In this document: piece after piece, positions 1 through 45,492 of the stretch
Layout of the letters: the number at the start of each line of letters is the position of its first letter
Position numbering within the stretch: the stretch's first letter is position 1
From: a bacterium
Lineage (GTDB): Bacteria > Patescibacteriota > Patescibacteriia > UBA2591 > MWDC01
Direction: 5' to 3'
Length of the DNA stretch: 45,492 nt
Assembly (NCBI GenBank): GCA_021158435.1
Contig: JAGGUQ010000010.1
Span: 1 to 45,492, forward strand
Notes under the pieces: generated by a model
Databases searched by the model: none
What the model was told of the DNA's origin: nothing
Seen by the model: the letters and a program-made list of their open reading frames with translations, nothing else
Program-made: the position numbers and the translations under genes

Positions 1-78
1 AAAAGTCTGTTCTTGACAGATTTTATTTTTTTGTTTTGCTGATAGTGGAGCAATTATTTTTTATTTTATCGCAATTTT

Positions 79-1389
79 ATGTTAGACATTAAGTTTATTC
101 AAAAAAACAAAGAAGAAGTAAAAAAAGCAGTTAAAGTTAAGGACATTGATTTAGATGTTGATGAGCTTTTAGAAGTTTATAAAAAAAGGAATCAGTTGTT
201 AGTTCAAATTGAGCAGTTAAGAAAAAAGAGAAACGAATTAAGTAAAAAAGCAGGGCAAACTTCTTCTAAAGAAGATTTTTTGAAATATAGGGAGGAAAAC
301 AGGAGAATAAAAGAAGAATTAAAAAAATTAGAAGAAAAATACAGAAAAGTAGAAAAAGAATATCAGGAAAAGATGCTTTTGGTTCCAAATATTCCTTCTC
401 AAGATACTCCGATAGGTAAGGATCCTTCTGATAATAAAGTGGTCTCTTTTTGGGGAAAAGTTCCTCAATTTAAATTTTCTCCTAGAAGTCATATTGAATT
501 AGGCGAGAAATTAGATTTGATTGATTTTCAACGGGGAGTTAGGATTTCAGGATTTAGGGGTTATTATCTTAAGAATGAGGCTGTTTTGATGCAAATAGGT
601 TTAATGTGGTTTGCTTTAAAAAAATTAGAAAAAAAAGGATATAAATTATTTATTCCTCCTGTTTTAGTCAAAGAATTTGCTTTAATAGGCAGTGGGCATT
701 TCCCTTTTGGCAAAGAAGATATTTTCCAAATAGCTAATCCAGAAGAAATAAAAAGTGAACAAAACTTAGAGGAAAATTCATTGTTCTTAGCAGGAACATC
801 TGAACCTTCTTTATTAGCTTATTTTGCTAATGAAGTTTTAGATGAGAAAGATTTACCAGTAAAAGTTTGTGGTTTTTCCCCATGCTATCGTTCTGAAGTA
901 GGAAGTTATGGTAAAGATGCAAAAGGATTATATCGCTTACATGAGTTTATGAAAGTTGAACAGGTTGTTCTTTGCAAAAATGATCTTAAAGAATCAAATA
1001 AATATTTAGAGGAAATTCGTGAAAACGCAGAGGAAATTTTAAAAGATTTGAAACTCCCTTATCGAGTAGTTCAAGTTTGTACTGGTGATATGGGCGCAGG
1101 AAAGATTAAAATGTATGATATAGAAACATGGATGCCCTCAAGAAATGAATATAGTGAAACCCATTCAGCTTCTAATCTTGGTGATTGGCAGGCAAGGAGA
1201 TTAAATATAAAATATAAGACAAAAACAGGCGAGAAAAAATATGTTCATACTTTAAACAATACAGCTATTGCTTCACCAAGAATTTTAATCCCTATATTAG
1301 AGATTTATCAGCAAAAAAATGGGGAAGTTAAGGTGCCTAAGGTTTTAAGGCCATTTCTTAGAAAAAAAATTATTAAACCGAAAGAATAA
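79..1389 (+). CDS. serS: Seryl-tRNA synthetase
   Basis: Charges tRNA-Ser with serine in the cytoplasm; a class II aminoacyl-tRNA synthetase. Residues about 1-110 form the charged, helical tRNA-binding arm typical of SerRS. The catalytic core follows, with a motif 2 region near residues 268-290 (CYRSEVGSYGKDAKGLYR, then HEF) and a motif 3 region near residue 393 (NNTAIASPRILIPILE). The length of 436 aa is normal for bacterial SerRS. The ATG start has no Shine-Dalgarno sequence. A TTGACA box sits at 13-18, but I see no convincing -10 at the right distance. The stop overlaps the truB start by one base (TAATG), which suggests translational coupling. Confidence 0.97.
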   Translation: MLDIKFIQKNKEEVKKAVKVKDIDLDVDELLEVYKKRNQLLVQIEQLRKKRNELSKKAGQTSSKEDFLKYREENRRIKEELKKLEEKYRKVEKEYQEKMLLVPNIPSQDTPIGKDPSDNKVVSFWGKVPQFKFSPRSHIELGEKLDLIDFQRGVRISGFRGYYLKNEAVLMQIGLMWFALKKLEKKGYKLFIPPVLVKEFALIGSGHFPFGKEDIFQIANPEEIKSEQNLEENSLFLAGTSEPSLLAYFANEVLDEKDLPVKVCGFSPCYRSEVGSYGKDAKGLYRLHEFMKVEQVVLCKNDLKESNKYLEEIRENAEEILKDLKLPYRVVQVCTGDMGAGKIKMYDIETWMPSRNEYSETHSASNLGDWQARRLNIKYKTKTGEKKYVHTLNNTAIASPRILIPILEIYQQKNGEVKVPKVLRPFLRKKIIKPKE

Positions 1390-2069
1390 TGGAGAAATGT
1401 GGCTTTTTACTTATTAACAAACCTGCAGGTTTAACCTCGCATGATGTTATTGATGAGTTAAGGAAAATAACCGGAATTAAAAAAATAGGCCATAGTGGCA
1501 TTTTGGATCCTTTGGCTACTGGACTTTTAGTAGTTGGTGTTGGGAGGGAAGCAACAAAAAAATTATCTGACTTTTTGAAAATGGATAAAGAGTATGTGGC
1601 TAAAATAAGATTAGGCGCAGTTTCAGAAACATTGGATAAACAAGGGCCAATAAAAGAGGTAAAAGTAAAAAAAATTCCTTCACAAGAAGAAGTGAGGGAA
1701 TTTTTAAATAAATTTATTGGAGATATAGAGCAGGTTCCTCCAATATATTCAGCAAAACACTTTAAAGGAAAAAGACTTTATCAATTAGCCAGACAAGGAA
1801 TAAAAGTTACCCCAGAACCAATTAAGGTAAAAGTATATTATCTTAATTTACTGGATTACTCTTGGCCTTATCTTAAAATAAAAACAAAAGTAAGTTCTGG
1901 GACGTATTTAAGGTCTTTAGCTAGAGATATTGGAGATGCTTTAGGATGTAAAGGTTATTTAGAAAACCTAGTTAGAACTAAAGTTGGTTCTTTTGATTTG
2001 GAGCAGGCAGTAGATTTAAATAAGCTTAATTCTTCAAATTGGGAAAATTTTTTAAAGGAAGTAAATTAA
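1389..2069 (+). CDS. truB: tRNA pseudouridine-55 synthase
   Basis: Makes pseudouridine 55 in the T-loop of tRNAs. The N-terminus carries the family signature HSGILDPLATGLLVVGVG with the catalytic aspartate at residue 40. The region around residues 115-125 (PPIYSAKHFKGKRLYQLAR) and the later GTYLRSLARDIG block are also TruB hallmarks. At 226 aa it lacks the C-terminal PUA-like extension of longer homologues, so it is the minimal catalytic form. It overlaps serS by one base and is convergent with the FN3-protein gene 4 bases downstream. Its relevance here: the tRNA-Pro in this window has G rather than U at the position TruB would modify. Confidence 0.95.
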   Translation: MEKCGFLLINKPAGLTSHDVIDELRKITGIKKIGHSGILDPLATGLLVVGVGREATKKLSDFLKMDKEYVAKIRLGAVSETLDKQGPIKEVKVKKIPSQEEVREFLNKFIGDIEQVPPIYSAKHFKGKRLYQLARQGIKVTPEPIKVKVYYLNLLDYSWPYLKIKTKVSSGTYLRSLARDIGDALGCKGYLENLVRTKVGSFDLEQAVDLNKLNSSNWENFLKEVN

Positions 2070-2073
2070 TGGA

Positions 2074-3396
2074 TCAATAAATCATTTCACCTGTTGGGTA
2101 GAATTTTACTTCTTCTGGGCTAAGTGTTATTATATCTTCCCATTTATATCCTTTTTGGATAAAAACCTCAGCTGAATAAATTGGATATTTCATTCCATGT
2201 TTAAGTGTGTAAACTGTTGTTTTAAGAGGTGATTTTATAAGAGTTACTTGGGGATATTTTAACATTTCAGAATAGTCAACTGGCTCTATATCTTCCCATT
2301 TAAATCCATAGCTTTTAAATATTTCTGGACTAGGAATCCAGTGTTTTTTATTATTGCTATAAATAGCATAGACCTGAGGTGTTTTTTTAACTTTAATTAG
2401 CTTTATTGGTTTTTCCCAGAAATCCGAATTATTATTTATTTGTTTTTTTGTTTTAAAGCTAAGAGGAGGGGATTCTATTTTGTCTCCAAAAATATCTTCA
2501 ACTACTACTTTATATACATACTCAGTTGCTGGTTTAAGATTAGTTAAAAATATAAGATGCTTTGTTTTTTTTGGAGAAGAGGAAATAATTTTTTTATTAA
2601 ATCGGTTTTCTCCATAAAGAATTGTAGCTGTGGTTAATCTGTTTGTTTCCACTTTAACAAGCGCACTGTTTGATTTAATGTCCACTTGATTGTCAGAGGT
2701 AGGCGAAAGATAATTGATTTTTAATTCAGAGCGTTGATTGTCATTAGTGTCAATGGTTTGAAAATTTAAAATGCCCGAGGAGCTGGAATTTTTTTCTTTG
2801 TCTTTAGATGTGAATTGGAAGTAATATTTAGTTGATGGAGATAAATTTGTAAGAGAAATTTCGTGAAAGGTTTGATATTGATAGGTTTTTTTATATTTTT
2901 TTAATTCCTTGGGACTGGTCCCATATCTAAAAACATCTTTTGCTGGTTCATTGGTTTCCCAGGTTATTATTGCTGTTGTTCCAGTAATAGAAAGTATTTT
3001 TATCTTGCTAATTTTAGGTGGATCAGCATCTTGATATTTTTCAGTTGTGAAATAAGTTTCATTTGAAATAATGCGGTTATTGAGAGAGTCTTGGCTGTAA
3101 ATTCTTAAATAATAAGTAGTTTGAGGGGAAAGATTAGAAAGAGTTGCTTTATGAGATGTTGACAAGGAATTTTCAGAATTTGCCCAGAATAAGTAATTGT
3201 TTTTTTCAAAGCCAAATTTTACAATTCCTTGGCTGGTTTTATTAGTAGTCCAAAGTATTTCAGCTGAATCATCAGTTATATTTTTGATTTTTATATTTGT
3301 GATTTCAAGGGTTTCAGCTTTTAATTGTTGGCTGTTAAAAGTAGCAATAAATGTTAAGAGTAGAATTAAAACAATTTTTTTAGTTTTGCTTGTCAT
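2074..3396 (-). CDS. Secreted fibronectin type III protein with C-terminal WIP-type repeats
   Basis: An exported surface protein of unknown role. The first about 27 residues are a signal peptide (KKIVLILLLTFIATFNS core, then a cleavable LKAE-like site). Three fibronectin-III-like modules follow, at about residues 28-120, 125-215 and 225-318. Each has the WTT/WET...KY/RYG and L..L.P.T.YY pattern of FN3 or purple-acid-phosphatase N-terminal domains. Residues about 335-440 hold two copies of a shorter motif: VYAI...KKHWIPSPEIFKSYGFKWEDI, and VYTL..GMKYPIYSAEVF with QKGYKWEDI. I recall this repeat at the ends of secreted Parcubacteria proteins. No enzymatic domain is visible, so adhesion or wall binding is the likely class of role. 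It has its own divergent promoter. Confidence 0.8.
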   Translation of the reverse strand: MTSKTKKIVLILLLTFIATFNSQQLKAETLEITNIKIKNITDDSAEILWTTNKTSQGIVKFGFEKNNYLFWANSENSLSTSHKATLSNLSPQTTYYLRIYSQDSLNNRIISNETYFTTEKYQDADPPKISKIKILSITGTTAIITWETNEPAKDVFRYGTSPKELKKYKKTYQYQTFHEISLTNLSPSTKYYFQFTSKDKEKNSSSSGILNFQTIDTNDNQRSELKINYLSPTSDNQVDIKSNSALVKVETNRLTTATILYGENRFNKKIISSSPKKTKHLIFLTNLKPATEYVYKVVVEDIFGDKIESPPLSFKTKKQINNNSDFWEKPIKLIKVKKTPQVYAIYSNNKKHWIPSPEIFKSYGFKWEDIEPVDYSEMLKYPQVTLIKSPLKTTVYTLKHGMKYPIYSAEVFIQKGYKWEDIITLSPEEVKFYPTGEMIY

Positions 3397-3404
3397 TTTA
3401 GATA

Positions 3405-3420
3405 TGTTTATATGTAAACA
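3405..3420. promoter_or_regulatory. Perfect inverted repeat, possible operator of the FN3-protein gene
   Basis: TGTTTA-TATG-TAAACA has perfect 6-bp arms. It overlaps the end of the predicted minus-strand -10 and lies 8 bases before the FN3 gene start. That is where a repressor or a 5'-UTR hairpin would act. No regulator gene is adjacent, so the operator role is inference. Confidence 0.3.
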
Positions 3421-3447
3421 ACATAGCTATTTGCCTTGTTTTGTCAA
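3420..3447 (-). promoter_or_regulatory. Promoter of the FN3-protein gene
   Basis: On the minus strand a consensus -35 TTGACA (complement of 3442-3447) and a -10 TATGTT (complement of 3420-3425) are separated by 16 bases. The expected start is about 15 bases before the ATG, giving a very short leader. Confidence 0.6.
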
Positions 3448-3458
3448 GGAACAATAAA

Positions 3459-3486
3459 TTGACAGATTTTATATTTTCTTTATACT
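3459..3486 (+). promoter_or_regulatory. Promoter of the unknown 229-aa gene
   Basis: TTGACA at 3459-3464 and TATACT at 3481-3486 are separated by 16 bases, a near-consensus sigma-70-type promoter. Transcription should start near 3493, leaving a leader of about 45 bases with the SD. It diverges from the FN3-gene promoter, so both genes share this intergenic region. Confidence 0.7.
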
Positions 3487-3521
3487 ATTTCATATTTCTG
3501 GAACCTTAAAAGTAAAAATTG

Positions 3522-3530
3522 AAAGGAGGG
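3522..3530 (+). promoter_or_regulatory. Strong Shine-Dalgarno site
   Basis: AAAGGAGGG lies 7 bases before the ATG at 3538. It is the only near-perfect SD I found in the window; most other genes start without one. Confidence 0.8.
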
Positions 3531-3537
3531 AAAACTA

Positions 3538-4227
3538 ATGGGAGAGGCGAGAAAGCACCTTCATTATGTTCCGCGATCTATTAAGGAGCAAATGTGGATT
3601 TTAAAACAGCTTTTCCCCGGCCAAGTAAATCAAGCACCTTCTGGCCTTCAGTTAAAGCTTGCTTTGGCTTTTTCTAATATGTCTATTTTGGAAAGTGTTG
3701 CTTTAGAAGGCGTTTTTGTCGTTCCTCGGTGGGAAAGAATAGCCAGTTCTTATGCTAAAGCAACAGAAAAAGTTTTAGACCTACTGAAAAAAACCCGACA
3801 TTTAAGGAATTGTCGAGATGGGAAAATTTTAAATTATTTGAAAAGAAACAAGGACACAGAAAAGTTAATAGGAAAGATTATTGAAAAGAACGGAATGAGT
3901 GATTTTGATGTAGTTGTAATTCCAGCTCAAACAGGAATTTTGTATCAAGGAAAGAGCTTTTATCAGGCTAAGGAAAAATTTCTTCCGGACGAGTTTGGTT
4001 TGGGGATTTTTGAAGTAGCTTGTATTTTGCTTACTCATCCTGAAAGATTATGTGAAGAGAATCATTTGAGAATTCTTTGCGCAGATGATTATTCTGTGTC
4101 CCCAAAAGGAGGAAAGTGTAACCATATCATGTATTTTGGGATTCAAGATGGCCTGTTGCAATGTGGGAGGAAATCTAAGGATTTTGCTTCTGGTTTATAT
4201 GGCTTGGCTAGCGGCATCGCCTATTAA
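3538..4227 (+). CDS. Unknown conserved-looking protein, 229 aa
   Basis: I do not recognise this family. The protein has no signal peptide or membrane segment and looks like a soluble alpha/beta protein. An N-terminal part (HLHYVPRSIKEQMWILKQLFPGQ) is followed by a helical middle, then a second half beginning near residue 120 (FDVVVIPAQTGILYQGKSFY). Six cysteines occur, including LCADDY and GGKCNH contexts that could be structural or catalytic. The gene is an isolated unit: near-consensus promoter, perfect SD and a strong terminator directly behind it. Its base use looks somewhat richer in G+C than its neighbours. The architecture suggests high, independent expression. The start is fixed by the SD. 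Function unknown. Confidence 0.85.
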   Translation: MGEARKHLHYVPRSIKEQMWILKQLFPGQVNQAPSGLQLKLALAFSNMSILESVALEGVFVVPRWERIASSYAKATEKVLDLLKKTRHLRNCRDGKILNYLKRNKDTEKLIGKIIEKNGMSDFDVVVIPAQTGILYQGKSFYQAKEKFLPDEFGLGIFEVACILLTHPERLCEENHLRILCADDYSVSPKGGKCNHIMYFGIQDGLLQCGRKSKDFASGLYGLASGIAY

Positions 4228-4240
4228 CAAGATGAAATTT

Positions 4241-4273
4241 AAGGCTTCCTAATAAGGAAGCCTTTTCTTTTTC
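4241..4273 (+). terminator. Intrinsic terminator of the 229-aa gene
   Basis: A perfect 9-bp stem, AAGGCTTCC (4241-4249) with GGAAGCCTT (4256-4264) and a 6-base loop, is followed by TTCTTTTTCC. It lies 14 bases after the stop codon. Confidence 0.9.
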
Positions 4274-4286
4274 CTCAATTAATAGG

Positions 4287-4314
4287 TTGTCTTAATTTTT
4301 TAAATTGTTATAAT
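4287..4314 (+). promoter_or_regulatory. Promoter of the envelope gene pair
   Basis: TTGTCT (4287-4292) and a perfect TATAAT (4309-4314) are separated by 16 bases. The leader to the ATG at 4366 is about 45 bases and contains the TCAAAGGTCGTTTGA motif. Confidence 0.6.
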
Positions 4315-4327
4315 TACTTTAGAGGTG

Positions 4328-4342
4328 TCAAAGGTCGTTTGA
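4328..4342. promoter_or_regulatory. Inverted-repeat motif shared with the hsp20 upstream region
   Basis: TCAAA-GGTCG-TTTGA is a 5-bp-arm inverted repeat just downstream of the predicted start point. Its core CAAAGGTCGTTT recurs exactly at 18082-18093 before hsp20. A shared regulator site is a possibility, not shown. Confidence 0.3.
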
Positions 4343-4365
4343 ATTGGATTTAAGAGTTCAATTTT

Positions 4366-4590
4366 ATGAAAACAGCTATTATTGCTATTGTTGTTGCAGT
4401 TATTTTAATTGTTGTTGTTCTTCTTTTATTAAAGAAAAGAAAAAAAGGAGCAACTGAGAGTGAATTTAAGCAGCCAAAAGTAGAGCAATCTGAAGGTGTT
4501 TCTTCTCAAGAACAAGGGCAAGAAGTTGTTTCTTCCCAGGGGCAAGTAGAGGAACCATCAGGAGAACAAAAAGAACAGTCAGAACAATAG
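4366..4590 (+). CDS. Small single-span membrane protein
   Basis: A 74-aa protein. Residues about 3-22 form one hydrophobic helix made almost only of I, V, A and L, followed by a KKRKKG stop-transfer cluster. The rest is a low-complexity acidic Q/E/S tail with several SSQ/EQ repeats. The tail is probably cytoplasmic if the lysines stay inside. No SD. It precedes the DUF5667-like coiled-coil gene by about 50 bases, and both are rich in E and Q, so they may be one envelope unit. No family assignment is possible. Confidence 0.7.
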   Translation: MKTAIIAIVVAVILIVVVLLLLKKRKKGATESEFKQPKVEQSEGVSSQEQGQEVVSSQGQVEEPSGEQKEQSEQ

Positions 4591-4639
4591 GTTGTAAAGG
4601 TGATTAGTTTGATTTAGAGTTTAAAAGAATAGACTGCTT

Positions 4640-6232
4640 ATGCTTAAATTAAAAACAAAAACAAGTCGAGTTATCTTTTGTTTATTTATCATTATTAGTT
4701 TGGTTGGAGGATTTAATTTGCCTGCTTTAGCTCAAGAACAAACAGATGAACCTGCTCTTATTGAGGAAGTTAATATCCAGCCAAAACAATTAGAACAGGA
4801 AGAAGTACAGGGAGGAGAAGCAGAAGAAGGATCTGTTTTAGATCAAATTCAACCAGAAGAACTTGAGGTATCTGAACCCAAACTTTTACCTTCAAGCCCT
4901 TTTTATTTCTTGAAGAATTTGAGAAGAAAGGTACAGATGGCTTTTACTTTTAATCGTTTGAAGAAAGCAGAGCTTCAGTTGAAAATTGCTAATGAAAAGC
5001 TTTTAGAGGCAAGGAAATTGTTAGAACAGGCAAGACAAAAACAAAGAGCTTTGGAAACTTTTGAAAAATATAAAAAAGAAATGCAAGAACTTAGACAGAA
5101 ATTAGAGAGACTTGAAGTTGAGGATCCTGAGAAAAAGCAGGAATTATTAAAGAAGGTTTTAGATCACAGTTTAAAGCATCAGCAAATTTTAGATAGGGTT
5201 GAGGAGGGAATTTTGGAAGAACAAGGTGAAGAGCAATACAAGAAGTTTTCTGAATTAAAGAAAAAGGCTTTAGAGCACAGCCTGGAAGGCATTTTAAAGA
5301 TTTCTAATAAAGAAGAATTAGAGGAAATAACTAGTCAAGTAATTGAAAGACAAAAACAAGAGCCCTTAAGAGGAATTAAGGTGTTAGAAGTTTTAGAAAG
5401 AGTAAAAGAACAGGTCCCTGAACAGGCTAAGCCAGTAATTGAAGGCGTAAGGGAAAAAATAAAGCAAAGAATAGCAGAAGCATTGAAAGATAGGATTGCT
5501 GAAGGGAAAGAAGACTTAAAGGTAGAGGCTTTGCCTGGAAATAAAGTGGAGCATTTAAGAGCTATTTCAGAGATTCAAGAGGTAGCCCCAGGTGAATTAG
5601 TCAAAGAAAAATTAGAAAGAATGAAGCAAGCCTTGCTCGAAAAAACAGAGCAAGAAGTTAAGAAATTTAACAGCCAAGAAGCGAAAGAGGAGTATCTTAA
5701 GCCATTAAGAGCAGGTGAAGTAGACAAGATTGAATTAATTAAGAGGTTAAAGGAAAGAATGCCTGGTGAGCAAGAAAAGCAAATATTAGAAAAAATAAGG
5801 GAACAATCTTTGTTAGAGTTAAAAAAGCGGATAGAACAAGAAGAAGATGAAACAAAAAGAGAGCAGATTTTAGAGAGAATGAAACAAAGACTTGAAATTA
5901 AAAAACCAGAAGAATTTTTGGAAAGGGTTCAAAAAGAGGTAGAAGAAAGGACAAGACAGAGATTAGAGCTTGAAAAACCTGAAGAATCTTCAGGGGGAAT
6001 TCAAAAAGAAGTAGAAGAAAAAATAAGGGAGAGATTAGAAATTGGAAAACCAGAATTAGAAAAACCCGTGGAGAAAGTACAGAAAAAAGAGCAAGAAAGA
6101 GTAGGACAAAAGTTAGAAATTAGAAAACAAAAGCCAGAAGAAGTTAAAAAATCAGAACCAGAAGAGAAAGTAGAAAAGCCAGAAGAAAAACAACAAGGCC
6201 CAACAAAAGAAGATAAAGGAAAACAAAAATAG
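4640..6232 (+). CDS. Secreted or anchored coiled-coil protein, DUF5667-like
   Basis: A 530-aa exported protein. Residues about 8-31 are a signal peptide (VIFCLFIIISLVGG core, LALAQE site). After an acidic spacer comes SSPFYFLKNLRRKVQMAFTF at about residues 85-105. This is the typical opening of the DUF5667 domain found in CPR and other bacteria, with the helical KKAELQLKIANEKLLEARKL continuation. The remaining about 380 residues are almost pure E/K/Q/R heptad-like sequence, predicted to be long coiled coil. Near residues 410-490 a module resembling RLEIKKPEEFLERVQKEVEE is repeated about three times. A structural or periplasm-spanning role is plausible. No catalytic motif is visible. Confidence 0.75.
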   Translation: MLKLKTKTSRVIFCLFIIISLVGGFNLPALAQEQTDEPALIEEVNIQPKQLEQEEVQGGEAEEGSVLDQIQPEELEVSEPKLLPSSPFYFLKNLRRKVQMAFTFNRLKKAELQLKIANEKLLEARKLLEQARQKQRALETFEKYKKEMQELRQKLERLEVEDPEKKQELLKKVLDHSLKHQQILDRVEEGILEEQGEEQYKKFSELKKKALEHSLEGILKISNKEELEEITSQVIERQKQEPLRGIKVLEVLERVKEQVPEQAKPVIEGVREKIKQRIAEALKDRIAEGKEDLKVEALPGNKVEHLRAISEIQEVAPGELVKEKLERMKQALLEKTEQEVKKFNSQEAKEEYLKPLRAGEVDKIELIKRLKERMPGEQEKQILEKIREQSLLELKKRIEQEEDETKREQILERMKQRLEIKKPEEFLERVQKEVEERTRQRLELEKPEESSGGIQKEVEEKIRERLEIGKPELEKPVEKVQKKEQERVGQKLEIRKQKPEEVKKSEPEEKVEKPEEKQQGPTKEDKGKQK

Positions 6233-6239
6233 GCTTAAT

Positions 6240-6587
6240 ATGATTCAGAGTTATTCTTTTGGGGAGATTAAAGTCGGAAATAAGTGCTTTAATCATGACG
6301 TTTATCTGAATTGCCAGGGACAGGCAATTCCCTGGCAAAGACAAACTTCCCATTGGATTGACTTGAATGATATTAAGGAATTTTTAGAAGAAAAGCCAGA
6401 TATTGTTATAATTGGAACAGGAAAGTGGGGTGTAGCAAAAGTTTCTGAGAAAGTTTTTGAATGGGCAAAGGAAGAAGGAATTAATTTGATTGTTGAGAAA
6501 ACTTCTTTGGCTGTTCAAAAATATAACGAGTTGATAAGCAAAGAATCAAAAGCTAAGATAGTTGGATTTTTCCATTTAACTTGTTAG
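6240..6587 (+). CDS. Mth938-like / DUF498 family protein
   Basis: A 115-aa protein of the DUF498 (Mth938, NDUFAF3-related) family. Visible signatures are SYSFGEIKVGNKCFNHDVY at the N-terminus, the central PDIVIIGTGKWG strand-turn, and the end pattern in which a hydrophobic strand closes with GFFHLTC. The family forms a small beta/alpha fold whose biochemical role in bacteria is unsettled. It starts 7 bases after the coiled-coil gene, so it is probably cotranscribed, although a functional link is not obvious. Two terminators follow. Confidence 0.8.
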   Translation: MIQSYSFGEIKVGNKCFNHDVYLNCQGQAIPWQRQTSHWIDLNDIKEFLEEKPDIVIIGTGKWGVAKVSEKVFEWAKEEGINLIVEKTSLAVQKYNELISKESKAKIVGFFHLTC

Positions 6588-6617
6588 TTAGATATTAAGA
6601 AAATTTAAATATTCATT

Positions 6618-6650
6618 AGCAAAAAGGAGCACTGCTCCTTTTTGCTATTT
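6618..6650 (+). terminator. Intrinsic terminator after the DUF498 gene
   Basis: A perfect 13-bp stem, AGCAAAAAGGAGC (6618-6630) with GCTCCTTTTTGCT (6634-6646) and a 3-base loop, is followed by ATTTT. It could work in both directions. Confidence 0.85.
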
Positions 6651-6657
6651 TAAGGCT

Positions 6658-6692
6658 AAACAAGACAAAAAGTTAGTCTTGTTTGTTTTTTT
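6658..6692 (+). terminator. Second intrinsic terminator in tandem
   Basis: A perfect 9-bp stem, AAACAAGAC (6658-6666) with GTCTTGTTT (6676-6684), is followed by G and a run of seven T. It lies 11 bases after the first hairpin. Its descending arm also holds the -35 region of the ybeY promoter. Confidence 0.8.
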
Positions 6693-6706
6693 ATTTCTGT
6701 TATAAT
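6679..6706 (+). promoter_or_regulatory. Promoter of the ybeY-ftsA-ftsZ-gyrB cluster
   Basis: A perfect TATAAT at 6701-6706 has a TTGTTT-type -35 at 6679-6684 with 16-base spacing. Transcription would start close to the ATG at 6714, so the first mRNA should be leaderless or nearly so. The -35 lies inside the preceding terminator stem. Confidence 0.5.
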
Positions 6707-6713
6707 TATCTTT

Positions 6714-7076
6714 ATGAGCAGGATTAAAAAACCAGTAATTTATTTTAATAATTTAGTTAAAGCACCTTTTACAGATCAATGTATCAAAAGAAGGGCTCGG
6801 CTGATTGCTAATGAGACACTTCCGTCAAAAAATAACCTTTCAGAAATTTCAATTGCTATAGTTGATGAAAAAACCATTCGTCAATTAAACAAAAAGTACC
6901 GGAAAAAGAATAAAGCAACTAGTGTTTTAACTTTTGGTAATATAACTGATGATTCAGCAGAAATTGTTCTTTGTTGGAATAAAATTCATCAGGAAGCAAA
7001 GATTAATGGTTTAAAGCAAAAAGATTATTTTTTCTATGCTTTAAAGCATGGATTTAAAAATTTATTAAAAAAATAA
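6714..7076 (+). CDS. ybeY: YbeY-like protein, truncated and missing metal ligands
   Basis: YbeY is a metal-dependent endoribonuclease used in 16S rRNA maturation and ribosome quality control. The N-terminal two thirds fit the family: LNKKYRKKNKATSVLTFGN corresponds to the LN..YR..D.PTDVLSFP block, and EIVLCWNKIHQEA to the following GDI.I....A segment. The C-terminus does not fit. The normal H-G-x-L-H-L-x-G-Y-D-H motif is reduced to HGFKNLLKK at the stop: His112 is kept, the second histidine is Asn116, and the third would lie beyond the end. Other frames do not restore it. The protein is probably catalytically inactive or altered. ftsA starts one base after the stop. Confidence 0.72.
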   Translation: MSRIKKPVIYFNNLVKAPFTDQCIKRRARLIANETLPSKNNLSEISIAIVDEKTIRQLNKKYRKKNKATSVLTFGNITDDSAEIVLCWNKIHQEAKINGLKQKDYFFYALKHGFKNLLKK

Positions 7077-7077
7077 T

Positions 7078-8316
7078 ATGCATTCAGATTTTATTGTAGG
7101 TATAGACTTAGGCTCAAGAACAATCAGAATTGTAGCTGGTAGAGATAATCCAGAATTAAAAGGTATGGAGGTTGTTGCTGCAGTAGAGAGCGAATCTCGG
7201 GGAGTATCAAAAGGAGTGATTACAAATTTAGAAGAAGCAGTTTCAAGTATTTCAGAAGCAGTTGAAAAAATGGAAAAAAAGTTGGGGACAAGAATAGCTA
7301 AAGCAAAAATAGGAGTTGCTGGACCTCATATTAGCGCTATGCAGGCAAAAGAACTTGTAGTAGTTAATCGTCCAGGCGGAGAAATAACTAATTTAGAGAT
7401 TCAGCGGGCCAGGGAGAGTATTGAAAAAAAGTCTGTGCCTCCAAATTATGAAGTACTTCATGTTATTCCTACATCTTTTACAATTGATAATCAAGTAGGA
7501 GTTAAAAATCCAATAGGAATGATTGGGAGCAGGTTGGAAATGGAAGCTTATGTAATTTTAGGATTAAGCAATCAGTTAAAAAGTTTAGAAACAGCTTTTT
7601 CTTCCCGTTGTGGAATAGAAATAACTTCAATGATTTTTACAGCTTTAGCTAGTGCTGAGGCTGTTTTAAACAAAGAACAAAAAGAATTAGGAGTTGTTTT
7701 AGTTGATATTGGTGAAGCAACCACGAGTATAATTGTTTTTGAGGAAGAAGATATATTATTAGTTAAAGTTTTGCCTTTAGGAGCTAGATATGTAACCGCA
7801 GATATAGCTCTAGGCCTTAAAATTCCAATGGATTTAGCTGAGAAAATAAAGGTAAATTATGGTTATGCTTATGTCCCAGATGTGCCTAAGTTTGAGGAAA
7901 TAAATTTAAGTGAATTAGATCCTAAAGTTAAGGGCAATTTTTCAAAAAAAGAAATAGCAGAAATTATTAGTTCAAGATACGAAGAGATATTCAGTTTTGT
8001 TGATGAAGAATTACAACAGATAGACAGAAGCGCGAAGTTGCCAGCAGGGGTTGTTTTAGTTGGGGCAGGTTCTAGAATAGGAGGTTTAGAAAATCTAGCA
8101 AAGCAAGTTTTTAAACTCCCAGCAGGCATAGGAATACCTGTAAATATTGTCTCAGAAACCCGAGAAGAAAGAATTTTTGACCCTGCTTTTGCAGCTAGTG
8201 TAGGGTTGCTTCTAAGAGAGGAAGATGATTTCTTTTTTGGGCATAGAAGCACAAAAAATAGTTCTTATGTATCTAAATTTTTGAAAAAGGTTAGAAATTT
8301 ATTCATTCCAGATTAG
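7078..8316 (+). CDS. ftsA: Cell division protein FtsA
   Basis: An actin-like ATPase that tethers FtsZ to the membrane at the division site. The phosphate-1 loop is near the N-terminus (FIVGIDLGSRTIRIVAG). The 1C insertion is present (HVIPTSFTIDNQVGVKNPIG), followed by VVLVDIGEATTSI (phosphate 2) and PAGVVLVGAGSRIGGL (adenosine motif). The last about 15 residues (SKFLKKVRNLFIPD) look like the amphipathic membrane-targeting helix. The length of 412 aa is normal. It is followed 12 bases later by ftsZ, the usual partner order. Confidence 0.96.
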   Translation: MHSDFIVGIDLGSRTIRIVAGRDNPELKGMEVVAAVESESRGVSKGVITNLEEAVSSISEAVEKMEKKLGTRIAKAKIGVAGPHISAMQAKELVVVNRPGGEITNLEIQRARESIEKKSVPPNYEVLHVIPTSFTIDNQVGVKNPIGMIGSRLEMEAYVILGLSNQLKSLETAFSSRCGIEITSMIFTALASAEAVLNKEQKELGVVLVDIGEATTSIIVFEEEDILLVKVLPLGARYVTADIALGLKIPMDLAEKIKVNYGYAYVPDVPKFEEINLSELDPKVKGNFSKKEIAEIISSRYEEIFSFVDEELQQIDRSAKLPAGVVLVGAGSRIGGLENLAKQVFKLPAGIGIPVNIVSETREERIFDPAFAASVGLLLREEDDFFFGHRSTKNSSYVSKFLKKVRNLFIPD

Positions 8317-8328
8317 ATCTATTTTATT

Positions 8329-9642
8329 ATGAGTAGAAAAACTATCAAAATATCTTCAGACAATCCAAGAGTAGAAAAAAAAGTAAAAATTAAAGCCTCA
8401 AAAAGGACTAAAGCAAAAAATTTAAAAAGAACAAAAACAAGAAGTAAAAAAAAGGCATTAAAGGAAACAAAAAATACTAAAAGTGGCAAAGAAGTAAAGA
8501 ATTTTGGGTTGAAAATAAAGGTAATTGGTGTAGGTGGCGCTGGAGGAAATATCTTAACTCGTCTTAAGAAAAAAAGGACGAGTGGTTTGGAATACATAGC
8601 AGTTAATACTGATAAACAAGATTTAAAGTCTTTACCTCGTTCCATAAAAAAAATAGTAATTGGCAAGAGCGTAACAAAAGGATTAGGAGCAGGAATGAAT
8701 CCTGCTTTAGGGAGAGCTTCAGCTGAAACAGATAAAGATTTGTTGGCAGATGTAATAAAAGGGGCGGATATTCTTTTTCTTATTGCTGGTTTTGGAGGAG
8801 GGACTGGCACAGGAGCTACCCCAGTAATTGCTGAAATAGCTAGGCAATTAGGTATTTTAACAGTTGTTTTGCTAACTAAACCTTTTAGTTTTGAGGGTAA
8901 AGAAAGGAGTTTAATTGCTGAAAATGGGTTAAAAGAGGTAGTAAATTCAGCTGATACTGTTATAGCTATTTCTAATGATCAACTATTTAAAAACTTACCT
9001 GCTGGAGTTTCCTTAATTAAAGGATTTGAATTAGCTGATAGTGTTTTTACTAACGGTATTTTAGGTGTATTTGAATCGCTAATTCAACCTGGATTAATTA
9101 ATTTAGATTTTGCTGATTTAAGAGCAATTTTGGAAAAAGGAGGTCCAGGAATTTTAAGTGTTGGAATAGGAGAGGGAGATAATAGGAAGGAAAAGGCTTT
9201 GAAAAGTTTAATGAAAGGCATCCCTCCAGAATTTTCTCTTTCAAATAGCAAAAAGATATTTTATTTGATTAGTCATGGTCCTGATATTAGTTTTGATGAA
9301 ATTAAAGAAGTAATAGAAAAGATAAGCCAGGAGGTTAACCCTGAAGCAAAAGTTATTTTTGGACTTTGTGTTGATAATTCTTTATCTTCAAAAATTAAAG
9401 TTGTTTTAATTGCCACTTCATTTGAAGGAAGTAATAATTTCCAGTTCTCTTCAGCTAGGATCTCATCCTTTTCATTAACTAAGAATGAGAAACAAGAATT
9501 TTTAGATAGTAAAACTAAAGACAAAGAAAAACCAGTAGCTAATCAAGATAAAAGAAATAAAGAGGAGGAAAAAGAGTCTTTTTATAGCAGTGAATTAGAT
9601 ATTCCTGCTTTTATTCGTCGTCGTTTGCATAAACAAAGATAA
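8329..9642 (+). CDS. ftsZ: Cell division protein FtsZ with basic N-terminal extension
   Basis: A tubulin-like GTPase that polymerises into the Z-ring. The nucleotide-binding start KVIGVGGAGGN begins near residue 64, the tubulin signature GGGTGTG is at 156-162, and T7-loop-region sequence (LINLDFADLRAIL) is present near residue 265. The C-terminus keeps the conserved tail peptide ELDIPAFIRRR that binds FtsA. The first about 60 residues are unusual: a Lys/Arg/Thr-rich stretch with no counterpart in standard FtsZ. The start could be later, but no ATG lies between the chosen start and the core. Together with ftsA and gyrB it forms a tight run of genes. Confidence 0.96.
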   Translation: MSRKTIKISSDNPRVEKKVKIKASKRTKAKNLKRTKTRSKKKALKETKNTKSGKEVKNFGLKIKVIGVGGAGGNILTRLKKKRTSGLEYIAVNTDKQDLKSLPRSIKKIVIGKSVTKGLGAGMNPALGRASAETDKDLLADVIKGADILFLIAGFGGGTGTGATPVIAEIARQLGILTVVLLTKPFSFEGKERSLIAENGLKEVVNSADTVIAISNDQLFKNLPAGVSLIKGFELADSVFTNGILGVFESLIQPGLINLDFADLRAILEKGGPGILSVGIGEGDNRKEKALKSLMKGIPPEFSLSNSKKIFYLISHGPDISFDEIKEVIEKISQEVNPEAKVIFGLCVDNSLSSKIKVVLIATSFEGSNNFQFSSARISSFSLTKNEKQEFLDSKTKDKEKPVANQDKRNKEEEKESFYSSELDIPAFIRRRLHKQR

Positions 9643-11652
<2,010 letters not shown>

Positions 11653-11672
11653 AGTAATATAATTTTTAAATT

Positions 11673-12605
11673 ATGTTTGATGTTGCTTGTATTGGCGGAA
11701 TAGTTCAGGATATTATTTTATTTACAGACAAAGAAAAAATAGTTAATTCTCATGATGTTTTAGCCAAACAACTTTTTTGTTTAGAATCAGGAGCAAAGTT
11801 TTATCTAAAAGAATGTTATTTTACCCCAGGCGGAGGAGCAGCGAATATTGCTGTAGGTTTGTCTCGCTTAGGCTTAAAAGCAACAATTGTGGGTAGAGTA
11901 GGTAATGATGAATTTGCTAAGGATATTTTGAAACAATTAAAAAAACAAAAGGTTGACTTAAGTTTTGTTCAAAAGGATGAAACTCAAAAAACAGGATTTT
12001 CTTTTATTTTAAGCTCAAAACAAACAGGAGAACAGATTATTTTTTCTTTTCGCGGGGCAAATAACAATTTAAAAGTTCCTTCTAAAGGAATAAAAGCAAA
12101 ATGGTTTGTTGTTTCTTCTTTAAGTTTTTCCAATTGGCAAAAAATTTTTAACTTTGTCCTTAGGCAAAAGAAACCTATTTTATGGAATCCAGGATTTGTT
12201 CAATTTAGTAGTGATTTACCTATTTTTTTGAAATTTATAGATAAGGTTCAAATTTTTGTTGTTAATGAAGATGAAGCCAGAGAAATAGTTTTTAGAACTA
12301 CTAAAAGAAAGAATTTTTCTATTAAGGAGGTTTTAAAAATAATTAATTCATTAGGCCCAAATATAGTCGTGATAACTCAAGGATGTAAAGGAGCTCGAGC
12401 TTTTGATGGGAGAAATTTTTATCATTGTCCAGCTAAAAAGATAAAAGTTGTTCAAAGTACAGGAGCAGGGGATGCTTTTATTAGCGGTTTTCTTGCAGAA
12501 TATATTAAAAAGGCTTGTATTTATGGAGCTTTAGAAAAGGGGATTGTTAATAGTGGGGCTGTATTATCTAAAATAGGGGCTCAAAATGGCTTATTAAAAA
12601 AATAA
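11673..12605 (+). CDS. PfkB-family carbohydrate or nucleoside kinase
   Basis: A ribokinase-superfamily kinase that phosphorylates a sugar or nucleoside hydroxyl with ATP. The first PfkB signature is at about residues 53-75 (PGGGAANIAVGLSRLGLKA, then VGRVGNDEFA). The second is near 262-275 (TGAGDAFISGFLAE), with the catalytic aspartate about residue 267. The acceptor cannot be named from sequence alone; ribokinase-, fructokinase- and nucleoside-kinase-like members share these motifs. The gene lies between gyrB and pduL with short spacers of 20 and 4 bases, so it may be cotranscribed with pduL in a carbon-use context. Confidence 0.88.
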   Translation: MFDVACIGGIVQDIILFTDKEKIVNSHDVLAKQLFCLESGAKFYLKECYFTPGGGAANIAVGLSRLGLKATIVGRVGNDEFAKDILKQLKKQKVDLSFVQKDETQKTGFSFILSSKQTGEQIIFSFRGANNNLKVPSKGIKAKWFVVSSLSFSNWQKIFNFVLRQKKPILWNPGFVQFSSDLPIFLKFIDKVQIFVVNEDEAREIVFRTTKRKNFSIKEVLKIINSLGPNIVVITQGCKGARAFDGRNFYHCPAKKIKVVQSTGAGDAFISGFLAEYIKKACIYGALEKGIVNSGAVLSKIGAQNGLLKK

Positions 12606-12609
12606 TTTT

Positions 12610-13200
12610 ATGGCTAAACAAATCAAATTTCCTGTAATAGTTGAAGTTTCAGCTCGCCATGTTCATCTGAAAAAGAGAGATTTAGAAAAACTTTTTGGTA
12701 AAGGATACAAGCTAAGGAAATTTAAATTTCTTTCTCAGCCTGGAGAATTTGCATCTAAAGAAACAGTAACCATTTACGGTGAAAAGGGCTTTTTTGAAGA
12801 AGTGAGAGTTATTGGTCCTGTTAGGGATTATACCCAAGTAGAAATTTCACAAACAGATGCATATTTTTTAGGGATAAAAGCTCCTTTTAGGCTTTCTGGT
12901 GATTTAAAGAATGCAGGCAAATGTGTAATTAAGGGCCCTAAAGGAAGTATTAGGGTTTCATCAGGGGTTATTATCCCTTTAAGACATTTACATTGTCCAG
13001 AATCTTTTGCCAGGAGATATAATTTAAAAAGGAAAAAATTTGTTAGTTTAGAAATAAAAAATAGTTTAAGGCCAGTGGTTTTTTATAAGGTTTATTTGAG
13101 GATTAGCCCGAACTATAAATTAGCTGTTCATCTGGATACAGATGAAGGCAATGCAGCTGGAATTAATAAAGCATCCAAGGGAATAGTTTGTCTTAATTAG
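12610..13200 (+). CDS. pduL: Phosphate acyltransferase PduL (phosphotransacetylase)
   Basis: Interconverts acetyl-CoA (or propionyl-CoA) and acyl-phosphate. It is the PduL type, unrelated to Pta. Zinc-binding signatures are visible: VEVSARHVHL with His17 and His19, RHLHCPESFA near residues 126-135, and VHLDTDEGNAAG near the C-terminus. No encapsulation peptide of the microcompartment type is evident at the N-terminus, and no shell-protein genes are nearby, so a free cytoplasmic enzyme is likely. With AckA encoded at 40.8 kb it would complete acetate formation with ATP yield. It is the last gene before a terminator and a convergent tRNA. Confidence 0.92.
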   Translation: MAKQIKFPVIVEVSARHVHLKKRDLEKLFGKGYKLRKFKFLSQPGEFASKETVTIYGEKGFFEEVRVIGPVRDYTQVEISQTDAYFLGIKAPFRLSGDLKNAGKCVIKGPKGSIRVSSGVIIPLRHLHCPESFARRYNLKRKKFVSLEIKNSLRPVVFYKVYLRISPNYKLAVHLDTDEGNAAGINKASKGIVCLN

Positions 13201-13211
13201 TTTGTTTTTAA

Positions 13212-13272
13212 AAACCAGGCATAATAAATTTTAGGGATTAAAAGCCAGGCAGTAAGTTTTAGAGCCTGGTTT
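13212..13272. terminator. Bidirectional terminator with a duplicated arm
   Basis: Arms AAACCAGGC (13212-13220) and AAGCCAGGC (13242-13250) can each pair with GCCTGGTTT (13264-13272), the second with one G-U pair. Read on the minus strand, the outermost arm ends in GCCTGGTTTTTA, a U-rich terminator tail. It lies between convergent pduL and the tRNA gene. Confidence 0.65.
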
Positions 13273-13282
13273 ATTTTAGTTG

Positions 13283-13335
13283 ATCCCAGAGGTAGACTTC
13301 TTAATCCCGGAGGCAGTCTCCGGAGGCAGACTCCG
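13283..13335. repeat. Three degenerate tandem copies of an 18-21 bp GC-rich unit
   Basis: Copy 1 is ATCCCAGAGGTAGACTTC (13283-13300). Copy 2 is ATCCCGGAGGCAGTCTCC (13304-13321). Copy 3 is a partial CGGAGGCAGACTCC immediately after. The centre contains the palindrome CTCCGGAG. The block is clearly richer in G+C than the surrounding DNA and lies just downstream of the tRNA (minus strand). It may be a remnant of a dispersed repeat. The open frame across it shows no gene-like protein. Confidence 0.6.
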
Positions 13336-13358
13336 GCAACTCTTTGGCAAAATTAATA

Positions 13359-13432
13359 TCGGGATGGTGGGATTTGCACCCACGATCTCCACGTCCCGAA
13401 CGTGGCGCATTAGGCTGCTATGCTACATCCCG
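13359..13432 (-). tRNA. tRNA-Pro (anticodon CGG)
   Basis: A 74-nt cloverleaf on the minus strand: acceptor CGGGATG with CATCCCG, 4-bp D-stem GCAT/ATGC, anticodon stem CCACG/CGTGG, loop TTCGGGA (anticodon CGG, G37), T-stem GTGGG/CCCAC, discriminator A, no encoded CCA. The acceptor and the G37 fit bacterial tRNA-Pro. Two elbow features are odd: the D-loop AGCAGCCTA has no GG pair, and the T-loop TGCAAAT has G where U55 is expected. Confidence 0.9.
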
Positions 13433-13485
13433 TTAATATTTATTATATTATTTCAATTCTTAAGGTCAATTTGTTTATTTTCATT

Positions 13486-13514
13486 TTGATTTTTTTGTGA
13501 TAGAATATTACTAT
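13486..13514 (+). promoter_or_regulatory. Promoter of ychF
   Basis: TTGATT (13486-13491) and TACTAT (13509-13514) are 17 bases apart. The expected start is near 13521, giving a leader of about 27 bases without SD before the ATG at 13548. Confidence 0.45.
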
Positions 13515-13547
13515 AAAAATTTAACTACATTTCTAATTTTTTTTAAT

Positions 13548-14618
13548 ATGTCTGTCCGCATTGGGATTGTTGGTTTGCCTAATGTTGGTAAATCAACTTT
13601 GTTTCAACTAATTACCAAAAAGCAAGTGGATATAGCTAATTATCCTTTTTGTACAATTGATCCTAATGTTGGGGTTGTTGAGGTTATGGATGAGCGGGTT
13701 GATAAAATAGCTCAAATAGAAAATTCAAAAAGGAAGGTTTATTCAACAATAGAATTTTATGATATTGCTGGATTGGTTAAAGGAGCTAGCCAGGGGCAGG
13801 GATTAGGCAATCAATTCCTTTCTCATATTCGTGAAACTGACGCAATCTTATATGTATTAAGGGCTTTTTTGAGTGGTAGAATAGTTAACGTGCAATCAAG
13901 AGTAGACCCAATTGCTGAAAAAGAAATTCTTGAAACAGAACTAATCCTCAAAGATTTGGAGACAATAGAAAAAAGAGTAGAAAAATTAAAAAAAACAGTT
14001 CAGATAAAAGAAAACAAAGAAGAGAAAAAAGAGTTGAACATTCTTTTAAGGATTAGAGATTCTTTAGAAAAAGGAATAATTTTAAAACAAAGTGATTTTG
14101 ACGAACAAGAACAAAAAATAGTTAAGAGCTTTCAATTTTTGACAACTAAGCCAAGATTCTTTTTATTAAACGGTAAACAAGAGGAAATTTCTCCAGAGGT
14201 TATTGAGGAGTTTAAAAAAATGAAGGAGGACTTTTTAATTATGGATGTTTTAAGTGAATTTGAGTTAAGCAGTTTGAATTCTGAGGAACGCGAAGAGTTG
14301 TGTTTAAAAAGTGAAAGCAGCATAGATATTTTAATAAAAAAGGCTTTTAATGTTTTAGATTTGATAACTTTTCTTACTACTGGTCCAGATGAATCTAGAG
14401 CTTGGGCAATTAAAAGAGGAACGAAAATTCCTCAAGCAGGAGGGATTATTCATAGTGATTTTGAGAAGTATTTTATTAAGGCAGAGGTTATTAGTTTTGA
14501 AGATTTATTACAAGCAGGAGGGTATTCTGAGGCAAGAGAAAAGGGTTTAGTAAAAATAGTTGGTAAGGATTATGTAGTTCAGGATGGAGATGTTATTGAA
14601 ATAAAACACAGCGCTTAA
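13548..14618 (+). CDS. ychF: Ribosome-associated ATPase YchF
   Basis: An Obg-related P-loop ATPase of the YchF/OLA1 family, which binds ribosomes and is linked to translation and oxidative-stress control. G1 is GLPNVGKST at residues 7-15. The switch and G3 region is FYDIAGLVKGASQGQGLGNQF. Instead of the GTPase NKxD motif the expected place reads LNGKQEE, in line with the ATP preference of this family. The C-terminal TGS-like domain ends with the typical DYVVQDGDVIEIKH. The chosen start (MSVRIGIVG) is 17 codons inside a longer open frame, because family members begin directly at this strand. That gives 356 aa, close to the usual about 363. Confidence 0.95.
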   Translation: MSVRIGIVGLPNVGKSTLFQLITKKQVDIANYPFCTIDPNVGVVEVMDERVDKIAQIENSKRKVYSTIEFYDIAGLVKGASQGQGLGNQFLSHIRETDAILYVLRAFLSGRIVNVQSRVDPIAEKEILETELILKDLETIEKRVEKLKKTVQIKENKEEKKELNILLRIRDSLEKGIILKQSDFDEQEQKIVKSFQFLTTKPRFFLLNGKQEEISPEVIEEFKKMKEDFLIMDVLSEFELSSLNSEEREELCLKSESSIDILIKKAFNVLDLITFLTTGPDESRAWAIKRGTKIPQAGGIIHSDFEKYFIKAEVISFEDLLQAGGYSEAREKGLVKIVGKDYVVQDGDVIEIKHSA

Positions 14619-14635
14619 TTAAAAGCTTATATTGT

Positions 14636-16831
14636 ATGAGGAAGGATTGGCAAAATTTATTATTAAAAATAATTTACTTTGGTAATATTTTAATTTTATT
14701 CCTGCCTCTTTTAGTCTTAAAAAAGACAATTTTCCCTTTTGTTTTTCCAAAAGTCATATTTTTTAGGATTATTGTAGAGATAATTTTTTTCCTTTGGTTG
14801 GGATTAGCTTTATTATATAATAAAGAATTCAGACCGAATTTAAGAAATCCTTTAGTTCTTAGTTTAAGTATTTTTATTTTTGCTCTTGTTCTTTCAGGAA
14901 TCTTTGGGTTAGATGTTTATCGCTCTTTTTTTTCCAATCAAGAAAGAATGACTGGAGTGATTACCTGGATTCATTTTTGGTTATGGTTCTTGGTTTTAAT
15001 TTCAGTAATTAAAACTCAGAAACAGATTAAATTTCTAATCTGGGCTAGTTTAGTAGTTTGTTTCTTAGTTGGGATTTATGGCTTGGGACAAAAATTAGGC
15101 CTTCAGTTTTTAATTAAGCAGGATCAGGCTCGCTTATGTTCTACTTTGGGAAATCCGATTTTTGTTGGGGCTTATGCCTTAATTAATTTTTTTCTTGCTT
15201 GTTTTATTTTTGTTGAAGAAAAAACTAAGTGGAGATTCTTGGCCTTATTTTTTGCGCTTTTTAGTTTTTTGATTATTCTTTTGTCTGCTTCACGGGGAGT
15301 AATCCTGTCTTTAATAATTGGTTTGATTTTGTGCTTAGGTTTATTGGTTTTTCAGATAAAAAACAGAAAAAAAAGAATTATTTTAGGATTGGTTTTTATT
15401 GGCGCAATTATTGTTTTAACTGCGGGAATTATTTTGATTCAAGGTAGGAATTTTGCCCATAGTCCTGTTTTTTTGCAGAGAATTTCTCATTTAATGGCTA
15501 GTGCCCAAGATAGATTAAATGCCTGGGAAATGGGTATTAATGGTTTTTTAGAAAGGCCTGTTTTAGGCTGGGGATGGGAGAATTACAATTTAATTTATAA
15601 TAAGTATTACAACCCTTCATATTTAAAAAAGGGCCTAGGTGCAACCTGGTTCGACCATTCTCACAATCAGTTAATAGATATTTTAAGCTTAAGTGGGATT
15701 ATTGGGTTTTTCTCTTATTTGCTTATTTTTCTTAGTGTTTTTTGGATTTGGAGGCAGAACAAAAATAAAAAAAGTATTAATTTCTTGCTTAGTTTAGTTG
15801 TTGCTTATTTTATTCAGAATATTTTTGTTTTTGATACACCAGCTCCTTTAATTGGCTTTTTCTTTAGTTTAGCTGTTTTTTATTTAGTCTCTGATAAAAA
15901 TAAAAGAGAGCAAGTAAGCAAAGTCCCTGTTGACAACAGAGAAACAAAGCAGATTAACCTTCCTTTACCTATTTTTGTTCTTTTTTCTTTAATTGTTTTA
16001 ATTTTCTGCTTGTGGAATTTTAACATTTTACCTTTGATAAAATCTTGTCAAGGCTATCAGGCAACGCAGATATCTAAAATTGATCTAGAAAGGGGATTGG
16101 CTTGGTTTTCTAAGTCATTAAATAGCACATCTTTTACTAATCCAGAAATAAGATGCCTTTTAAGCGAAGCTGTTTCTAAGAATATAAATCCGGAAAATAA
16201 AGATATTTATAATTCTGGTTTAAGTTTTGCTATTCAAGAAATGAAAAAGAATGTTGAAGAACATCCTTTAGATGCTCGTTATTGGCTTTATTTAGGAGAA
16301 CTATACGGATTGGCTGCATCTTTGGATAAAGAAAATCTCAGTTTAGCAGAAAGCAGTTTAAAAAAGGCATTAGAGCTTTCCCCACAAAGACAAGAAATAT
16401 ATTATGCTTTAAGCCGAATTAGCATTTTAAAAAAAGATTTTGATAAAGCATTAGATTTAGCAAGAAAAGCTGTAATTTTACAAGGAGATATTGGTATGTC
16501 TTGGTGGAATTTAGGAATTATTTATCTGCTTTCTGGAAAAGAAGAAGAATCTGGAAAAATTTTTGAAAAAGCTGTTTGGGGCAAGCATTATTATGAGCCA
16601 GGCTATGATAAATATATAGCTCAGATTTATCAAAAAGCAGGAGATTATGGAAAAGCCCTTTATTTCTGTGATAAATTGTTTAAAAATTCTCCTGATGACG
16701 TTCAGGGACAGGTTTTTTGTGTTTTTCTTGCTAAACAAGGAGGGAACAGCGAAAAATTAAGTTCTTATTTATCAAAAATACAGGAGAAGCATGAAGATTT
16801 AGCAAGGCAACTAAAAGCACAAATCCAATGA
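14636..16831 (+). CDS. O-antigen ligase-like membrane protein with C-terminal TPRs
   Basis: A 731-aa polytopic protein. About 12 hydrophobic helices lie between residues 8 and 475. The Wzy_C/O-antigen-ligase (PF04932-type) core shows LSASRGVILSLIIG near 216-230 and, in the long external loop, RPVLGWGWENYNLIYNKYY and FDHSHNQLIDILSLSGIIG (about residues 305-360), with the usual Arg and His residues. A soluble C-terminal part from about residue 540 carries TPR helices (ARYWLYLGELYGLA, DFDKALDLARKAV and others). Such proteins transfer or polymerise lipid-linked glycans outside the membrane. A paralogue with the same layout lies at 36.6 kb. pgk overlaps its end by 4 bases. Confidence 0.85.
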   Translation: MRKDWQNLLLKIIYFGNILILFLPLLVLKKTIFPFVFPKVIFFRIIVEIIFFLWLGLALLYNKEFRPNLRNPLVLSLSIFIFALVLSGIFGLDVYRSFFSNQERMTGVITWIHFWLWFLVLISVIKTQKQIKFLIWASLVVCFLVGIYGLGQKLGLQFLIKQDQARLCSTLGNPIFVGAYALINFFLACFIFVEEKTKWRFLALFFALFSFLIILLSASRGVILSLIIGLILCLGLLVFQIKNRKKRIILGLVFIGAIIVLTAGIILIQGRNFAHSPVFLQRISHLMASAQDRLNAWEMGINGFLERPVLGWGWENYNLIYNKYYNPSYLKKGLGATWFDHSHNQLIDILSLSGIIGFFSYLLIFLSVFWIWRQNKNKKSINFLLSLVVAYFIQNIFVFDTPAPLIGFFFSLAVFYLVSDKNKREQVSKVPVDNRETKQINLPLPIFVLFSLIVLIFCLWNFNILPLIKSCQGYQATQISKIDLERGLAWFSKSLNSTSFTNPEIRCLLSEAVSKNINPENKDIYNSGLSFAIQEMKKNVEEHPLDARYWLYLGELYGLAASLDKENLSLAESSLKKALELSPQRQEIYYALSRISILKKDFDKALDLARKAVILQGDIGMSWWNLGIIYLLSGKEEESGKIFEKAVWGKHYYEPGYDKYIAQIYQKAGDYGKALYFCDKLFKNSPDDVQGQVFCVFLAKQGGNSEKLSSYLSKIQEKHEDLARQLKAQIQ

Positions 16832-18021
16832 TGAAATCTGTTAAAATATTAAAAAATTTAAAAAATAAAAGAGCTTTAGTTAGGGTAGATTTTAATTTTA
16901 CTTTAAGAAATGGCCTGCCTTTAGATAGTTTTCGTTTAAAAGCAAGTTTGCCTACTTTAAAGTTGCTTGCCCAGAAAAAAGCGAAGGTTATTTTAATTAG
17001 TCATTTAGGAAAACCCGAAAAAGAAGGGGAAAAGAAGAAATTAAGTTTTAAAAATTTAATTTCATGGCTTGCCCGTCAGGATAAAATTTTGAAGAGCCTA
17101 CAATTTATTGAAAATCCTTTTTCAGAAAGGGCAATTTCTCAAATTCATCAAGCTAAATCAGGGAGTTTTTTCCTTTTGGAAAACATTCGTTTTTGGCCTG
17201 AAGAAAAGCAAAATAATTTTGCTTTTTCTAAAAAACTATCTAAATTAGGAGACATTTATGTTAATGAAGCTTTCTCAGTTTGCCACAGGAAGCATTCTTC
17301 TATAGTTGGTTTGCCAAAATTTTTGCCAAGTTATGCTGGAATTCGTTTGCAAGAAGAAATAACAACTTTAAGGAATGTTTTAGAAAAACCAAAACACCCC
17401 TTTGTTTTAATCTCTGGAGGAGCTAAAATTTCTACAAAAATAGAGCTATTAAGAGGCTTTAAAAGAATAGCTGACTTCATTTTTATTGGCGGGGGTATTG
17501 CTAATACATTTCTTTTTAACAAAGGAATTAATGTTGGCTCTTCTTTTAAGGAAGAAATTAGCTTAGATTCCAGTTTATTAAAACAGAAAAATATTATCAT
17601 ACCTTTTGATGTGGTTATTTTGCAAAAAGATAAAGTAAGAAATATAAAAGTAAAAGATGTTAATTCTTTAAAAGGAGATTTTAAAATTTTAGATATCGGC
17701 AAAGAAAGTGTAGATTTTATTGTAGAAGCTATTAAAAAAGCAAAGATGATTATTTGGAATGGCCCCTTAGGTTATTTTGAGAAAAAGCCTTTTGATAAAG
17801 GAACCAAAAAAATAATTCAAGCACTTTTGCAAACTAAATCGAAGGTTATTCTTGGAGGAGGGGAGACAATTGTTTGTTTTAATCAAGTTAGGGATAATTT
17901 AGTTAAAAATTTAGTTAAAGCAAATCCCAATATTTTTATTTCAACAGGCGGGGGAGCAATGTTAGAATTTCTTTCAGGGAAACGACTTTGTGGAGTTAAG
18001 GCTTTAGAAAATTCAAGATAA
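16828..18021 (+). CDS. pgk: Phosphoglycerate kinase
   Basis: Transfers phosphate from 1,3-bisphosphoglycerate to ADP in glycolysis. Motifs in order: RALVRVDFNFTL near residue 17-28, ISHLGKPEKE, LLENIRFWPEE, NEAFSVCHRKHSS, ISGGAKISTKI near 193, FIGGGIANTFLF, IWNGPLGYFE near 310, GGGETIVC and STGGGAMLEFLSGK near 372. The length of 397 aa is standard. The ATGA overlap with the preceding glycan-ligase gene suggests coupled translation, but the functions are unrelated. gap lies 8 kb away, so the glycolytic genes are scattered. Confidence 0.96.
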   Translation: MMKSVKILKNLKNKRALVRVDFNFTLRNGLPLDSFRLKASLPTLKLLAQKKAKVILISHLGKPEKEGEKKKLSFKNLISWLARQDKILKSLQFIENPFSERAISQIHQAKSGSFFLLENIRFWPEEKQNNFAFSKKLSKLGDIYVNEAFSVCHRKHSSIVGLPKFLPSYAGIRLQEEITTLRNVLEKPKHPFVLISGGAKISTKIELLRGFKRIADFIFIGGGIANTFLFNKGINVGSSFKEEISLDSSLLKQKNIIIPFDVVILQKDKVRNIKVKDVNSLKGDFKILDIGKESVDFIVEAIKKAKMIIWNGPLGYFEKKPFDKGTKKIIQALLQTKSKVILGGGETIVCFNQVRDNLVKNLVKANPNIFISTGGGAMLEFLSGKRLCGVKALENSR

Positions 18022-18081
18022 AATTTTTTAAACATTATATCCCTCCCTTGACTTAAAAATTAGATTTATTAAATTTATTTC

Positions 18082-18096
18082 CAAAGGTCGTTTTGA
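18082..18096. promoter_or_regulatory. CAAAGGTCGTTT motif upstream of hsp20
   Basis: CAAAGGTCGTTTTGA matches 12 bases of the motif at 4329-4340. The TTGACA box at 18093-18098 overlaps it, but I see no -10 at the normal spacing before the ATG. Its role is unknown. Confidence 0.3.
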
Positions 18097-18120
18097 CATA
18101 TTTTAAAATTTAAATTGCTT

Positions 18121-18579
18121 ATGTTGCCTATTACAAAATGGGAACCTTTTAAAGAAATAGAGAGATTTTTTGATGAGGACTTTTGGCCATCTTTACCCAA
18201 AATTAGTTGGGATTTAGCTACAGACGTTTACAGAAAGGGCGGGAAAGTTTTTGTTGAGGTTAATTTGCCTGGGGTAGATCCAAATAAAATAGATATTTCA
18301 ATAGAAGATAATTACCTTAAAGTAAAAGGGTCAAGGGAAGAGAAAAAAGAAACAAAAAAAGGGGATTATTACAGAAAAGAAATAAAAAGAGGTAGTTTTG
18401 AAAGGGTTGTCTTATTGCCAGTAGAAGTGAAAAAAGATAAGGCAAAGGCAGAGTATAAAGGCGGAGTATTAAAGGTGGTAATTCCTGAAAAAGCGCCAAA
18501 AATGGGAAAAACAAAGAAAGTGAAAGTAGAAGTAAAGGACGAGAAAGCAAAAAGTGTTGGGAGAAAAAGCAAGAAATAA
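18121..18579 (+). CDS. Small heat-shock protein Hsp20
   Basis: An ATP-independent holdase of the alpha-crystallin family. The alpha-crystallin domain spans about residues 35-130: TDVYRKGGKVFVEVNLPGV, then KIDISIEDNYLKVKG, YYRKEIKRGSFERVVLLP, and the closing AEYKGGVLKVVIPEK. The A-x-x-x-G-V-L and P-x-x-E patterns are typical. The C-terminus is a Lys-rich tail without a clear I-x-I motif. The ATG at 18121 is preferred over an upstream in-frame TTG at 18115. That gives 152 aa. It lies alone between pgk and the rplJ leader. Confidence 0.93.
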   Translation: MLPITKWEPFKEIERFFDEDFWPSLPKISWDLATDVYRKGGKVFVEVNLPGVDPNKIDISIEDNYLKVKGSREEKKETKKGDYYRKEIKRGSFERVVLLPVEVKKDKAKAEYKGGVLKVVIPEKAPKMGKTKKVKVEVKDEKAKSVGRKSKK

Positions 18580-18590
18580 TAGTTAGGGTA

Positions 18591-18619
18591 TTGACAAAAA
18601 AATTGATTTTTTGTATTTT
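18591..18619 (+). promoter_or_regulatory. Promoter of rplJ-rplL
   Basis: A consensus TTGACA (18591-18596) and TATTTT (18614-18619) are 17 bases apart. The start near 18626 gives a leader of about 150 bases, much the longest in the window. Confidence 0.55.
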
Positions 18620-18653
18620 AGAATAAATAAAGTAAAGTTCTTATAAATTAAAA

Positions 18654-18765
18654 CCAAAGAAAGCAGGGGGTTTAACCTTAAAAAACCTGCCGAGGTTATT
18701 TATGTATTTGTTTTAACTTTTTGTTTTAGTCAAATAAATATACCTGCTTTCTTTGGAAAGCAGGT
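18654..18765 (+). promoter_or_regulatory. rplJ leader with two mutually exclusive helices
   Basis: CCAAAGAAAGCAGG (18654-18667) is the exact reverse complement of CCTGCTTTCTTTGG (18743-18756). The same downstream strand can instead form a local 10-bp hairpin, ACCTGCTTTC (18742-18751) with GAAAGCAGGT (18756-18765). The two cannot coexist. The local hairpin ends 13 bases before the rplJ ATG and covers the only purine-rich stretch. Between the arms, AACCT and AGGTT can pair in a shorter helix. The position and length fit the L10 leader class, in which ribosomal protein L10 (with L7/L12) binds its own mRNA. Which strand state is the OFF form is inference. Confidence 0.7.
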
Positions 18766-18778
18766 AAAATTTATTATT

Positions 18779-19291
18779 ATGCCAAAAACACGCAAACAAA
18801 AAGAAAAAATTATAAAAGAATTAGAGGAAACCTTAACAAAGGCTAAGATTGTTTTATTTACAGACCATTATGGTTTATCAGCCAATGAATTGAATGAACT
18901 AAGGAGCAAGTTAAGGGAGAACAATTGTAAGTATCAAGTGATAAAAAAAACTCTTTTGTGTAAGGTTGTGAATGATAATTTAAAACAAAAAGTTGAGGAA
19001 TTACAAGGGGGCCTAGGTTTAGTTTTTGGACTTGAAGATGAAATTGTTCCAGTGAAAATAGCCAGTAAATTTGCTAAAGAAAAGCAGAATTTTAAGGTTC
19101 TTGGAGGGATTTGGGGGAACGAATATTTAGGAGAACAGGATGCAGCTGATCTAGCAAAATTACCCTCAAAACAAGAATTAACTGCTTTGCTTGTAGGAGG
19201 GTTAAAGGCTCCTTTAACTCGTTTTGTTGGAGATTTGAAGTCTAATTTAGTTAAATTGGTTTATATTTTAGATAGTTTAACAAAAAAGTAA
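18779..19291 (+). CDS. rplJ: Ribosomal protein L10
   Basis: The base of the ribosomal stalk that carries L7/L12 dimers and binds 23S rRNA near the GTPase centre. The family opening KEKIIKELEETLTKAKIVLFTDHYG is split around residues 7-30. The following GLSANELNELRSKLRENN segment and VIKKTLL are typical, as are GLVFGLEDEIVPVKI and the C-terminal helix that binds L7/L12 (ALLVGGLKAPLTRFV..). The length of 170 aa is normal. The start lies directly behind the switchable leader. rplL follows after 2 bases. Confidence 0.95.
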   Translation: MPKTRKQKEKIIKELEETLTKAKIVLFTDHYGLSANELNELRSKLRENNCKYQVIKKTLLCKVVNDNLKQKVEELQGGLGLVFGLEDEIVPVKIASKFAKEKQNFKVLGGIWGNEYLGEQDAADLAKLPSKQELTALLVGGLKAPLTRFVGDLKSNLVKLVYILDSLTKK

Positions 19292-19293
19292 TT

Positions 19294-19734
19294 ATGAGCG
19301 AAGAAAAAAAACAAGAAAAAAAACAAGATGAAAAACAAGAGAAGGAGATTCCAGAAAAGTTTAAAAAAATTATTCAAGAAATAGAAAAGTTGAATATTCT
19401 GGAATTATCTCAGTTAGTAAAGGTCATGGAAGAAAAGTACGATATTTCTCCTGTAGCCATGGCTCCTACTGCTGGAGTTAGCGCAGGACAGGAAGGAGGA
19501 CAAGGGCAAGGCGAAAGTGAGCAGACAGTGTTTAATATAGAATTGACTGATGCAGGAGATAATAAAATAGGAGTGATAAAAGCACTGAGAGAAATTGTTC
19601 AGATTGGCTTAAAAGAGGCAAAGGACTTAGTAGATAATGCTCCTCAGATAGTTAAAGAAGGAGTTTCTCGTGAGGAAGCTGATGAAATTAAAAAGAAGTT
19701 AGAACAAGCTGGAGCAAAGGTTAGCTTGAAATAA
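19294..19734 (+). CDS. rplL: Ribosomal protein L7/L12 with charged N-terminal extension
   Basis: The stalk protein that recruits translation factors. The N-terminal dimerisation domain is KIIQEIEKLNILELSQLVK (about residues 25-43). A Gly/Gln/Ala-rich hinge follows (about 60-78). The C-terminal domain has FNIELTDAGDNKIGVIKALRE, then GLKEAKDLVDNAPQIVKEGV and ends in LEQAGAKVSLK. The length of 146 aa exceeds the usual about 122, because about 20 extra Lys/Glu/Gln residues precede the dimerisation domain. It is the last gene of the operon. Its terminator lies inside the convergent downstream gene. Confidence 0.95.
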   Translation: MSEEKKQEKKQDEKQEKEIPEKFKKIIQEIEKLNILELSQLVKVMEEKYDISPVAMAPTAGVSAGQEGGQGQGESEQTVFNIELTDAGDNKIGVIKALREIVQIGLKEAKDLVDNAPQIVKEGVSREEADEIKKKLEQAGAKVSLK

Positions 19735-19740
19735 CTTCTT

Positions 19741-21738
19741 TTATTTTTTCTCTAAAGGAAAAGAAAATATTCTTGTTCCATTAAGGACAAGAATATTTTC
19801 TTGTTTTTGTTTTATATCTTTTATATCATCCAAGACAGGACTAGAAATTTGTTTAATTAAATTCCCTTCCTTATCATAGATAATGACTCGGTTTGTTTTA
19901 TTTTCTGCTAAATAAAGATATTTTGTTTCAGGAGATGTACTAAAGAAATTAAGTTCAGTGATTAAAGGAAATATATTCTCAAAATTAAATGTTTGTTCTT
20001 CTCCTAGGTAAAATTTGGAAATTAAGCCATTGCTCTTAGCTAAATAAATAGAACCATCAATAGCAAAATTAACAACATTTGTAAAATTGCAGGCTTGATT
20101 TTCTTTTAACCATTTTGCGCCATTAGCAAAACCAGCAATTGTTTCAGGGTATCTAAAAATTTGATTTTGAGTTTTATCCAAGATGTAAATTCTTCCTCCA
20201 TAATAGGCAATGTTTGAAATCTCCTGATTTTCTTCTGATTTTTCAATTTTCAAAGGGGTTAAAGAATTGGTCTTAAGATTAAAGCGACTAATACCATTTT
20301 GTTTATCAACAAGGAGGATATTATCTTTGTCTAAAGAAATTATTTTTTTAATTTCAGGGATGTTTTTAAAGGAAGTAATAGCTTCACCTTGGTTAAGTTT
20401 CAAATTTATTTGATAAAGTGTATTGGTTTGTTTATTAACTAGATAAAAACTATTTTCATCTTTTGTGATTAAGTTTGTTGGGTTGAAAGGTGAGCCAAGG
20501 GTATTTAAATCAAATATAGCTGAAAGTTCAGGTAAATAATGGTATTGATAATTTTCTTCTAAGTAGGTAAGCCATTCTTGGTTTAAGTTATTAAAAACTT
20601 CTTCTGCTGTTTTGCTATTTTTTGGGAAAGATTCGAGGATATTTTTTAAGTCTTCTAAAAGAGATATTTTTTCTTTTTCTTGGGCTGAATCTAATTGTTG
20701 CTTTTTTGTCCTAAATTCAGCAGTGAAATCATCTATTAAAGCTTGTTCTTTTTGTAATTGAGCATTTTTTCTTGAGATAATGATGTTTTGAACAAGTAAA
20801 AGTAAAACAAGGACAACAGAAACAATAATGAATTTTTGCCATTTAGTTAAAGGAAAGAACTCCCTTAAATTTTTTGAAGATTTTTGAGATGACACATTTG
20901 CTTTTATTGAAGGTGATTTGCCTTGTTCAAATTCATAAGTTTGAGGACGAAAAATTTCCTCTATTCTTTCTTCTTCTGTTTTTTCTGATCCTTTTCGTTT
21001 TGCCCTTGTTTTGCTTTGTATTTTTTCTTCTTTTTCTTGTTTATTCTCCTCAATTTCTTGGTTAATTTCTTGTTTTTGGTCTTGTTCTTCTGACTTTAGA
21101 ATGAGGCCAACGAGATTAAAGTTTAACTTTCCCAATGAATCTTCATTTAGACTATTGTTTTTCAAAAGATTGGTTATTCTTTTTTCAGTAAAATAGTCAA
21201 AAAGGTAGCTAAGAGTGAAAAAAAGAATGTCACCTTTTTCAATTTTCCCACTAATAAGATTAACAAATTTATTTTCCTGTTTTTTCTCTGGCTCAATTAT
21301 TTCAACTTTATCTCCACTAATTGAAAGAAAAACAAAATTACCAAACCAAGAACAATATATTTCTTGTTCTTTAATTAAGACAAGATTCAGTTTAATTCGT
21401 TCCACCCAGTTATTTTCATCTCGTAGAGATTCTCTTTTTAGCCATTCATTGATCTGACCAATAAGATTTTCAAAATTATTTTGGATAGATTGGTTTGCTA
21501 AAAGAGGATTATAGTAGTTATCCTCTATATAGGAAGCTAATTTTTCAACAAACTTTTTACTGAATTCTTTTTGTTCTTTTTTAATGGGTTGATAAGAAGA
21601 GAAGTTGGCTAAAATATATATATCCCCAAATTTTTTAAATTTAGCTTGGGCTTTTATAGGGTAAATTAAAGGATAGTTTGTTGCTTTTTGTTGGTTGTTC
21701 CAACAAAAATGGGAAATTTTTATCTGAGTGGTTGCCAT
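19741..21738 (-). CDS. PP2C-like (pseudophosphatase) / transmembrane / beta-propeller protein
   Basis: A 665-aa protein with three parts. Residues about 1-215 resemble a PPM/PP2C phosphatase fold: GDIYILANFSSYQ in place of the usual VADGMGGH strand, LVLIKEQEIYCSWFGNFVFL for the VGDSR strand, and KIEKGDILFFTLSYLFDYF for the GD.LLL.SDGL helix. The metal-binding aspartates are absent, so activity is doubtful. After an acidic Q/E/K linker, one membrane helix (KFIIVSVVLVLLLLVQN, about 300-320) and a coiled-coil segment come next. The last about 265 residues look like beta-propeller blades (FYLVNKQTNTLYQINL, ILLVDKQNGISRFNL, IYILDKTQNQIFRY). The propeller would be extracellular. Function unknown. 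It diverges from tsaB. Confidence 0.7.
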   Translation of the reverse strand: MATTQIKISHFCWNNQQKATNYPLIYPIKAQAKFKKFGDIYILANFSSYQPIKKEQKEFSKKFVEKLASYIEDNYYNPLLANQSIQNNFENLIGQINEWLKRESLRDENNWVERIKLNLVLIKEQEIYCSWFGNFVFLSISGDKVEIIEPEKKQENKFVNLISGKIEKGDILFFTLSYLFDYFTEKRITNLLKNNSLNEDSLGKLNFNLVGLILKSEEQDQKQEINQEIEENKQEKEEKIQSKTRAKRKGSEKTEEERIEEIFRPQTYEFEQGKSPSIKANVSSQKSSKNLREFFPLTKWQKFIIVSVVLVLLLLVQNIIISRKNAQLQKEQALIDDFTAEFRTKKQQLDSAQEKEKISLLEDLKNILESFPKNSKTAEEVFNNLNQEWLTYLEENYQYHYLPELSAIFDLNTLGSPFNPTNLITKDENSFYLVNKQTNTLYQINLKLNQGEAITSFKNIPEIKKIISLDKDNILLVDKQNGISRFNLKTNSLTPLKIEKSEENQEISNIAYYGGRIYILDKTQNQIFRYPETIAGFANGAKWLKENQACNFTNVVNFAIDGSIYLAKSNGLISKFYLGEEQTFNFENIFPLITELNFFSTSPETKYLYLAENKTNRVIIYDKEGNLIKQISSPVLDDIKDIKQKQENILVLNGTRIFSFPLEKK
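19761..19813 (+). terminator. Terminator of rplJ-rplL inside the convergent gene
   Basis: AAGAAAATATTCTTG (19761-19775) is the perfect reverse complement of CAAGAATATTTTCTT (19788-19802). The stem extends by three more pairs with a one-base bulge around the ATTAA loop. TTGTTTTTGTTTT follows. rplL ends at 19734, so the hairpin lies 26 bases downstream but within the last codons of the minus-strand gene. Confidence 0.75.
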
Positions 21739-21779
21739 AATTATAATTTGGAGATATATTGATATTATAAGAATATACT

Positions 21780-22214
21780 ATGCAAACAAAATCTGTAAAG
21801 ACATATATTTACTTTAATACCTTATTCCCCAGAAAAAAAATTTGGCTGATTAGAGAGAATAAAATTATTCAAAGGGTTTATTTTCGCTCAAAGAAAAACA
21901 GAGAAGAGCCGATTTTGTTTTGCTTAGATAAAATTTTAAAAAAATCAAATTTAAAAATTGAAAATATATCAGCTATTATTGTCAATAAAGGGCCAGGACA
22001 TTTTACTAGTGTTCGTAAAATTTTAATAGTTGTAAACATCTTAAGTTGGTATATAGACATCCCTGCTTTTGGTATTGTTTTGAAAGAGGAATTAGATGAG
22101 GAACAAGAAAAAAAATTGGTTAATAAAGCTATTAATCAAGTAAATAAATTAAAAACCAAGCAGATGATTTTGCCAGTTTATTTAAAAGGGGCAGATATAA
22201 AAAAATCTAATTAA
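21780..22214 (+). CDS. tsaB: Short TsaB-like protein (t6A biosynthesis)
   Basis: TsaB is the non-catalytic partner of TsaD in making threonylcarbamoyladenosine at position 37 of ANN-decoding tRNAs. The diagnostic stretch is ENISAIIVNKGPGHFTSVRK near residues 60-80, matching GPGSFTGLR of the family. It is followed by a helix and IDIPAFGIV. The protein has 144 aa where common TsaB has about 220. The C-terminal half of the ASKHA fold is replaced by a short Lys-rich tail. Reduced TsaB is plausible in CPR but makes the assignment less than certain. The start is the first ATG after an AT-rich divergent promoter region (TATTAT near 21762). The ROK kinase gene follows 9 bases later. Confidence 0.72.
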   Translation: MQTKSVKTYIYFNTLFPRKKIWLIRENKIIQRVYFRSKKNREEPILFCLDKILKKSNLKIENISAIIVNKGPGHFTSVRKILIVVNILSWYIDIPAFGIVLKEELDEEQEKKLVNKAINQVNKLKTKQMILPVYLKGADIKKSN

Positions 22215-22223
22215 CAAAGTATT

Positions 22224-23123
22224 ATGAGTGTAGTTTTTGATATAGGAGGGACAAACATCCGTTTAGGAGTTATTTCTTGCCAAAAGCAACTAAAATATTT
22301 CAAACAAGTTAAAACTCCAAAGACTTTAAAAAGGTTTAAAAAAGAAATATCAGAATTGCTTAAGCCGGCAAATATACAAAAAGAGTTAAAAGTGAAAAAG
22401 TATTTGGGGGTTAGTTTAGCCGGATGGATAGATGAGAAAAACAATAAAGTGATTTCTTCACCAAACATTCCTTATTTAAAAAATATTTATTTAAAAGAAA
22501 TTTTTCCCTGGGAAAAAGACGTAAATATTTACTTAGAAAATGACGCTAATGCTGCAGCTTTAGCTGAGAGTCAATTTGGCAAAGGTAAAAATTGTAACAA
22601 TTTTGTCTTTCTAACGATTGGTACAGGTATAGGAGCAGGAATTATTATTAATAGGAGATTGTATAAAGGCTTAGGTTTGGCAGGTGAAATAGGACACACT
22701 CAAATTGTTTTTAACGGAGAAAAGTGCAACTGTGGCAATTATGGCTGCCTTGAAACATTGTCTTCAGGTAGGGTATTAGATAAGTATTATATTAAGTTAT
22801 TAAAATCTAATCCAAAAGCAAAAGCAGAAGGAATATTTGACTTAGCTCAACAAGGGAATAAAAAAGCAATTGAAATTGTTTTCCGTTTTATTTCTGGATT
22901 AGGCGTTAGTATTTTTAATCTTATTTATCTTTTGCACCCAGATCTTATTGTTCTTGGTGGAGGGTTGTTTTTGTCTAACAAAAGATATATATTGCCAGTT
23001 TTGAAAAAATATGTTAATCTTAAACTTAGGTCGAGTTTATACAAAAAAACAAAGATAGTCCCGACAAGCTTGGGAGAAAGAGCTAGTTTAATTGGGGCAT
23101 CTTTACTTAAAGCTAAGAAATGA
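22224..23123 (+). CDS. ROK-family sugar kinase
   Basis: A ROK (repressor, ORF, kinase) protein, here a kinase because no DNA-binding domain precedes the core. The ATP phosphate-binding motif is VVFDIGGTNIRLGVI at the N-terminus. The catalytic region is LENDANAAALAE near 108-119. GTGIGAGIIIN follows, and the zinc-binding signature is GEIGH...CNCGNYGCLE near 150-175. The C-terminus has PDLIVLGGGL. Glucokinase is the common activity in this family, but mannose, fructose or N-acetyl sugars are possible. It overlaps rpsB by 4 bases (ATGA), an odd pairing with a translation operon. Confidence 0.88.
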   Translation: MSVVFDIGGTNIRLGVISCQKQLKYFKQVKTPKTLKRFKKEISELLKPANIQKELKVKKYLGVSLAGWIDEKNNKVISSPNIPYLKNIYLKEIFPWEKDVNIYLENDANAAALAESQFGKGKNCNNFVFLTIGTGIGAGIIINRRLYKGLGLAGEIGHTQIVFNGEKCNCGNYGCLETLSSGRVLDKYYIKLLKSNPKAKAEGIFDLAQQGNKKAIEIVFRFISGLGVSIFNLIYLLHPDLIVLGGGLFLSNKRYILPVLKKYVNLKLRSSLYKKTKIVPTSLGERASLIGASLLKAKK

Positions 23124-23893
23124 ATATGAAAATTCCTAGTGTTGAAGAATTAGCAAAAAATGCTGTCCATATAGGACATAAAACAGGGAAAATTTGTCCT
23201 CAAATGCTTCCTTATATTAGCGGCATTCAAGCTACTTTGCATATTATTGACTTAGAAAAAACAAGAGAAAAGTTAAAGCAGGCACTAGACTTCTTAAAAA
23301 AGGTTGCTCAGGATAAGGGAATTATTCTTTTTGTTGGCACTAAACCAGTAGCTAAAAAATTAATTAGAGAAACAGCAGAAGCTGTAGATATGCCCTATGT
23401 TAATGAGAAGTGGATAGGAGGAACTTTAACAAATTTTTCAGTGATTTCTAAGTCAATTGAAGAGTTAAAAAAGATGAAAGAAGAAAAAGAGAAAAACGTT
23501 TGGAGCATTTATACAAAAAAAGAACAACTAAATTTATCTAGAAAATTAGAAAAATTAGAAAAACTTGTTGGCGGATTAAGTAACTTAGATAGATTGCCTG
23601 ACGCTTTATTTATTGTTGATTTAGTTGAGGAAAAAACTGCTTTAAAGGAAGCGCGAAAATTAGGCATACCAGTTGTTGCTTTAGTTGACACAAATGCTAA
23701 TCCTACTTTTGTTAAATATCCCATTCCAGCTAATGATGATGCCTTAAAATCAGTTCAGTTTTTATTGGATTTAGTTAAACAAGCAATAAGTTCTGTTAAA
23801 GAAAAGTCAGAAGAAAAAAACGAGGAGAAGAAAGAAGAAGATAAAGAGGATGGAAAAGAAAACAAAAAGAATAAAGATAAAGAGTCGAAATAA
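23120..23893 (+). CDS. rpsB: Ribosomal protein S2
   Basis: A 30S subunit protein. Family signatures are VEELAKNAVHIGHKTGKICPQM near the start (split by the usual W/P position), GIILFVGTKPVAKKLI, NEKWIGGTLTNF (residues about 94-105), LPDALFIVDLVEEKTALKEA, and IPVVALVDTNANP with YPIPANDDA. The C-terminal about 30 residues are an acidic/basic E/K tail that goes beyond the normal end. Two ATGs are possible (23120, and 23126 two codons later). The first overlaps the ROK stop. tsf follows after 33 bases, the near-universal rpsB-tsf order. Confidence 0.96.
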   Translation: MNMKIPSVEELAKNAVHIGHKTGKICPQMLPYISGIQATLHIIDLEKTREKLKQALDFLKKVAQDKGIILFVGTKPVAKKLIRETAEAVDMPYVNEKWIGGTLTNFSVISKSIEELKKMKEEKEKNVWSIYTKKEQLNLSRKLEKLEKLVGGLSNLDRLPDALFIVDLVEEKTALKEARKLGIPVVALVDTNANPTFVKYPIPANDDALKSVQFLLDLVKQAISSVKEKSEEKNEEKKEEDKEDGKENKKNKDKESK

Positions 23894-23926
23894 ATAAAAT
23901 AAATTTATTAATAAAAATTTGAGATT

Positions 23927-24517
23927 ATGGATGTAAATGTAAAAGATATTAAAAAACTGAGGGAATTAACTGGCTTAGGTATAGCTGATTGTAAAAATGC
24001 CCTTTTAAAAGCTCAAGGGGATATAGAAAAAGCAATAAAAATTTTGTCTTCAAAAAGTAAAGATATTGCCCAAGCAAAACAAGGAAGAGAAGTCAGCCAA
24101 GGAGTGATTAGTGCTTATATCCATAGTAATAAAAAAATAGGGGTATTAGTTGAACTGCTTTGCGAGACAGATTTTGTTGCTCGTTTGCCGGAGTTTGAAG
24201 AATTAGCCCACGAAATTGCTCTTCAAGTAGCTGCTACTAACCCTTTGTGGCTTTCTAAAGATGACGTTCCAGAAGAAGTAAAACAAGAACAAAAAGCTTT
24301 CTTTCTTCAAGAGATTGATGCTAACAAACCACCAGAAATTAAGGAAAAAATTTTACAGGGTAAATTAGAACAATTCTATAAGCAAAACTGTTTGTTATCC
24401 CAACCTTATATTAAAGATGATAAAATAACAGTTGAAGATTTGATTAAGCAAAAAATAGGTGTTTTAAAAGAAAATATTAAAGTAGGCAAGTTTGTTAGAC
24501 TGACTTTAGGCGCCTAA
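23927..24517 (+). CDS. tsf: Elongation factor Ts
   Basis: The nucleotide-exchange factor for EF-Tu. The N-terminal UBA-like domain reads IKKLRELTGLGIADCKNAL with GDIEKAIKIL, matching the family pattern L...TGAG..DCK.AL. The core contains VLVELLCETDFVAR and ELAHEIALQVAA, followed by FLQEIDANKPPEIKEKILQGKL and the C-terminal LLSQPYIKDDKITVEDLI. At 196 aa it is the short form of EF-Ts, similar to thermophile and CPR versions rather than the 280-aa enterobacterial form. Partner of rpsB directly upstream. Confidence 0.96.
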   Translation: MDVNVKDIKKLRELTGLGIADCKNALLKAQGDIEKAIKILSSKSKDIAQAKQGREVSQGVISAYIHSNKKIGVLVELLCETDFVARLPEFEELAHEIALQVAATNPLWLSKDDVPEEVKQEQKAFFLQEIDANKPPEIKEKILQGKLEQFYKQNCLLSQPYIKDDKITVEDLIKQKIGVLKENIKVGKFVRLTLGA

Positions 24518-24529
24518 CGTAAACTTATT

Positions 24530-25228
24530 ATGCTTTATGGATTAAAGATAACTGACTGGGACAAGATTTGTTTTGTGCCTTCACATAACCTGAAAGATGG
24601 TGGAGAAAAGACAGCTTCTACTTTGAAGGTAGGGGACAAAGTACTTTTAAAAACTAGTTTAGGGATTGATTTGGCTGAAGTTGTCAGTATAAATGGTGAA
24701 GAAAGTTTTTCTTGCGAAACTGGATCAAAGCAGGAAGCAGTAATTCTAAGAAAAGCAACAAAGGAAGATATAAGAAAAGATGAGTACCTTAATCAGAAAA
24801 AAAAGATAAAGCAGGCAATTAAGGAAAGCGCCCGATATGTTAAAGAGCTTAATTTACCAATGAAGATAATAGATGCTCATTTTTCTTTTGATGGAGGAAG
24901 GGTAACTATTTTTTTTACTGCCCCAGAAAGAATAGATTTTAGAGAGTTGGTTAAGGCTCTTTCCTCGCACTTTCATAAATCTATACGTTTGTATCAGGTT
25001 GGAGTAAGGCAGGTTTTTGAATTAGAAGGAGATATTGGTCCTTGTGGCTATCCTTTATGTTGTCGTTGTTTTTTAAGAGATTTTGATAAGGTTAGCATTA
25101 AAGCAGCTGTTGAACAAAATTTAGCTCATCGAGGAATGGAAAGATTAACTGGTGTTTGTGGCAGATTAAAATGTTGTTTACTTTTTGAACAAAATAAAAA
25201 AGGGAATCAAAATAAAGATGAAAATTAG
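24530..25228 (+). CDS. PSP1-domain (YaaT/RicT-like) protein
   Basis: A PSP1 C-terminal-domain protein. Residues about 75-180 match the domain: KKIKQAIKESARYVKELNLPM, VTIFFTAPERIDFRELVKAL and the cysteine-rich EGDIGPCGYPLCCRCFL with LTGVCGRLKCCLLFEQ. In Bacillus the homologue RicT (YaaT) acts with RicA and RicF in an Fe-S-containing complex that affects RNase Y and mRNA processing. The cysteine set here is intact, but no RicA or RicF gene is visible nearby. The gene starts 12 bases after tsf and is followed 3 bases later by the DJ-1 family gene. Confidence 0.88.
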   Translation: MLYGLKITDWDKICFVPSHNLKDGGEKTASTLKVGDKVLLKTSLGIDLAEVVSINGEESFSCETGSKQEAVILRKATKEDIRKDEYLNQKKKIKQAIKESARYVKELNLPMKIIDAHFSFDGGRVTIFFTAPERIDFRELVKALSSHFHKSIRLYQVGVRQVFELEGDIGPCGYPLCCRCFLRDFDKVSIKAAVEQNLAHRGMERLTGVCGRLKCCLLFEQNKKGNQNKDEN

Positions 25229-25231
25229 TTT

Positions 25232-25882
25232 ATGACAAGAAAAAAGCTTTTTTATTGTATTTTAATACTATTACTTCTCATCTTAATTATTTTAATCGCA
25301 GTTAAATTTATTAATAAAAAGCCTATGGAAGGGTTAAAGGGAATTTTACAAGGCAAAAAGGTCGCTTTAGTTATTGCTCAGGAGGGCTTTCAGGACCAAG
25401 AATTTTCTGAGACAAAAAAAGGATTAGAACAGGCTGAAGCAGAGGTTTATGTTGTTTCAAAGAACACTTTATTCCCAGCAAAGGGTAAATTTGGCTTAGA
25501 AGTAGAACCAGATATTAAGTTAGAAAATTTGAGGGTAGATGAATTTGATGCTCTTGTTTTTATTGGAGGGCCAGGAGCAAGCTCTTACATTGAAGATGAT
25601 ACAGTTCATTCTTTAATTAGAAAAGCTAAAGAAAAAGATAAAGTTTTAGGGGCTATTTGTATTGCCCCAACAATTTTGGCAAAAGCTGGTGTTTTAAAAG
25701 ATGTTCAGGCAACAGTTTGGTCTAGTCCCTTAGATAAATCTCCTGTAGAACTCTTAAAAGAAACAGGAGCAATTTATTTAGATGAGCCAGTAGTTGTTTC
25801 TGGGAAAATTGTGACAGCAAATGGCCCGGAAGCAGCAAAGAAGTTTGCCCAAGCCTTGGTTGAAGTTATTTCTAAACAATAA
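25232..25882 (+). CDS. Membrane-anchored DJ-1/PfpI family protein
   Basis: Residues about 5-26 form a hydrophobic N-terminal anchor (LFYCILILLLLILIILIAVKF). A DJ-1/PfpI domain starts at about residue 40 (KKVALVIAQEGFQDQEFSETKKGLE). The nucleophile elbow is VLGAICIAPTIL near residues 137-148, with the cysteine at about residue 142. The Glu of the family's catalytic set is probably in QEGFQDQEF. GGPGASSYI precedes it. The membrane anchor places the domain outside the cytoplasm, which is unusual for this family of proteases, chaperones and glyoxalases. Activity cannot be chosen from sequence. It ends 3 bases before gap. Confidence 0.82.
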   Translation: MTRKKLFYCILILLLLILIILIAVKFINKKPMEGLKGILQGKKVALVIAQEGFQDQEFSETKKGLEQAEAEVYVVSKNTLFPAKGKFGLEVEPDIKLENLRVDEFDALVFIGGPGASSYIEDDTVHSLIRKAKEKDKVLGAICIAPTILAKAGVLKDVQATVWSSPLDKSPVELLKETGAIYLDEPVVVSGKIVTANGPEAAKKFAQALVEVISKQ

Positions 25883-25885
25883 GGC

Positions 25886-26899
25886 ATGGAGAAAAAAATT
25901 AAAATCGCTATTAATGGTTTGGGAAGAATAGGTCGAGCAAGTTTTAAAATTGCTTTAGATAATCCCTTTCTCCAGATTGTTGCTGTTAATGATTTGGGTG
26001 ATTTGCCAACAATAGTTCATCTTCTAAAATATGATTCTATTTATGGTAAATGGGGTGAAGAAATTAAGATAAAAGGGAGTTATTTAGAAATTAGAGGTGA
26101 AAAAATATTGGTTTGTTCGGAAAAAGATCCTGGGAAATTACCCTGGAAGGAATTAGATGTTGATATTGTTTTAGAATCAACCGGCGTTTTTAGGGATGAT
26201 TCAGCAAAATTGCATCTTAAAGCTGGAGCAAAAAGAGTGATTATTTCAGCGCCACCAAAAAGTCCGGATATCCCCACTTATATTTTAGGGGTAAATGAAG
26301 ACAAAATAGATATTAAAAAAGATTTAGTTATTTCAAATTCTTCTTGTACAAGCAATTGCTTGGCTCCAGTAGTAAAAGTTTTAGACGATAATTTTGTTTT
26401 AGATAAAGGAGTTTTCACTACAATTCATGCTTATACTAATGACCAAAAAATATTAGATTTGCCTCATAAAGATTTAAGAAGAGCTCGGGCGGCTAACTTA
26501 AATATAATTCCAACAACAACTGGAGCAGCAACTTCAGTTATTGAAGTGCTTCCTCATCTTAAAAATAGATTAACTGGCATAGCAATTAGGGTTCCTGTGC
26601 CAATTGTTTCTTTAATTGATTTTGCTGGTGTGTTTAAGAAGCCAATTTCACGAGATGCAATTAATGATCAATTCAAAAAGGCAAGCTCTACTCAGTTAAA
26701 AGGTGTTTTGGATACAACCGAAGAGCCTTTAGTTTCTTCAGATTTTAAGCAAAACAGGTATTCATCTATTGTTGACTTATCCTTGACTTCTGTACAGGAT
26801 AATTTAGCTAAAGTTGTTGCTTGGTATGATAATGAGTGGGGTTATTCTTGCCGTTACATTGAAATGGCTGAATATATTGGTAAAAAATTAATTCTATGA
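25886..26899 (+). CDS. gap: Glyceraldehyde-3-phosphate dehydrogenase
   Basis: Oxidises glyceraldehyde-3-phosphate to 1,3-bisphosphoglycerate with NAD(P)+. The Rossmann motif INGLGRIGRASF is at the N-terminus. NDLGD (about residue 34) carries the adenosine-ribose-binding acid, which suggests NAD. The catalytic cysteine is Cys154 in SSCTSNC, and the usual HAYTNDQ follows, then RRARAANLNIIPTTTGAA. The C-terminus has WYDNEWGYSCRYIEM. The length of 337 aa is normal. Its product feeds Pgk encoded at 16.8 kb. The stop overlaps the next gene by 4 bases. Confidence 0.97.
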   Translation: MEKKIKIAINGLGRIGRASFKIALDNPFLQIVAVNDLGDLPTIVHLLKYDSIYGKWGEEIKIKGSYLEIRGEKILVCSEKDPGKLPWKELDVDIVLESTGVFRDDSAKLHLKAGAKRVIISAPPKSPDIPTYILGVNEDKIDIKKDLVISNSSCTSNCLAPVVKVLDDNFVLDKGVFTTIHAYTNDQKILDLPHKDLRRARAANLNIIPTTTGAATSVIEVLPHLKNRLTGIAIRVPVPIVSLIDFAGVFKKPISRDAINDQFKKASSTQLKGVLDTTEEPLVSSDFKQNRYSSIVDLSLTSVQDNLAKVVAWYDNEWGYSCRYIEMAEYIGKKLIL

Positions 26900-27273
26900 A
26901 ACAGTATAACCTACCAATTATTTTTGCTAGCATTGCTTTAGCTCTTTGTTTTATTCAAGGAATGTCTTTTTTGGTTTTTCATCAGTATGTAGTCAATTTT
27001 ATTTTGACAGACGCTCAATTTAAGGAATTTTTAAATAAAGGGTTAATTGAACCTCAATGGGTGGCAACTTCAGTTATTTTTATTGGTTGTTTGTCTTTAG
27101 CTTTATCTTGTTGGTATGCTTTAGCTTTATTTTCTTTAGGAACAAAAAAAGCTTTTTACCATTTTCTTATTCCTTCAATCCTTAGTTTGCTTTTAAATTC
27201 TTGGTTGGTGAGTTTTTTAGGGTTTTTAGCTTGCTATTTTTATTATAAAGAATTTAAAACATTGAATAAATAA
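26896..27273 (+). CDS. Small membrane protein of unknown function
   Basis: A 125-aa protein with three or four hydrophobic helices: residues about 6-28 (LPIIFASIALALCFIQGMSF), about 55-80 (ATSVIFIGCLSLALSCWYAL), about 92-108 and about 106-118. The segment between the first two (TDAQFKEFLNKGLIEPQWV) is polar. No family recognised. The ATGA overlap with gap suggests cotranslation. It is the last gene before the dnaA upstream region. Confidence 0.65.
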   Translation: MKQYNLPIIFASIALALCFIQGMSFLVFHQYVVNFILTDAQFKEFLNKGLIEPQWVATSVIFIGCLSLALSCWYALALFSLGTKKAFYHFLIPSILSLLLNSWLVSFLGFLACYFYYKEFKTLNK

Positions 27274-27283
27274 TTTATCTAAA

Positions 27284-27303
27284 TTTTCCACAGTTTATTC
27301 ACA
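27284..27303. promoter_or_regulatory. Two DnaA-box-like sites upstream of dnaA
   Basis: TTTTCCACA (27284-27292) and TTATTCACA (27295-27303) each differ by one base from the consensus TTATCCACA and lie 2 bases apart in the same orientation. An AT-rich stretch follows. They fit dnaA autoregulation or a small origin element. Genes on both sides run in the + direction, so no strand switch supports an origin here. Confidence 0.55.
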
Positions 27304-27321
27304 AGTTATCTTCTTTTTAAA

Positions 27322-27349
27322 TTGGCTTTTATTTTTTTTTGCTTATACT
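27322..27349 (+). promoter_or_regulatory. Promoter of dnaA
   Basis: TTGGCT (27322-27327) and TATACT (27344-27349) are 16 bases apart. The start near 27356 gives a leader of about 32 bases without an SD. The DnaA-box-like sites lie 20 to 40 bases upstream, a position suited to autorepression. Confidence 0.5.
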
Positions 27350-27387
27350 AAAATAATATTTTATTTATACTCAGAGCAATTCAAAGT

Positions 27388-28779
27388 ATGGCCAAACAGG
27401 ATAAAAAGGAAAATTTAGATAAATATGAACTCTGGCAAAGCGTTCTTGGCGAGCTAGAGCTCCTAATTTCTCCAGCAAATTTTAAAACTTGGTTTTCCAA
27501 TACTTTTATTTCACGAATTGAAGATGATGGAAGGACAGCAGTTATAGCTGTCCCTAATATTTTTACTCAAAATTGGCTTAGTCAGAAGTACCATAAAGAC
27601 ATTTTAAGGGCTCTGGCAAACATTACAGACAACAAGATAGAAAGGATTGTTTATACTATTGAAAGCAATTTTCAGGCAGCTAAGCAAATGGAAGATATTT
27701 CTCGTTTAGAAAAGATGGTTGAAAAAAAGAGCAACAAAGAAGAAGAATTTAATAAATATGGCCTTAATTCTCGATATACTTTTGACACTTTTGTTGTTGG
27801 TAAAGGAAATGAATTGGCTTATGCAGCAAGCAAAGCAGTTGTTTCTCAGCCAGGAAGAAAATATAATCCTTTGTTTATTTATGGAGGAGTAGGACTTGGC
27901 AAAACTCATTTACTTCAAGCAATTGGTCATGCTTTTCTTTCTAAGAATAAAAAAGCAAAAATTCTTTATGTTAATGCTGAAGTTTTTACCAATGAATTTG
28001 TTGAAAGCATTCGTAATGGTAAAAGTAATCATTTTAAGGAAAAATACAGGAATTTAGATTTATTATTGGTAGATGATGTTCAGTTTATGGCTGGAAAAGA
28101 AAGAACAGAAGAGGAATTCTTTCATACTTTTGATAGCTTGCATCAAGAAAAAAAACAGATAGTTATTACTTCAGATAGGCCACCAAAATCTTTAGCAGCT
28201 TTAGAAAAAAGAATAGTTTCTCGTTTTGAGTGGGGTTTAATTTGTGATATTGCTCCACCAGATTTGGAGACACGTCAGGCAATCTTAAAAGCAAAAGCAA
28301 AAGAAAGAGGATATAAACTGGATGAAGAGGTGATTAATTATTTGGCTTCTCATATTCAAAGTAATGTTCGAGAATTAGAAGGCGCTTTGAATAAAATTTT
28401 TGCCTGGCATGAATTGTATAACGAACCAATTGATAGAAATGTGGCAGAAAAAATTATTAAAAGTATGGTTGCCCAGACCCCAAGAAAGTTTGTTCCTTGG
28501 GAAAAGGTACTAAAAGAAGTTGCTGACTTTTATAATATAAAACCAGAAGAAATACAAGGTATTTCTCGAAAAAGAGAATTAGTAGTTCCTCGTCAAGTTA
28601 TTATGTATTTACTAAGAGAGGATTTAGAAATGTCTTTTCCGGCAATAGGTAAAAAATTGGGGAACAGAGACCATTCTACAGCAATGCATGGTTGGGAAAA
28701 AGTCAAAAAAGAAGTAGAAAATGACGGGAGAATAAAACAAGAAATAGATTTAATTCGACAAAGAATTTATAATGATTAA
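27388..28779 (+). CDS. dnaA: Chromosomal replication initiator DnaA
   Basis: The AAA+ initiator that binds DnaA boxes and opens the origin. Domain I includes ELELLISPANFKTWFSNTF near residues 20-38. The short linker is Lys/Glu-rich. Domain III begins with RYTFDTFVVGKGNELAYAA near 130. Walker A is GGVGLGKTHLLQAIG near 166-180, Walker B is LDLLLVDDVQFMAGK, and the arginine-finger region is KRIVSRFEWGL. Domain IV carries the DNA-binding signature GNRDHSTAMHGWEKV near residue 431. The length of 463 aa is normal. dnaN does not follow, unlike in many bacteria. An ATP-cone nuclease gene does. Confidence 0.97.
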   Translation: MAKQDKKENLDKYELWQSVLGELELLISPANFKTWFSNTFISRIEDDGRTAVIAVPNIFTQNWLSQKYHKDILRALANITDNKIERIVYTIESNFQAAKQMEDISRLEKMVEKKSNKEEEFNKYGLNSRYTFDTFVVGKGNELAYAASKAVVSQPGRKYNPLFIYGGVGLGKTHLLQAIGHAFLSKNKKAKILYVNAEVFTNEFVESIRNGKSNHFKEKYRNLDLLLVDDVQFMAGKERTEEEFFHTFDSLHQEKKQIVITSDRPPKSLAALEKRIVSRFEWGLICDIAPPDLETRQAILKAKAKERGYKLDEEVINYLASHIQSNVRELEGALNKIFAWHELYNEPIDRNVAEKIIKSMVAQTPRKFVPWEKVLKEVADFYNIKPEEIQGISRKRELVVPRQVIMYLLREDLEMSFPAIGKKLGNRDHSTAMHGWEKVKKEVENDGRIKQEIDLIRQRIYND

Positions 28780-28791
28780 TTGATAGTTTTT

Positions 28792-29631
28792 ATGGGGACT
28801 AAAATAAAAGTAAGGAAGGCAAATGGCAAATGGGAATCTTTTGATTTGAATAGGATAAAAAAGACTTGTTATAAAGCAGGTGTAAATAAGAAAGTTGCTG
28901 ATTCAATAGCAAAAAAAGTTAGCCAACAGGTTTATAATGGCATTTCAACAAGGAAAATTCTTAAAAAAATTCAGAATTATCTCAAGGAATATAAGTCCAG
29001 CGCTGCTGCTATTTATTCTTTAAAATCAGCTCTAATGAGGTTAGGTCCATCAGGCTTTGTATTTGAGGATTACATTACTCGATTGTTTAGAGCCTGTGGC
29101 TGGCAAGCAACAAATCCTGAACCTATTTTAGGTTTTTGTATTTCTCATGAAGTTGATATTATCCTTAATAAAAAAGGGGATTATTATCCTGTAGAATGTA
29201 AATATCATAATAAAAGGGGTATTTATTCTGGATCTAAAGATGTATTATATACTTGGGGAAGATTTTTAGATTTAAAAAAGGGAGCTCAATTTAAGAAAAA
29301 TTTTTTTAATTTTAAAAAACCTTTATTGGTTACTAATACCAAGTTTTCAGAGCAGGCAAAACAATTTGCGTGTTGTCAGCAGATTGAACTTTTAGGGTGG
29401 AATTATCCAAGAAAAAGTTTAAATTTTTATATTCATAAAACTAAACTTTGGCCAATAACTATAATCCCTAATTTAAATTATAATCTTCGTTTTAAGCTTT
29501 TTAGAGAAAAAATTATTTGTTTAGAGGATTTATTTTCTTATGATTTTAAGTTAAAATATACTGGGATATCTTATCAAACAATTAAGAGCCTTCAAAGGCA
29601 AGCAAATGAAATTTTAACTGCTTATAAATAA
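28792..29631 (+). CDS. ATP-cone / PD-(D/E)XK (Mrr-like) nuclease-fold protein
   Basis: A 279-aa two-domain protein. Residues about 1-90 are an ATP-cone (IKVRKANGKWESFDLNRI, then TRKILKKIQNYL), the nucleotide-sensing module known from ribonucleotide reductase and NrdR. From about residue 95 an Mrr-like restriction-endonuclease fold follows: GFVFEDYITRLFRACGW, SHEVDIILNKKGDYYPVECKYHN with the D...E-x-K catalytic pattern. The C-terminal GISYQTIKSLQRQANEIL resembles a helix-hairpin-helix. The ATG is chosen over an in-frame TTG four codons upstream. Nucleotide-gated DNA cleavage or repair is inference. It directly follows dnaA. Confidence 0.78.
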   Translation: MGTKIKVRKANGKWESFDLNRIKKTCYKAGVNKKVADSIAKKVSQQVYNGISTRKILKKIQNYLKEYKSSAAAIYSLKSALMRLGPSGFVFEDYITRLFRACGWQATNPEPILGFCISHEVDIILNKKGDYYPVECKYHNKRGIYSGSKDVLYTWGRFLDLKKGAQFKKNFFNFKKPLLVTNTKFSEQAKQFACCQQIELLGWNYPRKSLNFYIHKTKLWPITIIPNLNYNLRFKLFREKIICLEDLFSYDFKLKYTGISYQTIKSLQRQANEILTAYK

Positions 29632-29635
29632 AATT

Positions 29636-31306
29636 ATGGTTTTAAGCAACAACCCTTTAACCCCAGAAGAAGTAGAAGAAAAACTTAGAGAGAAGTTAAA
29701 GAACTTAAGTTTAGAGAAAATAGAAGAGAATACTAAAAAGCTAGCCCAAAGTTCAGGAATGCCTTATATTCGGCTTAAGGGTTTTCCCATTACCCCTGAG
29801 GCATTAAGATTAATTAAAGAAGATAAAGCAAGAGCAATTAAGGCAGTTTGTTTTTATCAAAGTGAAACAGAAATAAAAATTGGGACCAGTTTAGTTAATA
29901 ACCCTGAATTAGATGAGTTACTTAAACAAATAGAACAAGATACAGGAAAAAAAGTTCAGGTTTTTTTAATTTCAGAGAATAGTTTGAAATATGCTTTAGA
30001 TTTATATAAAACATTACCCCATCTTTATCAACCTTCTAAAAAAGTTGAAATTACCAGCCAGGATTTAGAAAAATTTGAGAAAAAAATTAAGACATTTCGC
30101 GATTTAAATGAAGAAGTTCAAAAAGCAAGTACTTCAGATTTCATTTCCTTAATTTTAGCTTCAGCAATTAAATCTAGAGCATCTGATATTCATATTGAAG
30201 CAGAAGAAAAAGATATAAAAGTTCGCTTCAGAATTGATGGGGTATTAGTAGATGTGGCTAGTATTGATAAGAAATTTTGGAAACAAATTATTTCGAGGTT
30301 AAAACTTTTATCCTCATTAAAATTGAATGTTAGTGACGTTCCTCAAGATGGAAGGTTTAGCATTAAGCTGCCTTCTGATAAGCTGGATATTAGAATTTCT
30401 TGTTTGCCAACAGCTTTTGGAGAAAGTGTAGTTATGAGGCTTTTACGCTCTTCAGCTGTTGGTTTGAAATTTGAAGATTTAGGATTTTTTGGTGAGGCTT
30501 TTGAAATTTTGTCTAAAGAAATACAAAGGCCAAATGGAATGATTATAACCACTGGGCCGACTGGAAGTGGTAAAACAACTACTTTGTATGCAATTCTTAA
30601 TAAAATTAACCGGCCAGAGGTAAAAATTTTAACATTAGAAGATCCTATTGAGTACCAATTGCCAGGAATAAATCAAAGCCAAATTGATAAAAGTAAAGAT
30701 TATACATTTGCTAAAGGTTTGAGATCTCTTTTAAGGCAGGATCCTGATGTAATTATGGTAGGCGAGATAAGGGATTCAGAAACAGCAAAAATTGCTGTTC
30801 AAGCAGCTTTAACTGGACACTTAGTAATTTCAACTTTACACACCAATGATGCAGCTGGGGCTATTCCTCGTTTTCTTTCTTTAGGAGTTGAGCCATATCT
30901 TTTAGCTCCAGCTTTAAATGTAATTATTGCTCAGAGATTAGTAAGAAGAATTTGCCCTGAGTGTAAAAAAGAGGCTAAATTAGATGAAGAACTGCTTCAA
31001 AGAGTAAAAAAAGACTTATCACCAGTAGCTGAAAAGCAAGGTATATCTTTAGACAATTTAACCTTTTATAAAGGGGAAGGGTGTAGTAATTGTCAAGGTT
31101 TAGGTTATCGTGGAAGAATAGGTATTTATGAGGTTTTAAAAGTAGATTCGGAAATTGAAAAGCTAATAAGCAAAGGAGATGTTTCTGAGTATGATATAAA
31201 ACAAGCAGCAGACAAACAAGGAATGGTAACTATGGTCCAGGATGGTTTGATTAAAGCAGTTAAAGGCATTACTACTGTTGAGGAAGTTTATAGAGTTATT
31301 GAATAA
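29636..31306 (+). CDS. GspE/PilB-type secretion ATPase
   Basis: A hexameric ATPase that drives assembly of type IV pili or type II pseudopili. Walker A is TGPTGSGKTTTLY near residue 307. Asp-box and Walker B regions follow (ILTLEDPIEYQLPGINQSQ, RQDPDVIMVGEIRD), and the His box is LTGHLVISTLHTNDA. The zinc-binding site has CPECK and later CSNCQGLGYRGRIGIYE with four cysteines. The N-terminal part (about 130 residues) is shorter than in classical GspE. No pilC, pilin or pilT gene lies within the window, so the rest of the machine must be elsewhere. It starts 4 bases after the ATP-cone gene. Confidence 0.93.
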   Translation: MVLSNNPLTPEEVEEKLREKLKNLSLEKIEENTKKLAQSSGMPYIRLKGFPITPEALRLIKEDKARAIKAVCFYQSETEIKIGTSLVNNPELDELLKQIEQDTGKKVQVFLISENSLKYALDLYKTLPHLYQPSKKVEITSQDLEKFEKKIKTFRDLNEEVQKASTSDFISLILASAIKSRASDIHIEAEEKDIKVRFRIDGVLVDVASIDKKFWKQIISRLKLLSSLKLNVSDVPQDGRFSIKLPSDKLDIRISCLPTAFGESVVMRLLRSSAVGLKFEDLGFFGEAFEILSKEIQRPNGMIITTGPTGSGKTTTLYAILNKINRPEVKILTLEDPIEYQLPGINQSQIDKSKDYTFAKGLRSLLRQDPDVIMVGEIRDSETAKIAVQAALTGHLVISTLHTNDAAGAIPRFLSLGVEPYLLAPALNVIIAQRLVRRICPECKKEAKLDEELLQRVKKDLSPVAEKQGISLDNLTFYKGEGCSNCQGLGYRGRIGIYEVLKVDSEIEKLISKGDVSEYDIKQAADKQGMVTMVQDGLIKAVKGITTVEEVYRVIE

Positions 31307-31315
31307 AAAAGCGAT

Positions 31316-32362
31316 ATGGAAAAGAACAGCAAGAGGTTGGCAGTTGTTATCCCTTGTTATAATGGAAAGGAATATATAGAAAACTTGCTTTTATCATTAA
31401 AAAAGGGGAGCGTCCAACCTAATAAAATAATTTTGGTTGATAATGGTTCAACTGACGGAACTTATGTCTTTGTAAAAGAAAATTTTTCTGAAGTTGAACT
31501 GATTTTTTTTAAAGGAAAATTGGGCTATGCTAAAGCATCAAATATAGGAATTAAAAAGGCAATAGAACAAGGATATAAATATATCCTTCTCTTGAACCAG
31601 GATATAATTTGTAAGGAGAATACCATTGAGAAATTTCTTTATTATGCAGAAATATATAAAGATTTTTTTATTATTTTTCCTTTAATTCTTTTCTGGCCGC
31701 CAGGAGAAAATAAAATTATGAATGCAGGAACTTTAATGCACTTTCTTGGATTTGGCTATTCTGGCTCTTATAAATTACCTTTATCTCAGTTAAAAATAGG
31801 GAAATATTCCTATGCTCCAGGATGTTCTTTGCTGTTTAACTCAAAAAAACTAAAGAAAATTGGCCTGTTTGATGAAGATATTGTGATGTATCATGAAGAC
31901 TCAGATCTTTCTTTAAGGGGGCGATTTTTAAAGGAAAAGATTATTTTTATTCCAGAAATTCAAGTTTATCATTTATATAAAGAAAAAATTGACCATTTTC
32001 GTTGGTATTGGTCTGAGCGTAATCGTTTATTTATTCTTTTTAAGTTTTATAAGCTTCCTACTTTAATTTTAATGTTCCCGTTTTTTGTTTTTATGGAAAT
32101 AGGGATTATTTTTTTTAGCTTGCTTGGAGGATGGCTTGATCTAAAAATAAGGACATATTTTGATTTTTTGCGTCTTTTCAAAAAAATGCTTAAAAAAAGA
32201 AGAATGATCCAGCAAACCCGTCAAATAACTGATAAGGAATTTTTAGCATATCTTACGCCTGTTTTTAATTTCCCAGAGGTTAGCAGTCCTTTAATTAAAT
32301 ATATAGTTAATCCTATTTTTGGTTTAGGTTATAAAATTATATATTTTTTTGCTTTTTGGTAA
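31316..32362 (+). CDS. Family 2 glycosyltransferase
   Basis: A GT-A fold, rhamnosyltransferase-like enzyme for surface glycans. The N-terminus is LAVVIPCYNGKEYIENLLLSL. The nucleotide-binding region has ILVDNGSTDGTY. The DxD-equivalent position reads LLNQDI near residue 99. YAPGCSLLFN and DEDIVMYHEDSDLSLRGR follow, and the ED near residue 195 matches the usual catalytic base. The C-terminal about 80 residues contain one hydrophobic stretch (LILMFPFFVFMEIGIIFFSLL) that could attach it to the membrane. It begins the glycan cluster and starts 10 bases after the secretion ATPase gene. Confidence 0.9.
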   Translation: MEKNSKRLAVVIPCYNGKEYIENLLLSLKKGSVQPNKIILVDNGSTDGTYVFVKENFSEVELIFFKGKLGYAKASNIGIKKAIEQGYKYILLLNQDIICKENTIEKFLYYAEIYKDFFIIFPLILFWPPGENKIMNAGTLMHFLGFGYSGSYKLPLSQLKIGKYSYAPGCSLLFNSKKLKKIGLFDEDIVMYHEDSDLSLRGRFLKEKIIFIPEIQVYHLYKEKIDHFRWYWSERNRLFILFKFYKLPTLILMFPFFVFMEIGIIFFSLLGGWLDLKIRTYFDFLRLFKKMLKKRRMIQQTRQITDKEFLAYLTPVFNFPEVSSPLIKYIVNPIFGLGYKIIYFFAFW

Positions 32363-32377
32363 TTTTGAACAGCTTTT

Positions 32378-33532
32378 ATGAAAATTGCTCACTTTGTTTG
32401 TCGGTTCCCACCATATAAAGGAGGAATAGGCAATGTTTGTTATTATCAGGCAAAATATTTGTCCAAACTAGGCAATGAGGTTGTTGTTTTTACCCATTAT
32501 AATAGAAAAGAGCAGGGCCAGATTAATAGAACTAAAGAAAATTTTAAGGTTAAGGCTTTACCTTATTTATTTGCCTACGGCAATGCTTGTTTATGCCTTC
32601 CTGTTCAGATTAAACAGTGGAATCAATTTGACGTTATTCATCTTCATTTCCCCTTTATTGGTTTTGCTGAACAACTTTTATTTTTAAAAAAAATAGGCTT
32701 AATAAAACCCTATTTTGTTGTTCAGTATCATATGGATTTAGTTGGACAAGGAATAATAAAACATATCTTTAGTTTTTATAATAAATTTACTCTTCCTTTA
32801 CTCCTATCAGCTGATAAAATAATAACTAGTTCTCTAGACTATCTTATTCACTCTAAAATATCTAAATACTATCAAAAGAGAAAAAGCAAATTTGAAGTAA
32901 TTCCTTTAGGCATAGATGAAAATAAATTTTTTCCTTTAAAGAAAAAATTAGAAAATAAGAAAAATTTAGAGATTCTTTTTGTTGGAGGATTAGACAAAGC
33001 TCACTATTTTAAAGGAGTAGACATTTTAATTAGGGCATTTGCTAAAATTAATTTATTATTTCCTAATACAAAGTTGATTATCATAGGGCAGGGAGATTTA
33101 ATAGACTATTATAAAAATTTGGCCAAGCAATTAAAAATAGAAAAGAAAATATCTTTTTTATCAAAAGTTGAAAATAGGAATTTACCTTCTTACTACCAAA
33201 GAGCAGATATTTTTGTTTTACCTTCTATTAATCAGTCAGAAGCTTTTGGTATTGTTTCCTTAGAAGCAATGGCTTGCGGATGCCCAATTATTGTTTCAGA
33301 TTTACCAGGAGTAAGAACTTTAGTTAAAGGAAATGGATTTGTAGTTAAGCCAGCAAATGTTGAGGATTTAGTTAAAAAAATAAAAATATTGTTATCTAAC
33401 TCCCAAGTAAGAGAAAAAATGGGGGAGGAATCTTCTAAAATAGCCTTAAAAAATTTTACTTGGTCTAAAATAACAAAAAAATTATTATCTATTTATGAAA
33501 AAGGAGTTTTTTCAGATAATAAAAACAAATAA
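32378..33532 (+). CDS. Family 4 (GT-B) glycosyltransferase
   Basis: A retaining GT-B enzyme. The N-terminal donor-cleft start is HFVCRFPPYKGGIGNVCYYQA with the typical GG glycine loop. The C-terminal domain begins near residue 195 (EILFVGGLDKAHYFKGVDIL). The E-x7-E catalytic and donor site is SEAFGIVSLEAMACG, followed by CPIIVSDLPGVRTLV near 302-318. The acceptor is unknown. The next gene starts 38 bases before this one ends, in another frame. Confidence 0.92.
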   Translation: MKIAHFVCRFPPYKGGIGNVCYYQAKYLSKLGNEVVVFTHYNRKEQGQINRTKENFKVKALPYLFAYGNACLCLPVQIKQWNQFDVIHLHFPFIGFAEQLLFLKKIGLIKPYFVVQYHMDLVGQGIIKHIFSFYNKFTLPLLLSADKIITSSLDYLIHSKISKYYQKRKSKFEVIPLGIDENKFFPLKKKLENKKNLEILFVGGLDKAHYFKGVDILIRAFAKINLLFPNTKLIIIGQGDLIDYYKNLAKQLKIEKKISFLSKVENRNLPSYYQRADIFVLPSINQSEAFGIVSLEAMACGCPIIVSDLPGVRTLVKGNGFVVKPANVEDLVKKIKILLSNSQVREKMGEESSKIALKNFTWSKITKKLLSIYEKGVFSDNKNK

Positions 33533-35765
33533 ATATTTTTCTGGAACTATACTTGGGGCATTTATTGCCCTTTTTTGGTTTTTAAATTTTCATTTTTTTG
33601 AAGTAAAAATTTTAAATTTTGTTTTATTTATTCTTTATTTTTGGCTTAATGGTTTTTATTTAGGAAAAATTCTAAGAAAATTTTTCAAAATAGAATTTAG
33701 TTTTATTCTTGGCTTGGTTTATCTTTTTTTCCTGATGAACTTTTTTCTTTCTGCATTTATTGTTTTCTATAAGATAGAGCCAATTTATTTATTTGTTATT
33801 CTAGGTGTAGTTTCTATTTTGCTTTCTTTAATTAATTCATTTTTAAAGGGAGAGGAAAAAGAGAAAAAAAGAATTTTTTCTATTGTCTTTAAAATTTTCA
33901 AGAAAAAAGAAGATTCTTCTATTCCTGTTTGGTGGAAGATTTGTTTTATAGTTTTATATTTTTCTTGTTTATTAACGCTTGCTTTTTCCAGAACTTCATC
34001 AGTTATTCGTTCTCCTTGGCAATTTATATCTTCCGTTTATATATACTTATATTTAGCTTTATTTTTCTTAGTCCTTTATGTTATAAAGTTTAAGCCTAAT
34101 TTGAAGTTTTTTATTTTAATAGTAGTGCTTTTTTCTCTACTTTGTCACAGCTACTTATTTTTCCCTTACCAAGCCGGCTTTGGAGGAGATAAGTGGAGAC
34201 ACCTAGGAGTTGAAAAGTGGTTAATGCAAGGGAATACTTATTTACCAGTTCTTTTTCCTTTAAGTAAAGCTAGTTTTTTGAAAATAGGGGGGATGAAAAT
34301 CCCTGAGGTTTTCTTAGTTGGGAATAAAACTTCTTATTCTAATTTTTGGGCTGGGGTAATTAGTTTGTCTTGGCTTTTATCAATAGACCCTTTTTGGGTG
34401 GATATTTTTTTGGGGATGATGCTATATAGTTTGTTTTTCCCTTTTTTGCTTTATGAATTAGCCGGAAAGATTTTTCAGGAAAAGATAAATACTTACGGTT
34501 ATTATTTTATCTTTGTTGTTCCTTTCTTGTTTTTCCCATTCCTTTTATATGGCTCTATTAGCATTCCTTTGTCCTATGGTTTATTCCCTTTTTGTTTGAG
34601 TTTAATTTTCCTTTTAAATTATTTAAATCAAAAAATTTCTTCTAAAGAGTTTCTAGCTTTTTTTATTCTTTTTGCTTTAGTCTTATATCTTAACTATATC
34701 CTTTATTTTATTCTTTATTTATCTATTACTGTTCTTGTTATTATTTATCGACAAAAAAGAAAGCTTGGACTTAGTCTAACACTTTTGTTGATTCTTTTGT
34801 TTATTGGTTTAGGAATTGTCTTTCCTTGTTTAGATACATTTAGAGGTTATTCTGCTTTAAAAGAAGGGGTAGATATAGAAAATTCACTAACTAATTTTAG
34901 TTTAGGATTTTTAGGCTTTAAAGCTATCTTTCCACGCTTGAACGGACTTGAGCAAGATAATTGGCTTTATAGCGGCATAGAAGAAAATTTAACCAACTCT
35001 ATTTTTGGAGAGTTTTCTCTTTATTTGCAACCTTTTTTTATTTTATTATTTTGGTTTCTTGTTTTTTTGGGATTTTTACATTTATATAAATTGTCTCCAA
35101 AGCATTTTGGGTTGATTTTTGGCCTTATTTTATCAATAGCTATAGCTCAATTTATTAGTTCCAATTTCCTTGAAGGAAGCAGGTTATTTTCTAAAAGGTT
35201 AGTTCTTTTCCATTCGTTTTTATTCTTTTTCCCGTTAAGCTTGGGAATATATTCACTTTTTTCTTATAAAAAAGAGCTTTTTATCCCTCTTGTTATTGTT
35301 CTAAGTTTTTTTGCTACAACAGTTTATATTTCTGGTCCTAAATTTGATGCTGTTACTGGTGATGAGTTAAGGGCAGCTAAATATGTCTGGTCGTATTTCA
35401 AAGAAAACAGCCAAGACAAAGAGAAAAACTATTGTGTTATTGGTAATACTTGGCCGCTTCTAGCTTTGGAAGGGGTAAGTGGTGAATACATTATAGCTGG
35501 GGGATTCCCTGTTTATCAAGAATATGCTCAGCCAGAAAGGGTTTCTCTTTTTGAAAATTTAAATAGAAGTCCTCATATTAATGATTTTAAAAAAGCCCTT
35601 AAAATTACTCAGGCGAATTCTTGCTTTTTTATGACTGAAGATAGGTGGATAACTCAAGGGAGAAAGCAAAAAGTAATAGAATCTCTTAATAAAATTGCTG
35701 GGCAGCCGACAATTATTGGCGATGTTTATATTTGGTACTATCAACCTAATTCAATTAATCTTTAG
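33495..35765 (+). CDS. Large polytopic membrane protein, possible GT-C-like
   Basis: A 756-aa integral membrane protein with about 14 to 16 hydrophobic helices in residues 15-620, and a hydrophilic C-terminal domain of about 130 residues. Between helices near residue 225 is the exposed segment QAGFGGDKWRHLGVEKWL, whose D and R/H lie where GT-C glycosyltransferases keep catalytic acids. No family signature is certain. The location between a GT4 gene and further glycan genes suggests a lipid-linked sugar transferase or polymerase. The ATG overlaps the GT4 gene by 38 bases. I see no later start that would keep the first helices, so the overlap seems real. Confidence 0.7.
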   Translation: MKKEFFQIIKTNKYFSGTILGAFIALFWFLNFHFFEVKILNFVLFILYFWLNGFYLGKILRKFFKIEFSFILGLVYLFFLMNFFLSAFIVFYKIEPIYLFVILGVVSILLSLINSFLKGEEKEKKRIFSIVFKIFKKKEDSSIPVWWKICFIVLYFSCLLTLAFSRTSSVIRSPWQFISSVYIYLYLALFFLVLYVIKFKPNLKFFILIVVLFSLLCHSYLFFPYQAGFGGDKWRHLGVEKWLMQGNTYLPVLFPLSKASFLKIGGMKIPEVFLVGNKTSYSNFWAGVISLSWLLSIDPFWVDIFLGMMLYSLFFPFLLYELAGKIFQEKINTYGYYFIFVVPFLFFPFLLYGSISIPLSYGLFPFCLSLIFLLNYLNQKISSKEFLAFFILFALVLYLNYILYFILYLSITVLVIIYRQKRKLGLSLTLLLILLFIGLGIVFPCLDTFRGYSALKEGVDIENSLTNFSLGFLGFKAIFPRLNGLEQDNWLYSGIEENLTNSIFGEFSLYLQPFFILLFWFLVFLGFLHLYKLSPKHFGLIFGLILSIAIAQFISSNFLEGSRLFSKRLVLFHSFLFFFPLSLGIYSLFSYKKELFIPLVIVLSFFATTVYISGPKFDAVTGDELRAAKYVWSYFKENSQDKEKNYCVIGNTWPLLALEGVSGEYIIAGGFPVYQEYAQPERVSLFENLNRSPHINDFKKALKITQANSCFFMTEDRWITQGRKQKVIESLNKIAGQPTIIGDVYIWYYQPNSINL

Positions 35766-35767
35766 AT

Positions 35768-36343
35768 ATGTTTTATCGCTTTTATAGATTATTCTTTTGT
35801 TTAATCATTATTGGGTTTTTAATCTGGCTTATTTGCCAGAACTTTAGCCCAAGTAGTAAAGCGGTTGTTTGGCAGCCATCTGGAGAAGATAAACAGGTTA
35901 TTGAAACAACAAACTTTACTTCTCATTTTATCCAAAAAAAGCATATTTTAGGATTGTACCCTTCTTCAAGGTGGACGATTTTAAATGAGGGCGATTCTTA
36001 TTTAGCTGAAGTTTGGATGGAGCCTATTTATTTTTTTGTTCCTTTAATTAAAGATTCTAAAAAAGCAAAAGTAATTTTAACCTATCAAAGCAATTTGCCG
36101 GTTAGCTTAGGGTTAATGCATAAAAAGCTATTTCCTTTAGATTGGCGGTTTAAATTAGAATCTTTAAAGGATGAAGATGAAAAAAATGGCTGGAAAACAG
36201 GATCTGCTGATTTTTTTATTAGTCAAGATTTTATAAATAAAAAAGATAGGTTTAAAGGATTAGAGTTTATAATATCTTGCCCTAATTTGTATCAACAAGG
36301 TGAATATATTAAAATTAAGGAAATTCAGGTAATTTTAGAGTAA
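35768..36343 (+). CDS. Membrane-anchored extracytoplasmic protein, unknown
   Basis: A 191-aa protein with one N-terminal helix (residues about 6-25, LFFCLIIIGFLIWLICQNF). A soluble, probably external, beta-rich domain of about 160 residues follows, starting after KAVVWQPSGEDKQ. Motifs such as ILGLYPSSRWTILNEGDSYLAEVWMEP do not match a family I know. It starts 2 bases after the polytopic protein gene, so they may be partners. Function not assigned. Confidence 0.65.
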   Translation: MFYRFYRLFFCLIIIGFLIWLICQNFSPSSKAVVWQPSGEDKQVIETTNFTSHFIQKKHILGLYPSSRWTILNEGDSYLAEVWMEPIYFFVPLIKDSKKAKVILTYQSNLPVSLGLMHKKLFPLDWRFKLESLKDEDEKNGWKTGSADFFISQDFINKKDRFKGLEFIISCPNLYQQGEYIKIKEIQVILE

Positions 36344-36348
36344 ATTAA

Positions 36349-36579
36349 ATGTTTAGTAATTTTTTTCATAAAAAAAATAAAAAGAGTATTCCAGGTTTAA
36401 AGCGAGCCTTAACTATTCTTTTCAAGGATATATTTTTGTTTTCTTTATGCTTTTTCCTTTTACTCCTAATACTTGAAGATATAAAGCCTGGGTTTGTTGT
36501 TTTTTGGTTTAATCCTTTAAACACTTTTTATATTTTATTACCAAGTTTATTAATCTATTTAATTTTAATATTTCTCTAA
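36349..36579 (+). CDS. Small two-helix membrane protein
   Basis: A 76-aa protein with a basic N-terminus (HKKNKKSIPGLKR) and two hydrophobic helices at about residues 28-46 (DIFLFSLCFFLLLLILE) and 56-76 (FYILLPSLLIYLILIFL). It sits without gaps between the anchored protein and the ligase gene, whose ATG follows directly after the stop. This supports a real gene in the glycan cluster. No family assignment. Confidence 0.6.
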   Translation: MFSNFFHKKNKKSIPGLKRALTILFKDIFLFSLCFFLLLLILEDIKPGFVVFWFNPLNTFYILLPSLLIYLILIFL

Positions 36580-38721
36580 ATGACTCTAACTAAAGAAAAA
36601 CTAGCAAAGTTTTTTCAAGTGTCAGAGGAATCGATTTATTTATTGATTATATTTCTTGTTCCACTTACTTTTAGCCTGTCCATTTATAATCATTGGCAAA
36701 TGGCTAAAAATATTGTTTTCCAAAGTTTAGTTGAAATTTTGTTTTTTCTTTTTCTTTCACAGGTTATTATTTTTGGTTTGCCAAAAGAAAAAATAAAAAA
36801 ATCTTTAAAATTTATTCTTCCTGCTTTCATTTTTATTTTATCTTTACTAATTGCAACTATTTTTTCTCCAGTTAAATGGATGAGTTTCTGGGGTGAATGG
36901 CAAAGAAAAATGGGTTTGTTAACCTGGGTTCACTTTTTTGTCTTTTATTGTATCTTTGTTTTGCTTGATAAAAATAAAGCGCAACTAAAAAGAATTTTTT
37001 TAGTAGTTGTTTTTACCTTGTTTTTGGTTAATTTATATGGGTTTATTCAGTTTTTCCGTTACGATCCTTTTTCCTGGAATTTAGAATTGCCAGTACTAAA
37101 AGTGTTAGATTATAGGGTTTTTTCTACTTTAGGCCAGCCCAATTTTCTGGCTTCTTGGTTAATTTTAACGATTCCTTTTTTAATTATTTGTCTTGTTCAT
37201 TCTCACAAATTCTTGGTCCGCTATTTATTATTTATTCTTATTTTTAGTAGTTTAGTTATTCTTATTCTAACTCAAAGTAGGGGAGGGTTAATTGGCTTTT
37301 TTTCTAGTTTATTTTTTTGCCTTTTTTGTTTTGGTTTATTCAAACTAAAGAAAAAAATTATTCCCTTAATATTTATTATTGTTTTGCTTGTTGTTTTGTT
37401 CGTTCTAAGTACATCAAGTTTAAATTTTACTTTTAAAAATAGGTTGATTAGTTTAAGTGATATAAAATCTGCGGCAGGTTATCGTCTCCACTATTGGTTA
37501 GCAAGCTTAGAAGTAATAAAAAAACGACCATTAATAGGTTATGGTTTAGATAGTCAAAGATATTACTTAACCCCATATTACACAAAAGAGCTTGCTTTAT
37601 TGGATAAACCCAACCTTTTTTTAGACAGAGCTCATAACAACATTCTTGATGTACTTTTAACTAGTGGAATTATAGGGTTGCTTTGCTGGTGGGCTTTTGT
37701 GATTTCTATCTTTTACTGGGGGATAAAATTTATTGTAAACACTGGTAAATATAAAAAAGAAGTTATTTTTATTTTAAGCGGCATTTTTGGCTATTTAATT
37801 TCTATTTTGTTCTCTTTTCATACTCATTCACCTTTACTGTATTTCTGGCTTAGTTGTGGATTGATATCCCACCTGGTTGTTACTCAAAAAACTAAAAACA
37901 CTCATTATTTTAAAGAAAGAAAACCCCTTAACCCTCCTTTTGTTTATCTGTTTATTATTGCTTTATTTTTGATTTTAGGGATTTTTGTTGTCTGGTTGAT
38001 TAATAGCTACCAATATTTAGCTAGTCATTATCTTTTAAAATCAAAAACATCTTTAATTGAATTTCAATTAGACAAAACTTATGATTTTGCTCTTAAATCA
38101 GTAAAATACGGCAGAAAAGATCCTTATTTCAAACAAATGTTTGGAGAAACCATGTTCCAAGCAAGCCAGTTAGAACCCCAAACAAATAAAAGGATATTCT
38201 TTGTTTCTCAAGGCATAGAACAAATTCAGAGCATACCTAAAACTCTACGTCCTATAGAAGCTAAAATAAATCTTCCTCTTTTGTTAATGGAAAGAATAAG
38301 ATTAACTGGCAATGATAATGACAAACAATATGCTGAGAATCTTTATCAAGAACTAACAAGCTATGTACCTCAATGTTCCCTGGTCTGGTCTTTGTGGGCT
38401 GAATTAGAGTTGGTTTTGAAAAATTATGATCAAGCAATCCAAAAAGCTGAAAAAGCTATATCTTTACTACCTGATTACACTAAAAGTCTTTACCCTGATA
38501 TTGTAATTGAGGAAATCGTTTTTGCTAATGATAGATTGGCCAGAGCTTATTTTCAAAAAGGTAATGTAGAAAAAGCTTTAGATATTTATTCCAAAGCTTT
38601 AAAAATTGCTCCTCGGACGCCTTTTATCTGGCAAAGAATTGCTTTAATTTATCAATCTCAAGGACAAACCAAAAAAGCAGCCCAAGCTATTAAACAGAAA
38701 GAAAAATTTGAAAACTATTAA
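36580..38721 (+). CDS. Second O-antigen ligase-like protein with C-terminal TPRs
   Basis: A 713-aa polytopic protein with the same plan as the 14.6 kb gene. About 12 helices lie in the first about 470 residues. The ligase core has ILTQSRGGLIGFFSS near residue 230 and KKRPLIGYGLDSQRYYL with LFLDRAHNNILDVLLTSGIIGLL near 320-370, keeping the R and H-N pattern of the external loop. The C-terminal part has TPR-like repeats (NYDQAIQKAEKAISLLP, NVEKALDIYSKALKIAP, GQTKKAAQAIKQKEK). It would polymerise or attach lipid-linked glycans outside the membrane, and here it closes the glycan cluster. The rmuC start region follows closely. Confidence 0.85.
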   Translation: MTLTKEKLAKFFQVSEESIYLLIIFLVPLTFSLSIYNHWQMAKNIVFQSLVEILFFLFLSQVIIFGLPKEKIKKSLKFILPAFIFILSLLIATIFSPVKWMSFWGEWQRKMGLLTWVHFFVFYCIFVLLDKNKAQLKRIFLVVVFTLFLVNLYGFIQFFRYDPFSWNLELPVLKVLDYRVFSTLGQPNFLASWLILTIPFLIICLVHSHKFLVRYLLFILIFSSLVILILTQSRGGLIGFFSSLFFCLFCFGLFKLKKKIIPLIFIIVLLVVLFVLSTSSLNFTFKNRLISLSDIKSAAGYRLHYWLASLEVIKKRPLIGYGLDSQRYYLTPYYTKELALLDKPNLFLDRAHNNILDVLLTSGIIGLLCWWAFVISIFYWGIKFIVNTGKYKKEVIFILSGIFGYLISILFSFHTHSPLLYFWLSCGLISHLVVTQKTKNTHYFKERKPLNPPFVYLFIIALFLILGIFVVWLINSYQYLASHYLLKSKTSLIEFQLDKTYDFALKSVKYGRKDPYFKQMFGETMFQASQLEPQTNKRIFFVSQGIEQIQSIPKTLRPIEAKINLPLLLMERIRLTGNDNDKQYAENLYQELTSYVPQCSLVWSLWAELELVLKNYDQAIQKAEKAISLLPDYTKSLYPDIVIEEIVFANDRLARAYFQKGNVEKALDIYSKALKIAPRTPFIWQRIALIYQSQGQTKKAAQAIKQKEKFENY

Positions 38722-38743
38722 ATTTTATGATATTATAAAATAT

Positions 38744-39655
38744 ATGAATCAGGATCTGATTATAATTTCAGCAATATTCATTCTAGGAATTGGGGCTATT
38801 TTTATTTACCTCAAAAAGAGGTTGGATAAAATTCATTCCTCTTCTTTAGAGGAAAATTTAAACTTTCTTAACCAGAATATTCAGAATGTAGAACAAAATC
38901 TCAGCCTTCAGGTAAGCAGGCTTTATGAAAGTTTGGGCAATTTGGCAGAAATAGGAAGAGGCATTAAGTCGTTTTCGGAACTTTTAAGTGTTCCAAAATT
39001 TAGAGGAAATATTGGCGAAGAAGTGCTCCGAAATTTATTAGAACAATACTTTGCCAAAGATCTATATTCTCTTCAATACACTTTTAAAAGCGGAGAAAGA
39101 GTAGATGCTATTTTAAAAACTAAAGAAGGAATTATTCCGATAGATGCTAAATTCCCTTTAGAAAATTTTCAGAAATGGGTAAAAGCACAAACTGAAGAAG
39201 AAAAAAGCAAACATTTTAAAGTATTTATTAATGATGTGAAAAAACACATTTCAAAAATTTCAAAAAAATATATTCTTCCTGAAGAAGGAACAGTAGATTT
39301 TGCAATAATGTATATACCATCAGAAGCAATTTATTATGAAATAATCCAGAGCGGGGGGGATATTATTGAATATGCCCGTGAACAAAATGTTTATTTTACT
39401 TCTCCAAACAGTTTTTATTACTTTCTGAAAATAATAATGGCTTCAATGCAGGGGGCAAAAATACAGGAACAGGCAAAAGAAATACTAAAATTGTTGGAAG
39501 GTATAAGGAAAGACAGCCAAAAATTTGCTGATTATTTGCGTTTAGTTAATACTCATTTTAATAATGCAAGAAATGCTTTAGAGCAAGCAAATAATGAATA
39601 TAAAAGTCTGACTTTAAAGATTGAACAAACAAAAATGTTAAAAGGTAAGAAATAA
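38744..39655 (+). CDS. rmuC: RmuC-family protein
   Basis: RmuC proteins have a predicted nuclease fold and limit recombination at inverted repeats. Residues about 5-22 are one membrane helix (LIIISAIFILGIGAIFIYL). A coiled coil follows (SSLEENLNFLNQNIQNVEQN). The conserved core has FRGNIGEEVLRNLLEQYF, then the PD-(D/E)XK-like GERVDAILKTKEGIIPIDAKFP, with Asp and D-x-K residues. The length is 303 aa from the ATG. An in-frame TTG 12 codons upstream (38708) would overlap the ligase gene and is less likely. The permease ATG follows directly after the stop. Confidence 0.9.
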   Translation: MNQDLIIISAIFILGIGAIFIYLKKRLDKIHSSSLEENLNFLNQNIQNVEQNLSLQVSRLYESLGNLAEIGRGIKSFSELLSVPKFRGNIGEEVLRNLLEQYFAKDLYSLQYTFKSGERVDAILKTKEGIIPIDAKFPLENFQKWVKAQTEEEKSKHFKVFINDVKKHISKISKKYILPEEGTVDFAIMYIPSEAIYYEIIQSGGDIIEYAREQNVYFTSPNSFYYFLKIIMASMQGAKIQEQAKEILKLLEGIRKDSQKFADYLRLVNTHFNNARNALEQANNEYKSLTLKIEQTKMLKGKK

Positions 39656-40792
39656 ATGAAAAGAGAAAGATTAAACTTTTTATTAGCAACAAGTGTTTTT
39701 ATTGGAACTATTATTGGGGCGGGGATTTTTGCTTTGCCTTATGTTTTTGCTCAGTCAGGATTTGGCATAGGTTTATTCTGGCTTTTTTTAATTTGCTTTA
39801 TTTTAATTTTGACTACTTGTGCTTATGCTGAAGTGGTTCTTCGGACATCTAAAGATATGGAAATGCCCGGATATGTTAATCATTATTTAGGCAGAAAGGG
39901 GAAAGTTATTATTAGTTTATCTTTAATTTTAGGAATTTATGCAGCTTTAATAGGATATAGTATAGGTATTGGCAATTTTCTGGAAGGTGTCATCGGTCCA
40001 ATAGATCAAAATGGGCTTTTCTGGAAATTAATAACTTTATTTGGGTTGGGGGTTATCCTTTATTTGGAAATTAAAGCAATTAGTCGACTGGAACTTGCCA
40101 TGGCTGGTGGGATACTTATTTCTATAATCATAATTTTCTTTGATGGCTTTCACTTTATTAAACTTTCTAATTTAGGTTACTTAAACTACTCAAATTTCTT
40201 CGCTCCTTTTGGAGCAGTTCTTTTTGCTTTTGGGGGAGCAACGGCTGTCCCTACAATGAAACGAATTCTTTCAAAGAATGTTCGGAATCTAAAAAAGTCT
40301 ATTCTTACCGGCAATCTTATTGTGGCCTTAGTTTATACTATTTTTACTTTTACTATTTTAGGTATTAGTGGTCGCAACACACCTATGCAGGCAATTGATA
40401 ACTTAGGTAGTTTAATTTCAGATTTCTCTTGGAAATTAGGTATTATTTTAGGCATCTGCACTATGAGCACTTCTTTCTTATCTTTAGGATATATATTAAT
40501 GCAGGTTTACAAAAAAGATTATAATATGCCTAAATTTCCGTCCTGGACTTTAGTAATTCTTATTCCTTTACTTTTGATTGTTTTAGGTTTGAGGAATTTT
40601 ATTACGGTAATTAGCATAGGAGGGGGATTGTTATCAGGAGTCCAGGGGGTTATTTTGCTTTTAACCTGGCAAAAAGCTCGAAGTCAGGGAGATAGGATTC
40701 CTGAGTTTAAAATAAAAATTAGCCAACCACTATTTTACTTCATTATATTTATCTTTTGTTTAGGAATAATTTCACAAATATTTGTCCTATGA
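39656..40792 (+). CDS. Amino-acid permease (HAAAP/APC type)
   Basis: A 378-aa secondary transporter with about 11 helices. The start TSVFIGTIIGAGIFALPYVFAQ is the substrate- and ion-binding first helix of the APC superfamily, closest in type to the aromatic amino-acid (HAAAP) permeases. The segment FFAPFGAVLFAFGGATAVPTM also fits this group, in its fifth or sixth helix. The substrate is probably an amino acid taken up from outside, in keeping with an organism of limited biosynthesis. The TGA stop overlaps the ackA start as ATGA. Confidence 0.82.
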   Translation: MKRERLNFLLATSVFIGTIIGAGIFALPYVFAQSGFGIGLFWLFLICFILILTTCAYAEVVLRTSKDMEMPGYVNHYLGRKGKVIISLSLILGIYAALIGYSIGIGNFLEGVIGPIDQNGLFWKLITLFGLGVILYLEIKAISRLELAMAGGILISIIIIFFDGFHFIKLSNLGYLNYSNFFAPFGAVLFAFGGATAVPTMKRILSKNVRNLKKSILTGNLIVALVYTIFTFTILGISGRNTPMQAIDNLGSLISDFSWKLGIILGICTMSTSFLSLGYILMQVYKKDYNMPKFPSWTLVILIPLLLIVLGLRNFITVISIGGGLLSGVQGVILLLTWQKARSQGDRIPEFKIKISQPLFYFIIFIFCLGIISQIFVL

Positions 40793-41838
40793 AAGTAATG
40801 GTTGTTTTTAATGGGGGAAGTACTTCTATAAAGTATAAAATTTTCTCTACTAATTTACGTTTAATCAAACAAGGGGCAGTAACAAATTTGCCAGCAGATA
40901 ATCTTTCTTTATATAAAAAGGGAATAAAAAAGGCTTTTAAGGAAATTTTCTGCTTTAAAAAAGATATTATTTTAATTGGCCACCGGGTTGTTCATGGCGG
41001 AGAAAAATTTACTCAGCCAATTTTAATAAAAAACAATAAAACTATTAAAGAATTAGCTAAATATAATCATCTTGCTCCACTACACAATCCTTTTAACATT
41101 GCTATTCTTAAACAAGCTTATAAGTATTTCCCAAAAGCTTTTCAAGTTGCTGTTTTTGATACAGGCTTTTTTGCTAATTTACCTGAAGAAGCGAAAATTT
41201 ATGGCTTGCCCCCATTATTTCTTAAGAAGTTTAAAATTCAAAGATTTGGATTTCATGGCCTTTCCCATGAATACGCTTTGAATCAAGCTTGCAAAAAACT
41301 TTCCAAAAATCCAAAAAAGATAAACTTGATCACTGCTCATTTAGGCGGTGGGACAAGTATTTGCGCTATAAAAAAAGGGAAAGCAATTGATATTAGTATG
41401 GGTTTTACTCCTTTAGAAGGCCCTCTTATGATGAGAAGGGCTGGGAGTTTGGATCCAGGGATAATTTTTTACCTTCTTAAAAGCGGATACAAAGCAAAAG
41501 AATTGGAAAAAATTGTTAATTTTGAAAGTGGATTTTTTGGGTATTTAAAAACAGATGATTTTCAAGAAGTCTTGAAAAAGGTAAAATCTAAAGATAAAAA
41601 AGCTACTTGTATTTTTAATGCTTATATTTATCAAATACAGAAATATATAGGTGCTTATTATGTACTTTTAAAACATATTGATGCTATTATTTTTACTGGG
41701 GCTATTGGATCTGGCGACCCTTATACTAGGAGAAAAATCTGTCAAAATATAGAATTTCTCAAAAAAATACCAGTTTTAAGCATTAAATCAAATGAAGAGC
41801 TTTTAATTGCTCAGAAAGCAATAAGGTTCTTAAAATAA
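40789..41838 (+). CDS. ackA: Acetate kinase
   Basis: Interconverts acetyl-phosphate plus ADP and acetate plus ATP. The ASKHA motifs are VVFNGGSTSIKYKIF at the N-terminus, GHRVVHGGEKF near residue 65, HLAPLHNPFNI, AVFDTGFFANLP, RFGFHGLSHEYA, AHLGGGTSICAI and SMGFTPLEGPLMM. The segment that normally reads GTRSGDIDP is RRAGSLDP here; the arginine is kept. The length of 349 aa is shorter than the usual about 400. The start that overlaps the permease stop was chosen; a second ATG follows three codons later. It pairs functionally with PduL at 12.6 kb. Confidence 0.93.
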   Translation: MKVMVVFNGGSTSIKYKIFSTNLRLIKQGAVTNLPADNLSLYKKGIKKAFKEIFCFKKDIILIGHRVVHGGEKFTQPILIKNNKTIKELAKYNHLAPLHNPFNIAILKQAYKYFPKAFQVAVFDTGFFANLPEEAKIYGLPPLFLKKFKIQRFGFHGLSHEYALNQACKKLSKNPKKINLITAHLGGGTSICAIKKGKAIDISMGFTPLEGPLMMRRAGSLDPGIIFYLLKSGYKAKELEKIVNFESGFFGYLKTDDFQEVLKKVKSKDKKATCIFNAYIYQIQKYIGAYYVLLKHIDAIIFTGAIGSGDPYTRRKICQNIEFLKKIPVLSIKSNEELLIAQKAIRFLK

Positions 41839-41858
41839 AAAACGTTGTCCTTTTAAAA

Positions 41859-41886
41859 TTGACTTTTTTCGAAATTATGGTATTGT
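41859..41886 (+). promoter_or_regulatory. Candidate promoter of mutM-argS
   Basis: TTGACT (41859-41864) and TATTGT (41881-41886) are 16 bases apart. The start near 41893 leaves a leader of under 20 bases before the mutM ATG. Confidence 0.4.
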
Positions 41887-41909
41887 TATAGAAAATAAAG
41901 AAAGAATTT

Positions 41910-42734
41910 ATGCCTGAATTACCTGAAGTAGAAACGATTCGCCAACAATTACTTAAAGAAATTGTTGGTAAAAAAATAAAAGAGTTAACTATTAATGACT
42001 CCCAAATAATTAATCTTCCTCCAGAAAAATTCCAAGCTTTGTTAACTGGGGTAAAGATTAAAGATATCCGAAGAAGGGCAAAGCTTTTAATTTTCGATTT
42101 TGATAATGATTACTCTTTAATAGTTCACTTAAAATTAACTGGCAGATTTATTTATTTTAAAAACAATCAGAAAATTAAGGATAAGGCCCATCTTATTTTT
42201 ATTTTTCAAGATAAGACAAAGCTTTTGTATCAAGATGTTAGGAAGTTTGGTTACTTAAAATTAGTCCCAACTAACTTAGCTCAAGATATTATAAAGGCCC
42301 ATAATTTTGGGCCTGAAGTTTTAGATAAAGACTTTACTTTAGAGCGATTTGAGAAAGTCATTCGCCAAAAACCAAAAGCTAAAATAAAGCCCTTGCTTAT
42401 GGATCAGAGCATTCTAGCTGGCATAGGGAATGTTTATAGTCAAGAAGCCTGTTTCCGGGCGGGAATTAATCCCCAAAGAACTGTTAAATCATTAAGTAAA
42501 GAAGATGTAAAACGACTTTATCAAGCTCTTAAGAAAGTAGTTGTGCTAGCTCTTAAAAAAAGAGGCTCTTCTGTTGATACATATTTAGATATTTATGGGA
42601 AAAGGGGTGATTTTGAGCCATTATTAAAAGTTTATGGCAGAGAAAATAAACCTTGTTTTAACTGCGGAGCAAAAATAAAAAGAATAAAAATGAATGGCCG
42701 AAGCACCTATTTTTGTCCTAAATGTCAAAAATAA
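41910..42734 (+). CDS. mutM: Formamidopyrimidine-DNA glycosylase
   Basis: Removes 8-oxoguanine and formamidopyrimidines and nicks the strand. The mature N-terminus PELPEVETIRQQL carries the catalytic proline (Pro2) and Glu3. The helix-two-turn-helix region has DQSILAGIGNVYSQEACFRAGI near 170-190. The beta-turn residue Lys is in RRAKLLIFDF. The C-terminal zinc finger is CFNCGAKIKRIKMNGRSTYF followed by CPKC, complete with four cysteines. The length of 274 aa is normal. argS starts 13 bases before its end. Confidence 0.97.
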   Translation: MPELPEVETIRQQLLKEIVGKKIKELTINDSQIINLPPEKFQALLTGVKIKDIRRRAKLLIFDFDNDYSLIVHLKLTGRFIYFKNNQKIKDKAHLIFIFQDKTKLLYQDVRKFGYLKLVPTNLAQDIIKAHNFGPEVLDKDFTLERFEKVIRQKPKAKIKPLLMDQSILAGIGNVYSQEACFRAGINPQRTVKSLSKEDVKRLYQALKKVVVLALKKRGSSVDTYLDIYGKRGDFEPLLKVYGRENKPCFNCGAKIKRIKMNGRSTYFCPKCQK

Positions 42735-44449
42735 ACATTTTATCTATGGGAAAGTTTGAAAAAGAAATTCTTTCTTCTTTAAAAAAAGTTTTTCCTGAAA
42801 TAAAATCTTTGCCGGAATTAGAAATTCCCCCAGATCCAAAAATGGGGGATTTAGGTTTTGGATGCTTTTCTTTATCTAAAGAGCTTCAAAAGCCCCCTGA
42901 AAAAATAGCCGAAACATTAGCCTTGAAAATAAAACCTAGTGCTTTCATTGAAAAAGTAAAAAACTATGGACCTTATTTAAACTTTTTCTTTAAAAAACAA
43001 GTTTGTCTTCCCTTAATCCTAAAAACAATCTTTTTAGAAAAAGATTTATTTCTTAAAGAGTATAAGAATAGAAACATTTTAATAGAATTTTCTTCTCCTA
43101 ATACCAATAAACCTTTACATCTAGGCCATTTAAGAAACACTGTCCTTGGAAATGCTATAAGCAATCTTTTTGCTAAAGTTGGAGCAAGAGTTATTAGAAT
43201 TAACCTAATTAATGATAGGGGAATACCTATTATAAAAGCAATGATTGGTTGGGAAAAGTGGGGGAAAGGGAAAACTCCAGAAACAGAAAAAGTGAAATCT
43301 GACCATTTTGTTGGCTATTATTATGTACTTTTTGAAACTAAAGCTAAAGAACTGCCTGAAATTAAAAAATACCCCCAAGAATTACTAAAAAAATGGGAAA
43401 AAAAGCATCCAGGGACCCTACTTCTTTGGCAGAAAATAAATAATTGGGCTTTAAAAGGATTTTCCCAGACTTATAAAAAATTAGGGGTTAGTTTTGATAA
43501 AATAGAATTTGAAAGTGAAGTTTATGAATCAGGCAAAAAAATAATCAAAAGAGCTTTAAGAAAGAAAATAGTTCAAAAAAGGACAGATGGAGCTATAGAA
43601 ATTGATCTTGAGAATTTAGGTAAAAAGGTTTTGCTTAGACCAGATGGAACAAGCGTATATATCACTCAAGATATTGGTTTAGCGTATAAAAGAGTAAAGG
43701 AGTTTCAACTGGATAAATTAATTTATGTTGTTGCTTCAGAACAGGATTACTATTTTCAATGCCTTTTTAAAACATTAAAAAAATTAGGATTAAAAAATGT
43801 TAAAAATTTTTATCACCTTTCCTATGGATTAGTAAATTTACCAGAAGGAAAGATGAAATCTCGTGAAGGAAAAGTAGTTGACGCTGATGACTTAATTCAA
43901 CAAATGGAAGATATGGCGCAAAAAGAAGTTCAATCCCGCTGGCCTGATACTCCAATAGAAAAAATAAACCAAAGAGCAGAGAAAATAGCTTTAGCAGCAA
44001 TTAAGTTTTATTTACTTTATTTTACCCCTCCACGGAATATTCTTTTTGATCCTAAAAAATCTTTATCTATCGAAGAATTAGGGGGTCCATATCTTCTTTA
44101 CACTTATGCTCGAGCTAATAGTATTCTAGAAAAAAGTAAATATAACTTACAGATAAAAGATATTGGGAATATTGATTTTTCCAAGCTGGATACAGAAAAG
44201 GATTTAAATATTTTTAGAAATCTCTTTTTCTGGCCAGAAATAATAAAAAAGTCTGTTAAAGAATACAACCCTGCTCATTTAGCTAATTTCCTTATAAAAA
44301 TAGCTCAAAGTTTTAATGAATTTTACCATTCAGAAAAAGTTATTAATTCTTCACTAGAAAAGCAAAGGGTCTTTTTAGTGAAAGCAGTTGCTAAAGTAAT
44401 TAAGGATGGTTTGAATTTATTGGGGATTGATGTAATTAAAAAAATGTAA
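42722..44449 (+). CDS. argS: Arginyl-tRNA synthetase
   Basis: A class I synthetase. The N-terminal Add1 domain has PPDPKMGDLGFGCFSLSKEL. The HIGH-type signature is PLHLGHLRNTVLGNAI near residues 131-146, preceded by FSSPNTNKP. The KMSKS-equivalent is GKMKSREGKVVDADDL near residue 378. The helical C-terminal domain ends with LNLLGIDVIKKM. The length of 575 aa is normal. It overlaps mutM by 13 bases. A later ATG (codon 9) would remove the overlap, so the exact start is open. Confidence 0.96.
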   Translation: MSKINILSMGKFEKEILSSLKKVFPEIKSLPELEIPPDPKMGDLGFGCFSLSKELQKPPEKIAETLALKIKPSAFIEKVKNYGPYLNFFFKKQVCLPLILKTIFLEKDLFLKEYKNRNILIEFSSPNTNKPLHLGHLRNTVLGNAISNLFAKVGARVIRINLINDRGIPIIKAMIGWEKWGKGKTPETEKVKSDHFVGYYYVLFETKAKELPEIKKYPQELLKKWEKKHPGTLLLWQKINNWALKGFSQTYKKLGVSFDKIEFESEVYESGKKIIKRALRKKIVQKRTDGAIEIDLENLGKKVLLRPDGTSVYITQDIGLAYKRVKEFQLDKLIYVVASEQDYYFQCLFKTLKKLGLKNVKNFYHLSYGLVNLPEGKMKSREGKVVDADDLIQQMEDMAQKEVQSRWPDTPIEKINQRAEKIALAAIKFYLLYFTPPRNILFDPKKSLSIEELGGPYLLYTYARANSILEKSKYNLQIKDIGNIDFSKLDTEKDLNIFRNLFFWPEIIKKSVKEYNPAHLANFLIKIAQSFNEFYHSEKVINSSLEKQRVFLVKAVAKVIKDGLNLLGIDVIKKM

Positions 44450-44459
44450 TTGGTTTGAT

Positions 44460-44723
44460 ATGTCTGAATTTGAAGATAAAGTGTTAAGGATTGTTAAGAA
44501 AATACCACCTGGTAAAACTATGTCTTACAAACAAGTAGCTGAGAAAGCAGGTTCGCCAAAAGCTTGGCGAGCTGTTGGCTCCTGTTTAAAGAAAAACAAT
44601 AATCCGGCTATACCTTGTCACCGGGTTATTAAATCAGATGGTAGTCCTGGTGGATATAATAAGGGGAGGAAGTTAAAAATTAAAAAATTAAAACAAGAAG
44701 GTGCACAAATTAAAGAACTTTAG
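44460..44723 (+). CDS. Single-domain O6-alkylguanine-DNA alkyltransferase (MGMT)
   Basis: Repairs O6-alkylguanine by transferring the alkyl group to its own cysteine. The 87-aa protein holds only the DNA-binding/active-site domain. The active site is IPCHRVI with Cys53, the arginine finger is RAVGSCL (Arg37), and the winged helix contains MSYKQVAEKAG. The usual N-terminal about 80-residue domain is missing. Because the cysteine is kept, this is a suicide repair protein rather than a cysteine-less alkyltransferase-like (ATL) protein. It is convergent with the PHP gene, with no intergenic base. Confidence 0.85.
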   Translation: MSEFEDKVLRIVKKIPPGKTMSYKQVAEKAGSPKAWRAVGSCLKKNNNPAIPCHRVIKSDGSPGGYNKGRKLKIKKLKQEGAQIKEL

Positions 44724-45395
44724 CTACTTCAGTTTGAATTCATAAATAAATAAAATTTTTATCATCTCCAATAAAGATAAGGACTGAGATTTGTTCTTTA
44801 TTTTTTTCTCTCTTATAGCTTTAAAAATTTCTTTAGCCTCCAATCTGTCTGCTTCAATTAAAGCATAACTTATATCAAGGTACTTTAAAATATGAGTGTC
44901 TGAAGTTGCCAGATAGGGTTTATTATACCTTTTAGCAATTTCTTTAGCTTTTTTATTAAAATTAAGTTTTGGATGCCAAAACCAAGAAAATTCTATAGCA
45001 TCAAATATATCAATGTTTTTTTCTAAACTTTTACCCAGTGTCTTGGTTGAAGGAAAATAAGGGTGAGGGGCAAGAACAAAAACATCAGGATTTTTTCTTT
45101 TATATTCCCTTAGTTGACTAAAGGTTTGGATGTTTTCTATATCTTTTTGACAATTTAGGATAACTACTTCTTTTCTGTTAATCTTTTTTTCAATACCTGG
45201 TATGAGAAGCATTCCTTTTTTCTTAGCATAAACACCCATTTTTTCTTGAAAAACAAATTTTTCGTGGCAAGTTAAAGCAAGAATGTTGAAATTAAATTTT
45301 TTAGCTTGGTCTATAGCTTGGTAAATATTATATTTTATTCCACTATCTTTAGGATCTTCGGATGTGTGTAGGTGGAGGTTTGCCTTGAAAATCAT
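44724..45395 (-). CDS. PHP-domain metal-dependent hydrolase
   Basis: A PHP (polymerase and histidinol phosphatase) superfamily protein of 223 aa. The first metal motif is ANLHLHTSEDPKDSG near residues 4-18. Further ligands are TCHEKF (His44), PGIEKKI, LAPHPYFPS and the C-terminal SDTHIL. The proteins in this group cleave phosphoesters; a nucleotide, histidinol phosphate or sugar phosphate substrate cannot be chosen. The C-terminus is basic and hydrophobic (MIKILFIYEFKLK). It is alone on the minus strand here. Confidence 0.85.
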   Translation of the reverse strand: MIFKANLHLHTSEDPKDSGIKYNIYQAIDQAKKFNFNILALTCHEKFVFQEKMGVYAKKKGMLLIPGIEKKINRKEVVILNCQKDIENIQTFSQLREYKRKNPDVFVLAPHPYFPSTKTLGKSLEKNIDIFDAIEFSWFWHPKLNFNKKAKEIAKRYNKPYLATSDTHILKYLDISYALIEADRLEAKEIFKAIREKKIKNKSQSLSLLEMIKILFIYEFKLK

Positions 45396-45476
45396 AATTT
45401 ATTCTGATAAAATAAAATAGATTTTATTTTATATTTTTTTTAAAAAATATCAAATAGCTTAGTGTCTAATTTTTGT

Positions 45477-45492
45477 TGCGGGGTCGTCTAAT
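45477..45492 (+). tRNA. Start of a tRNA gene, cut by the window end (possibly tRNA-Gln)
   Basis: The last 16 bases read TGCGGGG-TC-GTCTAAT. This fits a 7-nt acceptor, T8 and a GTCT D-stem leading into a D-loop. U at position 1 is typical of bacterial tRNA-Gln. The rest lies outside, so neither identity nor even its being a tRNA can be confirmed. Confidence 0.4.

Follow-up and report, generated by a model that had tools for sequence, protein, structure and literature searches.

We identified a patescibacterial gene encoding a membrane protein in which a PPM/PP2C-fold domain, stripped of the residues of an active phosphatase, is combined with a six-bladed beta-propeller, and which has relatives throughout the phylum. 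The gene lies at positions 19741–21738 on the minus strand of the window, that is, the entire 45-kb stretch of DNA analyzed here. It starts with ATG, encodes 665 amino acids uninterrupted by stop codons and is present once in its genome (552 kb in 29 contigs). The protein consists of an N-terminal PPM/PP2C-fold domain followed by one transmembrane (TM) helix, a helical stalk of ~75 residues and an NHL-type propeller. Taken jointly, we hold the fold, the architecture, the loss of catalytic residues and the wide conservation with high confidence.

Searches of the window protein against Pfam and NCBIfam yielded no model above cut-off; for Pfam this included the propeller models and the kinase domain. 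Among 47 family members, Pfam detected no PP2C domain, but only weak propeller-type and unrelated matches. The assignment of the N-terminal domain (residues 1–219; 21082–21738, minus strand) comes from more sensitive comparisons. Searched against the sequences of the PDB, the family profile matched Staphylococcus aureus Stp1 in two colinear stretches with an e-value of 7e-7, and more weakly PPM1H and TAB1. An alignment of the N-terminal part of 114 members, compared by hhalign with ten genuine PP2Cs from the same phylum, gave a probability of 96.7% and an e-value of 3.7e-10 over 188 columns. When the family alignment was reversed, or its columns shuffled in eight control runs, the probability fell to 0.0–0.1%. 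Because of this difference, and because the layout recurs in 114 relatives across the phylum, the match goes beyond chance.

An AlphaFold2 model of residues 1–225, built from five sequences (pLDDT 74.3, pTM 0.76), was compared with the PDB by Foldseek. Among the 50 best matches listed, all 50 had the PPM fold; they included SpoIIE, Stp1, PppA, RsbX, PstP and Pseudomonas aeruginosa RssB, with a best e-value of 1.6e-5 and TM scores of ~0.4–0.6. The domain shows the central beta-sandwich, the flanking helix pairs and the colinear motifs of the PPM/PP2C fold superfamily. An earlier note on this DNA had proposed a PP2C-like N-terminal domain and had offered its own test, namely that a predicted domain of another fold would speak against it; profiles, hhalign and structure prediction all agreed with the proposal.

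The residues that bind metal in PP2C enzymes have largely disappeared. In the alignment with the genuine PP2Cs of the phylum, the aspartate of the DG motif corresponds to N45 (within LANFS, residues 43–47; 21598–21612, minus strand) and the GD motif to G133-N134 in WFGN (WFGNFV, residues 131–136; 21331–21348, minus strand). The T/S-D-G motif corresponds to L176-S177-Y178 in TLSYLF, with S177 in place of the aspartate and Y178 in place of the glycine (FFTLSYLFDY, residues 173–182; 21193–21222, minus strand). The strings ANFSSY, CSWFGN and TLSYLF, in which the aspartates had been reported as replaced, are present at these places.

The same pattern was found across the family. DGxG occurs in 0 of the 114 members, GDS in 1 and T/SDG in 5, with two or more together in none, compared with 9, 10 and 10 of the ten reference PP2Cs. 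At the aligned catalytic positions, no member has aspartate at all three and 80 of the 114 have it at none; the position of S177 is aspartate in 6%. We searched specifically for a member with an intact active site and found none among the 114 relatives, and the set of metal-binding aspartates in the DG, GD, T/S-D-G and DD motifs that marks a catalytic PP2C is lacking. When 260 columns were ranked by entropy (counted from 0), G133 and G164 took ranks 1 and 2, making G133 the second most conserved column, whereas S177 ranked 136 and N134 ranked 181. The motif columns drift while the structural columns are fixed, and at the level of sequence the pattern is one of a fold retained and a chemistry lost.

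We consider it very improbable that the protein is an active phosphatase whose metal site departs from the canonical one. The motif-2 position is acidic in 64% of the members (E in 50% and D in 14% of 113), and PHLPP2 and TAB1, which count as pseudophosphatases, each retain one bound metal ion (PMC12002173). Against this, only 1 of the 114 members has D or E at all three tested positions, and the columns of motifs 5 and 8 are variable.

The PPM domain is followed by a charged linker of low complexity (residues 220–297; 20848–21081, minus strand) with little conservation and a pLDDT of ~25 from residue 221 onward. Hydropathy analysis then gave a single strong TM helix at residues 303–321 (20776–20832, minus strand; value 3.03), consistent with the membrane helix that had been proposed to link the two halves. 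Its N-terminal flank is the more positive one in 101 of the 114 members, from which, according to the charge rule, we infer an N-in/C-out orientation with a cytosolic PPM domain and an external propeller. Next to the helix follows the stalk (residues 322–397; 20548–20775, minus strand), predicted by AlphaFold2 as helices with pLDDT values mostly of 77–88 and marked by a conserved A/DE/L/LP pattern. Neither this stalk nor the distribution across the phylum had been mentioned in the earlier note.

The C-terminal ~267 residues (399–665; 19744–20544, minus strand) are modeled as a six-bladed propeller of the NHL/SMP30 type, in good agreement with the ~265 residues of external propeller suggested before. 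Foldseek matched this part to Drp35 (e-value 4e-11), to the NHL domains of Thin and Brat, and to Pizza6, with TM scores of up to 0.74. In the profile search of PDB sequences it matched Thin, Brat and the NHL domain of PknD, the latter with an e-value of 0.006. Both approaches point to six four-stranded blades with an NHL-like sequence. The full-length model, built from five sequences, has a mean pLDDT of 64. The conserved propeller residues mostly correspond to the general NHL blade pattern and indicate no ligand site.

Each half of the protein has bacterial precedents. Mycobacterium tuberculosis PknD combines a Ser/Thr kinase, a TM helix and an NHL propeller; it shares with the family a cytosolic domain of a signalling fold, a single TM segment and an external six-bladed NHL propeller, the orientation in our case following from the charge rule only. 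In the family, a degenerate PPM fold takes the place of the kinase domain, and a helical stalk separates the TM helix from the propeller. RssB of Escherichia coli and P. aeruginosa, a receiver joined to a PPM-fold effector domain, provides an example of a bacterial PPM fold used as a protein-binding module: in E. coli, this domain lacks active-site residues and acts in protein binding (PMC7226468). RssB is, however, a soluble response regulator and ClpXP adaptor without a TM helix or propeller. The bacterial PP2Cs Stp1 and PstP share the fold, and here lies the best sequence-profile match of the family, but they are enzymatically active and retain the metal-binding aspartates that the family has lost. 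The eukaryotic pseudophosphatases TAB1 and PHLPP2 likewise have a PPM fold with an altered active site in non-catalytic use (PMC12002173), but are joined to other partner domains and keep their single metal ion.

In the literature on bacterial pseudophosphatases we found none with a PPM, TM and propeller layout, and the main texts of papers on protein families enriched in the CPR (PMC6744442), on type IV secretion systems (T4SS; PMC12102498) and on transposon sequencing in Southlakia (PMC10633639) describe no such protein. The remark that no named system of this kind was known held in the libraries searched. Whereas the halves have precedents in RssB and PknD, their combination and its phylum-wide status appear to be undescribed in the searchable literature.

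Of 58 genomes sampled at levels from genus to class, 56 yielded relatives in a protein search. A profile of 47 members matched 236 of 287 genomes drawn evenly across the Patescibacteria (~82%), and 219 of 265 genomes of good quality. The copy number is mostly one, second matches being mostly the other half of the same reading frame. No copy was detectable in ~18% of the sampled genomes, whole families included, suggesting that the function is dispensable or replaced in some lineages. A wider profile of 68 sequences, applied to the genomes without a match, found mostly short coiled-coil/TM matches, and some lineages seem to do without the gene. Two reading frames in such genomes stood apart. 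One, 273 amino acids long (L220, G098:C3:62109-62747), aligns with no more than the N-terminal section of the profile; its genome has no other match to the family, and the frame may encode either a relative that stands by itself or an ordinary PP2C. The other, of 581 amino acids, matches both the N- and the C-terminal part in a genome (G282) without a match to the main profile.

A link to Ser/Thr kinases had also been suggested, and the survey that we performed did not bear it out. Pkinase scored above cut-off in 26 and PP2C_2 in 22 of 192 genomes of the phylum, and neither a Ser/Thr kinase nor a genuine PP2C was found when the gene's own genome was searched for these domains. Since the gene is found in 82% of the genomes, a need for a Ser/Thr kinase circuit is unlikely, and on this distribution we rejected a classic kinase/phosphatase circuit. 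The protein might instead act as an antagonist or reader within such a circuit and compete for phosphoproteins with a real PP2C, as the relation of its fold to Stp1 and PstP and the PknD-like layout would allow; this too is highly improbable, as the gene is conserved in kinase-free genomes. Partner-switching with RsbW-type kinases was also considered and dismissed: HATPase_c_2 matches are many in the phylum, most of them in long reading frames of probable histidine kinases, but there are none in the gene's own genome. In one genome without the family (G121), a frame of 759 amino acids with a long C-terminal extension (L158) encodes a genuine PP2C that has the DG and TDG motifs.

We surveyed the gene neighborhoods at 69 loci, where two arrangements dominate. 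In the first, to which the window belongs, the gene faces rplJ and rplL, and members of clusters c2 and c5 adjoin it at 27 and 18 of the 69 loci, respectively. In the window, these convergent neighbors, recognized by their translations, lie at 18779–19291 (rplJ) and 19294–19734 (rplL) on the plus strand. The opposite flank commonly carries a divergent gene for a winged-helix regulator of ~200 amino acids (28 of 69 loci), located directly upstream (e.g., L081:5380-5937), and then a tsaB-like gene (cluster c7, 17 of 69 loci). The winged-helix protein is a candidate regulator of the gene; it is missing at the window locus, and a search of the same genome found no homolog. There, the divergent neighbor is the TsaB-like gene itself (TsaD fold, Pfam PF00814, 144 amino acids; 21780–22214, plus strand). 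The window also contains dnaA and a gene for a PilB-like T2SSE ATPase (27388–28779 and 29636–31306) within 10 kb of the gene, as well as two genes for O-antigen-ligase-domain proteins with TPR repeats (14636–16831 and 36580–38721).

At ~14 loci of the first arrangement, the dcw genes mraZ, rsmH, ftsL, murF and one for a PBP are close by. A regulator of envelope growth or division that couples the state of the wall outside to the peptidoglycan machinery would be in line with this, and with a SpoIID-domain protein that shares an operon with the gene in another branch. The dcw genes are, however, on the opposite strand with the regulator gene in between, they do not occur at this place in the window, and positional conservation alone can yield such a pattern. 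We regard this role, a more specific form of the receptor or scaffold reading preferred below, as rather unlikely.

The SpoIID-domain protein belongs to the second arrangement (13 loci; e.g., L112–L119 and L193–L199), an operon of genes for the SpoIID-domain protein, which has a coiled coil, a PH-like membrane protein, a DUF5657 protein and the protein studied here, usually followed by smpB. The PH-like protein was assigned by eye and had no Pfam match. This operon adjoins arrays of VirB2-type T4SS pilin genes, and in two closed genomes genes for PrgI, a TrsD-like protein and VirB4 lie ~14 kb from the block, near dnaA. DUF5657 scored above cut-off in 10 of 42 genomes with the gene and in 0 of 38 without it, a restriction to carriers that is confounded by lineage and may be a lineage effect.

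These loci would fit an accessory or structural part of a T4SS that anchors or gates the apparatus at the envelope, and we also counted in its favor that T4SS are widespread in Patescibacteria (PMC12102498) and essential in Southlakia (PMC10633639). Yet VirB4 was found equally in 38 of 40 genomes with the gene and 38 of 40 without it, which rules out an obligate T4SS component. Most of the 69 loci have no T4SS genes nearby, pilin genes are close in one branch only, and the genome studied here carries its T4SS genes on other contigs (C19, C9). Neither co-occurrence with VirB4 nor position within T4SS loci marks the protein as a T4SS component of Patescibacteria, and we consider an accessory role unlikely. 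As the neighborhoods differ between branches, adjacency is weak evidence in general.

We favor, with moderate confidence and by analogy, a protein that acts as a non-enzymatic receptor or scaffold and is shaped like PknD but ends inside the cell in an RssB-like, dead PPM domain. As an envelope protein, it would cross the membrane once. Its PPM-fold domain would lie in the cytosol and, devoid of metal and phosphate chemistry, serve as a protein-binding module. The membrane helix and the stalk would hold the propeller outside the cell, where it may recognize a partner protein or a ligand that is extracellular or part of the cell wall. Through the stalk, this would be coupled to the pseudophosphatase binding a partner in the cytosol. 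The inside-outside receptor with a non-catalytic phosphatase fold proposed in the earlier note stands in its parts, namely pseudophosphatase, TM helix and propeller, and the layout fits this anatomy and the analogy to PknD; non-enzymatic binding and the signalling, receptor or scaffold role are what we infer from it. A link to envelope biogenesis is our best guess from the gene neighborhoods. It is possible, though doubtful, that the family represents a nearly universal, ancestral class of receptors in which a dead PPM domain replaced a PknD-like kinase, a transmembrane relay free of phosphorylation that senses the host or the cell's own wall and is essential for epibiotic growth.

The Patescibacteria make up a large, mostly uncultured share of bacterial diversity and have very small genomes in which many envelope genes are unexplained. 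A single-copy protein that occurs in about four-fifths of the sampled genomes and is nameless in Pfam and NCBIfam is a candidate for a core function of their lifestyle, and probably belongs to the basic equipment for cell-surface sensing or organization in this phylum. It would represent a bacterial pseudophosphatase that sits in the membrane and is widely conserved, in organisms mostly without Ser/Thr kinases, and would show the PPM fold serving in signalling or scaffolding without catalysis.
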